NCBI GenBank assembly: GCA_029259115.1
Contig: JAPDJO010000005.1
Coordinates: 1-46,297, forward strand
Reading direction: 5' to 3'
DNA: 46,297 nucleotides
DNA from: Thermoplasmatota archaeon
Lineage (GTDB): Archaea; Thermoplasmatota; E2; DHVEG-1; B18-G2
The notes beneath the pieces are model-generated. The model worked only from the letters and a program-made list of their open reading frames with translations. It did not search any database and was not told where the DNA came from. Of the stretch, positions 1 through 46,297 are shown one piece after another. Both the position numbers and the translations under genes were made by a program. Each line of letters opens with the position of its first letter. The first letter of the stretch is position 1.

Positions 1-977
1 TTCCCGAATTCCCTTACTTCGTTTCTTGCCAATTTTATTTCTTTCCTTGTCTTTCCATCATACGCATGTAATATCAGAAAAGTGGAAAGATTGTCCACCT
101 CTCTGACCAAAGAGGGTAATTTACTCAAATTTATGACTACGACAGAGGAGTTCATCAGAACGGTATGGAGTTTTGGGAAAGGAAGTTTGTTCAGCACTTT
201 TGTAATAGGAGAGATCTTGTAACCGTATGATGTGAAATATTCGAATGTAATTGGTTCATAAATCTCTGCTGATAGTCTTGCAAAACTCTCGGGATTCAAA
301 TAGCTGTTATTTTTGAGTAACCATACCGGCTGATAGTATCTTTTTATGAGATCGTAACCAGCTATATGCTCTTGTGTTGTAACAAGATAGCTGACATAGG
401 GATAAATTTCATAAGACAACTCTATGGAACTCATACAACAAGAAGTGAATAAGACATCAATTTTCCTGCTTCCTCCGCATGTTACTATCTCAAGAGATTT
501 TGCAAAGTCTGAAAGATTCAAACCTCTACCTTTTCTATCGTTGAATGTATACCATTTCCATCCAGTAGCTCCACTTGCAAATGTTATAAAAGCGTAATAC
601 TTGGAAGGGAAGGTTTGCATGACATCTCTGCAAAACCTTTCAAACGTTACTCCACTACTCATATCAACTTCTGATGGCCAACCCATGACATCGTTCAATA
701 TCACTGTCTGTCCATCTCTATCAAAGTAGAGTATCCTTGAGTCATTATATCTTGGACCATCAATTAAAACAATTAGATTAAAGTTAGGTCCAGATCCTAT
801 CTTTGAGAGATTCTCCATCAGCAGATCTGCATACGCATCCATACCTCCTGTTTCCCCACAGATGTAGTACATCACGGTCCAGTTTGTCAGAGATTCTTTG
901 TCCCCCTCTGTAAATGTTGCTATAGTTGTCATGAAAAACAGGAAGAGTATGATGAGTAAGGTTTTCAATTTGATCAT
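1..977 (-). CDS. Secreted clostripain-like (peptidase C11) fold protein, partial
   Basis: The frame is open from an ATG at 977 to the left edge, giving 325 residues with the C-terminus missing. Residues 1-22 form a signal peptide (short basic start, then a Leu/Ile/Phe-rich core), so the protein is exported. WTVMYYICGE (33-42) matches the first strand of C11/caspase-fold peptidases, followed by a GWPSEVDMS segment (99-107) and FTSCCMSSIE (177-186), which aligns with the family's FDACLM motif and would place the nucleophile at C180. The histidine normally found in a WxHGSGW-type motif is replaced: the segment reads FASGATGW (133-140) with Ser135. It may therefore be a binding protein or a protease with altered chemistry. 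The family call is by eye. It lies downstream of purP on the same strand, with its own TATA box. Confidence 0.7.
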   Translation of the reverse strand, partial: MIKLKTLLIILFLFFMTTIATFTEGDKESLTNWTVMYYICGETGGMDAYADLLMENLSKIGSGPNFNLIVLIDGPRYNDSRILYFDRDGQTVILNDVMGWPSEVDMSSGVTFERFCRDVMQTFPSKYYAFITFASGATGWKWYTFNDRKGRGLNLSDFAKSLEIVTCGGSRKIDVLFTSCCMSSIELSYEIYPYVSYLVTTQEHIAGYDLIKRYYQPVWLLKNNSYLNPESFARLSAEIYEPITFEYFTSYGYKISPITKVLNKLPFPKLHTVLMNSSVVVINLSKLPSLVREVDNLSTFLILHAYDGKTRKEIKLARNEVREFG

Positions 978-1000
978 TATGAATATAATATAATTGAATC

Positions 1001-1015
1001 AATATAAATTTATAG
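1001..1015 (-). promoter_or_regulatory. TATA box of the C11-like gene
   Basis: On the minus strand the stretch reads CTATAAATTTATATT. Its centre lies about 30 bp before the ATG at 977, which implies a leaderless or almost leaderless transcript. It sits in the 43 bp between this gene and the stop codon of purP. Confidence 0.55.
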
Positions 1016-1020
1016 CCAAA

Positions 1021-2175
1021 CTAACTAACAATTTCTTTCAGCTTATCCATCTCAATTGCTCTCCTGATTTCCATTGCTACCCTCCTCCCTGTGCTCATCG
1101 GTTTTCTCCAGAGTGTGTTTCCATAGGGATGTCCAACAGACATGTGAACATTCGTTCCTCCTCCAACTCTTGGAGCAACGTCGTAGATGTAGAAGTTGAG
1201 ATCTTTATCCACGCAGGTCTGCAGGCAGAATGGACCAATGATTCCATATTCGTAGTGTTCCCATGTTGCCTTGACGAAAGTTTCTCCAAGTTTGAACGCT
1301 TTTTCAAGGAGAGATTCTCTGAGTGTCGCTGAGTTATGGCCACATACTGTGTATTCAGGAATCATCTGGTGTTCAGGTAGACTTAACTGCTGATGAGCTG
1401 GCAATCTAACATGACCATCTAAGCTGGTTTCAAATCTCCAGTCTATCCCAAGGAGTTCGAGTTTGCTACCTTTTTCCTCTATTGGAGAGTAAAAGAAGTC
1501 TAGGTTGAATACTGGCCCTATGATGTACCTCTCTATCCTTGCTTTTTCGAGGTCTTCCTTGGTTATAACTCCCTGCCTGATGAGTTTCTCTGATTTTTCC
1601 TTGTACTCTTTGTAAGAGGAGCATGTGAAGAATCCTCTCTCCAGTTTCTTAACAGCATGATGGAGTTTAACTATGCAGAGTTCGTTGATATCTTCGGGAT
1701 TTTCAATCTTCTCGGGGAAAGGGAGGCCAGCTTTTTCAAGGAGCCAGTAATAATCCTGCTTTTCTCCTCTCTCCTCAGTTCTGAGCAGAATTCTGGAACC
1801 GAACATCGGAACAAGAAAGTTGTTCTCTATTTCATCGATACTGCAGTAGGAAGTGAATGATCTGTTTGGGACAAATATAACGTTGTTATCCCTGAGTTTT
1901 TTCTGGTTTTCATCCTTCAAGATTTCGCTGAATTTATCGAATATCCATGTCTCATCTATACAACCCCTTACCAGTTTACCATTTTCTCTTATAGATTTGA
2001 AATACTCAGCATAGGCTTTCTCTCTGCCTTTCTGACATACAGCCAAAGTTCTGAATCCTTCCTCCACGGCACCATCACACACATCCAGAGCTGAATGAGA
2101 TGCGATCACTCCAATTTTTACATCCTCTAAGTTATACTCATCTACTATACTCTGTATATCTTTTCTTGATATCAT
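1021..2175 (-). CDS. PurP-family ATP-grasp ligase, divergent paralogue
   Basis: 384 residues from the ATG at 2175. That start gives MISRKDIQSIVDEY, which lines up without gaps with the N-terminus I remember for methanogen PurP, and a G-rich stretch precedes it; the frame extends upstream to 2292 but without family similarity. PurP makes FAICAR from AICAR, formate and ATP. The N-terminal domain keeps SHS with H27, and the C-terminal domain has FCLQT and PRVGGGTN. However, the glycine-rich ATP-grasp loop seen in the second copy at 43699 (GAKGGKGFF) reads HAVKKLERGFF here, and PHGSF reads PNRSF. It may bind nucleotide differently or act on another substrate. Family membership is solid; the reaction is not. 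Confidence 0.8.
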   Translation of the reverse strand: MISRKDIQSIVDEYNLEDVKIGVIASHSALDVCDGAVEEGFRTLAVCQKGREKAYAEYFKSIRENGKLVRGCIDETWIFDKFSEILKDENQKKLRDNNVIFVPNRSFTSYCSIDEIENNFLVPMFGSRILLRTEERGEKQDYYWLLEKAGLPFPEKIENPEDINELCIVKLHHAVKKLERGFFTCSSYKEYKEKSEKLIRQGVITKEDLEKARIERYIIGPVFNLDFFYSPIEEKGSKLELLGIDWRFETSLDGHVRLPAHQQLSLPEHQMIPEYTVCGHNSATLRESLLEKAFKLGETFVKATWEHYEYGIIGPFCLQTCVDKDLNFYIYDVAPRVGGGTNVHMSVGHPYGNTLWRKPMSTGRRVAMEIRRAIEMDKLKEIVS

Positions 2176-2237
2176 GACTTTAACCCCCTTTTTCTTGGGA
2201 ATTGAGTTTGATGTTATAAATGTACCTGCCCGGAGGA

Positions 2238-2246
2238 TTTTTATAA
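2238..2246 (+). promoter_or_regulatory. TATA box of the zinc-ribbon membrane gene
   Basis: TTTATAAAC is centred about 28 bp before the ATG at 2270, as expected for a leaderless mRNA. A separate TATA-like element on the other strand (around 2213-2221) fits the divergent purP-like gene. Confidence 0.5.
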
Positions 2247-2269
2247 ACAATGCTAGATAACGATACGGA

Positions 2270-2593
2270 ATGAGATTCAATTCTAAATACAAAACTATAG
2301 TAAGGTTGATCGGCGCATCTCTGATTATAATCGGTATGACACTAGTAATAACGAGTCACCTAGAGTCTTTAAATATAAGGCCAGAAAACCTCTATGACAA
2401 AGCGCAAGAACTGATGATACAGTTTCTTGTGGGATCGATAATAGCTGCGGTGGGAACAGCCCTGATTGGTTTTACTCTAACTGGTTCAAAATATCATGAG
2501 ACCAAAGGTTCAATTAAGATAAGATGTCCTCATTGCGGATATTTAGAAAGTGAGGATGCACTATTCTGTAGTAGATGCGGAAGAAGATTGTAG
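2270..2593 (+). CDS. Small membrane protein with C-terminal zinc ribbon
   Basis: 107 residues. Two hydrophobic segments (about 11-28 and 51-71) are followed by a short polar linker and a zinc ribbon with two CxxCG knuckles, C86/C89 and C100/C103. The ribbon probably faces the cytoplasm. Such DZR-type ribbons on small archaeal membrane proteins have no fixed function, and I do not recognise a specific family. It is transcribed divergently from the purP-like gene and its stop codon directly abuts the stop codon of thrS on the other strand (2593/2594). Confidence 0.7.
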   Translation: MRFNSKYKTIVRLIGASLIIIGMTLVITSHLESLNIRPENLYDKAQELMIQFLVGSIIAAVGTALIGFTLTGSKYHETKGSIKIRCPHCGYLESEDALFCSRCGRRL

Positions 2594-4462
2594 TTATCCA
2601 GCAAATTTTGCCCTTTGAGATAGAAGCAATGGTAATGGCAATCTATCTTGAGGATATCCTTTAGTTCTTTTCTTAATCAGTTCAAAAATATCCTCTAGAG
2701 TATACTCTTCTCTACCATCGTCTAACTCAGCCTTTCTGAATCTAGGTTTAAATTTCTCACTCTCCTTCTCTTTTTCTCCAACTACTATGATTATAGGAAT
2801 CCACTCTCTTTCTGCCTCTCTTATCTTCTTTGCAACACTCTCCTCTCTATCATCTATATCAACTCTAACCTTGATACCATCTCCCATGTTTTCTAGTTCT
2901 TCTGCAAACTTCCTGCAATCCTCAACAAATTCCTGACCAACTGGAATAAATCTAACCTGTGTTGGAGATAGCCATAGAGGAAGCATCGGCTTTTCTCCCT
3001 TGTTCATCTTCATTGCTTCTCTTTCAAGGAGGGCATAAAGGCATCTATCAATACTTCCAGATATGCTCGCATGAAGAATGTAAGGATACTTCTCTTCCCC
3101 TTCCTTGTCAACATACTTTATACCAAACCTCTTTGCATTCTCTACATCTATCTGAACCGTAGATAAAGCGCTTGCTTTGTTCGTGGTATCTATAACATTA
3201 AACTCAAACTTCATCACGAAGTAAAAGTATCTTTCATCCCATATCTCAACCAGTGCAGGTCTTCCAACTAACCTCACCAACTCCTTTGCGAACTCCTTGT
3301 TCTCCTCATAAAAATCTCTTACAAACCTTATTGCAACCTCATAATCCAGACCAAGAGCTTTCATCCATCTCGTCGATGCCTCAAACTGCCTCTTGAACTC
3401 TGCTTTTGCCTGCTCCATATCTGCGCAGAGTGTATGCATATCAGGCATGGTAAATGCTCTCAATCTCCTCAATCCAGATAACTCTCCGCTCTGCTCCCTC
3501 CTGAAACTATAGTGCGTAAGCTCGTATAACCTCAACGGCAGATTCTTATAAGATATTATCATATCCTTAGCTATCATATACTGCCCGAAGCAAGCCGCAA
3601 ATCTCAAGAAAAACTCCTTTTCATCAGATTTAACAATATACTGTCTGGCTGGAAACTTCTTTACATACTCACTCAGAGCTGGATGTTCGATATCATACAT
3701 TATAGGCGTTTCTACTTGCATCCCTCCAAGTTCTTTACAGATCTCTGTCACGTATCTTTCAAGTAAACCTTTTACTAACCTACCTTTTGGATACCATCTG
3801 AAGTTTCCAGAATCGCTACTTTCTTCATAATCTACCAATTCTAATCTTCTCATTATCTTAATATGGGCAGGCTCTTTAGTTGCTCTTCTGCTTCCTTTGC
3901 TTTCATAGTCATATAGAATCTTGAGTTCAGGATAGTTTGAGTAATCGAAATCATCCGCATCCATGAGTTCTCCTTCAGGAGTTAGTATATACCAATGAGA
4001 AATCACTTCCTTCTCCTTTTCAACAGCTGTTTTTTCTCTTTTTGGAGATACGTCTCTTGATAATTCTGACAAGGGATGACCTTTACAGGATATCCTGAAA
4101 GCCTTGTACCATCCAAAAGGAGATCTCTTCACGTTGAAACTCGCTTTCAATTTTTCCTCTATACTCCTCAGAATTTCCATCGCTATTTTTGGTCTGGCAA
4201 GATCAGGTGAGAGATGGGCATAGGGGTAGAGCATTATGTTTTTTACCTTGAGCTCATTTGCGACTTTTTCTATCTCTTTGCAACTACTCTCTGCAGCTCC
4301 TTCAGGATCCTTTTCATCCTTTTTTTCTACAGCTATAAAAGCGACCAAAGCTTCATCCAGTCTACCTTTCTTTTTTTCCTCATCGATTTCCTCTGGATTC
4401 TTTATCGCTCTACTTTTGACCTCGTATTCTATAAAATCACTATGTATCAGCAGTAGTTTCAT
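2594..4462 (-). CDS. thrS: Threonyl-tRNA synthetase, archaeal type
   Basis: 622 residues, the usual archaeal length. It charges tRNA-Thr. The N-terminal domain (1 to about 140, beginning [10 protein letters not shown]) is the archaeal editing domain with a D-aminoacyl-tRNA deacylase fold that removes mischarged serine, and is unlike the bacterial TGS/SAD domains. The class II core contains motif 2 ([13 protein letters not shown], 318-330) and the zinc ligands C291, H317 and H464; motif 3 and the anticodon-binding domain follow from about 496. Expressed alone, with an unusual GC-rich segment and a 7-bp inverted repeat in the 120 bp upstream. Confidence 0.96.
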
Positions 4463-4476
4463 GCAAAACCAGAAAG

Positions 4477-4496
4477 AGCTTTAGCTTATTAAAGCT
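4477..4496. repeat. 7-bp perfect inverted repeat upstream of thrS
   Basis: AGCTTTA (4477-4483) and TAAAGCT (4490-4496) are perfect inverted copies around a 6-nt loop, 15 bp before the thrS start codon. It could be a hairpin in the thrS leader or a protein-binding site. The same bases include a TATA-like TTATTAAAG on the plus strand. Confidence 0.5.
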
Positions 4497-4510
4497 AATC
4501 TTTCAGTTAT

Positions 4511-4590
4511 GGGGGAGGCGGCGGAGGTGCCCCACTAGCACAAGAAGTAGCGAGTGCATCCCCAGTGCAATCCCATCTCTCCGCCTGAGT
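4511..4590. ncRNA. Candidate structured RNA in the thrS/epimerase gap
   Basis: A GC-rich island of about 80 bp in otherwise AT-rich intergenic DNA, with no sensible reading frame on either strand. A 7-bp helix closes it (GGCGGAG at 4520-4526 with CTCCGCC at 4579-4585), and an inner hairpin (CACTAGC at 4533-4539 with GCGAGTG at 4550-4556, one mismatch) sits inside. GC-rich intergenic islands in AT-rich archaeal thermophiles are classically RNA genes. Strand is unclear: a TATA-like element at about 4608-4618 would start a minus-strand RNA near 4585, making it a thrS leader, while one at 4486-4494 would start a plus-strand RNA near 4517. It does not match tRNA, and I see no clear box C/D or H/ACA motifs. 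Confidence 0.45.
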
Positions 4591-4643
4591 TTCGAATTAA
4601 ATTAGAGATTTATGAAATTTTCGCTTCGCTTCTTTCTGCAATT

Positions 4644-5585
4644 TTAGATTTCCCTGAGTAGATCTCTTATAGCTTTCCTTACCGCCTCATCCGACTCGTA
4701 TTTTGGTTTCCATCCTAAAGATTTTATCTTCTCTATGTTGAACTGAAATCTAGGAACATCCCCCTTCCATCCTCTATCTCCACCTGTATACCTGAATTTG
4801 ACATCTTTCAATCCCATCTCTTCCACGACCATTTTTGCTATATCATTAACCTCTGTTGCTCCTTCGGTACCAAGGTTAAACAGATTTATTTGATCAGAAG
4901 ATCTTTCAAAACCAAATAGCATACCATCTATGCAATCACTGATGTAAAGATATGACTTCTTTTGTTTTCCATTTCCAAGAATCTCTAACTCTTTTGGGTT
5001 TTTCCTTAACTTTTTTATGAAATCAAAGATCACTCCATGCGTAGATCTTGATCCAACAACATTTGCAAATCTGAATATCCATCCCTTCATATCGAAGGTG
5101 TGACAGAAAGATGAAATCAACGCTTCACATGCAAGTTTTGCCGCACCATATACAGATATCGGTAAGAGAGGACCATAATCCTCTTTCAATGGTACAGGTG
5201 GAGCTTCCCCATAGACCGTGCTACTAGAAGAAAAAACTATATTTTTCACATCTCTCTTTCTCATTGCATCCAACAAATTATAGGTTGCTAGAATATCTAT
5301 CTTGGATATCTCTGGCATTTTTTCTCCAAGTCTTACATCAGGAATAGCTGCCAAATGAAAGACAACATCATAACCTTCTTTCAACTCTCTATCTATTACA
5401 TCACCATCCAAAAGATCAGCCCTTACCAGTTTGAAGTATCCCTTTCCTACATGATGTTGTATAAAATCTTCCCTACCAGAGCTAAAGTTATCATAAACTG
5501 TAACTTTTTCATATCCTTCATTGGCTAACCTATCAACCAGATGCGACCCTATAAATCCTGCTCCTCCAGTCACTAAAGCTCGCAT
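4644..5585 (-). CDS. NAD-dependent sugar-nucleotide epimerase (GalE-like)
   Basis: 313 residues, an extended short-chain dehydrogenase of the UDP-glucose 4-epimerase group, probably supplying sugar nucleotides for glycans or glycolipids. The NAD-binding TGGAGFIG (6-13) begins the Rossmann fold; the catalytic pair is Y146 and K150 in SVYGAAK, with the serine-rich SSSSTVYGE (119-127) before it. The exact sugar cannot be told from sequence. It is monocistronic; a TATA element about 26 bp before the ATG suggests a leaderless mRNA. Confidence 0.85.
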   Translation of the reverse strand: MRALVTGGAGFIGSHLVDRLANEGYEKVTVYDNFSSGREDFIQHHVGKGYFKLVRADLLDGDVIDRELKEGYDVVFHLAAIPDVRLGEKMPEISKIDILATYNLLDAMRKRDVKNIVFSSSSTVYGEAPPVPLKEDYGPLLPISVYGAAKLACEALISSFCHTFDMKGWIFRFANVVGSRSTHGVIFDFIKKLRKNPKELEILGNGKQKKSYLYISDCIDGMLFGFERSSDQINLFNLGTEGATEVNDIAKMVVEEMGLKDVKFRYTGGDRGWKGDVPRFQFNIEKIKSLGWKPKYESDEAVRKAIRDLLREI

Positions 5586-5606
5586 GATGTCGCATATCTG
5601 GATACA

Positions 5607-5614
5607 TTATTTAA
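5607..5614 (-). promoter_or_regulatory. TATA box of the epimerase gene
   Basis: TTAAATAA on the minus strand is centred about 26 bp before the ATG at 5585. There is no recognisable ribosome binding site, so the transcript is probably leaderless. The remaining 5615-5746 stretch is AT-rich and I see nothing else in it. Confidence 0.5.
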
Positions 5615-5746
5615 GATTATTCACAAAAGATCGATTGTGAATTTTTAGAATTTCATACAACAAATCTTAGGTAAGCATTTTTCACTCCGTCATTGATTAT
5701 GAATATCAAATGTGAAAAGATAAGCAATTATATGCACAGCTATTCA

Positions 5747-6901
5747 CTACTTTTCCCTGTCACAATACCCTCTCGCCTTCTTTTGGTCGTATGACTTAAA
5801 AATGTACTGATTAATTCTTTCTGCACGTAGAGGGTGTAAGTGTGATAGTCCGGGAAGAGACAGTCGAGAGATGAAGGTAATGTTTCGGTTTAATCTATGT
5901 ATCTTTGATATAGTATACAGGAAATTGAGGCCACCAAAGTCAATTTTTGTTTTTTCTGTTTTTTTGCCCCTTGAAGAACTTTCTCTCTCTATGGTACTTA
6001 CATTATAACTCTTCTTTTTCTTCACCTCTAAGGTTATTTCTTTCCAATCACTCTCTAATCCAAGTTTGTACTCTACTGCTTTGGCCTTAACTTTGTATTT
6101 GCCCGGAGAAGAATACGTATGGGAGAACTCTATCCAATAACTCCGTTTGTAATCACAATATACATCCTCGCAGTCCGCTGTCCCATCGCCATAGTCTATT
6201 ATAATCCTGTATTTGTTAATATATAGAGAAGGAGCAAATTCCCCACCGACACGGATTTTTATAGGTTTACCTACGTATGCCGGCTCCATTTCAGGCGAAA
6301 CTTTATTTGGTTCGGGGGGGTAAAAACAGAAGTGTAGAGTGACGCTCTTTTTTACCTCTTTTCTGAGGGTGGGTTTGTCACTCCAGAATATAGGATCATC
6401 GTTCCTATAATACTGAGCTTTTAATACAATTTCAGTTTCTGGCCAGGAGTTTTCTGCATCCCACGGACGATCTTCTATATACATTCTTTTCTCCGGATGT
6501 TCATCTGTGGAGCAACTGTCATCCTTTCCCCATGTATCGTAAATGGTTACCTTATCTGAGACCTTACATGGATGCTGATATGACCCACCCAGAACTATGC
6601 TAAAGACCCACTTCTCTTTGTAATGACTGTCCTCTTTGATCTCCCAATCAACCCAAAATCTAAATCTTTCGGACGCTTCTTCTATGTGGGCTGGGACAAG
6701 GATAACATTTTTTTCTCTATCATAGTAATCCCCATAAAGTTCTATAGACGGGTTACCATTTATAATTTTGAGTTTCCCTATAACGATATCCTGTCCACCC
6801 AGAGGATCAGCTTTGACAATTGGAATCCTGTCGAGAGCCATTGTAGGCATTATAAGGAATAAAGAACACAATACTGGAACCAGTCTTTTCACCTTCACCA
6901 T
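5747..6901 (-). CDS. Secreted protein with a PKD-like domain
   Basis: 384 residues from the ATG at 6901, chosen because GGTGAT (6906-6911) lies 4 bases upstream; an in-frame ATG at 6928 would put that site inside the gene. A signal peptide covers about residues 1-23. The middle is beta-rich and unrecognised with scattered cysteines. IIIDYGDGTADCED, then FSHTYSSPGKYKV, is a PKD-type Ig-like domain, common in archaeal surface proteins. The last 80 or so residues are Ser/Arg/Lys-rich, lack any anchor and look unlike the rest; a frameshift in the A-rich tract near 5945-5965 is possible. Role unknown, probably envelope or extracellular binding. Confidence 0.65.
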   Translation of the reverse strand: MVKVKRLVPVLCSLFLIMPTMALDRIPIVKADPLGGQDIVIGKLKIINGNPSIELYGDYYDREKNVILVPAHIEEASERFRFWVDWEIKEDSHYKEKWVFSIVLGGSYQHPCKVSDKVTIYDTWGKDDSCSTDEHPEKRMYIEDRPWDAENSWPETEIVLKAQYYRNDDPIFWSDKPTLRKEVKKSVTLHFCFYPPEPNKVSPEMEPAYVGKPIKIRVGGEFAPSLYINKYRIIIDYGDGTADCEDVYCDYKRSYWIEFSHTYSSPGKYKVKAKAVEYKLGLESDWKEITLEVKKKKSYNVSTIERESSSRGKKTEKTKIDFGGLNFLYTISKIHRLNRNITFISRLSLPGLSHLHPLRAERINQYIFKSYDQKKARGYCDREK

Positions 6902-6946
6902 CCTAATCACCTTCGGATATAATCTCAAACTTTATTTATAAGTTTT

Positions 6947-6957
6947 TTATTTATAAA
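6947..6957 (-). promoter_or_regulatory. TATA box of the PKD protein gene
   Basis: On the minus strand the region reads TTTATAAATAA, with a second TATA-like copy at 6931-6940. The upstream copy would give a leader of about 24 nt that includes the GGTGAT ribosome binding site. Confidence 0.45.
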
Positions 6958-6984
6958 TTTTTCTATATAGAAATCGTAGGGAGA

Positions 6985-7059
6985 CGGACCCGCCGGGATT
7001 CGAACCCGGGACCTGCAGCTTAGGAGGCTGCCGCCATATCCTGTCTAGGCTACGGGTCC
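6985..7059 (-). tRNA. tRNA-Arg (anticodon CCT)
   Basis: 75 nt cloverleaf with acceptor GGACCCG/CGGGTCC, discriminator G, anticodon stem GCAGC/GCTGC around loop CTCCTAA (anticodon CCT, reading AGG), and T-arm CCGGG-TTCGAAT-CCCGG. CCA is not encoded. All stems are almost purely G-C. Its first 10 nt are also the end of the TraB-family coding region, whose TAG stop is tRNA bases 8-10. Confidence 0.95.
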
Positions 7060-7736
7060 ACCTCTACCGTAAAGCTAACGCTAGCATTACCCTGCAAGTC
7101 CCTTAATCTAACAACTTCTACTTCAATATTTCTGGATCTAAGATGCTCTTCAATCCCTGGAATATGCCCATCTCCAACAAATGCTATTATCTTTTCATAC
7201 TCCCTGGATAATTCTTCCAATCTTTTCGCCATATATTCGTTCCTCTCATCTATCAAAACCCTCTTTAGAGAGGGAAAACTCTTTCCTATTTCTTCAATGA
7301 CCTCATCTACTCTATCCTTAAACTTGTTGATCTCCTTCTCTATGGTCGATCTCCTGCCTATGAGACCAAATATGCCAGAGAAAATAATCCTGAATTTTTC
7401 TCTTAGACTCATACTCTTCCAGAACTTTCTGAATATCTCCTCTGCATCCATATCTATGAATTTTACAGGTATGCCTTTACTTTTGGCTAGATCTATTGCT
7501 GTAATCATCTCTTCTCCAACTCTTGTACCATACCACTCAGCTACTCTCTGTTGGAATTTGGATAAAATTCTGTACATGATAGGAATATTTCTGCTATCCT
7601 TGTCACCTGACATCATTGCTGCAAATCTTTTTTCATCTAGCTCGACGCACACAACATCTGGAGATTTTTCTTCTATTAGCTGAATGATCTTCGAAGACAG
7701 ATCAAACACATGTCCCGTTCCTACTAGAATGATCAT
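7050..7736 (-). CDS. TraB/PrgY/GumN family protein, short form
   Basis: 228 residues from the ATG at 7736, which gives MIILVGTGHVF, the family start; the frame runs on upstream to 7877 but that part overlaps the eS17 promoter and gene. The TraB/TIKI hallmarks are GTGHV (6-10), VELDEKRF, DERNEYM in the C-terminal half, and FVGDGHIPG near the end. Members are proposed membrane-associated metalloproteases or regulators of peptide signalling. Many archaeal relatives carry a C-terminal membrane domain, as I recall; this one stops at the soluble domain. The stop codon lies inside tRNA-Arg, and it is divergent from rps17e. Confidence 0.75.
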   Translation of the reverse strand: MIILVGTGHVFDLSSKIIQLIEEKSPDVVCVELDEKRFAAMMSGDKDSRNIPIMYRILSKFQQRVAEWYGTRVGEEMITAIDLAKSKGIPVKFIDMDAEEIFRKFWKSMSLREKFRIIFSGIFGLIGRRSTIEKEINKFKDRVDEVIEEIGKSFPSLKRVLIDERNEYMAKRLEELSREYEKIIAFVGDGHIPGIEEHLRSRNIEVEVVRLRDLQGNASVSFTVEVDP

Positions 7737-7751
7737 GCAAATTTGGGATAG

Positions 7752-7761
7752 GCTTTTATAA
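7752..7761. promoter_or_regulatory. Palindromic TATA element between TraB and eS17
   Basis: CTTTTATAAG is nearly its own reverse complement. On the plus strand it lies about 27 bp before a start site that would leave a short leader for eS17; on the minus strand it lies about 21 bp before the TraB ATG. It may serve both genes. Confidence 0.45.
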
Positions 7762-7790
7762 GAAAAAAGTATTCCAATTTTTCCCAAAAC

Positions 7791-7797
7791 AGGTGAT
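7791..7797 (+). promoter_or_regulatory. Ribosome binding site deciding the eS17 start
   Basis: AGGTGAT lies 4 bases before TTG at 7802. It contains an in-frame GTG (7793) that could be mistaken for the start codon. Confidence 0.6.
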
Positions 7798-7801
7798 AGC
7801 C

Positions 7802-7999
7802 TTGGGAAACATAAAAACCCTGCATATAAAACAGGTAGCCATTCAGCTGGTCGAGAAGTTTCCAGATCAATTCTCAAAGGATTTTGAGCACAATAAAAAG
7901 AAGGTCGCAGAACTTACAGATATAAAAAGTAAAGAAGTGAGAAATAGGGTAGCGGGATATGTAACCAGATATTACACATTGAAATTCAGAAACACGTAA
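7802..7999 (+). CDS. rps17e: Ribosomal protein eS17
   Basis: 65 residues, a component of the small subunit shared by archaea and eukaryotes. The start is TTG at 7802, giving the conserved (M)GNIKT N-terminus right after a strong AGGTGAT site. The body carries the family's signature stretch FEHNKKKVAELTDI, followed by RNRVAGYVTRY. It is a compact three-helix protein. It precedes the riboflavin genes by 64 bp and has its own TATA element. Confidence 0.93.
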   Translation: MGNIKTLHIKQVAIQLVEKFPDQFSKDFEHNKKKVAELTDIKSKEVRNRVAGYVTRYYTLKFRNT

Positions 8000-8063
8000 C
8001 CCATTTTTGAGTAACAACTCAAGTTTTAATACTAACATGTTTTATGCCAACTTAGGGGGTTCT

Positions 8064-8737
8064 ATGAACTCAGAGGACAAGGTAGAGAGAGCTATCAGAG
8101 ATCTCAAGAATGGAAAGATGGTCTTAGTACATGATAGCGATGCCAGAGAAGATGAGACCGATCTAATACTACCAGCGCAGTTCGCAGATAAAGATTCTAT
8201 AAAAACAATGCGAAAGGATGGAGGAGGTCTAATCGTTTTGATGATATCGAGCGAGATAGCAGAAAAGTTCGATCTCAAATACTTAGCAGACATCTATCAG
8301 GACATCTCAGATAGATATCCAACGTTAGGCAAGCTTCTACCTCTCGATTTACCATATGATACAAAATCTTCTTTCTCCATATCAATAAACCATAGAGAGA
8401 CATTCACTGGGATATCAGATATAGATAGGAGCTTAACTGCTAGAAGATTTGCAGAGCTAGCTGGAAATGGGGACATCAATGATTTTGTCAGGGAATTCAG
8501 ATCGCCGGGTCATGTTCCGATATGTATAGCTAGGAAAGGTTTACTGAGCGAGAGAAAAGGCCACACAGAGCTTGCTGTAACTTTGCTAAAGATCTCGAAT
8601 CTTATACCAGTAGCCCTTGGTTGTGAGATGATAGGAGAAGATGGAAGGAGTTTGAGCAGAGATCTTGCAGAGAGATATGCGAGAGAGAAAAACCTTATCT
8701 TTCTAGAGGGGTATGAGATAGAGGAGGTAGCAGAAAA

Positions 8738-8753
<16 letters not shown>
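8064..8753 (+). CDS. ribB: 3,4-dihydroxy-2-butanone 4-phosphate synthase
   Basis: 229 residues. RibB converts ribulose 5-phosphate to the four-carbon precursor of the riboflavin xylene ring, releasing formate. The ATG at 8064 follows AGGGGGT and starts at the family N-terminus; an upstream extension to 8007 has no similarity. Key motifs are DAREDETD (acidic Mg2+ site), the FRSPGHVP loop, and GHTELAV with the catalytic His/Glu. It is the first gene of an overlapping block (ribL starts 16 bp before this stop), with a probable TATA element near 8024-8030. Confidence 0.95.
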
Positions 8754-10083
<1,330 letters not shown>

Positions 10084-10087
<4 letters not shown>

Positions 10088-10563
10088 TCCTCTTTCTCTC
10101 TATCTATCATCGAAAAAAGAGATGGTAGGTGTATAGTGTAAGATCCGTTCTTCTGTATTATTATAAGTTCTTCTTCCAGTAAGCTTTTTAGATCAAGTTT
10201 GTACCTGCCCGGCTCTTCTATAGTTATGGTTTCAGGTTCCTCATTCTTCTCTTCCAGCAACTTCTTAATCCTCTCTTCCCTCTCTTTTTCATCTATCCAG
10301 AATTTCTCTTTACCTTCTGATATCTCCTTAAAAACTTTCTTCACATCCTCTGGTTTAACATCTTTCAGATCTTTTTGAAATATCTCAGCAAATCTCTCTT
10401 CGATTTTGGATTCAACTTCCTTTCTGACCTTTTCCCTTTCCTCCTTGGACAAAGGCTCTTTGATATAGAAGAATCTCTTCCCCCCACACTTTGGACAACC
10501 TTTTAGCAAATAAGGTGAACCTTCCTCAAACACCTCTCCACAATTTAGGCACTGATGGGGCAT
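10084..10563 (-). CDS. arvC: ArvC/OapC zinc-ribbon protein
   Basis: 159 residues. The N-terminal zinc ribbon has two CxxC pairs (C6/C9 and C23/C26) in [10 protein letters not shown] and [11 protein letters not shown], followed by a long charged Glu/Lys-rich helical region and a small C-terminal beta domain (YTIHLPSLF). This matches the archaeal OapC (COG3364) family. It is third in the oapABC set, whose GTPase has been linked to extracellular vesicle formation in Euryarchaeota and renamed Arv, as I recall. The start is 3 bp after the arvB stop. Confidence 0.8.
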
Positions 10564-10566
10564 AGC

Positions 10567-10932
10567 CTATACTCCTCTACCTGGAACTATTATAGTCTCT
10601 ATAACCTTATCATCCTTTCTTATAGTTTTGAGAAGATTGGCTGGACCTATAACAGTTATTCTCGATCTCCTTATCCCCAGGATTCTCTGAAAGAAACCAA
10701 CCTTTTCTTCTGGATAACCCTCCATCTCTATTCCTATGAATGTATCATGATCTATGGTTGACATCGTTTTCTTTATCAGATCAGCCTGTTCACTAGCTGT
10801 TAACCCAGATTCAAGAATCAGTATCTTTCCCTTCTTTACTTCCCCTATTATGAAGTCTATTTTTTCGGAGCTCGAGAGTTCATTCAATTTATTTCTAGAT
10901 ACAAGATTAACGGTTATCCCTCTAGCCTTCAC
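10567..10932 (-). CDS. arvB: ArvB/OapB (DUF2073) protein
   Basis: 121 residues of the DUF2073 (OapB/ArvB) family. The features are ARGITVNLVSRNKL (3-16), GEVKKGKILILESGLT in the middle, FIGIEMEGYP, and a C-terminal VIETIIVPGRG. The biochemical role is unknown to me; strict adjacency to the GTPase suggests a partner or regulator. It overlaps arvA by 4 bp (ATGA), implying coupled translation. Confidence 0.85.
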   Translation of the reverse strand: MKARGITVNLVSRNKLNELSSSEKIDFIIGEVKKGKILILESGLTASEQADLIKKTMSTIDHDTFIGIEMEGYPEEKVGFFQRILGIRRSRITVIGPANLLKTIRKDDKVIETIIVPGRGV

Positions 10933-11591
10933 CTCGATCTCCTCCTTCTCTTCTTACCAAAATGCTCAACCATCTTTGTGTACAACATATCCATATTATG
11001 ACCAGTCAAAGCGCTTATAGGTACAACTGGATGTTGGGGAAACGCCGACTTTAGGGTTGCTGGACTTGCATTCTCTAGATCTATCTTGTTTGCAGCTATT
11101 ATCACAGGGAGATTTCTCGCCTCAAGATTACCAAGTATAGTAACGTTTACTTGGGTAAATGGATCTTGGGTAGAATCCATGACAAGGACAACCCCATCTA
11201 TGTCATCTAACCATCTTATAGCTTCTATAACTCCTTCGGTCGCTTCTTTGGCTCTTCGCCTTGCTTCCTCTTCGCTTAATCCATAGTTCAAAAAGTCTCT
11301 GAAGTCAACCTTTGTTGTTATTCCTGGCGTATCAACTATATCTATGATCAATGATGAGTTCCCGTTTTCTATCTTTATGTTTGATTTTGCTTTCGCTCTT
11401 CTGGTTTCGTGAGGTATATCTGATACGCTTCCTATGACTTCTCCACACCAGTCTCTTGCTATCCTGTTAGCGAGGGTTGTTTTTCCTACGTTTGGAGGAC
11501 CATATATTCCTATCCTTGCATGCCTCCTTCCAAATATCCTTTCAAGGAATCTGCCAAGAGATGAAAAGCGAAACGCATCTATCAATCCCAT
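10929..11591 (-). CDS. arvA: ArvA/OapA Era-like small GTPase
   Basis: 220 residues. The GTPase motifs are complete: G1 GPPNVGKT (31-38), a threonine region around HETRRAK for G2, G3 DTPG (87-90), G4 NKID (168-171) and G5 SALTG (about 193). A very basic tail (KKRRRRSR) follows, possibly for membrane or RNA contact. Known biology: the euryarchaeal homologue is a GTPase needed for vesicle formation. GGAGG lies 7 bases before the ATG. It is first in arvA-arvB-arvC, back to back with the rib block. Confidence 0.88.
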   Translation of the reverse strand: MGLIDAFRFSSLGRFLERIFGRRHARIGIYGPPNVGKTTLANRIARDWCGEVIGSVSDIPHETRRAKAKSNIKIENGNSSLIIDIVDTPGITTKVDFRDFLNYGLSEEEARRRAKEATEGVIEAIRWLDDIDGVVLVMDSTQDPFTQVNVTILGNLEARNLPVIIAANKIDLENASPATLKSAFPQHPVVPISALTGHNMDMLYTKMVEHFGKKRRRRSR

Positions 11592-11653
11592 CCCGCTTCC
11601 TCCAGAGTTGAGTATACTGTTTGAGTTTATTAGTTTAGCGGTTAGTATAATTT

Positions 11654-12361
11654 TTAAACCATAGATTTTGGATATTTACATAATTTTCTCAGAGGACAAT
11701 CCTTACATCTTGGCTCCCTTTTCTTACAGTACTCCTTTCCTAGTCTAACGAGTAGAGCATGATATTCAGCAAAGATCTTTTGGTCTTTGGGGAGGGATTC
11801 CATGAAAATTCTTTGGAGCTGATCATAGTCTTTATCCTTGGTAATACCTAATCTCTCCATAATTCTCTTTGTATAGGCATCTATAACGAAAATAGGCTTT
11901 AGAGCAGAGTACAGAATCATGGAGTCTGCAGTCTCTTTTCCTATACCTTTAATACTCAGAAGTTCGTTCCTCAGGCTTTCTATATCTAGAGAGAACAGGT
12001 TTTCAAGTTTCCCTTCATATTTATCTATCACAAAACTAACAAAATCTTTAATCCGTTGAGCCTTTTGATTGTAATATCCAGAAGATCTTATTAGTCTTGC
12101 AAGGTCTTTTTTGTCTATATGGTTAAGTTTGTGAATATCCATTAAACCTTTTCTGTTCAGATTTTCTATAGCCTTCTCTACGTTCTTCCAGCTGGTGTTT
12201 TGTGTGAGTATCGCACCTACAACTATTTCCAACCGCTCTTTTTCTACCTTTGGCTTCTCACCTCTATGCTCTGGTTTATATTCTCCTTCTTTTGTTGTAG
12301 GCCACCATCCCTGTTCTCCGAAATGATCTAACAGAAGCTTGTAAATCTTGTATAGATCCAC
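11654..12361 (-). CDS. HhH-GPD DNA glycosylase, endonuclease III superfamily, no lyase Lys
   Basis: 235 residues from GTG at 12361. The helix-hairpin-helix is IKGIGKETAD (137-146), the catalytic Asp is D161 in VIDAYTKRIM, and an iron-sulphur loop has classic Cx6Cx2Cx5C spacing (C212, C219, C222, C228). In endonuclease III the HhH carries the lyase lysine; here that position is E143. That pattern resembles monofunctional alkyl-adenine glycosylases such as MagIII, so AP-lyase activity is doubtful. A TATA element about 27 bp before the GTG suggests a leaderless mRNA divergent from the ABC gene. Confidence 0.85.
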   Translation of the reverse strand: MDLYKIYKLLLDHFGEQGWWPTTKEGEYKPEHRGEKPKVEKERLEIVVGAILTQNTSWKNVEKAIENLNRKGLMDIHKLNHIDKKDLARLIRSSGYYNQKAQRIKDFVSFVIDKYEGKLENLFSLDIESLRNELLSIKGIGKETADSMILYSALKPIFVIDAYTKRIMERLGITKDKDYDQLQRIFMESLPKDQKIFAEYHALLVRLGKEYCKKREPRCKDCPLRKLCKYPKSMV

Positions 12362-12382
12362 GAGACAGAATTGAATTCTGGA

Positions 12383-12393
12383 TTAAAATTTTA
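12383..12393 (-). promoter_or_regulatory. TATA box of the glycosylase gene
   Basis: On the minus strand AAAATTTTAATC is centred about 27 bp before the GTG start at 12361, supporting that unusual start codon and a leaderless transcript. Confidence 0.45.
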
Positions 12394-12413
12394 CAGTATT
12401 GTAATACCAACCC

Positions 12414-12422
12414 TTAAATATA
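12414..12422 (+). promoter_or_regulatory. TATA box of the ABC transporter operon
   Basis: TTAAATATA is centred about 25 bp before GTG at 12443, which decides in favour of that start and a leaderless mRNA. Confidence 0.5.
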
Positions 12423-12442
12423 CTAATCATAATCTGACTGGA

Positions 12443-13366
12443 GTGATAGAGGTAAGTAATCTCAAAAAATCCTATGGAAACATAGTTGCTTTAGATGGCA
12501 TATCCTTTGAGGTTAAAAAAGGAGAGGCCTTTGCCTTTCTTGGGCCAAATGGGGCTGGAAAGACAACGACAATAAAGATTCTCATGGGTTTTTTGTATCC
12601 AGATTCTGGGGAGGTAAAAATCTTTGGGAAAGATGTAGATAGGTATGAAAAGGAAATCAGAAAGAGAATAGGTTTTCTCCCAGAAGAAGTTGGATTCTAT
12701 GAGAATTTGACTGTTTATGACAACATGGATTTCTATGCTAGATTGTTCGGTATTTCAAAATTAGAGAGAAATAAAATAATAAAAGAAACCCTTGAACGTG
12801 TAGGACTTCTGGATAGGAAAGATTCCAAGGTGAAAGAGTTATCTCACGGAATGAAGCAAAGACTGGGAATCGCACAATCCTTGATAAATCATCCAGAGCT
12901 TTTGATATATGATGAGCCAACATCAGGATTGGATCCAAGATCGAGCTATGAAGTCAGGAAGTTAATAAAAGATCTATTAAGAGAAGGTGTAACCCTGTTT
13001 CTATCATCTCATCTTCTCTACGAAGTTCAGCAGATCTGTGATACGGTAGCTATAATCGATAAGGGTAAACTGGTTAAGAAAGACAGGATAGAAAATTTAA
13101 TCAGAGAGATCAGAGGCCAAACCATTAGAGTCAGAATAACCTGTCTCAATCTGAATGAAGATATTTTAAAAATAGCGAGAGAGGTTAGAGGAGTAACGAG
13201 GATAAAAGCATCAGATAAGACAATAATAGCCGACGTAAAAGATGAAGATACCATAGCGAATCTGAACTCAGCAATAACCAAGGCAGGCGGAAGAATAACA
13301 AAGATAGAGCACCTAACACCAGACCTTGAACAGATATTTCTCAAGCTCACAGGTGAGAACAAATGA
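12443..13366 (+). CDS. ABC-2 type exporter, ATP-binding subunit
   Basis: 307 residues from GTG at 12443, giving VIEVSNLKKSYG, the normal N-terminus; the frame runs open upstream but without similarity. Walker A is GPNGAGKTT, the signature is LSHGMKQRLGIAQS, and Walker B with the D-loop is LLIYDEPTSGLD. The C-terminal 80 residues are the accessory domain typical of DrrA/CcmA-like exporter ATPases. It overlaps the permease gene by 4 bp (ATGA). The substrate cannot be deduced; relatives export drugs, lipids or envelope components. Confidence 0.92.
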   Translation: MIEVSNLKKSYGNIVALDGISFEVKKGEAFAFLGPNGAGKTTTIKILMGFLYPDSGEVKIFGKDVDRYEKEIRKRIGFLPEEVGFYENLTVYDNMDFYARLFGISKLERNKIIKETLERVGLLDRKDSKVKELSHGMKQRLGIAQSLINHPELLIYDEPTSGLDPRSSYEVRKLIKDLLREGVTLFLSSHLLYEVQQICDTVAIIDKGKLVKKDRIENLIREIRGQTIRVRITCLNLNEDILKIAREVRGVTRIKASDKTIIADVKDEDTIANLNSAITKAGGRITKIEHLTPDLEQIFLKLTGENK

Positions 13367-14178
13367 TGATATCACTTTTATCGATATGGGAAATATCGAG
13401 GAAGGAGTTTTATGAACATCTAAAGACAAAGAGATTCATTCTGATTTCAGGCTTATACGCTCTAGGTTTTATACTATCCATATGGATTTCATCTTATTAC
13501 AACACTTTAACTTCTAGAGATTTTTTGGAAATCCTGGCTGCCTCACATTCTGTAACATCCATATTCTATGCTATCCTTCCTATAGCTTTATCATATGATC
13601 TCATATCAAGAGAAAGGATCAACAAGTCGATTTATCTCCTGCTTTCGAAACCTGTTAACAGAGAGGAGGTTGTATTGGGCAAATTTCTAGGAGTGTTTCT
13701 GGTAATATGCTCTATCCTGATTCCTGTTGTTACAATAGGATCAGCAATCTTTTCCTTATACCATGGTACTCCATCTCTCCATGATCTATCAAAATCCTAT
13801 CTCTATCTTGGAGCTATAATACTGGCAACCTTATGTTATATATCCTTATCTCTTCTATTCTCAACATTCTCTAGATCATCTGCAACTTCTCTTATATTAT
13901 CCCTAATAGTAGGATGGTTTGGACTAAGCATGATTTATCCTCTGTCTGTGATGTATAGAGCATTTTCGGGAAATGTATCTGGAATTCCATGGTATGTAAA
14001 GATAGCATACGCTATATCTCCATATAACAATCTCAACTCAGCTCAAAGGATAATCTCAAAACCTCTCTATCAGAATCCACCTATATCAGTGGAGCAATCG
14101 ATATTTTCTCTCATCGTTTTTCTCGTAGTTACGTTACTCCTATCTTTAATTATATTTAAGAAAGAGGACCTAAGTTAG
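13363..14178 (+). CDS. ABC-2 type exporter, permease subunit
   Basis: 271 residues with about six hydrophobic segments. The N-terminal SIWEISRKEFYEHLKTKRF stretch is the amphipathic coupling region typical of ABC-2 permeases, and ERINKSIYLLLSKPVNREE between TM2 and TM3 resembles the usual loop of NosY/DrrB-like proteins. It forms a complete two-gene exporter with the preceding ATPase; an alternative ATG 3 bp later is equally possible as start. Confidence 0.88.
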   Translation: MMISLLSIWEISRKEFYEHLKTKRFILISGLYALGFILSIWISSYYNTLTSRDFLEILAASHSVTSIFYAILPIALSYDLISRERINKSIYLLLSKPVNREEVVLGKFLGVFLVICSILIPVVTIGSAIFSLYHGTPSLHDLSKSYLYLGAIILATLCYISLSLLFSTFSRSSATSLILSLIVGWFGLSMIYPLSVMYRAFSGNVSGIPWYVKIAYAISPYNNLNSAQRIISKPLYQNPPISVEQSIFSLIVFLVVTLLLSLIIFKKEDLS

Positions 14179-14255
14179 ATAGCAACGATAAACTATAAAT
14201 AAGGGAAATATGATATGCGTTTTGCTTCTATAAAACCGGATTTTGAGGAGTTACT

Positions 14256-14900
14256 ATGCAAGAGGAAAGGGTTAAGGAAACCGGAACAACAACCTTAGGA
14301 TTGGTTTGCAAAGATGGCGTAGTAGTAGCTACAGAGAGAAGAGCTACAATGGGGACCATGATAGCCCACAAAGTTACAAAGAAGCTTTTCCAGATAGATG
14401 AACATCTTGCTCTGACAACCGCTGGTCTAGTTGGAGATGTCCAAGTACTAGCTAGATACCTAAGTGCAGAAGCAAAGCTCTACAGACTGATGAGAGAGAT
14501 ACCTATGCCAGTAGAGGCAGCTGCTACGCTTATGGCAAACATCCTGAACCAGAGCAAATTCTTCCCATACTATGTGCAGCTCATAATAGCTGGCTATGAT
14601 CTAGAGGGTCCTCATGTATACTCTCTAGATGCCGCAGGCGGAGCGATACCAGATAAGTATGTATCTACAGGATCAGGTTCACCCTATGTCTATGGAGTCT
14701 TAGAGGACCATTACAAAGATGATATGAGTGTAGATGAGGGTATTGACCTTGCTATAAGAGCTATATCCGCTGCAATGAGAAGAGACTCTGCTTCTGGGGA
14801 TGGCATAGATGTTGCTGTTATTACAAAGGAAGGCTTTAGGTTTATACCTGAAGATGAGGTTAAGAAGAGAAGAGAGAGGTTGGAAAAGAAGAAGGCATAG
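14256..14900 (+). CDS. psmB: Proteasome beta subunit
   Basis: 214 residues. A 10-residue propeptide ([10 protein letters not shown]) is cut off autocatalytically to expose T11 as the N-terminal nucleophile. Counting from it, E17 (in TERRATMG) and K33 (in HKVTKK) occupy the catalytic positions, and [12 protein letters not shown] carries the conserved Ser/Asp near the active site. It forms the inner heptameric rings of the 20S core. GAGGAG lies 5 bases before the ATG. Gap to fttA is 23 bp, so they may be co-transcribed; the alpha subunit is not in the window. Confidence 0.97.
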
Positions 14901-14923
14901 AATCTATTTAGAGCGGATGAGGA

Positions 14924-16834
14924 ATGACAGTAGAGGATGTTCTTAGAGAGATCAAGGTAAAGGTAAAAGAAACTATACCCAGTGATATCCAGATCACAGA
15001 CGTTGAGTTTGAGGGTCCACTTCTAGTTATCTACACAAAGCATCCCCAAAAGTTTGCTGAAAAGGAACATTTGGTAAGGCAACTTGCAAAGATGTTACAG
15101 AAGAGGATAACTGTGAGACCAGATCCATCCGTTTTGACAGATTCAAAGGTTGCTGAGAAGAGAATAAAGGAGATAATACCTGATGAGGCAGGGATAACAA
15201 ATCTCTACTTCCAGCCTGATGTTGGAGAGGTGATTATAGAGGCTGTTAAGCCAGGCGTCGTCATAGGCAAAAAAGGAGCCTTGCTTAACCAGATAAAGAA
15301 GGAGATAAACTGGACACCGAGAGTGGTTAGAACTCCACCTATCCAATCGAAAACGGTTCAGGAGATAAGAGCCTACCTCAGAACAGTATCAGAGGAAAGA
15401 AAATCCATTCTCAGACAGATAGGGAGAAGATTGCATAGGGGAGTATCTGAGAATGAGAAGTTTGTCAGGGTTATAGCTCTTGGCGGTTTCAGAGAAGTTG
15501 GAAGATCCTGTGCGATGCTTCATACCAAAGATGCAAAGATACTTATCGATGTGGGTCTTGATGTCTCCTCAGATGCTAATGGCTCTCCATATCTAAATCT
15601 GCCTGAAGTTTTACCTTTAGAGACCATAGATGCAGTCGTAGTTACGCATGCTCATCTAGATCATTCTGGTCTTGTTCCTGTTCTCTATAAGTATGGATAC
15701 GATGGCCCGGTTTACTGTACTCCTCCAACCAGAGATCTCATGACCCTATTACAGATGGACTACCTCAAGGTAGCTGTTGCTGACGCAAAGAAAACTCCAT
15801 ACTCCTCCGAGCATATAAGAGAATTGCTAAAACACTGCATTACTTTGAATTATGGAGATACGACAGATATAGCTCCAGGTGTGAAGCTTACATTACACAA
15901 TGCAGGTCATATCCTCGGCTCTGCGGTAGCTCACTTCCATATCGGAGAAGGTTTGTATAATATAGTTTTCACTGGGGATATAAAATATGAGAGAACATGG
16001 CTGTTCGATCCTGCTGTAAACAGATTTCCTAGAGTAGAGGCTGTTGTGATGGAAGCTACTTATGGAGGAAAAGCGGATCTCCAGCCATCGAGGAGAGAGG
16101 CTGTAGAGAGACTCAGAGATATCGTTCAGAGAACATTAAAGAGAAAAGGAAAGGTTCTCATACCTGTCTTTGCTGTTGGTAGATCTCAGGAAGTGATGAT
16201 AGCTTTAGAGAATATGATTAGAAATGAGGAGATACCCAATGTTCCAGTTTATCTGGATGGTATGATATGGGAGGCTACAGCCATACATACAGCCTATCCA
16301 GAATATCTAAACAATCATCTGAGAAGCTTGATTCTGCATAAAGGAGAGAATCCTCTTCTATCTGATACATTTGTTAGGGTTGATAGCTATGACATGAGAC
16401 AGGAATTACTTGGAGATCCAGATCCATGCATAGTTCTAGCAACCAGTGGTATGCTTAATGGAGGCCCTATAATGGAATATCTGAAAGCATGGGCTGAAGA
16501 TGAAAAGAATACCTTAACATTTGTAGGTTATCAGGCGGAGGGTACGTTGGGAAGAAGAATCCAAAAAGGATGGAAAGAAGTACCTCTTAGTGTGAGAGGA
16601 GTATCCGCTACAATAAAGATAAAGATGGATGTCGAGACATGTGATGGATTCTCTGGGCATAGCGATAGAGGTCAACTCATAACATATCTTAACAACATGT
16701 CACCAAAACCAGAAAGAGCGATATTCTGTCATGGAGAAGAATCAAAATGCCTTGATCTAGCATCAACTATTCACAGAAGATTTGGCATCCCAACAGTAGC
16801 CCCACAAAACATGGAAGCTGTTAGGTTGAAGTGA
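14924..16834 (+). CDS. fttA: KH/beta-CASP transcription-termination ribonuclease aCPSF1/FttA
   Basis: 636 residues. This metallo-beta-lactamase ribonuclease cuts nascent RNA after U-rich tracts and terminates transcription in archaea. Two N-terminal KH domains (second with VIGKKGALLNQI) occupy about 1-150. The nuclease motif HAHLDHSG begins the active site, with further metal ligands in NAGHILGSA and FTGDIKY; the beta-CASP part includes ATSGMLNGGP and GFSGHSD, and the C-terminal ICHGE-type motif is FCHGEES. Its presence fits the short intergenic regions with few hairpin terminators. Confidence 0.96.
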   Translation: MTVEDVLREIKVKVKETIPSDIQITDVEFEGPLLVIYTKHPQKFAEKEHLVRQLAKMLQKRITVRPDPSVLTDSKVAEKRIKEIIPDEAGITNLYFQPDVGEVIIEAVKPGVVIGKKGALLNQIKKEINWTPRVVRTPPIQSKTVQEIRAYLRTVSEERKSILRQIGRRLHRGVSENEKFVRVIALGGFREVGRSCAMLHTKDAKILIDVGLDVSSDANGSPYLNLPEVLPLETIDAVVVTHAHLDHSGLVPVLYKYGYDGPVYCTPPTRDLMTLLQMDYLKVAVADAKKTPYSSEHIRELLKHCITLNYGDTTDIAPGVKLTLHNAGHILGSAVAHFHIGEGLYNIVFTGDIKYERTWLFDPAVNRFPRVEAVVMEATYGGKADLQPSRREAVERLRDIVQRTLKRKGKVLIPVFAVGRSQEVMIALENMIRNEEIPNVPVYLDGMIWEATAIHTAYPEYLNNHLRSLILHKGENPLLSDTFVRVDSYDMRQELLGDPDPCIVLATSGMLNGGPIMEYLKAWAEDEKNTLTFVGYQAEGTLGRRIQKGWKEVPLSVRGVSATIKIKMDVETCDGFSGHSDRGQLITYLNNMSPKPERAIFCHGEESKCLDLASTIHRRFGIPTVAPQNMEAVRLK

Positions 16835-16913
16835 AAACCTAATAATTTAGTTAGGATTTGTACTTATTCTAATAGATACCCAACATTTAAAAGGCACTAT
16901 GAATTATAACTTT

Positions 16914-17081
16914 ATGATTATGAGTAAAAGAAAAAGAATATACAATCCTGTTACTGGAAGATACTACACTATTAGACAGAGGACTACAAAGTTTGGTAGA
17001 AAGGGACAAATTAAAGGATTGTGGAAGCCACCAAAAAAGTTAATGAGAAAATCCTTAATCGATCTCATTTTGGGCAAATAG
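16914..17081 (+). CDS. Small basic protein upstream of a PIN nuclease
   Basis: 55 residues starting MIMSKRKRIYNPVTGRYY; TATA-like TTTAAAAG (16886-16893) lies about 25 bp before this ATG. ATG at 16920 is also possible. The protein is strongly basic (many Lys/Arg), with NPVTGRYYTIRQRT and GRKGQIKGLWKPPKK segments that resemble small proteins found near archaeal mobile genes, by memory only. It ends 4 bp before the PIN gene. It may be a DNA- or RNA-binding antitoxin-like partner, but no known antitoxin family is recognised. Confidence 0.5.
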   Translation: MIMSKRKRIYNPVTGRYYTIRQRTTKFGRKGQIKGLWKPPKKLMRKSLIDLILGK

Positions 17082-17085
17082 AGTT

Positions 17086-17691
17086 ATGAAAAAAGTATTT
17101 CTAGATTCCAACGTGATTGCAAATTGGATACTTATAAAGGACTTAAGCGAGAAGATAGATGAATTTAAGAATGAAAGGGTACTTAGGAGAAGATTTGAAA
17201 GTATAAGTTTTTCACACACCTTGATTGAAGCTCTCCTCTTTTCTGATAAATACAAGGTTGAAACTTCAAACTTGGCAATAGCTGAAGTCTACCATGTAAT
17301 CTACAATGAGATAATTTCTCTTAGGCTATATCGCAATGGAATTCCTTTGACTCTTTGGTCAAAGATGAGAGAAAAGCAGAAGTTAACAGAGGAGGACAAG
17401 TATCTGATAAGAGAAACAATCACAAGATACATTGGTGAGTTGGAAGAAAATGCAGACATTATAAACGATAAGATAGATCGAGAAGTATATCCAAAATTAG
17501 TCCTTGAATATGGGTTAAGAACACACGATGCTGTTTTACTAACAACTGCTATATTAGATAGATGTAGCTGGTTTATAACTAATGATAGGGAGATTGTAAG
17601 TTTATGCAAGAAGAAAAGGAAAACTCGGTTTTCAGAAATGTTCAAAATCGTTTTAGATCTCCCACAAAACTTCCTGCGTGTTGTGAAATAG
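17086..17691 (+). CDS. PIN-domain ribonuclease (VapC-like)
   Basis: 201 residues. MKKVFLDSNVIANWI contains the first PIN acidic residue (D7), IAEVYHVI the glutamate, and a third acidic site lies in THDAVLLTTAI followed by WFITNDREI with the last aspartate. PIN proteins are Mg2+-dependent RNases, often VapC toxins. It is longer than typical VapC (about 130) through an insert around 25-65 and a longer helical middle. The 4-bp gap to the small basic gene upstream suggests a two-gene unit. The toxin role is inferred. Confidence 0.75.
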   Translation: MKKVFLDSNVIANWILIKDLSEKIDEFKNERVLRRRFESISFSHTLIEALLFSDKYKVETSNLAIAEVYHVIYNEIISLRLYRNGIPLTLWSKMREKQKLTEEDKYLIRETITRYIGELEENADIINDKIDREVYPKLVLEYGLRTHDAVLLTTAILDRCSWFITNDREIVSLCKKKRKTRFSEMFKIVLDLPQNFLRVVK

Positions 17692-17723
17692 ATTTTAGGA
17701 TTGATGTGTAGAAAAACCGAGAG

Positions 17724-17796
17724 CGCCGCCTGCCGGATTCGAACCGGCGACCTCTCGGTTAACAGCCGAGTGCTCCACCAGCTGAGCTAAGGCGGC
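17724..17796 (-). tRNA. tRNA-Asn (anticodon GTT)
   Basis: 73 nt cloverleaf, acceptor GCCGCCT/AGGCGGC with discriminator G, anticodon stem CTCGG/CCGAG around CTGTTAA (anticodon GTT), T-arm GCCGG-TTCGAAT-CCGGC. No encoded CCA and no intron. Confidence 0.95.
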
Positions 17797-17833
17797 GGCG
17801 CATTAGGTAAAATAAAGTTTCACCATAAAAGGT

Positions 17834-18376
17834 TTACCAGTTTCCCATCGATTCGAATTCTATCTCTCTCCTCTTCCTCTGCAGATATTTGTAGACGGTT
17901 CCATGCTTACTGCCATTTATCAGCATCTCTATGGCTGTTCTTATGGCTTCCATGAATTCTATAGAGGTTATAACCGCTACCGTATGTCCATAGACAGAGA
18001 TTATGGAGTCTGTCATGTTCTCCAAAATCCTTTTTGTTCTACCCTCTCTTCCTATTATCCTACCTTTTACCCTCCTTATATGACTCTCCTTCCTTCCAAC
18101 ATAGTCTCTAAGATCAAAGAGGATAAAATAGGAATCATCATCAAATAATCTGAATGCATGCTCTGGAGAAAATCCTCTTCCGATAGCTACAACGATATTC
18201 TCTACCTTGAGAGATGCCAAAGGATCTTCTGCATTTGAATCATCTATCTGTACTTCCCCAGAGTTTGAGTCTATCTTCAGCTTTATCTTTGTCTTTCTCT
18301 CAATCTCTTCTTTAACCTCTCCCTTATGCCCTATGAGCACCCCTATTCTATCTCTTGGGATCCTTACATACCTCAT
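17834..18376 (-). CDS. KH-domain ribosome assembly protein (Pno1/Dim2-like)
   Basis: 180 residues with two KH folds: the first with LIGHKGEV (14-21), the second with RIIGREGRTKRIL (about 106-118). This is the archaeal homologue of eukaryotic Pno1/Dim2, which binds the 3' end of small-subunit rRNA and helps its maturation. It is in the order aif1A-rio1-KH on the same strand, a classic archaeal cluster that couples small-subunit biogenesis factors. It begins 11 bp after the rio1 stop. Confidence 0.88.
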   Translation of the reverse strand: MRYVRIPRDRIGVLIGHKGEVKEEIERKTKIKLKIDSNSGEVQIDDSNAEDPLASLKVENIVVAIGRGFSPEHAFRLFDDDSYFILFDLRDYVGRKESHIRRVKGRIIGREGRTKRILENMTDSIISVYGHTVAVITSIEFMEAIRTAIEMLINGSKHGTVYKYLQRKRREIEFESMGNW

Positions 18377-18387
18377 AGCCTTACAAC

Positions 18388-19167
18388 CTATCTATTCTTA
18401 ATGATCTTATTAAAAATCTTTTCGGCATCCTCTTCTATGCCGTACCTCTTGAAGTAGTTTACTATGTTTCTTATGTCTCTAGCTAGAAACTCCATGGCCA
18501 TGGGATGCTCACTGATCACGCCCTGCGCCAGATCTATGAGATAGGGGATATCATCGAAATAGAGTATATTGTACTCGCTGAGATCGCTGTGTATAAGATC
18601 TCCCTCCACGAACATCCTTTCTATATATCCTAAAACCTCCTTGTAAATCTTTTCCGGTTTGCTCAATTTTACGCTTTTCAGCAAAGGTGCTGGAGATACT
18701 TCATCACCTATGTAACTCATGACAAGAATATTCTTCCAAGCTCTTACAGGTCGAGGAGCTGGAATATTTAGATCTTTCAAAATCTCGAGGTTTTTGTATT
18801 CTTTCCTCACCCACTGATGTATTATCTCTCTCTTACTTTTCTCTACAGTTGAGAATCTGGGATCTCCTTGGATGTAGTATATCATCCTCTTGAAATTGGA
18901 TGTAGCTATCCTGTATACCTTGACAGCTATGATTTTTCCTCTGGGAGTTACAGCTCTGAAAACGTTAGCTTCTTTCCCTGTAGATATGGGAAAATCTACA
19001 TAATCTATGATTCTATCGGATATTAGCTTTCCAAAAGCTAGAAGGGTAGGTCTATCAAAAACCTCATTCAATGTTTTCCTATCAATACCTATCCTATTCT
19101 TTATCTCCTGAATCTCCCTATCTATTTCCCTTAAAATATCCTCATCAACATCCATACTAGAACACAT
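18388..19167 (-). CDS. rio1: RIO1 serine kinase/ATPase
   Basis: 259 residues. RIO1 is an atypical kinase that acts on late pre-40S/30S particles. STGKEANVF (62-70) is the ATP-binding loop, K83 in IAVKVYR the catalytic lysine, HSDLSEYN (193-200) the catalytic loop with D195, and LIDLAQG (210-216) the metal-binding segment. The ATG at 19167 has GGAG 4 bases upstream and lies just inside the end of aif1A (11-bp overlap). A second ATG at 19155 is possible. Confidence 0.95.
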   Translation of the reverse strand: MCSSMDVDEDILREIDREIQEIKNRIGIDRKTLNEVFDRPTLLAFGKLISDRIIDYVDFPISTGKEANVFRAVTPRGKIIAVKVYRIATSNFKRMIYYIQGDPRFSTVEKSKREIIHQWVRKEYKNLEILKDLNIPAPRPVRAWKNILVMSYIGDEVSPAPLLKSVKLSKPEKIYKEVLGYIERMFVEGDLIHSDLSEYNILYFDDIPYLIDLAQGVISEHPMAMEFLARDIRNIVNYFKRYGIEEDAEKIFNKIIKNR

Positions 19168-19480
19168 CTAACTCCTTGGGTAAAATTCCTCTTCTACTTA
19201 GATTCGATGCCTGAATATGAGTGTATCTGAAGATTATATCGGCCTTCTCATCCTCAACATCCCATGGTTTTATTATTACAAGATCTCCATTTCTTATCCT
19301 CTGTTTCCTCTTTATTCTTCCGGGTATCCTCGCTAATCTTACCTTTCCATCCTCACATATAACCCTTGCTCTAGATCCCCCCATCATCTGATCAACTATA
19401 CCAAACATCTCCTTATTCTCTCTCCTGGGCAAAGGTGTACGAAGATACTCCTCTTGCTCATTTGTTTCCTCCTTCCTCAT
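19157..19480 (-). CDS. eif1a: Translation initiation factor aIF1A
   Basis: 107 residues with the S1-like OB fold: QMMGGSRARVICEDGKVRLARI is the conserved core, then RIKRKQRIRNGDLVIIKPWD. The N-terminal tail is charged and Glu-rich, as in archaeal aIF1A. It binds the A site of the 30S subunit during initiation. It overlaps rio1 and follows the HD-domain gene by 11 bp, so four genes probably share one transcript. Confidence 0.95.
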   Translation of the reverse strand: MRKEETNEQEEYLRTPLPRRENKEMFGIVDQMMGGSRARVICEDGKVRLARIPGRIKRKQRIRNGDLVIIKPWDVEDEKADIIFRYTHIQASNLSRRGILPKELDVF

Positions 19481-19491
19481 ACCAACACCCT

Positions 19492-20046
19492 CTAAAGACC
19501 AAGATCATCAGCTATAGCTTGCAGAGATTTCAGGGATATTTCCAGAAATTCCTTGAGAGGTATACCAAAATCGTAGCATATACTTATCTTCCTTCGATCG
19601 GCACCTCTAGCAAAGCTCTTATCATCAAATTTCTTCATTAAAGTCTCAACCCTGACCTCTGATAATTTCTTGGATGGCATCACTAGGGCTGTTGCTATTA
19701 TCAGACCAGATACAGCGTCTGCAGCAATCAAAGCCTTTTCTAAGCTTCTCGTGGGCATTTGACTTGTGTACTTGTAGTTGTGAGCCTTTATTGCATCTAG
19801 TATCTCTTCTGGAACCAAACCTTTTAACATCTCACAAGCTACTACGCCATGCTCCATGGGATCGTCTTGAGTATATTCATAATCCAAATCATGTAACAAT
19901 CCTGTTAATCCCCATATCTCCTCATCTCTACCTAATCTTCTGGCTAAACCTCTCATTATGGCTTCTACGGCGAGAGAATGCTTTATCAGATTCTCATCTC
20001 TGATGTATTTTCTAAGGAAAGCCAAAGCCTCTTCTCTTGTTATCAT
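19492..20046 (-). CDS. HD-domain phosphohydrolase
   Basis: 184 residues. The HD metal-binding set is visible: H19 (LIKHSLAVEAI), LLHDLDYEY with the H-D pair at about 52-53, and MEHGV and AIKAHNY histidines downstream. This HDIG-like group is common in archaea and bacteria; substrates are probably nucleotides or other phosphoesters but are unknown. It is the first gene of the HD-aif1A-rio1-KH run, which hints at a link with translation, although the position may only reflect shared transcription. Confidence 0.75.
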   Translation of the reverse strand: MITREEALAFLRKYIRDENLIKHSLAVEAIMRGLARRLGRDEEIWGLTGLLHDLDYEYTQDDPMEHGVVACEMLKGLVPEEILDAIKAHNYKYTSQMPTRSLEKALIAADAVSGLIIATALVMPSKKLSEVRVETLMKKFDDKSFARGADRRKISICYDFGIPLKEFLEISLKSLQAIADDLGL

Positions 20047-20114
20047 TCAAATAAAGAAGGTAGGGTTTGATATTTTAAGGTTACTGTTGATAAAATCTAA
20101 ACTTCTTAACCGTA

Positions 20115-20124
20115 ATATTTAAAA
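20115..20124 (+). promoter_or_regulatory. TATA box of rpoL-truD
   Basis: ATATTTAAAA is centred about 24-26 bp before the ATG at 20144, indicating a leaderless transcript. Confidence 0.5.
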
Positions 20125-20143
20125 CAGCCTCTCCTTTCAGGGT

Positions 20144-20428
20144 ATGAGAGTTATGGAGATAAAGGTTATTAAGGACAGGGCTAAAGAACTGGAATTAGAA
20201 ATAATAGGTGAGGATTCAACAATTTTGAATCCGATAAAGGAAAAACTTCTGGAAAGAGAGAATGTCGTTTACGCTGAATATTCGATAGAGCATCCAATAC
20301 TCTCTAATCCAAAGCTTTACATCAAAACGAAAAATGCAAATCCCAAGGATGAACTCAAGGCTGTACTCAAGGAATTACAAAAAGAGTTTAAGTCTTTTAG
20401 AGAGCAGATAGAGAAGACAAAGTTATGA
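20144..20428 (+). CDS. rpoL: DNA-directed RNA polymerase subunit L (Rpb11)
   Basis: 94 residues. RpoL pairs with RpoD in the assembly platform of archaeal RNA polymerase. The conserved parts are ELELEIIGEDSTILNPIKEKL (residue 16 onwards), YAEYSIEHPILSNPKLYIKT and a C-terminal helix. The TATA spacing supports ATG 20144, although MEIKVIKD from 20153 would match the family start better. It overlaps truD by 4 bp (ATGA). Confidence 0.95.
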   Translation: MRVMEIKVIKDRAKELELEIIGEDSTILNPIKEKLLERENVVYAEYSIEHPILSNPKLYIKTKNANPKDELKAVLKELQKEFKSFREQIEKTKL

Positions 20429-21717
20429 ATGCTTCTGATGATGAAAGGAAGATAGGAATAGATGTCTTTTATACGGATGTAGAGGGTATAGGAGGGAAGC
20501 TTAGATCGAAACCAGAGGATTTTAGAGTTGTAGAGATACCTAAGGACATATCTGCAGATGAGGAAGGGGATTATATCATACTGAAAGTGACATCAAAAAA
20601 CTGGGAGACAAACCATCTCATTAGGGAGTTGGCAAGGAGATTGGGAATATCTAGGAAAAGAATAAGCTTTGCAGGAACTAAAGATAGAAGAGCTGTAACC
20701 ACCCAGCTCCTTTCCATATACTATCCAGACAAAGAGTTGCCAGAGATTAAGATTAAAGATATTGAGATAGAGTTTGTATGTAGATCAAATAGAAGGATAG
20801 AGATAGGAGACCTTATTGGAAATGAATTCCAGATAGTTATAAGAGATGTAGAAGTTGGTAAAGAAGAGGCGAAAAAAAGGATAGATGAAATTAACAAGGA
20901 ACTGAAAGAGATAGGAGGATTTCCAAACTTTTATGGCTTTCAAAGGTTTGGGAGCCTTAGACCTGTAACTCATATTGTTGGAAAGGAAATTGTGAAAGGA
21001 GATTTTGATAGGGCTGTAGATCTTTATCTGACATACACGACAGATAAAGAAGATGAGACATACAGACTAGCTAGAGAGAGATTTTCCAAGGAGAGAGACA
21101 TATCAAAAGCTCTATCATATTTTCCTAAACATCTCAACTTTGAGTTAACTCTTCTAAATGAACTCAAGAAAGGAAAAAATGCGATAGAGGCTTTACAATC
21201 CTTACCAAAAAACCTTCTCATGATGTTTCTCTATGCGTATCAATCATACATATTCAATAGGATACTAAGCGAGAGAATCAAAAGAAAACTACCTCTAGGT
21301 GAGGCTATAGAGGGGGACCTTATAGTTCCTGTCAGTAAATACGGGGAAGAGGAAGATATCATACCCGTTAATAACAGAAACATAGAAAAAGTGAATCGCA
21401 TGATAAGACTTGGAAAGGCTGCTGTTACTGGTGCAATCGTTGGTTATGATACTAGATTTGCAGAGGGAGAGATGGGAGAGATAGAGAAAAGGATAGTTGA
21501 GGAAGAATCTATAGATGTGAGAGATTTTATAGTCCCAGAGATACCTTTTCTTTCATCCAAAGGAGGAAGAAGAGCCTTAGTTTCTCCCTATAAAGATTTC
21601 AGCTACAGATTCCTAGATAATTCATCTGTAGAGATGAAATTCTTCTTGAGAAAAGGATCTTACGCGACATCTCTCCTTAGAGAGTTTATGAAATCAAGAG
21701 ATATAAGAAATTACTGA
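20425..21717 (+). CDS. truD: tRNA pseudouridine synthase TruD
   Basis: 430 residues, archaeal length. TruD makes pseudouridine at tRNA position 13 and related sites. The catalytic aspartate is D87 in FAGTKDRRAVTTQ, and NFYGFQRFGSLRPVTH is the signature segment. The large insertion domain (about 160-330) is typical of archaeal Pus7/TruD. It is co-transcribed with rpoL and overlaps the opposing aspartyl protease gene by 7 bp at the 3' end. Confidence 0.95.
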   Translation: MNASDDERKIGIDVFYTDVEGIGGKLRSKPEDFRVVEIPKDISADEEGDYIILKVTSKNWETNHLIRELARRLGISRKRISFAGTKDRRAVTTQLLSIYYPDKELPEIKIKDIEIEFVCRSNRRIEIGDLIGNEFQIVIRDVEVGKEEAKKRIDEINKELKEIGGFPNFYGFQRFGSLRPVTHIVGKEIVKGDFDRAVDLYLTYTTDKEDETYRLARERFSKERDISKALSYFPKHLNFELTLLNELKKGKNAIEALQSLPKNLLMMFLYAYQSYIFNRILSERIKRKLPLGEAIEGDLIVPVSKYGEEEDIIPVNNRNIEKVNRMIRLGKAAVTGAIVGYDTRFAEGEMGEIEKRIVEEESIDVRDFIVPEIPFLSSKGGRRALVSPYKDFSYRFLDNSSVEMKFFLRKGSYATSLLREFMKSRDIRNY

Positions 21718-22106
21718 GATTCTGTTAGAATTATCTCTCTCTTTCTCTTCTTGAAAGTGATTTCAAAGTCCTCAAAAAGCGGATCTCTTCCTAAAAGAAC
21801 AGGAATATCACTGCTATCTGTAACAAAAACATCAACATCATTGTACTCTATCTTCTCGCTATCTTTTCCTATAATCATCTTCAATTTAGTCCTTCTTATA
21901 CTGGTAAATCCGCCTGCCGTCTTTGCTATCTCGGCTTCCTCTACGTTCACCCCCAAAAACTCCGCTATAGCTCTTGGAATAACTATGCTGTCTCCGCCCG
22001 AATCTATTAAGGCAGCGATTACTGGCGTTTTCCTATCTTTATGTACAAATTGGACTGGTAGAAGAGGATAGTGTATGTATGGAAACGTGTAACTCTTTCC
22101 CATCAT
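21711..22106 (-). CDS. Retropepsin-like aspartyl protease
   Basis: 131 residues, one half-protease expected to work as a dimer. ALIDSGGDSIVIP (32-44) holds the catalytic D35-S-G (DSG instead of DTG), and VLLGRDPLFEDFEITF near the end is the second hydrophobic motif. Related archaeal proteins are annotated as clan AA aspartic proteases. It is 37 bp downstream of the DUF5678-like gene on the same strand, a pairing that I recall from other archaea. Targets unknown; an intracellular location is likely because no signal peptide is seen. Confidence 0.75.
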   Translation of the reverse strand: MMGKSYTFPYIHYPLLPVQFVHKDRKTPVIAALIDSGGDSIVIPRAIAEFLGVNVEEAEIAKTAGGFTSIRRTKLKMIIGKDSEKIEYNDVDVFVTDSSDIPVLLGRDPLFEDFEITFKKRKREIILTESQ

Positions 22107-22143
22107 TGGGGTAAAATAAAAAGGACGTTAAATACGTTATTGA

Positions 22144-22332
22144 TTAATCTTCCACCAGTCTTAGATCGTATGGCAGCGGAGGAACCTTTGCAATTGTTAT
22201 CTCATCTACAGGAAATTCCTCTGCACTTTTCAGTATCTCTTCAAGATCTGGACTGTGATTCACTACCTTATCTCCAAAAAGTAAAACCCATTCTCCCGAG
22301 AACTTTTCTATATCCTCTTTATCAAGCATCAT
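22144..22332 (-). CDS. DUF5678-like small protein
   Basis: 62 residues. The pattern EKFSGEWVLLFGDKVVNHSPDLEEIL, ending in ITIAKVPPLPYD, fits the DUF5678 fold (a short W-V-x-x-x-G-D beta unit and a helix). Function is unknown. It is followed on the same strand by the aspartyl protease, so it may be the partner or substrate of that enzyme. Confidence 0.65.
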   Translation of the reverse strand: MMLDKEDIEKFSGEWVLLFGDKVVNHSPDLEEILKSAEEFPVDEITIAKVPPLPYDLRLVED

Positions 22333-22395
22333 AAGCTACAAGATGTTCTTACCTTAAAAATTTTTCTAGATAAGATATGCAATTTTTTTGGAATT

Positions 22396-22581
22396 TCAGT
22401 CAGATATAGCTAGTAATATGCCAAGTGCGCCGAGTAAAATGAAAGGTACAGCAACAGAGTAACTCGATATGTCAGTCCAAGAGTTGTAGATTGAGGACCA
22501 CAGTATATAGAATACTAGACCAAAGAGTAGAGAAAGTACAGACAAGATCCCTTTCCAATTCATCAATTTTGAGATTTCCAT
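22396..22581 (-). CDS. Small two-helix membrane protein
   Basis: 61 residues with two hydrophobic stretches (about 11-31 and 40-59) and a short loop. GGTGAT lies 5 bases before the ATG, supporting it as a real gene. No family recognised. It starts 32 bp after the 3' end of tRNA-Trp on the same strand. Confidence 0.55.
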   Translation of the reverse strand: MEISKLMNWKGILSVLSLLFGLVFYILWSSIYNSWTDISSYSVAVPFILLGALGILLAISD

Positions 22582-22613
22582 TTTGCATCACCTTCGATAT
22601 TGGGAGAGGAAGA

Positions 22614-22754
22614 TGGGAGCACTGGGATTCGAACCCAGGTCCGCGGGTCACCTCTAGGGTCATCGCTCCAGTTAATCATCATGGGGTCAGATGACCCTCT
22701 TCTAATCATCCCCTAACTGGAGCCCGCGATGATGCCTGGCTACACCATGCTCCC
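22614..22754 (-). tRNA. tRNA-Trp (anticodon CCA) with intron
   Basis: 141 nt precursor. Acceptor GGGAGCA/TGCTCCC, discriminator A, anticodon stem GCGGG/CCCGC with loop CTCCAGA (anticodon CCA), T-arm CTGGG-TTCGAAT-CCCAG. A 68-nt intron (22649-22716) lies between positions 37 and 38; the exact cut may shift by one base. Mature tRNA is 73 nt without CCA. The 9-nt stretch CTCCAGTTA spanning the 5' exon-intron border is perfectly complementary to TAACTGGAG in the intron, as in euryarchaeal pre-tRNA-Trp. Confidence 0.93.
22649..22716 (-). ncRNA. Box C/D guide RNA within the tRNA-Trp intron
   Basis: Box C-like ATGATTA (22703-22709), D' CTGA (22687-22690), C' ATGATGA (22676-22682) and a degenerate D, ATGA (22660-22663). 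The antisense CTGGAGC before D pairs with GCTCCAG of the anticodon loop, and the fifth base upstream of D pairs with C34. The antisense GGGTCA before D' pairs with the 3' exon so that the fifth base pairs with C39. By the usual N+5 rule it should guide 2'-O-methylation of C34 and C39, in line with the Cm34/Um39 guide known for the Haloferax intron. Confidence 0.8.
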
Positions 22755-22767
22755 ATCTTATATACTA

Positions 22768-22872
22768 TTATCTCCTCTGCCTACGGGCTCTCATCTCCCT
22801 TCTCATTCTCTTCTTTCTCCACTTCCAGCGCATCTTGCCTCTCTTTTTCCATGCCCTTGAGCTTCTCTTCAT
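22768..22872 (-). CDS. rpl41e: Ribosomal protein eL41
   Basis: 34 residues starting MKRSSRAWKKRG, followed by KMRWKWRKKRMRREMRARR; over half are Lys or Arg and the MRWKW core is the eL41 signature. The ATG at 22872 follows GAGGTAT with good spacing; an in-frame start at 22977 is not supported because the extra residues do not match the family. A TATATATAA element upstream (about 22908-22918) fits a short leader. Confidence 0.88.
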   Translation of the reverse strand: MKRSSRAWKKRGKMRWKWRKKRMRREMRARRQRR

Positions 22873-22998
22873 CTTGATACCTCTTCTAAGCGCCCTAAAT
22901 ACCTTATTATATATATAACCATTTACCATCCTAGAGAGCGAAACCAACAGAGCGCGGTTTTTTGGCTTGTTGACCAATTTTTCTCCTTATAGATTAAA

Positions 22999-23073
22999 CG
23001 GACGCGGCGGGATTCGAACCCGCGACCACTGGCTTAGAAGGCCAGCGCCCTATCCTGGCTAGGCCACGCGCCC
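22999..23073 (-). tRNA. tRNA-Arg (anticodon TCT)
   Basis: 75 nt cloverleaf, acceptor GGGCGCG/CGCGTCC (one G-T pair), discriminator G, anticodon stem CTGGC/GCCAG around CTTCTAA (anticodon TCT, reading AGA), T-arm GCGGG-TTCGAAT-CCCGC. No encoded CCA. With the CCT isoacceptor at 6985 it serves the AGA/AGG codons that dominate arginine in these genes. Confidence 0.95.
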
Positions 23074-23104
23074 TGAATATAAAATAGAGAAATGAATATT
23101 TTAG

Positions 23105-23329
23105 TTATTCGTAAGGTGCAGCTTCCTGAATGAGATCCACATGACTGAGTAACATTCTTCTACAGCAGTACCTTGTTATTCCAAGATCATCCAGTATCTC
23201 CTTTGGAGTCTCTTTCGGTTTCTCTCCTTTTTCTATCGCTTTCTTGTACTCCTCGTATCTTCTCTCGAACTCCTCATAGGCTGAGCCTATTACCTTACCG
23301 CAGGTGAAACATCTTACCGGAATTATCAT
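23105..23329 (-). CDS. rpoN: DNA-directed RNA polymerase subunit N (Rpb10)
   Basis: 74 residues from the ATG at 23329 ([13 protein letters not shown]), preceded by AGGTGAT; an upstream extension to 23410 would run into rps9. The zinc site is CFTC near the N-terminus plus the CC pair in [14 protein letters not shown], as in all Rpb10 proteins. RpoN sits in the polymerase assembly platform. Last of rpl18e-rpl13-rps9-rpoN, 4 bp after rps9. Confidence 0.96.
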
Positions 23330-23333
23330 CAAA

Positions 23334-23735
23334 TCACCTGTAGGATTTCTGTCTCTTCTTTCTCGCTCCTCTTCCAAGAGGTTTCTTTGGTTCCTTCCTT
23401 CTCGGATCACTTACAAGCAAACTTCTATCGTACTGGATATACATCTCTTTCAACTTTTCGTCTTTTGTAAACTCAACCAAGCCCTTTGCTATCGCTGTTC
23501 TCACTGCATATGCTTGTCCCATTACGCCGCCGCCCTCAACATTCACTTCTATATCCACAGATTTCCAGTATTTGTTTGCCATAACTAAAGGCTCCATGAT
23601 CTTCCATCTCGCTACCTCTGGCTGGTATATCTCTAGAGGTATGTTGTTTATCCTAACTCTACCTTTTCCTTTCTTAATATATGCCCTAGCTATTGCGGTC
23701 TTCCTCTTTCCAGATGCTACTATCGTTTTTTTCAT
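23334..23735 (-). CDS. rps9: Ribosomal protein uS9
   Basis: 133 residues. The N-terminus [16 protein letters not shown], the glycine-rich [23 protein letters not shown] core and the basic C-terminal tail ending in KKRQKSYR, which reaches toward the P-site tRNA, are typical. Overlaps rpl13 by 4 bp. Confidence 0.97.
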
Positions 23736-24145
23736 ATCTTAGCACCCAAATATCTTGATAGTTCTTCTATTGTCATATACTTGTAGGGTTTCTTTTCAGG
23801 CAATCCAATTCTTTCCTTTTCAACATCTTTATACTCTTCAGGTACTCCAATATAACATTTCAACCTCTTTAAGGCTTGTCTTCCTTTTGGTTGTTGATAA
23901 GGAAGCATGCCTCTTACCGTTCTTTTCACTATGAGATGAGGCATTCTTGGGAAGAATGGCCCCTTCCTCTGCGTACCAATCTCTCTCTTATTCTTATATT
24001 CCTCTTTTATACTCTGTTCATCTCCAGTTATTATAGCTTTTTCAGAGTTGACTATAGCTATCTCCTCTCCATTCAGTAATCTCTTTGCAACTATGCTCGC
24101 CATCCTTCCTAGTACAGCTCCAGATGCGTCTATTACTGTTACCAT
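23732..24145 (-). CDS. rpl13: Ribosomal protein uL13
   Basis: 137 residues. [20 protein letters not shown] at the start, [11 protein letters not shown], and [20 protein letters not shown] are the archaeal uL13 signatures. Part of the conserved rpl18e-rpl13-rps9-rpoN order, 5 bp after rpl18e. Confidence 0.97.
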
Positions 24146-24150
24146 GATCC

Positions 24151-24516
24151 CTACCCTATTATTCTAACATTCTTTCCTTTTGGATTCTCTTCAACCAGCT
24201 CAGATATGGATATGCATCTTCCGCCAGCCCTCTCTATCTTTTCCCTAGCCTTCTGTGAGAATGACCATGCTGCTACAGTTATCTTTTTTGTTAGTTCCCC
24301 AGATGATAATACTTTCCCTGGGACAAGGGCTATCTCATTCTCGTTTACATACTTTTCTATCTTGCCCAAATTTACCTCAGCCCAGTTTCTCAAAGGTCTC
24401 TCCAATCTTTCAGCAATATCTTTCCATATAGGAGCATCATTCTCGTACGATTTTTTCTTTAGTTCATTAATTAAGTTGATGAGCACAGGATTTGTTTTCC
24501 TGATCTTTTTTGCCAT
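24151..24516 (-). CDS. rpl18e: Ribosomal protein eL18
   Basis: 121 residues. KIRKTNPVLINLINELKKKS (3-22), WKDIAERLERP, VLSSGELTKKITVAAWSFS and a C-terminal IEENPKG-like end (LVEENPKGKNVRIIG) identify archaeal eL18. First gene of the cluster: GGTGATCAG precedes the ATG, and TTATAAATC (about 24553-24561) is a TATA element. The usual upstream neighbour rpoD is absent here. Confidence 0.96.
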   Translation of the reverse strand: MAKKIRKTNPVLINLINELKKKSYENDAPIWKDIAERLERPLRNWAEVNLGKIEKYVNENEIALVPGKVLSSGELTKKITVAAWSFSQKAREKIERAGGRCISISELVEENPKGKNVRIIG

Positions 24517-24606
24517 CTGATCACCAAAGAGTGGGGTAGTGAAATAGAGAGTGATTTATAAGATTTATGGGGAAATGATTAATAACCTCTTTTAAATGGC
24601 TTACCC

Positions 24607-25110
24607 ATGAAACCCTTAATAGCTGTGTGTGGTAGCGATGAGGATGATGAGAATCTCGGTGATAAAGCACTCAAAATCGCCGAGGAGATAGGCAAAGAAA
24701 TAGCAAAAAGAGGAGCTATACTGATATGTGGAGGCAGAGGAGGAATAATGCAATCAGCATGCAAAGGAGCCAAGGAAGGTGGAGGTATTACTATAGGGAT
24801 ATTACCTTTCTCCAAAGGAGAGGCAAATCCTTATGTTGATGTAGCTATAGAAAGCGGGTTAGGTCATTTTAGAAACTATATAATCATAAGTAGTGCAGAT
24901 GCTGTAATTGCTATATGTGGAAGATGGGGGACATTGAACGAGATATCAACATCTATAATTCTAGGAAAACCCACAATTCTTGTTAAAGGAACTGGGGGAG
25001 TTGTTGACGAGATAATAGAAAATAAAATTCTGGAGAACATAGAGGGAAGGTATCTCATTGCAAGGGATGCAAAAGAAGCTTTGGATTTAGCTTTCAGATT
25101 TATTAGATGA
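24607..25110 (+). CDS. LOG-like Rossmann protein (TIGR00725/SLOG type)
   Basis: 167 residues. IAVCGSDEDDENLG at the start and ICGGRGGIMQSACKGA are the nucleotide-binding part of LOG/SLOG proteins, with CGRWGTLNEIS where plant-type LOG lysine decarboxylase homologues have PGGxGTxxE. This suits the TIGR00725 group, whose members probably bind a nucleotide or sugar nucleotide but have no proven reaction. It overlaps the opposing winged-helix gene by 8 bp. Possible TATA element near 24575-24584. Confidence 0.78.
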   Translation: MKPLIAVCGSDEDDENLGDKALKIAEEIGKEIAKRGAILICGGRGGIMQSACKGAKEGGGITIGILPFSKGEANPYVDVAIESGLGHFRNYIIISSADAVIAICGRWGTLNEISTSIILGKPTILVKGTGGVVDEIIENKILENIEGRYLIARDAKEALDLAFRFIR

Positions 25111-25348
25111 TATCCAATAATCTAAGAGTTTGAACTCCTTTTGGAGTTATCCTTATAGCTTTCCAGTTTTCATCTGGTGCTATTTCAACCATTTCTTTTT
25201 CTTTCAAATCGAGAACCTCTCTGTCTATATCTCCTCTTCCAAGTCTTGATATCAGCTCCTCTTTGGTCATAAATTTATCAAAATGTTCAAGCCCCCAGGC
25301 GTAGAGTATTCTCAATATCTTTCTCTGTATATCGCTAGCTTCCTCCAC
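25103..25348 (-). CDS. Small winged-helix-like protein
   Basis: 81 residues. SDIQRKILRILYAWGLEHF, then TKEELISRLGRGDIDREVLDLKEKEMVEI and a ITPKGVQTLRLL end resemble a winged-helix DNA-binding domain. The role is unknown; it is the last of the AbrB-glycosyltransferase-wHTH set on the minus strand, 39 bp after the glycosyltransferase stop. Confidence 0.6.
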   Translation of the reverse strand: MEEASDIQRKILRILYAWGLEHFDKFMTKEELISRLGRGDIDREVLDLKEKEMVEIAPDENWKAIRITPKGVQTLRLLDII

Positions 25349-25387
25349 ACTTATTAATCTATAAGTTTTTCTATATAAAGTTTCTCA

Positions 25388-26626
25388 CTAGTATATGGAT
25401 ACAAGATAGTCAAAATTCTTTTCAAACACACTAGCTTGTTCCTGTATCGCCATTTCAGCCTCGTTCACATCCATATCTTTTACCTCTATCGCATAACTTG
25501 CAAATCTCCCAAGCCAGAGGGGTTTTAGAGCTTCTAGGAGAAGAAACTTATCTGTATCTCTGTTTAGAAGCTTATATGAGGCTGCAAAATTGTAAACAAT
25601 TTTAGACCAGAGGTCCGCATCTAATAGTTTTATGTCCTTTTGGGTTTTTTCCAATTTCTTCTCGAGATCTTCAGGGAGATACATATGTACAATTTTTTTC
25701 ATCTCGTTATATCCTTCTTTGAATATCTTTATGAGATTATCAAGATCAATCTTTACAGGTATTGGCTTTTGGGTGAGCCCAGCTCTGTAGGCTCTCTGAT
25801 GGTAGAATCTTTTTCTATTTTTCCACACATTCTCGTAGTACTTTGCAAGGTCAAACATTTTACCTGTTACCTGTCTGAACATCGGTATCAAAAGTTTCTC
25901 AGGCTCTAGGTATCTGGTTGTGGACTCATGAATCTTCTGAGTAAACAAACTTTCCTTGACCATCATACCTTCGGCTGCTGCTACAGTTACAATGAATATG
26001 TCTATACCAAAATCAAATGGGAAAAGAGGATGATCCAAAAGCTTTTCATATAGATCTTTGGATAGTCCAAACTCACCCGCGATGGGTTGTCTGATATCAA
26101 CCCCATAGACAGCCCTTGTAAATGGATAGGCTAGAACATTCGTTATAACTCCGTCGTATTTATGTCTGATATAGAACGGAACGGTAAGATCAGCTCTACC
26201 ATATATGATCGGACCCGCTATCGATTCAATCCATTTCGGTCTTATACTTAATAGATCTCCATCAACAAGTACCAAAACCTCAGCTTCTAAGTATCTCGCT
26301 ATTTCCATTATCGTTCTAATCCCTGCGCCTTTCCCTTTTCCCCCTATATCCTGCGTTATTATCTTGCCTATGCTGTTATATGTCTGAAAGAGTTCCGCCA
26401 TCTCCATTGTTCTATCATCTGAAGGACCAATACTCACAGCTATACATTTTCTATAATCTGGGAAATAAGAATATAGTCCTTCATTTACGACATTCAGAAC
26501 ATGAAGAACGGTTGTCTCCACGTTTTTACAAAGAACTCCAACAACGATATCTGTTGGTTTAAATTTATCACATTTTTTAATTAAATCCTTTGGCAGTTCT
26601 AGTTCTCCCATCCTCTCCTCATCCAT
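25388..26626 (-). CDS. GT-A glycosyltransferase (GT2/GT81-like)
   Basis: 412 residues. The nucleotide-sugar site includes VVGVLCKNVETTVLHVL, a GKGKGAGIRTI loop, and VDGDLLSI with the metal-binding DxD-type motif; RQPIAGEFGLSKDL then PFDFGIDI match the acceptor region of glucosyl-3-phosphoglycerate synthase-like proteins as I recall. The C-terminal 150 residues are helical. Those relatives make compatible solutes such as glucosylglycerate, but a phosphatase partner is absent here, so the product is open. Flanked by two putative DNA-binding proteins on the same strand. Confidence 0.72.
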   Translation of the reverse strand: MDEERMGELELPKDLIKKCDKFKPTDIVVGVLCKNVETTVLHVLNVVNEGLYSYFPDYRKCIAVSIGPSDDRTMEMAELFQTYNSIGKIITQDIGGKGKGAGIRTIMEIARYLEAEVLVLVDGDLLSIRPKWIESIAGPIIYGRADLTVPFYIRHKYDGVITNVLAYPFTRAVYGVDIRQPIAGEFGLSKDLYEKLLDHPLFPFDFGIDIFIVTVAAAEGMMVKESLFTQKIHESTTRYLEPEKLLIPMFRQVTGKMFDLAKYYENVWKNRKRFYHQRAYRAGLTQKPIPVKIDLDNLIKIFKEGYNEMKKIVHMYLPEDLEKKLEKTQKDIKLLDADLWSKIVYNFAASYKLLNRDTDKFLLLEALKPLWLGRFASYAIEVKDMDVNEAEMAIQEQASVFEKNFDYLVSIY

Positions 26627-26667
26627 GTTATGATTGGAGAGAATAAAAATATATCGATGATTTAAGT

Positions 26668-26910
26668 CTATTTCTCGTCCAGTATCTCCTTTATACTCTT
26701 CTCAAATTTCTCCAAGAGTTTGCTTAGAACCTCAGCCTTAACTAACATAATTCCCCAGAATTCGAGGTCCCCTCTTCCCAATATTAGTAGCTTGTCTCCA
26801 GGACCTATACCATACTTTCTTCTAACCTCTGCGGGTAAGGAGATCTGTCCCCTCTCTCCAACGGTTGCGCTCCCATAAAACTCGAATCCTTTTAAATCTC
26901 TTTTACTCAT
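26668..26910 (-). CDS. AbrB/SpoVT-type DNA-binding protein
   Basis: 80 residues from ATG at 26910 (a GTG directly before it is less likely). ATVGERGQISLPAEVRRKYGI and GPGDKLLILGRGD form the swapped-hairpin AbrB fold, followed by a Glu/Lys-rich helical tail. It could be an antitoxin, but no toxin gene adjoins it. It lies 41 bp upstream of the glycosyltransferase and may regulate that operon or itself. Confidence 0.82.
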   Translation of the reverse strand: MSKRDLKGFEFYGSATVGERGQISLPAEVRRKYGIGPGDKLLILGRGDLEFWGIMLVKAEVLSKLLEKFEKSIKEILDEK

Positions 26911-27024
26911 CACTATTCGTATGAGATTTCATATATTTATGTTTTTTCATGAAAATCATAAAAATTTAATATTCGAAACCAAATATAGTTATATAACAAT
27001 ATTTATACAATAGGATAGATAAAA

Positions 27025-30000
27025 ATGTTGCCACAACTTGCCAAAATAGTCGAAAAGAAACCTTATGCCGTCATATTAGCTGCTACTCTAATAACTATAA
27101 TCTTCTCCCTTTTCATACCCATCATGGAAAGTGGCACAAATATGGAAGATTTCCTTCCGGATGATGAGGTAGTGAGAGCAAATCAGAAAGTGCTTGAGTA
27201 TTTTGGGGAAAGCTATGAGGTTTTGATGGTATATGTTAAAGACAAAAACGTAACTCAACCTCAGGCCATAAAGGAGCAGAAACTTATAGCTGAAAAACTT
27301 TCAAAGAAAAGATTTGTAGAGGGAGTAATCTCTTTGCCTTTCTTCTTAGAGCACGTATGCTATATGGAGTATGGAAAAGATATAGACAATTGCAGTTATC
27401 AGGAGATATCAGATGCATTTAAAGATGTAATGAGTGAGAAAAAGAGTATAATTTTATTAGCTGAACCAGATCCAAGAGAATCAAATATACCCGCATTTGC
27501 GGATATAAAAAATGCATACTTGAGAGAAGACAATAGCAGATTAATCTTTACAATAGAAGTTCAAGATTTGTCGAATTTGGACATAAAAGAGTTACCAGGT
27601 CTAAGCAATTCGATAGAATGGAGCATATCCTTTGAGAACCGCTTTATTCCAGATAAGATGAAGATATCTTATAGAGTATCTGCGAGATTAGAACCCAAAT
27701 CTGTATGGGTATTTGGAGAGAGATATCTACAAAATCTTAGACATATTGTCACCAATCTTGACCTAAAGAGAAATCTTGATCATTACGAAAGAAACGTTTA
27801 TCTTTGGATAAAACCACCAAGAAAGGGCCTTTATATTCCTATAAAGCTGAAGAATTCAACCTTTGATATTGATCTGGAAAGAAACAGGATAATCATAAAT
27901 GTAAGCAGAGACGATCTCAGATCCTTCGGAATAGCACCCAAGTTTGGAAACATGGAATTGCCAGCAAAACTGGAAAAGATGCGGATAGAAACTAGATTTT
28001 ATGGTCTATCGAGATTTAATCTTCCATGGTTTAGACTTTCTGTAGATTCATCTCTTCTATCAAAAATGGAGAAATGGTTTGAGAGTAGGAAATTACTAAA
28101 AGCTCTATATGAGAAGGTATTGGAGAGATTTAACATAAGCATAGAAGATGCTAGCAAATTCACACAATATACAGACAAAAACCATACCCTATCTCTTTTG
28201 GATGTAGATAAAAACTGGAAAACCTTAGATACTGCACCAAATAGAGGTTACTCGAAGGAAACATTTCTTCTAAAGCCTGAATTCATGAAAGACTTGAAAG
28301 AATCTATACTCAGCTTCTTACCGAAAAATGGTTACGATTCAACCCTAATGATTGTTCAGATAAACGGAACTATAAGCAGAGAAACTTTGAAAGAACTGAG
28401 CAAAGAGATAGGCGATCTTCTAGGAGAGGAAAGCAAGAATAAGAGTATCAGCTTTGAAGTCACAGGTTCTGGTATCATCTCTTACCAAATAGATAAATTG
28501 ACGAGTAAGTCCAACTCTATAATAGCGCCAGGCATATTCATAGCAATAATGCTGATCCTGCTTCTAAACTTCAAAAGACCATCCTATGTGTTTCTTCCAT
28601 TGTTGGGCTTGGGCATATCCATTATATGGTTATTTGGGACAATGTCCATCCTTCACATAAAATTCAATACGATAGCGGTAGCCTTGGTTCCATTAATAAT
28701 GGGTCTCGGTGTGGACTATTCCGTTCACATGTTTCACAACTATAGGGCTGAGATATCAAAGGGATCCACACCTGCAAAGGCAATAGCATCTTCAATAAGA
28801 GATGTCGGTACAGCTATGTTTTTAGCTACGATAACCACGTGCATAAGCTTCCTTTCCTTCCTAACATCTTCAGTTCCTCCAGTGAGAGATTTTGGTATCC
28901 TCTGTGCTATAGGAATAATATATACGTTTATCGTGACAATATCCCTTCAAGCATCACTGAGATACATCCTTGATAGAAGAAAACCAAAGAGTAAACTCAA
29001 GGTCGAGAACCATTCTCTAAAAATCACCATGGAGGGCATAGCAAGGCGCATTTGCAAGTACGGAAAAGGAATTCTTTTAGCGGCACTTTTTGTCACAATC
29101 GTCATGGCCTACTTTGCAAGCAATGTAGATACAGGTTTCAGTATGGAAGAATTCCTTCCTGAGGATGCTCCTGCCATAAAAACCATGGAGAAGATATCAG
29201 AAAAATTCCCTTCGGCAAGTCAAGATCAAGAATACATGCTTATAGAGGGAGATATAGCCAATGTAAATGTTCTAAGAGATATTCGCGACACGCTACTAAA
29301 CATACAAGACGATACTTCCGTTGCCAGAAATCCGGATGGTTCTCCAAGGGTAGAAAGCATAATTTCTATTATAGATGAAGCTGTGAGATACAATAAAAGT
29401 ATAGCAGAAAAATTCAATCTTAATGCAAATAACATTCCAAGAAGCAACTCGGAAGTAAAAGCTCTACTAGATTATCTCTATAACAGTCCAGATTATAGTA
29501 GAGAAACTAGGAGTGTACTGTACAAGGAAGGCAACAAATTTAAGGCTACGTTGATAAGAGTATACGTTTCATCTGAGATCTCAAGCAGAGGAGGAGATGT
29601 TGTTTACAGAGAGTTAAGTGAGGATATAGAAAATTTTGGGAATGCAAAGGCTACAGTTACGGGGATGCACTCCCTCATCTATACTATAACTAAATCTCTT
29701 ACAGAGAGTCAAGCCAGTTCAACGGTTGTTTGCCTGATACTGGCTGGGATAGTCTTGATTCTAGCATATAGAAATGTAATTCTTGGGCTCATATCCATGA
29801 TTCCCGTCACTCTTTCCTCCATATGGATACTGGGAACAATGTATCTTGCTGGATACACTTTGAATGTGATGACCGTGATGGTCACATCTCTGACTATCGG
29901 TCTTGGAGTGACCTATGCCATACATGCGGTGGAGAGATACAGATTAGTGATGAGAAGAACTGGAGATGTAGAAAAGGCAGTTTTTGAGACAATCAGCCAC

Positions 30001-30210
30001 ACGGGAGGAGCAATATTGGCTGCTGCAATAACAACGATAGCAGGATTTGGAATACTCATCTTATCTCCTTTACCACCAGAGCAACAATTTGGTGTAATTA
30101 CCGCTATGAGTATATTTTATGCTCTCGTAACAACCATTGTTGTCCTCCCACCGGTTTTATATATCTATGGTAAATGGAGAGAAATTAGAGATAGATCTTC
30201 AGGACATTGA
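27025..30210 (+). CDS. RND superfamily (MMPL) exporter
   Basis: 1061 residues in two homologous halves, each with an N-terminal helix, a large extracytoplasmic domain and a TM bundle. The first half has SGTNMEDFLPDDE after TM1 and GLGVDYSVHMFHNYR at about 560; the second half has GFSMEEFLPEDAP after its first helix and GLGVTYAIHAVERYR at about 958. Such archaeal MMPL proteins are thought to export lipids or hydrophobic compounds. Only the first half keeps Asp in the D-Y-S motif; the second half has Thr. Promoter region is AT-rich with several TATA-like runs. Confidence 0.9.
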   Translation: MLPQLAKIVEKKPYAVILAATLITIIFSLFIPIMESGTNMEDFLPDDEVVRANQKVLEYFGESYEVLMVYVKDKNVTQPQAIKEQKLIAEKLSKKRFVEGVISLPFFLEHVCYMEYGKDIDNCSYQEISDAFKDVMSEKKSIILLAEPDPRESNIPAFADIKNAYLREDNSRLIFTIEVQDLSNLDIKELPGLSNSIEWSISFENRFIPDKMKISYRVSARLEPKSVWVFGERYLQNLRHIVTNLDLKRNLDHYERNVYLWIKPPRKGLYIPIKLKNSTFDIDLERNRIIINVSRDDLRSFGIAPKFGNMELPAKLEKMRIETRFYGLSRFNLPWFRLSVDSSLLSKMEKWFESRKLLKALYEKVLERFNISIEDASKFTQYTDKNHTLSLLDVDKNWKTLDTAPNRGYSKETFLLKPEFMKDLKESILSFLPKNGYDSTLMIVQINGTISRETLKELSKEIGDLLGEESKNKSISFEVTGSGIISYQIDKLTSKSNSIIAPGIFIAIMLILLLNFKRPSYVFLPLLGLGISIIWLFGTMSILHIKFNTIAVALVPLIMGLGVDYSVHMFHNYRAEISKGSTPAKAIASSIRDVGTAMFLATITTCISFLSFLTSSVPPVRDFGILCAIGIIYTFIVTISLQASLRYILDRRKPKSKLKVENHSLKITMEGIARRICKYGKGILLAALFVTIVMAYFASNVDTGFSMEEFLPEDAPAIKTMEKISEKFPSASQDQEYMLIEGDIANVNVLRDIRDTLLNIQDDTSVARNPDGSPRVESIISIIDEAVRYNKSIAEKFNLNANNIPRSNSEVKALLDYLYNSPDYSRETRSVLYKEGNKFKATLIRVYVSSEISSRGGDVVYRELSEDIENFGNAKATVTGMHSLIYTITKSLTESQASSTVVCLILAGIVLILAYRNVILGLISMIPVTLSSIWILGTMYLAGYTLNVMTVMVTSLTIGLGVTYAIHAVERYRLVMRRTGDVEKAVFETISHTGGAILAAAITTIAGFGILILSPLPPEQQFGVITAMSIFYALVTTIVVLPPVLYIYGKWREIRDRSSGH

Positions 30211-31063
30211 TGCCTGTTTTCAGTCCCATAGATCTCGCTACTGCAGTGCATTTTGTTCTGAGTAGATAAGCTATAGGTCTATAGTTGAGCTCCGAAAAAA
30301 CCTCATAATTTGCCATCCCTTTACATATTATTATATCCGCTTCCCGTAAATTCTTCTGCAAATTTTCAGGTATATTATCCAAATCCAAGCCAACAGCAAA
30401 TGTTCCCGTATCAAGTATTCCATCTACAACTTCTTCGAATCTCAGCCTTTCGGCGTCTTCTCTTGTAGCATCAGACAGTATAGGTTCACCTCTTACGACC
30501 AAGATTAACTTTACATTTGGATTGAATCTCTTTATCTCTCTGCAGAGAATTCTATCAAAGACTATCTCTCCGCAATTATCAGCTACAAACAAAGCCTTTT
30601 TTGCATTCGAAAGGATCTTTTTGAAGATATCATAATCGCTGTACCCAAGACCTTCTTCAAAGTAACTATCAAAAGCTTTTACCAAATCATCCGGATCTCT
30701 GCTTCCGCCTTCTATGCCAAAATCTAGAATATTTCCGATTATGGCAGAGATAATCGCGGATTTTAGAGGATCTTTAGCTCTTTTGACTCTTTCCTCGATC
30801 TTTGAAATCAAAGATAAAGCAACTTCGTTACTCCTCCTCTTTACATCTCGGTAAGGATCCTTTACGCCCAAACCATCGTATACTACCTTATGAACCTTGG
30901 TAGCTATAGTTGCACTACATTTATCCGGATCAAACTCCTGTAGTAGAGTTTCCATTGCTTTGATTAAAACCTCTTTCGAGAAAGAAGCATCTTTGCTTAC
31001 CAGTTCGATCTCGTATAAACATCTCCTCATCAGACAAGGAATACACTCGGGCTGAATCTTCAT
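30185..31063 (-). CDS. DUF89 metal-dependent phosphatase
   Basis: 292 residues. DUF89 proteins are damage-control phosphatases that hydrolyse harmful sugar or cofactor phosphates. The N-terminus IQPECIPCLMRRCL with the CIPC pair, the metal site ADNCGEIVFDRIL, and the later DTGTFAVGLDLDNIP are family hallmarks; this is the smaller archaeal subfamily. It overlaps the 3' end of the MMPL gene by 26 bp and follows Elp3 on the same strand by 21 bp. Confidence 0.88.
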   Translation of the reverse strand: MKIQPECIPCLMRRCLYEIELVSKDASFSKEVLIKAMETLLQEFDPDKCSATIATKVHKVVYDGLGVKDPYRDVKRRSNEVALSLISKIEERVKRAKDPLKSAIISAIIGNILDFGIEGGSRDPDDLVKAFDSYFEEGLGYSDYDIFKKILSNAKKALFVADNCGEIVFDRILCREIKRFNPNVKLILVVRGEPILSDATREDAERLRFEEVVDGILDTGTFAVGLDLDNIPENLQKNLREADIIICKGMANYEVFSELNYRPIAYLLRTKCTAVARSMGLKTGINVLKIYL

Positions 31064-31084
31064 ACCTTTGTGGAAAAAGAGAGA

Positions 31085-32659
31085 CTATTTTAATATCTTG
31101 CTCAGGTAAAACCCATCATCTCTGTATCCCAACTTTCTGTAGTATTCCTTTACACCAACCCCACTCAAAACAAGGATCTTTTCGCAATCGAAGTCTTCTT
31201 TTGCTATCCTCTCAGCTTCCCTCACTAACATCTTACCTATTCCCCTGTGCTGAATTGCCAGATCTGATCTTTCTCCTATCTCTATCTCTCTCCCAACAAC
31301 CTTCAGTTCCCTTATAATCATAGATCTCTCTTCTGACAATTCCTTTATATAAGGATTTCCTGGTAGCCTTAATCTAAGATATCCTAAAAGAACACCATTC
31401 TCTCTATCCTCGAAAGAGAGAAACACCTCTTCTCCATCGCTTGCTGTGTAATCTGTTCTATGTACCTTCAGATTGTCAGGATCAAATTCTCTATCTGTGA
31501 AACCTATCTCTCTACACCTTATGCATTTGCACCTCAACCCTCTCTTCTCCATCTCATTTCTAACAATCTGTCTGAGATTACTCTCCTTTATTCCTGCCTC
31601 TATTCTATTTGATGGAACATCCCTTTCTATCCTCTGTATCCTTGTCCATTCGGGTATCATGCTCTTAACTCTACATAAAAGTTCAATAACTTCAGAAGTT
31701 TCCAAAGGTTTGTACTCTCCTCTTTTCCACATCTCATAGAGTTCTGTTCCCTTGATAACCAAGGTCGGATAGATCTTGAGCATATCTGGCTTGAATCTAG
31801 AATCCTCAAATATCGTTCTGAAAGCTTCCAGATCCATATCAAGATCGGATCCAGGTAATCCTGGCATCATGTGATAGCATACCTTTAGACCAGCATCTTT
31901 TGCTAACCTTGTTGCCAGGATGGAATCATAAACAGTATGTCCTCTACTCATCTTATCCAAGACAGAATCAAAAACAGTTTGTACCCCTATCTCCACTCTA
32001 GTAGCTCCGTATCTAAGCATATCCTCTATTTGATTCATCCTGCACCAATCTGGGCGAGTCTCTATGGTTAAACCTATGCATCTTGATCTAGCTCTCTCAT
32101 TCTTTCTCTTTGCCTCTTCCAGATCTTTGCTATCAGAATTGTTCATTCCATCAAAACATCTCTTTATGAACCACTCTCTGTAAAAAGGATCCCTTGCCAT
32201 AAACGTTCCACCCATCACTATGAAGTCTATCTTGTCAACAGCATGTCCTATCTCTTCAAGCTGTTCTATCCTGTTTCTGGTCTGAAGAAAGGGATCAAAG
32301 TTGTTATTTATGGCTCTCATCGCTGCCGGCTCAAAGCCAGTATAGCTCTGGGGCGTGTTTACCTCGATACCTCCAGGACAAGGTTTGCATCTACCATGTG
32401 GGCATTTCTCTGGAGACGTCATAACCGCAACAACAGTTACTCCAGATGCGGTTCTTGCCGGCTTCTTCCTCAGAATCTCCAGGATATCATCTTTTTTCAT
32501 ATCTTCAGGTAGTCTTTTCAGAATTTCACTATCTGGAGGAATCTTACTTAGATTGTAACGCTTACACAACCTAATCTTTGCCCTATGTAGATCCTTCTTT
32601 GATCTAATGCTACCTTTACGCAGTTCTTGAATAATGTCTCTGTAGAATCCATCTTCCAT
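31085..32659 (-). CDS. elp3: tRNA uridine acetyltransferase Elp3
   Basis: 524 residues. Elp3 adds carboxymethyl to wobble uridine (U34) using radical SAM chemistry and acetyl-CoA. The radical SAM site is KCPHGRCKPCPGG (Cx4Cx2C), and KCIRCRE-type cysteines in RCKCIRCREIGF form the zinc site between domains. The GNAT acetyltransferase domain (from about 400) ends with IQHRGIGKMLVREAERIA, the acetyl-CoA loop. Archaea often have Elp3 alone, as here. A TATA element is about 29 bp upstream, so the mRNA is probably leaderless. Confidence 0.96.
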   Translation of the reverse strand: MEDGFYRDIIQELRKGSIRSKKDLHRAKIRLCKRYNLSKIPPDSEILKRLPEDMKKDDILEILRKKPARTASGVTVVAVMTSPEKCPHGRCKPCPGGIEVNTPQSYTGFEPAAMRAINNNFDPFLQTRNRIEQLEEIGHAVDKIDFIVMGGTFMARDPFYREWFIKRCFDGMNNSDSKDLEEAKRKNERARSRCIGLTIETRPDWCRMNQIEDMLRYGATRVEIGVQTVFDSVLDKMSRGHTVYDSILATRLAKDAGLKVCYHMMPGLPGSDLDMDLEAFRTIFEDSRFKPDMLKIYPTLVIKGTELYEMWKRGEYKPLETSEVIELLCRVKSMIPEWTRIQRIERDVPSNRIEAGIKESNLRQIVRNEMEKRGLRCKCIRCREIGFTDREFDPDNLKVHRTDYTASDGEEVFLSFEDRENGVLLGYLRLRLPGNPYIKELSEERSMIIRELKVVGREIEIGERSDLAIQHRGIGKMLVREAERIAKEDFDCEKILVLSGVGVKEYYRKLGYRDDGFYLSKILK

Positions 32660-32753
32660 CTTACCATATTATTGTAGGATAAGGATATAACGTTTTCCTC
32701 AAGGAAGATTTATAAATAAAAAACTGTTTTGGGTCTTCACCAGGTGAATCCTT

Positions 32754-33263
32754 ATGGCCAGAAAACCAAACAGGATGTATAGGGATATTAAAGGACAGCC
32801 AACAACCAGAAAGGAATATCTAAAAGGAGTACCAAATCCAAAAATAACCCAATTCGATATGGGCAACAGGAAAGAAACGTTTCCAATCAAGATATCCCTA
32901 CTCGTAGAAGAAGCTTGCCATATAAGACACAATGCATTGGATGCTGCCAGAGTTGCAGCAAACAGATTTATGGAGAAGTCTGCGGGAGTTTCAAACTATC
33001 ATCTTAAGGTTAGAGTATACCCTCATGTTATCCTGAGGGAAAATAAGCAAGCAACTGGAGCAGGCGCAGATAGAGTTTCACAGGGAATGAGAAAAGCTTA
33101 TGGAAAGCCAGTAGGTACAGCAGCAAGGGTTAGACCAAACCAGCCGATAATCACCATAGAAACAAAACAGCAGTTCGTTGATAAAGCAAAAGAAGCATTG
33201 AGAAGAGCTGGAATGAAAATCCCTTCACCTGTTAGGATAGTTATAGAAGGACATGCTCAATGA
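32754..33263 (+). CDS. rpl10e: Ribosomal protein uL16 (archaeal L10e)
   Basis: 169 residues. [20 protein letters not shown] at the start, [28 protein letters not shown] and the [21 protein letters not shown] core identify archaeal L10e (uL16), which supports the tRNA elbow. AGGTGAA is 5 bases before the ATG, and GATTTATAAATAA (32706-32718) is the TATA element. Its stop overlaps the opposing site-2 protease gene by 7 bp. Confidence 0.97.
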
Positions 33264-34615
33264 AGCAGAGAATATGCATATTTTAGGAGTAGAGGGTATA
33301 TAACTAAGAATAGGATTAATAGTGAAATAGAAGTCATCACTACCTTCGTTATCTTTTCCTTCTTGTCTTTCTTAACCCTAAACCTTTCGAGAACACTATC
33401 CAAGACATCCTGCATCAGGTAGCCTCCATCGAGAGGAATCATAGGCAGAACATTGAATAAACCAACCGCAAGGTTTAGCCAGAATATCCAGTATATCGCA
33501 TTTGCGAGAGACCAGAATATATTTGGAGAGGATGCAAATATGCCTTTTATTTCATAGAATTTGGTGTAAGGTTCGGTTATTGGGTTATAGCCATTGAAAA
33601 ATGTGCTGAGCGGCATTACATACAGATAGAGAAAACTTCCTGGGAATTTATTGAAGGGATTTTTCAAGATGGAAAGCTCATATTTATATCCAGTCGTTGG
33701 TCCTACTCCTAAAAATCCTTTCCCCCTATCTTTTTCATCTTTTGTAAACGTATACTTATCAGCAAGTTTTACACTTGTGTTAAAGGTCTTTCCATTTTTG
33801 TAAAATTTTATTGGTACAGTTTGATTCGCGTAAGTTTTATTCATAGCAACAAAGAAGTCATCTATATTGCTAATCTTACTTCCATTTATCTCTAGTATTA
33901 TCGATCCAAATTCCAGACCTATGCTCTGAGCAGGGGAATCCTTAACTATATATCTAACTCCTACCCCATCAGCGGCCACGCTTACAGAGTTCATAAGAAT
34001 GAAAGAAAAGATCAGGAGACAGACTATTGAGACTAGAAGATTCATGGCAGGACCTGATGCAAAAACTCTCATCCTTTTCTTTCTCTCTATCTTTTTTAAT
34101 TCTTCTTCATCTGGTTCAACAAACGCTCCAACAGGAAAGATAAAAGCCAATATGCCCATGCTCTTTATCTCCAAACCTTGAGACGCTCCAGATATACCAT
34201 GAGAAAATTCGTGAAAAATTATTGCTACGATTATTGCTATTATAGTATATCCTACAGGTAGTATGGGATTAACGCCGGGTATTATAAGAACCATATTAAC
34301 TCCAGGTAGCTTCTCTGCAACCTCTTTAGTTATATGCTCTCCCAGCCACCAGAATTGCCAAAGCAAAAGAAGAACCATAGCAACCATCGTTACGAAGCAT
34401 ACTACTATACTAATGTTTCCAAACCATATCCAAAATCTTTTCTTCCTAGACAATCTATATATCAAATCCTTACCTTTTTCGGTTCTTATCATCAAAAAAG
34501 GGCCATACAGAGATATATTGTATCTTTTCAACACACCTTTACGATCTAGGAATACGATTATTCCCACGTAGAGAGCAATTATCAATATTATCAGGAAAAT
34601 CTCAAAGGATAGCAC
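33257..34615 (-). CDS. Site-2 protease (M50 metallopeptidase) with PDZ domain
   Basis: 452 residues from GTG at 34615. Several TM segments surround HEFSH (135-139, with metal ligands H135 and H139 and catalytic E136); the third ligand is in [11 protein letters not shown] near 400. A PDZ-like domain (about 215-285, [18 protein letters not shown]) lies on the extracytoplasmic side. S2P enzymes cut TM segments, often releasing membrane-bound regulators. Substrate unknown. It is followed on the opposite strand by L10e with overlapping ends. Confidence 0.9.
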
Positions 34616-34644
34616 AAGCGAGAATATGTTTCCCTTTATTAAAT

Positions 34645-35325
34645 CTATGTCAGAAAAACCAGATCATCAATTTCTTTCAGTAATCTCCTACACCATTCGA
34701 GTTTTTTTCTTTTTATAGCAATATCTCTAGTGAAAGAATACTCTCCTATTTCTCCGTCAAAATCAAACCCTATCAAATAAATCTTCGAAGCATTAAGAGC
34801 CTTGGCCAGAAAAGCAGCCCTGTCTCCATCTGTAAATCCGCCGAAGTTGAACAACCTCTCAAATTTTGAAGAATCAACTTGAGTAGTTCCTATGGTGTTG
34901 CTAAACTTACTTCCAAACTCCTTTATTTTATCCATGTTGTCGCCATGCGCATGAATAACAACTATACTCCCCTCTTCATCTGCTTTCAGCAAATCTTCGA
35001 TTTTGCCATCTAAGTCTGTAATTACGATATCTGGAGTAATCCCTTTCTCTAGTAAGGCAGATGTTGCTCCATCTGCAGATATCTTTGTTAACCTTTCTAT
35101 GAGTTTTCTATACTTGTCTATACTTTTCAGTAAAGATGGACCGGCGCCGAATACTACGACTTCCTTTCCGTTTATTAAACTCCTCAATCTTTCAAAAACA
35201 ACATCAACATCTTTGTTTCTCAGAATATTGTCCAAGATCTTTGCACTCTCTATATCCTCATCTTCAGAGTATCCAAAATCGTTGATTATGGATCTGTAGA
35301 ATATTTTCCATTTCTCATACTCCAT
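34645..35325 (-). CDS. mptE: 6-hydroxymethyl-7,8-dihydropterin pyrophosphokinase (MptE type)
   Basis: 226 residues of the DUF115 family. MptE activates hydroxymethyl-dihydropterin with ATP for methanopterin- or folate-like cofactors in archaea. VVFGAGPSLLKSIDKY (53-68) is the nucleotide-binding motif, followed by DGATSALLEKGITPDIVITDLDG and VVIHAHGDN. The start shares one base with the DUF373 stop (TGATG), so the two are translationally coupled. Neither a pterin synthase nor other methanopterin genes are seen nearby. Confidence 0.88.
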   Translation of the reverse strand: MEYEKWKIFYRSIINDFGYSEDEDIESAKILDNILRNKDVDVVFERLRSLINGKEVVVFGAGPSLLKSIDKYRKLIERLTKISADGATSALLEKGITPDIVITDLDGKIEDLLKADEEGSIVVIHAHGDNMDKIKEFGSKFSNTIGTTQVDSSKFERLFNFGGFTDGDRAAFLAKALNASKIYLIGFDFDGEIGEYSFTRDIAIKRKKLEWCRRLLKEIDDLVFLT

Positions 35326-36446
35326 CAGCTCCCCTCTATGGCTTTTTCCTCGATTTCAACCATGAAAACCTCTTTAACATAGTGATAGCTCACGACACCT
35401 GCTATTGCTATAAGTATGCCTATTATGAGATCTGTAAGTGATGAAGGTGAGTTTCGCAGTATATAGAATGGATTTGCAGAAGGCCCATACAATATCTGAT
35501 AAAGAATCTCAAGAACTCCATTTCCTATAAATCCAAAGGATAGCAGCGAAAAGGGAGCAAGCCAGTACTTCCAAGGATTCCTATTCCTCACTTTCGTATC
35601 TATAGCCCTGCCAAACACGACCAGTAGACCTGCTCCAACTATTCCCCAGATTATGTTTTTGGTGAACACAACAAAGAAATGCCAAGCCGTTGGTGTGGCA
35701 GGAGAAGATGGAAGAGTAGTCTGATTATAGGCATATAAGGCGCTGGCTACGAATATTAAGACAGCTATACCTGTAGTGTATATCGATATTTTTCCAGTTA
35801 GAAATCCAGATTTAAGTTCTTCCCATACTAAAGCAACGCCTCTTTCCCATTTCATAGCTCTTATTAAGAGATATGCTCCTAAAGTAAGGACTATTGCACT
35901 AAATCCTGCGTGAGTCATATTTAGGAGGGCAAAAACAGACCAGACTATCAAAACCAAAGCTATTGGCAAAAGAAACTGCTTTCTTACCTTTTCATCCTCC
36001 ATCATCTTTACTATCCTGTAATAGGTATCTTCTACCGCCCTACTCTGCTTTACGGTTACTCTTCTTATGGATCTTATCCTAGCTCTGGATTCGACTATCG
36101 GAAGGATATATTCATCCTCGGCTCCATCAGTTACTAGGATAACCTCATTTGCTTTTGTTTTCTCTAAAACATAATCCAGCTGATCAGCTATCCTTTGATC
36201 AGACTTTACACCGACAGCTATATCTCCGCACAATGTAGCAATCTCAACATTCTTCCCGCTATTTCTGAGCTGATCATATAAAGATATAGCTGCAAACAGA
36301 GAGTTAACATCAGAATCCTCAGGATCTACAAGGGCTAATTTTTCTGCTGCCTTCAGATTTTCCTCCCTTCCAATTATAGGAGATTCTATCTTTGCCTTTC
36401 TGCCTAGATCATCGTCTCTATCTATGTTCAATACCAATATCTTCAT
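35325..36446 (-). CDS. DUF373 membrane protein
   Basis: 373 residues from ATG at 36446; the frame is open upstream to 36506 but with unrelated residues. The soluble N-terminal half starts MKILVLNIDRDDDLGRKA and has NSLFAAISLYDQL, ATLCGD and VTDGAEDEYILP, which resemble a Rossmann-like nucleotide- or metal-binding fold. The C-terminal half (from about 165) has six or so TM helices. DUF373 is archaeal with no known function. Coupling to mptE suggests a role near pterin metabolism or at least co-regulation. Confidence 0.82.
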   Translation of the reverse strand: MKILVLNIDRDDDLGRKAKIESPIIGREENLKAAEKLALVDPEDSDVNSLFAAISLYDQLRNSGKNVEIATLCGDIAVGVKSDQRIADQLDYVLEKTKANEVILVTDGAEDEYILPIVESRARIRSIRRVTVKQSRAVEDTYYRIVKMMEDEKVRKQFLLPIALVLIVWSVFALLNMTHAGFSAIVLTLGAYLLIRAMKWERGVALVWEELKSGFLTGKISIYTTGIAVLIFVASALYAYNQTTLPSSPATPTAWHFFVVFTKNIIWGIVGAGLLVVFGRAIDTKVRNRNPWKYWLAPFSLLSFGFIGNGVLEILYQILYGPSANPFYILRNSPSSLTDLIIGILIAIAGVVSYHYVKEVFMVEIEEKAIEGS

Positions 36447-36486
36447 GAACCCAATTAAGAGAATCCCTTTGAATATATAAGAATAT

Positions 36487-37401
36487 TTATGATGATAGCT
36501 CTCCAAACTTTGATTTATATACCTCTAAAACATCATTCCAAGATGGTATATTCTCCTGAGCACCTATACCTTGAATTATGAAATGCGACACTATCGATCC
36601 TATCCTGCATGAAATAACTTCATTGTATCCTTTCATTATACCAACGAGAAATCCAGCCCTGTGAGAGTCTCCTGCACCTGTTGGATCTTTAATCTCTTTA
36701 ACTTTAACAGCCGGGATATCAAGACGATCCTCTTTGGTGTAGATCCTTGACCCTTTCTCCCCCATGCTCACTATAATTGCTTTTGTATTATCTGAAAAGA
36801 GTTCCCTGATATCTTTGACTCTCATCTCTCTTGATATGTAATCCGCTTCATATTCGTTGAAAAACAGATAGTCTGCATATGCTAAACAGTTGATTATATC
36901 CTCTTTTACATTTCTGTGGAACATTTCCTGACCGGGATCAAAGCTTACTATGCAATTTTCCCTCTTTGCATCCCTCATAAGATTCTCATAAACGCTTATT
37001 TCCCCAGCCGAAAAATGCACACATCTATATTTCGAGAAATCCACCTTCCTGTAAGAAAGTCTGGATGATGCTCCAGAGTAATAGTATATTTGTTGATTCC
37101 CCTTATCATCTGAGAACATGAAGGATCTTGCGGTTATGTCATCTACATACTGTAGATTTTCTATATTTATCCCCATTTCCAACAACTTCTTCTCATAATC
37201 AGAATCCTTGAAATCTTTGCCAACCGAGGAGTAAAGAGAGGAGTTTATCCCTAATTTTTTTGCCACAACAGCCACATTCCCTGCGCAGCCGCCAAAGCAT
37301 AGCTTTAGCTCATCTACAGATGTTGCCTCGTTCTTTCTTGGTAAGAACTTCACCCTCGATATGAAATCAAATGCTATGTTTCCAACTACCAGTAAGCTCA
37401 C
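36487..37401 (-). CDS. PfkB-family carbohydrate/nucleoside kinase
   Basis: 304 residues from GTG at 37401 (SLLVVGNIAFDF, the typical start); TTG at 37428 overlapping the previous stop is an alternative. GGCAGNVAVVAKKLG (around 37-51) and DPTGAGDSHRAGF, with the catalytic Asp in GAGD, are the two PfkB signatures. The substrate could be adenosine, ribose or another sugar. Between the DUF373 gene (41 bp downstream) and the C45 gene (stop 24 bp upstream of this start); all four genes of this string face the same way. Confidence 0.85.
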   Translation of the reverse strand: MSLLVVGNIAFDFISRVKFLPRKNEATSVDELKLCFGGCAGNVAVVAKKLGINSSLYSSVGKDFKDSDYEKKLLEMGINIENLQYVDDITARSFMFSDDKGNQQIYYYSGASSRLSYRKVDFSKYRCVHFSAGEISVYENLMRDAKRENCIVSFDPGQEMFHRNVKEDIINCLAYADYLFFNEYEADYISREMRVKDIRELFSDNTKAIIVSMGEKGSRIYTKEDRLDIPAVKVKEIKDPTGAGDSHRAGFLVGIMKGYNEVISCRIGSIVSHFIIQGIGAQENIPSWNDVLEVYKSKFGELSS

Positions 37402-37424
37402 GAGAAATGTTATGCTAAAGATAT

Positions 37425-38606
37425 TCAAAAATCTTCTACCAACTTCCTTAGATCTATGAGCCTGAAACCAATTTCACATGGATGACCGGGAGAATAGAGA
37501 GCAAGATAATCGTCTGGCTTGATTATTATTGAACATATGGTTCCGTAGGTTATACCATGTCTGCATATATCAAAACTATCTCCAATTTTCAAGAAATTTC
37601 CATGATCTTTCGTGAGAACATCTATGTAAAATTTCTCATCTATTTCTCCAATATTATTTCTGAGCAGTTTGTAAGCCCTCTCTAATCTCAATTTTGAACT
37701 CAGCATGTAATAGCTACTAAGGTCTTCTTTGTATAGATACTGGTAGTGATTTGTCGCAGCTAATATGTTATCATATACAAAGATCGCCTTAGAATGGTTA
37801 TACTCAACTAACATTTGTTTTCCAGATGAATCACTCCATATTGAATTAAGAGTCGCTGTTAAACCGAATGCCGTAAATACAGATCTCAGACCAGCCTCTC
37901 TCTCGTTGCTCTCATAGATTCTCCTAACTTCTTCTACATCTCTGCACCCCTCCATAGCAAGATGATTCAATTCCAAAGGCGTTAACCCTTCTCCAAAATC
38001 GTTTGATACTACAGTAGCATATACACATGCTAAACCCTTTTCATTTAACAGACCAAAGCCAAATATGGAAGGGATAGAGCTGACCTCAACATATCTGTAT
38101 CTTCCTTCTATCTCACATATCACTATTGGAGGTGGTCTTAGATACCTGGAGAAAAGAAACTTGTAGAGATAGTTCAGATCAAGATTCCAAGATAGATATC
38201 TTTTACCATCTTTGGTTACATCTCTAGCAACGCCAGTTATCGTACATCCTGCCTTTATGCTGGATAGAGCGAGAGAGTATCTTACAACATCAGATGTATT
38301 TAAGCTAAGAGATTTGCTCAATCCCCTCAATCTTTCGAGAAACTCAGGATATCTTGATTTCAATATCTCTATGTGAGAATCAACATCCAAATCATTGAAA
38401 CTTTTTCCAAATATTACTTTACACAGTAAGAATAATTTCTTGTAATAGGACCTAAACATGTACCCCTGCTTATAGCCAAGTTCGTAATGGGATTTTGCCT
38501 TTATGACAGGAATATCGAAAACTTCTTTATCATCTCCAAGGGTGATAACACTTAAATTTGGAAGCAAGAAGAGGATAGATAATGCTGTTGCTAGAAGTCT
38601 CTTCAT
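37425..38606 (-). CDS. Secreted C45-family Ntn-hydrolase (acyltransferase/amidase)
   Basis: 393 residues from ATG at 38606 (a GTG precedes it). A signal peptide covers about 1-24. The processed nucleophile is probably C121 in KAGCTITGV, equivalent to the GCT motif of acyl-CoA:6-aminopenicillanic acid acyltransferases; SWNLDLNY (around 142-149) and DFGEGLTPLELNHLA later are substrate-pocket segments of the family. Cleavage before the cysteine would give a small and a large chain. The substrate is likely an amide or acylated compound outside the cell; unknown in detail. Confidence 0.78.
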   Translation of the reverse strand: MKRLLATALSILFLLPNLSVITLGDDKEVFDIPVIKAKSHYELGYKQGYMFRSYYKKLFLLCKVIFGKSFNDLDVDSHIEILKSRYPEFLERLRGLSKSLSLNTSDVVRYSLALSSIKAGCTITGVARDVTKDGKRYLSWNLDLNYLYKFLFSRYLRPPPIVICEIEGRYRYVEVSSIPSIFGFGLLNEKGLACVYATVVSNDFGEGLTPLELNHLAMEGCRDVEEVRRIYESNEREAGLRSVFTAFGLTATLNSIWSDSSGKQMLVEYNHSKAIFVYDNILAATNHYQYLYKEDLSSYYMLSSKLRLERAYKLLRNNIGEIDEKFYIDVLTKDHGNFLKIGDSFDICRHGITYGTICSIIIKPDDYLALYSPGHPCEIGFRLIDLRKLVEDF

Positions 38607-38631
38607 CACAATTTATAATATTAACAAAACC

Positions 38632-38640
38632 CAAATATAC
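38632..38640. promoter_or_regulatory. Shared TATA element between the C45 gene and pheT
   Basis: CAAATATAC on the plus strand (GTATATTTG on the minus) lies midway between start codons at 38606 (minus) and 38662 (plus), about 26 bp from pheT and 30 bp from the C45 gene. No second TATA is evident at proper spacing for either gene. Confidence 0.5.
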
Positions 38641-38661
38641 CTTTTTACCTATTCTCAGGGT

Positions 38662-40290
38662 ATGCCAGTTATAAACTTCAGCTACAGAGACCTTGTCACT
38701 CTGATGGGAAGAGAGATAGACAAGAATGATTTTCTTGAGAGAATCCCTCTAATCGGGTGCGAGATAGAAAGAGTGGAGGGAGATGAGATAGGGATAGAAA
38801 TCTTTCCAGATAGACCTGACATGAATTCAGTAGAGGGCATAGCAAGGGCTGCAAGGAGCTTTTTCGGATTGGAAAAAGGGTTAAAGAGATATGATGTGAG
38901 TGATTCAGATATTGTAACATATGTTGATGGATCTGTCAAGGATGTTAGACCAGTGATTGTTACAGCCCTAATTAAGAATGTTGAGATGAGCGACGAGCTA
39001 ATAGCGTCGCTGATGGATCTCCAGGAGAAACTTCACCAGGGTATAGGTAGGAATAGAAAAAAGATAGCGATAGGGGTGCATGATTTTGACAAAGTTAAAC
39101 CTCCTTTCACATATAAAGCTGTAGATCCAAAATCTGTAAGATTCATTCCCCTCAATTCCTACGAGGAGATGGATCTTGTAGAGATTTTAGAGAGACATCC
39201 AAAAGGTATAGAGTACGGTCATCTCCTAAAGGGAAAGAGGCTTTACCCCATTCTTGTCGATTCCCAAGAAAATGTCCTATCCTTCCCTCCGATAATCAAT
39301 GGTACATTAACCGAGGTTACTCCATCTACAAAAAACATCTTCATAGATGTAACAGGAATCGATAGAGAGACAGCCAGCCTAGCTTTGAACATCATCTCGA
39401 CAGCTTTAGCTGAGAGAGGTGGAGAGATCTACAGAACAAAAGTGATTGACAATGGAGAAAAATTATATCCGGATCTGGAGCCAAGGGAGATGAAGGTGAA
39501 AAAAAGCTATGCGGAGAGCATTATAGGTATGAGATTTAAACCAGAGGAGATAAGAGAAAGTTTACTGAGGATGGGATATGATGTGAAGATAGATGGAGAT
39601 GAGATTCTGCTAAAGGTGCCAGCCTGGCGCGGAGACATTCTGCATGAGATAGATATAGTAGAGGATATAGCCATAGGTTATGGTTTTGATAGGATAGAGC
39701 CCGAGAATCCAAAGTATTTGACCTATGGAAAACCCTTGGAAAAAGCCAGATTAATCAAGAAACTGAGAACCATAATGATAGGTCTTGGATTCTATGAGGT
39801 AGAAACTCTAACTTTATCCAATGAGAAGGATGAGTTTGATAAGCTAGGGATGAAGAGAGGAAAAATCGTGAAAATAGAAAATCCGATAAGTGAGGAGTAT
39901 ACTTGCTTGAGAAAATCTTTACTCCCATCTCTATTAAAGATATGCAGGGCAAATAGGCACAGATCTCTACCTCAAAGGATATTTGAGATAGGTTATATAG
40001 TCAATGAAAGGGCAAAGAATGAGTTGCATTTGTCTTTCTTGGAGATTGATGAAAAAACGAACTTCAGCAGATGCAAATCTCTATTTGAAGCCATATCGAG
40101 AGATGCTGGTATTGATATGAAGATAAAGAGATCGAATCATCCCGCCTTCATAGAGGGGAGATGTGCGGGTATCTTGTACAAAGAAAAGGAGATAGGCTTT
40201 TTTGGAGAGATCCATCCCAGAACTCTGGTAGAGTTTGAACTGGAGCATCCAGGAATAGCTCTTGAGATCAATCTAGAGCATTTAGAGTGA
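38662..40290 (+). CDS. pheT: Phenylalanyl-tRNA synthetase beta subunit
   Basis: 542 residues, archaeal short form. The ATG at 38662 gives MPVINFSYRDLVTLMGREI, the family start; the frame is open upstream into the C45 gene without similarity. The B1 domain (PDRPDMNSVEGIARA) is followed by B3/B4 and B5 domains and a class II-like core with DILHEIDIVEDIAIGYGFDRI. The beta subunit binds the tRNA and edits Tyr-tRNA-Phe. The alpha subunit gene pheS is not in the window. TATA about 26 bp upstream, leaderless. Confidence 0.96.
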   Translation: MPVINFSYRDLVTLMGREIDKNDFLERIPLIGCEIERVEGDEIGIEIFPDRPDMNSVEGIARAARSFFGLEKGLKRYDVSDSDIVTYVDGSVKDVRPVIVTALIKNVEMSDELIASLMDLQEKLHQGIGRNRKKIAIGVHDFDKVKPPFTYKAVDPKSVRFIPLNSYEEMDLVEILERHPKGIEYGHLLKGKRLYPILVDSQENVLSFPPIINGTLTEVTPSTKNIFIDVTGIDRETASLALNIISTALAERGGEIYRTKVIDNGEKLYPDLEPREMKVKKSYAESIIGMRFKPEEIRESLLRMGYDVKIDGDEILLKVPAWRGDILHEIDIVEDIAIGYGFDRIEPENPKYLTYGKPLEKARLIKKLRTIMIGLGFYEVETLTLSNEKDEFDKLGMKRGKIVKIENPISEEYTCLRKSLLPSLLKICRANRHRSLPQRIFEIGYIVNERAKNELHLSFLEIDEKTNFSRCKSLFEAISRDAGIDMKIKRSNHPAFIEGRCAGILYKEKEIGFFGEIHPRTLVEFELEHPGIALEINLEHLE

Positions 40291-41441
40291 TGTTCAGGAA
40301 AACATTTGAGGGAAATGAAGTTGTTTTCGTCATAAGAGATGTGATAGAGGTAAGAATACCTAGAAAGGTATATGAGAAGTATAGCAGGAGATACTCCGAT
40401 GAGGAGATAATAACATACTGTGAGCATAAGAACATCTACAATCACATAACAAAAAGGAGAATGTATTACATAACAAAAGAGAGCGGCATCCCACTCATAG
40501 GACATACAGCTTTTGGGCTGATTGATAGAGGCACAAACCTTATACAGGTTAGACCCTGCTCAGGTTGCAATCTTAATTGCATATTTTGTTCAGTGGATGA
40601 GGGGATAAGCAAAACAAGAGTTACAGACTATATGATTGACCCAGATTATATCTTGGAAGAGTTTGAGAAGTTAGCGGAATTCAAGAGAAGGCATTGTAAA
40701 GGTGTGAAGATAGAGGCACATATAGATGGACAGGGAGAACCGTTTATTTATCCATATATGGTTGATCTGATAAAAAGACTGAAAGATATCGCGGATATCG
40801 TATCTGTACAAACTAATGGCACCTTACTCGATGAGAAGAAGATAAGCGAGCTAGAGGGATACCTCGATAGGATAAATCTTTCCATAAACTCCCTTGATGG
40901 GAAGAAAGCTAAACTTCTTGCTGGAAGGGCTGACTATGATATAGATCACGTAAAATCGATAGCCAAAGAGATAGCTGATAGCGAGATAGATCTTCTCATT
41001 GCTCCCGTTTGGGTTCCCAAGTACAATGATGGGGATATCATGGAGATATTAGAATTTGGCAAGAGGATTGGAGCAGGCAGGATATGGAAACCCTTTGGAG
41101 TACAGAAGTACATAAAGTACAGGTTTGGCAGACATCCAAAAGGGGCAAAGATAATCTCATTCAGAGATTTTTACTCTAGATTGAGAGAGATAGACAGAAA
41201 TCTCATTCTATCCCCTCGAGACTTTGGCATAGTGAAATGCAGATCCTTACCAAAAAGATTCAAGATTGGAGAGAGGGTGAAACTCAGGTTAGAGATGCAT
41301 GGTAGAATAAAAGGAGAGATGATAGGTATTGCCAGGGATAGAGTAATTCAGGTAACAGCTACCAATAAAAAGATCGGAGAGGTTGTGAACGTTAGAATAA
41401 CCAGAAACCAACACAACATATATGTAGCCACACCTGTTTGA
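40290..41441 (+). CDS. Radical SAM protein with C-terminal TRAM domain (COG2100-like)
   Basis: 383 residues. The Fe-S site is CNLNCIFC (Cx3Cx2C) after VRPCSG, followed by HIDGQGEP, VQTNGTLLDE and LSINSLDGKKAKLL of the SAM barrel. The last 60 residues (IGERVKLRLEMHGRIKGE onwards) form a TRAM-like RNA-binding barrel. No family activity known to me. It overlaps pheT (TGATG) and precedes ttuA by 10 bp, and TRAM domains commonly bind tRNA, so tRNA or rRNA modification is plausible. GTG 3 bp upstream is an alternative start. Confidence 0.8.
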   Translation: MFRKTFEGNEVVFVIRDVIEVRIPRKVYEKYSRRYSDEEIITYCEHKNIYNHITKRRMYYITKESGIPLIGHTAFGLIDRGTNLIQVRPCSGCNLNCIFCSVDEGISKTRVTDYMIDPDYILEEFEKLAEFKRRHCKGVKIEAHIDGQGEPFIYPYMVDLIKRLKDIADIVSVQTNGTLLDEKKISELEGYLDRINLSINSLDGKKAKLLAGRADYDIDHVKSIAKEIADSEIDLLIAPVWVPKYNDGDIMEILEFGKRIGAGRIWKPFGVQKYIKYRFGRHPKGAKIISFRDFYSRLREIDRNLILSPRDFGIVKCRSLPKRFKIGERVKLRLEMHGRIKGEMIGIARDRVIQVTATNKKIGEVVNVRITRNQHNIYVATPV

Positions 41442-41451
41442 TTCTTGTTAC

Positions 41452-42360
41452 ATGATAAGATGCGATAAATGCAACAAAGAAGCCGTAACTTTCATAAGAT
41501 ACAATGGTACCCATCTATGCAAAGGACATTTTATAGAGTATGTTGAAAAAAGGGTAAAGAGAGAGATAAGGAAGCAGAAAGGAAAGAGGAGATTAAAGAC
41601 CATAGCTGTAGCTTTATCAGGAGGAAAGGACAGCTCTGTAGCTTTATATCTAGTCCATAAGATATTCTCTAAAACCGCGGAGATCCATGCTATAACGATA
41701 GATGAGGGAATTAAGGGTTATAGGGAAAATACCGTGAAAATAGCAAAATCCCTATGTAAAAACCTCGGAATAGAACATCATATACTGAGTTTTGAAAACG
41801 ATATAGGTATTACTATGGATGAGATTGCAAAGAGACAAAGCCAGATAGGGACATGCACATACTGCGGAATATTTAGAAGAAACCTACTGAACAGAAAGGC
41901 AAGAGAGTTGAACGCAGATGCTCTGATTCTCGGTCACAATCTAGATGATTTTTCTCAGTCTGTTCTGATGAATTTTGTTAATGCAGATCTGGAGAAGCTC
42001 GCGCGGATGGCGCCACACTACAGGATACAAAAGAATCTGATTCCCAGAATTCTGCCCTTGAGATTGATTCCTGAAAAAGAGACGATGCTCTATGCTATGT
42101 TGATAGGATTGGAGATAAGCCTAGACGAATGCCCGTATGCATTTTCGAATAGGTTGATTTTTAGAGAGATAATAAACGAGCTTGAAGATAGAAATCCAGG
42201 GACAAGATATAAGATAGTACAGAGCTATGATGTGATAAGACCATACCTTTACGAGAAGTTTCCAGCCCTGGAATTGAAAAGATGCAAGATATGTGGAGAG
42301 CCAGCAAGTAGAGAGATATGTAAAGCCTGCGAACTAAGAAAACAACTTGGATTGATCTAG
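41452..42360 (+). CDS. ttuA: tRNA 2-thiolation protein TtuA/Ncs6 family
   Basis: 302 residues. N-terminal zinc finger (C4, C7, C23, H26), PP-loop SGGKDS (56-61) for ATP activation, then Fe-S/zinc ligands C135 and C138 (GTCTYCGIF) and C227 (DECPYA); a C-terminal zinc knuckle has KRCKICGEPASREICKAC. This enzyme adenylates and thiolates uridine in tRNA (U54 in thermophiles, or U34). Which position applies here is not decidable. It overlaps the opposing PAP2 gene by 27 bp. Confidence 0.92.
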   Translation: MIRCDKCNKEAVTFIRYNGTHLCKGHFIEYVEKRVKREIRKQKGKRRLKTIAVALSGGKDSSVALYLVHKIFSKTAEIHAITIDEGIKGYRENTVKIAKSLCKNLGIEHHILSFENDIGITMDEIAKRQSQIGTCTYCGIFRRNLLNRKARELNADALILGHNLDDFSQSVLMNFVNADLEKLARMAPHYRIQKNLIPRILPLRLIPEKETMLYAMLIGLEISLDECPYAFSNRLIFREIINELEDRNPGTRYKIVQSYDVIRPYLYEKFPALELKRCKICGEPASREICKACELRKQLGLI

Positions 42361-42933
42361 ATGTTCTCTGATAATTACAAAGGTTGAGAACATGTAAAAA
42401 GCTAATGTATATCCAGCTAGAACATCGCTAAGCCAGTGAACATTTAGGTAGATCCTGCTGAACCCAACCAGCAAAGTAGTAATAGTAGCTATAACATATA
42501 TGATTCTTCTCCTGTAAAGATAGCACACCAGAATAGAAAATATGGCAATCATCGTTGCATGTCCACTGGGAAAACTATAACCAGAGATTGGTATCAGATT
42601 ATCAACGGGTCTAGGTCTATGAATCAAAACCTTGATCAACTCCTCTATTAAAAATGTGGAGAGCATCGACAGAGAGAAGAACAAACCATCTTTTACTCTT
42701 CTTCTATACGCTAGAAGAGCTACTACGATAATAGACATTGCTGTTATGCTGTAAAAACTGCCCAGGTTTGTTATACAAGAGAAGAAAAAGATTAGTTCGG
42801 GATTCTTTGCTGACAAAATCGAATCTTTAACAGAAAGATCCACAGCTGGAATAAGGATATCAAATTCTACCATAATCGAGACTACAAGGAAAAGAGAAAG
42901 AGATGCAACATTCAATATTCTAATCCTATCCAT
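42334..42933 (-). CDS. PAP2-type membrane phosphatase
   Basis: 199 residues from ATG at 42933 (MDRIRILNVASLSLFL); the frame is open upstream through the radB gene but without similarity. The three PAP2 motifs are KVLIHRPRP, SFPSGHAT, and SRIYLNVHWLSDVLAG, carrying the catalytic and stabilising Arg/His/Asp. Six TM helices. Likely dephosphorylates a lipid pyrophosphate (polyprenyl- or archaeal lipid-type). Divergent from radB with a central TATA element. Confidence 0.9.
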   Translation of the reverse strand: MDRIRILNVASLSLFLVVSIMVEFDILIPAVDLSVKDSILSAKNPELIFFFSCITNLGSFYSITAMSIIVVALLAYRRRVKDGLFFSLSMLSTFLIEELIKVLIHRPRPVDNLIPISGYSFPSGHATMIAIFSILVCYLYRRRIIYVIATITTLLVGFSRIYLNVHWLSDVLAGYTLAFYMFSTFVIIREHLDQSKLFS

Positions 42934-42954
42934 CTTTTCAGAGAGGGCATAAAT

Positions 42955-42968
42955 CTTTTTATTTGTTA
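42955..42968. promoter_or_regulatory. Shared TATA region between PAP2 and radB
   Basis: CTTTTTATTTG (42955-42965) reads CAAATAAAAAG on the other strand. Its centre (about 42961) is 26-28 bp from both start codons (42933 on minus, 42987 on plus), so a single element could serve both leaderless transcripts. Confidence 0.5.
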
Positions 42969-42986
42969 AAACCCTTTCATCAGCGA

Positions 42987-43646
42987 ATGAACAAACTTTC
43001 TCTCCAGTGTAAACCTTTAGATAATCTCCTTGGTGGAGGTATAGAGGAAGGGATAATAACAGAGTTCTATGGCGAAGCGGGGAGCGGAAAAACAAACATA
43101 TGCCTACAAGCAGCGAGAGAGGTAGCAAAGCAGGGTAAAAAAGTTGCTTATATAGATAGCGAAGGTGTTTCTATAGAAAGGTTGAGACAGATAATCGGGG
43201 GAGATGAGGAGTATCAGAAGAGCATCATGGCAAATATACTGTTTTTCAATCCTCACTCTCTTGAAGAGCAGGAACGCATGGTTAACAATGCTTTAAAGAT
43301 AAGGGATGTGAAAATGGTGATAGTTGATACCATAAACATGCTTTACAGAATGAAGCTGGAAGAGGATGAGGAAGGAGCCACGAGATCGATAGTTAGGCAA
43401 CTCACAAACCTTCAGATATCTGCTAGGAAAGATGGATTGTATGTTATAGTAACAGGTCAGGTTTATTCTACGGAAGATGGAGATGTGAAACCGTTTGCTG
43501 GTAAAGGGATGGAACACATGGCTAAGACGATAATAAAGCTGGAGAGGGTTGATATGGGAAAGAGAAAAGCCACGATAATAAAACACAGATCCCAGCCTGA
43601 AGGGCTATATGCCATATTTACGATAACAGAGAGGGGTTTAGAGTAG
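42987..43646 (+). CDS. radB: DNA repair/recombination protein RadB
   Basis: 219 residues from ATG at 42987 (NKLSLQCKPLDNLLGGGI), with TATA about 26 bp upstream. RadB is the euryarchaeal RadA paralogue lacking the N-terminal DNA-binding domain, a recombination mediator. Walker A is GEAGSGKT (29-36), and Walker B lies in KMVIVDTINMLYRM. A TTG at 42963 is a possible upstream start but is less consistent with the TATA. Confidence 0.93.
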   Translation: MNKLSLQCKPLDNLLGGGIEEGIITEFYGEAGSGKTNICLQAAREVAKQGKKVAYIDSEGVSIERLRQIIGGDEEYQKSIMANILFFNPHSLEEQERMVNNALKIRDVKMVIVDTINMLYRMKLEEDEEGATRSIVRQLTNLQISARKDGLYVIVTGQVYSTEDGDVKPFAGKGMEHMAKTIIKLERVDMGKRKATIIKHRSQPEGLYAIFTITERGLE

Positions 43647-43698
43647 TCTAAAAAGAACATGCGAAACCAATAAAAGCTAATCATCTATAACTTCTTTA

Positions 43699-44778
43699 AT
43701 GGCAGTAGAAGAAAAGATACCCTCCATCAAGGAACTCCTCTCCGGTTATGATAAAAGTAATCTTGTAATCGCTACTATATGTTCCCATTCAAGTTTGCAG
43801 ATTTTCAACGGCGCGAGAAAGGAAGGTTTCAAAACCCTCGGTATAGGAATTGAGGACAGGATAAAGTTCTATGATGCATTTCCTCTGGGCAAACCGGATG
43901 AGTTTTTCCTTGTTGATAATTACAAAGATATTCCAAAGTATGTTGAGGAGCTAAGGGAAAAGAACGTTATCATTATTCCTCATGGCTCATTTGTTGAGTA
44001 TCTTGGTGCTGAAAACTTCTTGAAACTTGAGCTACCAACTTTTGGAAACAGAAGGGTGTTGATGTGGGAATCTGATAGAGATCTTGAGAGAAAATGGCTC
44101 GAGGGTGCTGGTTTGGATATGCCAAAGCAAATAAAGGATCCGAAGGATATCGATAGGCCTGTTATAGTGAAATACCATGGTGCAAAGGGAGGGAAGGGAT
44201 TTTTCATAGCCAAGACTTATGAGGAGTTTGAGAAACTCGTGGATTGGAGCAAACCTTTCACGATACAGGAATTCGTTATGGGGACGAGGTATTATCTGCA
44301 TTACTTCTATTCTCCGATAATCAATGAAGGTTACAGATTGAAGAAGGGCTCACTTCAGTTGCTTTCTATGGATAGAAGAGATGAGACGACTATAGATGAA
44401 CTTCAGAGAATTGGCTCGATCTCGGAGCTGGAAGAGATAGGTATACATCCAACCTTCGTTGTCACTGGTAACATACCGATAGTTATGAGAGAATCTCTGT
44501 TACCAGAGGTGTTCAGGATGGGAGAAAAGGTGGTCGAGAAATCCATTGAGCTGTTTGGTGGGATTATAGGGCCGTTCTGTCTGGAGACCGTGATAACAGA
44601 AGATCTCAAATTCAAGGTTTTTGAGATTTCTGCCAGAATTGTTGCTGGAACGAATCCTTATATATCTGGTTCGCCTTATTCTGACCTGATACAGCCAGAT
44701 TTATCAACTGGCAGAAGGATAGCCCAGGAGATTAAATATGCTCAAAAGCATGATCTGCTTGAAGAAATCCTGAGTTGA
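43699..44778 (+). CDS. purP: FAICAR synthetase PurP (formate-dependent)
   Basis: 359 residues, normal for PurP. Converts AICAR, formate and ATP to FAICAR in archaeal purine synthesis. SHSS with H30 near the start, IPHGSFVEYLG, KYHGAKGGKGFF (glycine-rich ATP loop), TGNIPIVMRESLLPEVF and FCLETV complete the ATP-grasp core; ARIVAGTNPYISG is the C-terminal part. This copy keeps the standard motifs, unlike the paralogue at 1021-2175. It is 4 bp upstream of nep1 and likely in one operon with it. Confidence 0.92.
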   Translation: MAVEEKIPSIKELLSGYDKSNLVIATICSHSSLQIFNGARKEGFKTLGIGIEDRIKFYDAFPLGKPDEFFLVDNYKDIPKYVEELREKNVIIIPHGSFVEYLGAENFLKLELPTFGNRRVLMWESDRDLERKWLEGAGLDMPKQIKDPKDIDRPVIVKYHGAKGGKGFFIAKTYEEFEKLVDWSKPFTIQEFVMGTRYYLHYFYSPIINEGYRLKKGSLQLLSMDRRDETTIDELQRIGSISELEEIGIHPTFVVTGNIPIVMRESLLPEVFRMGEKVVEKSIELFGGIIGPFCLETVITEDLKFKVFEISARIVAGTNPYISGSPYSDLIQPDLSTGRRIAQEIKYAQKHDLLEEILS

Positions 44779-44782
44779 TCTC

Positions 44783-45466
44783 ATGATAACAATAGTTCTT
44801 GCAGAATCTGAACTTGAGCTCGTGCCGAGCAAGATATGGAGCCATCCGGTAGTGGTTGCATCTGCAAAGAGAAGAGAGAGGGAATCAAAGGATATTCTTC
44901 TGGATTCGAATTATCATCACACCGCTTTGAGATATCTTGAAGACGGCTACAGAAGAGGAAGACCCGATATTGTTCATATATTTCTGCTGGTAACTCTGGA
45001 ATCGATAGCAAATAAAAAAGGACTGGTTAAAACGATAGTGCACACAAGAAATGACGATGTCATCTATGTGAGGAGAGACACAAAGATAATGAGGAGCTAT
45101 AACAGGTTTGTTGGTCTGATGGAGCAGTTGTTCAAGGTTGAGAGGGTACCTGAAGATTCGGAGGATCCTCTTCTCTGGCTGGAAAAGGGAATATCTCTTG
45201 AGAAGCTGATAGAGAAGGAAAAACCTGATAGAGTAGTGACGTTTTCACCAGATGAGAAAAAAGTGAACCTGAAAGAGTATCTGGAGTCGATAGATGATCT
45301 GTGCAAAAAGAACGTGATGTTTCTGATAGGTGGTTTTCCAAAAGGTGATTTTAAGACGGATGTAAAGAAACTCTCTGATGATGTGATATCTATATATGAT
45401 GAACCATTAACCGCGTGGACGGTTGCAGGAGAACTTCTCTCTGTGTACAATCTACTCTGTGGTTAG
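44783..45466 (+). CDS. nep1: rRNA N1-methyltransferase Nep1/EMG1
   Basis: 227 residues. Nep1 methylates a pseudouridine in 16S rRNA helix 35 (SPOUT/alpha-beta knot fold). ITIVLAESELELVP (2-15), DSNYHHTALRY (41-51), RRGRPDIVHIFLL, and IGGFPKGDFK with the SAM-binding knot are signatures; the C-terminal end has DEPLTAWTVAGELL. Coupled to purP by a 4-bp gap. Its stop overlaps that of the opposing surface protein gene by 4 bp. Confidence 0.95.
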   Translation: MITIVLAESELELVPSKIWSHPVVVASAKRRERESKDILLDSNYHHTALRYLEDGYRRGRPDIVHIFLLVTLESIANKKGLVKTIVHTRNDDVIYVRRDTKIMRSYNRFVGLMEQLFKVERVPEDSEDPLLWLEKGISLEKLIEKEKPDRVVTFSPDEKKVNLKEYLESIDDLCKKNVMFLIGGFPKGDFKTDVKKLSDDVISIYDEPLTAWTVAGELLSVYNLLCG

Positions 45467-46297
45467 GAAATCATCTTTCTTTTCATGGCGATGATTATCC
45501 CTATAGCTATCAAGAGGAGCAAGATCTCAAACCCCGGTTGTTTTCCGCCCTCTCCTTCCTCCTTCACTATTCCAAAAGCTTCCATATCATCTCCAAACTC
45601 ATCCCATAACCATTCGATTTCCTTGTCTTTATAACCGCTCACATCTATATCTTCTTCTGTTATGACAGCCTTCCTGTTCTCCTTTACCTCTTCGTAACTC
45701 ACTCCATTATCCACGCTTACCTTTCCATCCATCACGTATATCTCTGCCGTTTCATTCTCTACGCTCAGAACAAACTCACTGTGCGGAGTGATCTTGATTT
45801 TGCTTCCAGCTTTGTAAGTCGTACCGGAATTGCTCTTAACAATGATGGTACCTCTCACAACCTTTATTCCATCCTTTTCAATCTCTATCTCTGCCTTACC
45901 TATCCATTTGTACATCGCCAGGATCTCTTCCATCGGATTTCCATTCATATCAAATATGGCTATGTAAACTCCATCTCCCTGACCGAAATCCGCAACAATC
46001 TTCGTATCTTTATCAATGAATGCGCAGTATGCCATCCCATCTGCAACGCTCGCAGCTCCGTAGGATGGTTCTTCAATTGTATTGAATGATTTATTTACTT
46101 CGATTTCAACACTTGTGAACCAAGATGGCTCAACGGCAACGAGTAATGGATATCCAAATAAACCCTCCGCTTTACCTGGGTATTCTTTGATATGCGTAGG
46201 TACCAGATCGCAATTATACCCACCTCTCCACACTAGATCCATATAAGTTAGTGCATCGGTACATCTTGGTTCGACGGCAACGATGAAAGGAGCGATA
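45463..46297 (-). CDS. PGF-CTERM surface protein with FecR-like domain, partial
   Basis: At least 277 residues; the N-terminus is beyond the right edge, and the frame is still open at 46297. An upstream segment reads APFIVAVEP and again PLLVAVEP about 47 residues later, hinting at an internal repeat. The C-terminal region has VRGTIIVKSNSGTTYKAGS, then EFVLSVENETAEIYVMDGKVSV, resembling a FecR-type beta domain. It ends in an acidic linker and QPGFEILLLLIAIGIII-AMKRK, a PGF-CTERM archaeosortase signal. Function unknown, presumably S-layer or envelope. Confidence 0.75.
   Translation of the reverse strand, partial: IAPFIVAVEPRCTDALTYMDLVWRGGYNCDLVPTHIKEYPGKAEGLFGYPLLVAVEPSWFTSVEIEVNKSFNTIEEPSYGAASVADGMAYCAFIDKDTKIVADFGQGDGVYIAIFDMNGNPMEEILAMYKWIGKAEIEIEKDGIKVVRGTIIVKSNSGTTYKAGSKIKITPHSEFVLSVENETAEIYVMDGKVSVDNGVSYEEVKENRKAVITEEDIDVSGYKDKEIEWLWDEFGDDMEAFGIVKEEGEGGKQPGFEILLLLIAIGIIIAMKRKMIS

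What the first reader, a model, noticed from the sequence alone, without database searches (positions are those of the whole stretch)
16914..17691. Putative two-gene module: unknown basic protein and long PIN nuclease
A 55-residue Lys/Arg-rich protein with a TATA element directly upstream of a 201-residue PIN protein, 4 bp apart. This is the layout of toxin-antitoxin operons, but the small protein is basic, and does not resemble VapB-type (AbrB, RHH, Phd) antitoxins. It may be a new antitoxin class or a guide for a housekeeping RNase; of the gene pairs here it is the most plausible candidate for an undescribed system.
Basis: inference. Interest (0 to 1): 0.6.

Follow-up and report, generated by a model that had tools for sequence, protein, structure and literature searches.

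The report
Undescribed basic antitoxin paired with nuclease
A tiny, strongly positively charged archaeal protein sits in front of a toxin-like RNA-cutting enzyme; relatives of it across archaea and in ultra-small bacteria sit in front of two unrelated toxin types, so it looks like an undescribed, partner-swapping antitoxin family.

Summary
The pair is real. A 53-residue protein (pI 11.7; 16920-17081) ends 4 nt before a 201-residue PIN protein (17086-17691) that keeps all four catalytic acids. The small protein matches no usable family in Pfam, NCBIfam, PHROGs, PADLOC or PDB, and its model has no known fold. I found 25 readable loci of its family in archaea (Thermoplasmatota, DPANN, Altiarchaeales, Thaumarchaeota), Patescibacteria and viral contigs. 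In 12 the next gene, at -28 to +23 nt, is a VapC-like PIN protein of at least three subfamilies; in 4 Patescibacteria it is a Fic/Doc protein. The window's genome has only two PF01850 matches, so chance is excluded. The conserved core is ~35 residues; the C-terminal tail follows the partner (LLDIVLGR-like with window-type PINs, FGxVIKKL-like with Doc). Three long-PIN modules lie inside type I restriction or BrxL-containing loci; one phage contig carries a Doc-type small gene without Doc. Best reading: a type II toxin-antitoxin system with an undescribed, partner-swapping antitoxin family (p~0.72). Toxicity, binding and autoregulation are untested, and the AlphaFold fusion model did not resolve the interface. 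The housekeeping-RNase idea is disfavoured: distribution is patchy and no RNase P (HARP) model matches.

The parts
16886..16892 (+). TTTAAAA, TATA-like element for the two-gene transcript (inferred)
   Evidence: read directly; a similar ATTTAAAA...ATG arrangement precedes the G068 copy L010; not tested
16920..17081 (+). small basic protein, 53 aa, proposed antitoxin (alternative start 16914 gives 55 aa)
   Evidence: homologues in 25 readable loci; no known family
16920..17024 (+). conserved core, residues 1-35 (RIYNPVTGRYYTIRQRTT..GRKGQIKGLW); three predicted strands, proposed nucleic-acid-binding part
   Evidence: alignment A6; AlphaFold model E6-9, E14-23, E26-34
17025..17078 (+). C-terminal tail, residues 36-53 (KPPKKLMRKSLIDLILGK), predicted helix 39-51; proposed toxin-binding segment
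   Evidence: tail sequence follows partner type; helix in model
17086..17691 (+). PIN-domain protein, 201 aa, proposed VapC-like RNase toxin with a long insert
   Evidence: Pfam PF01850 above cut-off; the model of the L008 homologue matches VapC structures
17104..17106 (+). catalytic Asp D7 of the PIN domain
   Evidence: invariant in alignments A7 and A17
17284..17286 (+). catalytic Glu E67 of the PIN domain
   Evidence: invariant in A7 and A17
17527..17529 (+). catalytic Asp D148 of the PIN domain
   Evidence: invariant in A7 and A17
17584..17586 (+). catalytic Asp D167 of the PIN domain
   Evidence: invariant in A7 and A17

Best explanation
It is a two-gene type II toxin-antitoxin module. 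The downstream PIN protein is a VapC-like RNase (fold and catalytic residues shown; RNase activity and toxicity inferred). The upstream 53-residue basic protein is its antitoxin (inferred from position, coupling and partner swapping). The C-terminal hydrophobic helix of the small protein docks on the toxin and blocks it, while the basic beta-rich core holds nucleic acid: the promoter, for autoregulation, or RNA. The same core has exchanged its tail and partner in evolution, pairing with at least three PIN subfamilies and with Doc. Its likely use is element maintenance or defence, since some copies sit in restriction or BrxL loci.
For: Pair with PIN in Thermoplasmatota, DPANN, Altiarchaeales, Thaumarchaeota, two genomes drawn from the phylum of a Peregrinibacteria locus, and one viral contig. 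Pair with Fic/Doc in four Patescibacteria-type loci (Pfam Fic, NCBIfam DOC_P1), with HYFxNGNKR invariant. Measured spacers run from -28 to +23 nt for PIN or Doc partners, mostly -1 to +10. Four PIN acids invariant. Best PDB matches of the fused L008 model are VapC PAE0151 and PAE2754, with M. tuberculosis VapBC11 next. Tail type follows partner type more strongly than the core does. Short VapCs in the same phylum carry RHH- or AbrB-like genes in the same position. Defence loci: hsdM-small-PIN-hsdS in G068; hsdM-GmrSD-small-PIN-hsdS in G757. Patchy distribution.
Against: No toxicity, neutralisation or binding data exist. The fused AlphaFold model gives pLDDT 47-70 for the small part, so no interface is supported. 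No operator palindrome shared among loci. Seven of 25 copies have no recognised toxin next door and two have an HNH gene instead. Orthologous solo copies in one Thermoplasmatota family (L013, L014) suggest that some members do something else. A strong positive charge without a known DNA-binding fold is unusual for an antitoxin, though YhfG is also described as rich in positive charge (PMC2701414).
Confidence: 0.72

Rival explanations
1. The small protein is a targeting subunit, not an inhibitor. It binds RNA or the ribosome and delivers translation-directed effectors (PIN to rRNA or tRNA, Doc to EF-Tu) to their substrate.
For: Very high positive charge and a conserved core; solo copies and retained synteny of L013/L014 fit an independent nucleic-acid-binding role; known targets of VapC and Doc toxins are parts of the translation machinery (literature cited in PMC10440598).
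Against: Position and coupling are those of antitoxins; partner-specific tails are what neutralising segments look like; a Doc-type small gene without Doc on a phage contig fits counter-defence better than targeting.
Confidence: 0.12
2. A mobile small gene of unrelated function that often lands next to toxin genes in defence or mobile loci; no functional pair.
For: Nine of 25 copies have no PIN or Doc neighbour; several loci are mobile or viral (L036, L044, L051, L056).
Against: Where a PIN or Doc gene is present the small gene is always first, on the same strand, usually within 10 nt; five window-type PINs across three archaeal groups keep the same partner; tails correlate with partner type.
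Confidence: 0.07
3. Reversed roles: the small basic peptide is the harmful agent and the PIN protein controls it, for example by cutting its mRNA.
For: Cationic small peptides can be toxic (general knowledge); the peptide has pI 11.7.
Against: The same peptide pairs with Doc, which is not a nuclease; solo copies are stably kept; the PIN active site is intact and VapC-like.
Confidence: 0.04
4. A housekeeping RNase (protein-only RNase P/HARP-like or rRNA-processing PIN) with an accessory protein; upstream neighbours are psmB and aCPSF1.
For: Neighbours are informational genes; the same place (PIN, tRNA-Asn, KH protein) is kept in the sister species G002.
Against: Only 4 of 59 relatives have the PIN; no PIN_5 or HARP match in Pfam or NCBIfam; homologues lie in restriction loci and on a viral contig.
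Confidence: 0.04

Closest known systems
VapBC (PIN toxin with AbrB, RHH, Phd or HTH antitoxin)
   Same: Antitoxin-first two-gene operon, PIN toxin with four acids, VapC fold by model
   Different: Antitoxin belongs to no VapB family; the PIN is about 70 residues longer, with an insert; antitoxin is very basic
Phd-Doc
   Same: Doc-family partner in Patescibacteria with HxFxNGNKR; short antitoxin with a C-terminal toxin-specific tail; Phd also pairs with PIN and RelE (PMC2701414)
   Different: No Phd/YefM domain match; core is a different beta-rich basic peptide
YhfG-Fic (predicted in PMC2701414)
   Same: Small, positively charged antitoxin candidate upstream of Fic/Doc
   Different: YhfG is described as alpha-helical, enterobacterial and Fic-associated; here beta strands plus one helix, archaea and Patescibacteria, PIN and Doc; no Pfam family reached
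Panacea / NetFlax promiscuous antitoxins (PMC8832971, PMC10440598)
   Same: One antitoxin core with exchanged toxin partners, including PIN and Doc
   Different: No Panacea domain; about 50 residues only. NetFlax used RefSeq proteomes; its supplementary tables were not readable here, so overlap is untested
HARP, protein-only RNase P
   Same: Archaeal PIN protein with a helical insert
   Different: No HARP/PIN_5 match; patchy distribution; partner gene and VapC-like structural hits

Membership tests
VapBC type II toxin-antitoxin | PIN domain with four conserved acidic residues | tested here: met
   PF01850 above cut-off; D7, E67, D148, D167 invariant
VapBC type II toxin-antitoxin | VapC tertiary fold | tested here: met
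   PDB matches PAE0151, PAE2754 (E<1e-3) and, weaker, VapBC11 for the fused model of homologue L008
VapBC type II toxin-antitoxin | small antitoxin gene directly upstream, coupled | tested here: met
   spacer 4 nt; 12 loci
VapBC type II toxin-antitoxin | antitoxin of AbrB, RHH, Phd, HTH or another known VapB family | tested here: not met
   no such match for the window protein or any of 23 members
VapBC type II toxin-antitoxin | toxin arrests growth, antitoxin neutralises | not testable with these tools
   needs expression experiments
VapBC type II toxin-antitoxin | autoregulation through an operator palindrome | tested here: inconclusive
   palindromes in single loci (L009, L020, L046), none shared
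Phd-Doc (relatives of the pair in Patescibacteria) | Doc-type Fic motif HxFx(D/N)xNKR | tested here: met
   HYFxNGNKR in four loci; Fic and DOC_P1 hits, some below cut-off
Phd-Doc (relatives of the pair in Patescibacteria) | Phd/YefM antitoxin domain | tested here: not met
   no match
Panacea antitoxins | Panacea domain | tested here: not met
   no match for 23 members
HARP protein-only RNase P | HARP/PIN_5 family match | tested here: not met
   no match up to E 10 in Pfam and NCBIfam

The most novel reading that the evidence does not exclude
A minimal (about 50 residues), partner-swapping antitoxin family shared by archaea and Patescibacteria that neutralises unrelated translation toxins (several PIN subfamilies and Doc) through exchangeable tails, is used as an RNase guard inside restriction and BrxL loci, and is carried by phages as a toxin-less counter-defence gene.
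Probability: 0.3. Interest if true: 0.8.

Novelty: new variant of a known kind. Interest (0 to 1): 0.6.

Why it matters
Toxin-antitoxin annotation in archaea and ultra-small bacteria depends on recognising known antitoxin families. A whole family too short and too divergent for present models would leave many PIN and Doc genes annotated as lone nucleases or Fic proteins. A 50-residue core serving structurally unrelated toxins would also be a very small test case for how antitoxins change partners: the tail could be swapped in the laboratory and the outcome predicted. Copies inside restriction loci and on a phage make a defence and counter-defence role directly testable.

Tried and rejected
Housekeeping RNase or RNase P: no HARP match, patchy. 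Homology of the small genes upstream of the G045 and G004 PINs to this family: profile comparison gave 1.9% and 0.4% probability; not claimed. Two weak hits were discarded as chance because they lie inside long unrelated frames: G010 (L034, in a transporter ORF) and G843 (L053, 646-residue frame). G1084 (L062) is at a contig edge with a membrane segment and was not counted. Fold of the small protein: no PDB match. Integration-site repeat around the module next to tRNA-Asn: none found. Mixed alignments A13-A15 misplaced PIN rows or mixed readings; A16 was used instead. Plasmid and phage record collections gave only one plasmid hit. Further viral scans found one more small locus, L056, and otherwise the same viral contig.

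Full report
Observation. The window holds a 53-residue basic ORF (16920-17081; the finder's 55 residues use the ATG at 16914) and, 4 nt later, a 201-residue PIN ORF (17086-17691). They lie between the proteasome beta subunit/aCPSF1 genes and a tRNA-Asn gene with Dim2-like KH and Rio1 genes on the other strand. In a sister species, G002, the same PIN, tRNA-Asn and KH order is found at a contig edge, 61% identical in the PIN, so the module has stayed in place within the genus. The gene calls for neighbours are my reading of the sequences.

The PIN protein. It passes Pfam PF01850. An alignment of 12 relatives keeps D7, E67, D148 and D167 invariant. The AlphaFold model of the homologue L008, read together with its small gene, matches the VapC proteins PAE0151 and PAE2754 and, next, M. 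tuberculosis VapBC11. The PINs are about 200 residues because of an insert. By BLAST and tree they fall into group a (window, L008, L020, L003), group b (L011, L050, L061) and group c (L048, L036, L035), with L049 apart but nearest to c.

The small protein. No match in NCBIfam, PHROGs, PADLOC or PDB, and only scattered, mostly sub-threshold Pfam hits of single members to unrelated families. The model of the window protein has three strands and a C-terminal helix (pLDDT 80, pTM 0.48; the other four models score 64-68), with no convincing PDB neighbour.

Distribution. One genome scan, searches of whole genomes, viral scans and plasmid/phage records gave 25 loci whose downstream gene can be read. 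Twelve are followed by a PIN gene: the window; L008 (DPANN); L009 (Altiarchaeales, PIN cut by the contig end); L010=G068 and L020=G075 (same class as the window; the L010 PIN is frameshifted); L011 (Thaumarchaeota UBA164, PIN start disturbed near an A-run); L050=G757 and L061=G1060 (archaea); L048=G606 and L049=G365 (phylum of a Peregrinibacteria locus); L036 (viral contig); L035=G110 (weak small-protein hit, E 4e-4). Four are followed by Fic/Doc: L015, L018, L046 and a truncated L047. Two are followed by an HNH gene: L016 and the phage contig L056. Seven have no recognised toxin: L012, L013, L014, L017 (an unknown protein with apparent membrane segments follows), L033, L044 and L051. Measured spacers to PIN or Doc run from -28 to +23 nt. 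The family is accessory: 10 of 341, 5 of 380, 4 of 34, 2 of 300 and 3 of 29 genomes in the phyla searched, including a few weak or discarded hits.

Significance. The window genome has two PF01850 matches. Even at 2% PIN genes, 12 of 25 has probability about 2e-14. The loci are not independent, but three PIN groups, a fourth singleton and Doc are separate associations. As a control, 18 weaker PIN hits in the same phylum are mostly short VapC-type genes, many preceded by RHH- or AbrB-like genes, and none by this family.

Core and tail. The core is shared by all. Tails differ: SLIDLILGK, TLYEIVFGD, SLLDIILE, SLLEVVLGR and TLLDIVLGR with group a PINs; KKWSW and KKWIW with two of three group b PINs; NFGDVIRKLS, NYSIVVKRLG and KFGPVIKKLG with Doc; little or no tail in several solo copies. 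A permutation test gives within-minus-between similarity 0.29 for tails and 0.14 for cores, both p about 2e-4. The labels are phylogenetically structured, so this shows correlation, not proof of function. The phage copy L056 has a Doc-type tail and core but no Doc gene nearby.

Context. In G068 the pair lies between an N6 methylase and an HsdS gene; in G757 it lies in hsdM-GmrSD-small-PIN-hsdS; in G004 a related long PIN with a different basic gene lies between a type IIG-like fragment and brxL. Other long PINs also have basic small genes upstream that are not detectably related (G045, G004, G040, and perhaps G033), but G144 has an acidic neighbour and G192 none.

Mechanism. Shown: gene order, conservation, intact PIN site, VapC fold by model, partner swapping. 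Inferred: toxicity, neutralisation by the tail, nucleic-acid binding by the core, autoregulation. The fusion model does not resolve the interface (small part pLDDT 47-70), and no common operator is seen.

Relation to the known. Makarova et al. (PMC2701414) argue that a small gene in a conserved operon with a known toxin strongly suggests an antitoxin; they list PIN-associated families (COG2442, COG2880, COG1753, truncated MerR) and the helical, positively charged YhfG with Fic. None matches here by family search or description. Panacea (PMC8832971) and NetFlax (PMC10440598) establish partner swapping, and NetFlax includes several small antitoxins for PIN toxins; its supplementary lists could not be read, so prior listing is possible. 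Literature searches found no description of this family, within an open-access library only.

Verdict. A type II toxin-antitoxin module with an undescribed, partner-swapping antitoxin family is the best explanation (0.72). Classed as a new variant of a known kind, interest 0.6.

Noticed in passing
L056 3001-3174 (IMGVR_UViG_3300022871_000047): Phage contig with a terminase-like gene carries a Doc-type small gene but no Doc gene within the stretch read; an HNH gene follows. Possible toxin-less antitoxin used as counter-defence.
   Followed up: partly
L092 (G068) and L091 (G757): The small/PIN pair sits inside type I restriction-modification operons, between hsdM (or GmrSD) and hsdS, with two different PIN groups.
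   Followed up: partly
L093 (G004) 1395-3575: A long PIN with another 63-residue very basic upstream protein lies between a type IIG-like methylase fragment and brxL.
   Followed up: partly
L003/L019 (G045), L069 (G040), L024/L070 (G033): Other long PIN genes have unrelated but basic small genes directly upstream; a wider class of basic partners for long PINs may exist.
   Followed up: partly
L044 3191-3313 (NZ_LT607757.1, Methanobacterium congolense plasmid II): A 40-residue member of the small family lies in a stretch without any listed gene.
   Followed up: no
L013 3989-4132 and L014 2522-2653 (G214, G180): Solo small genes without a tail are kept in the same place in two Thermoplasmatota genomes, which suggests a separate function.
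   Followed up: no
L017 3995-4815: A small-family gene is followed within a few bases by an unknown protein with apparent C-terminal membrane segments; possibly a third kind of partner.
   Followed up: no
L010 4168-4751 and L011 4144-4795: PIN genes with frame disturbances (L010 frameshifted, L011 near an A-run at the start): sequencing error or inactivated toxin.
   Followed up: no
window 1021-2292 and 43699-44778: Two paralogous PurP-like ATP-grasp ORFs in one window (my reading of the sequence).
   Followed up: no
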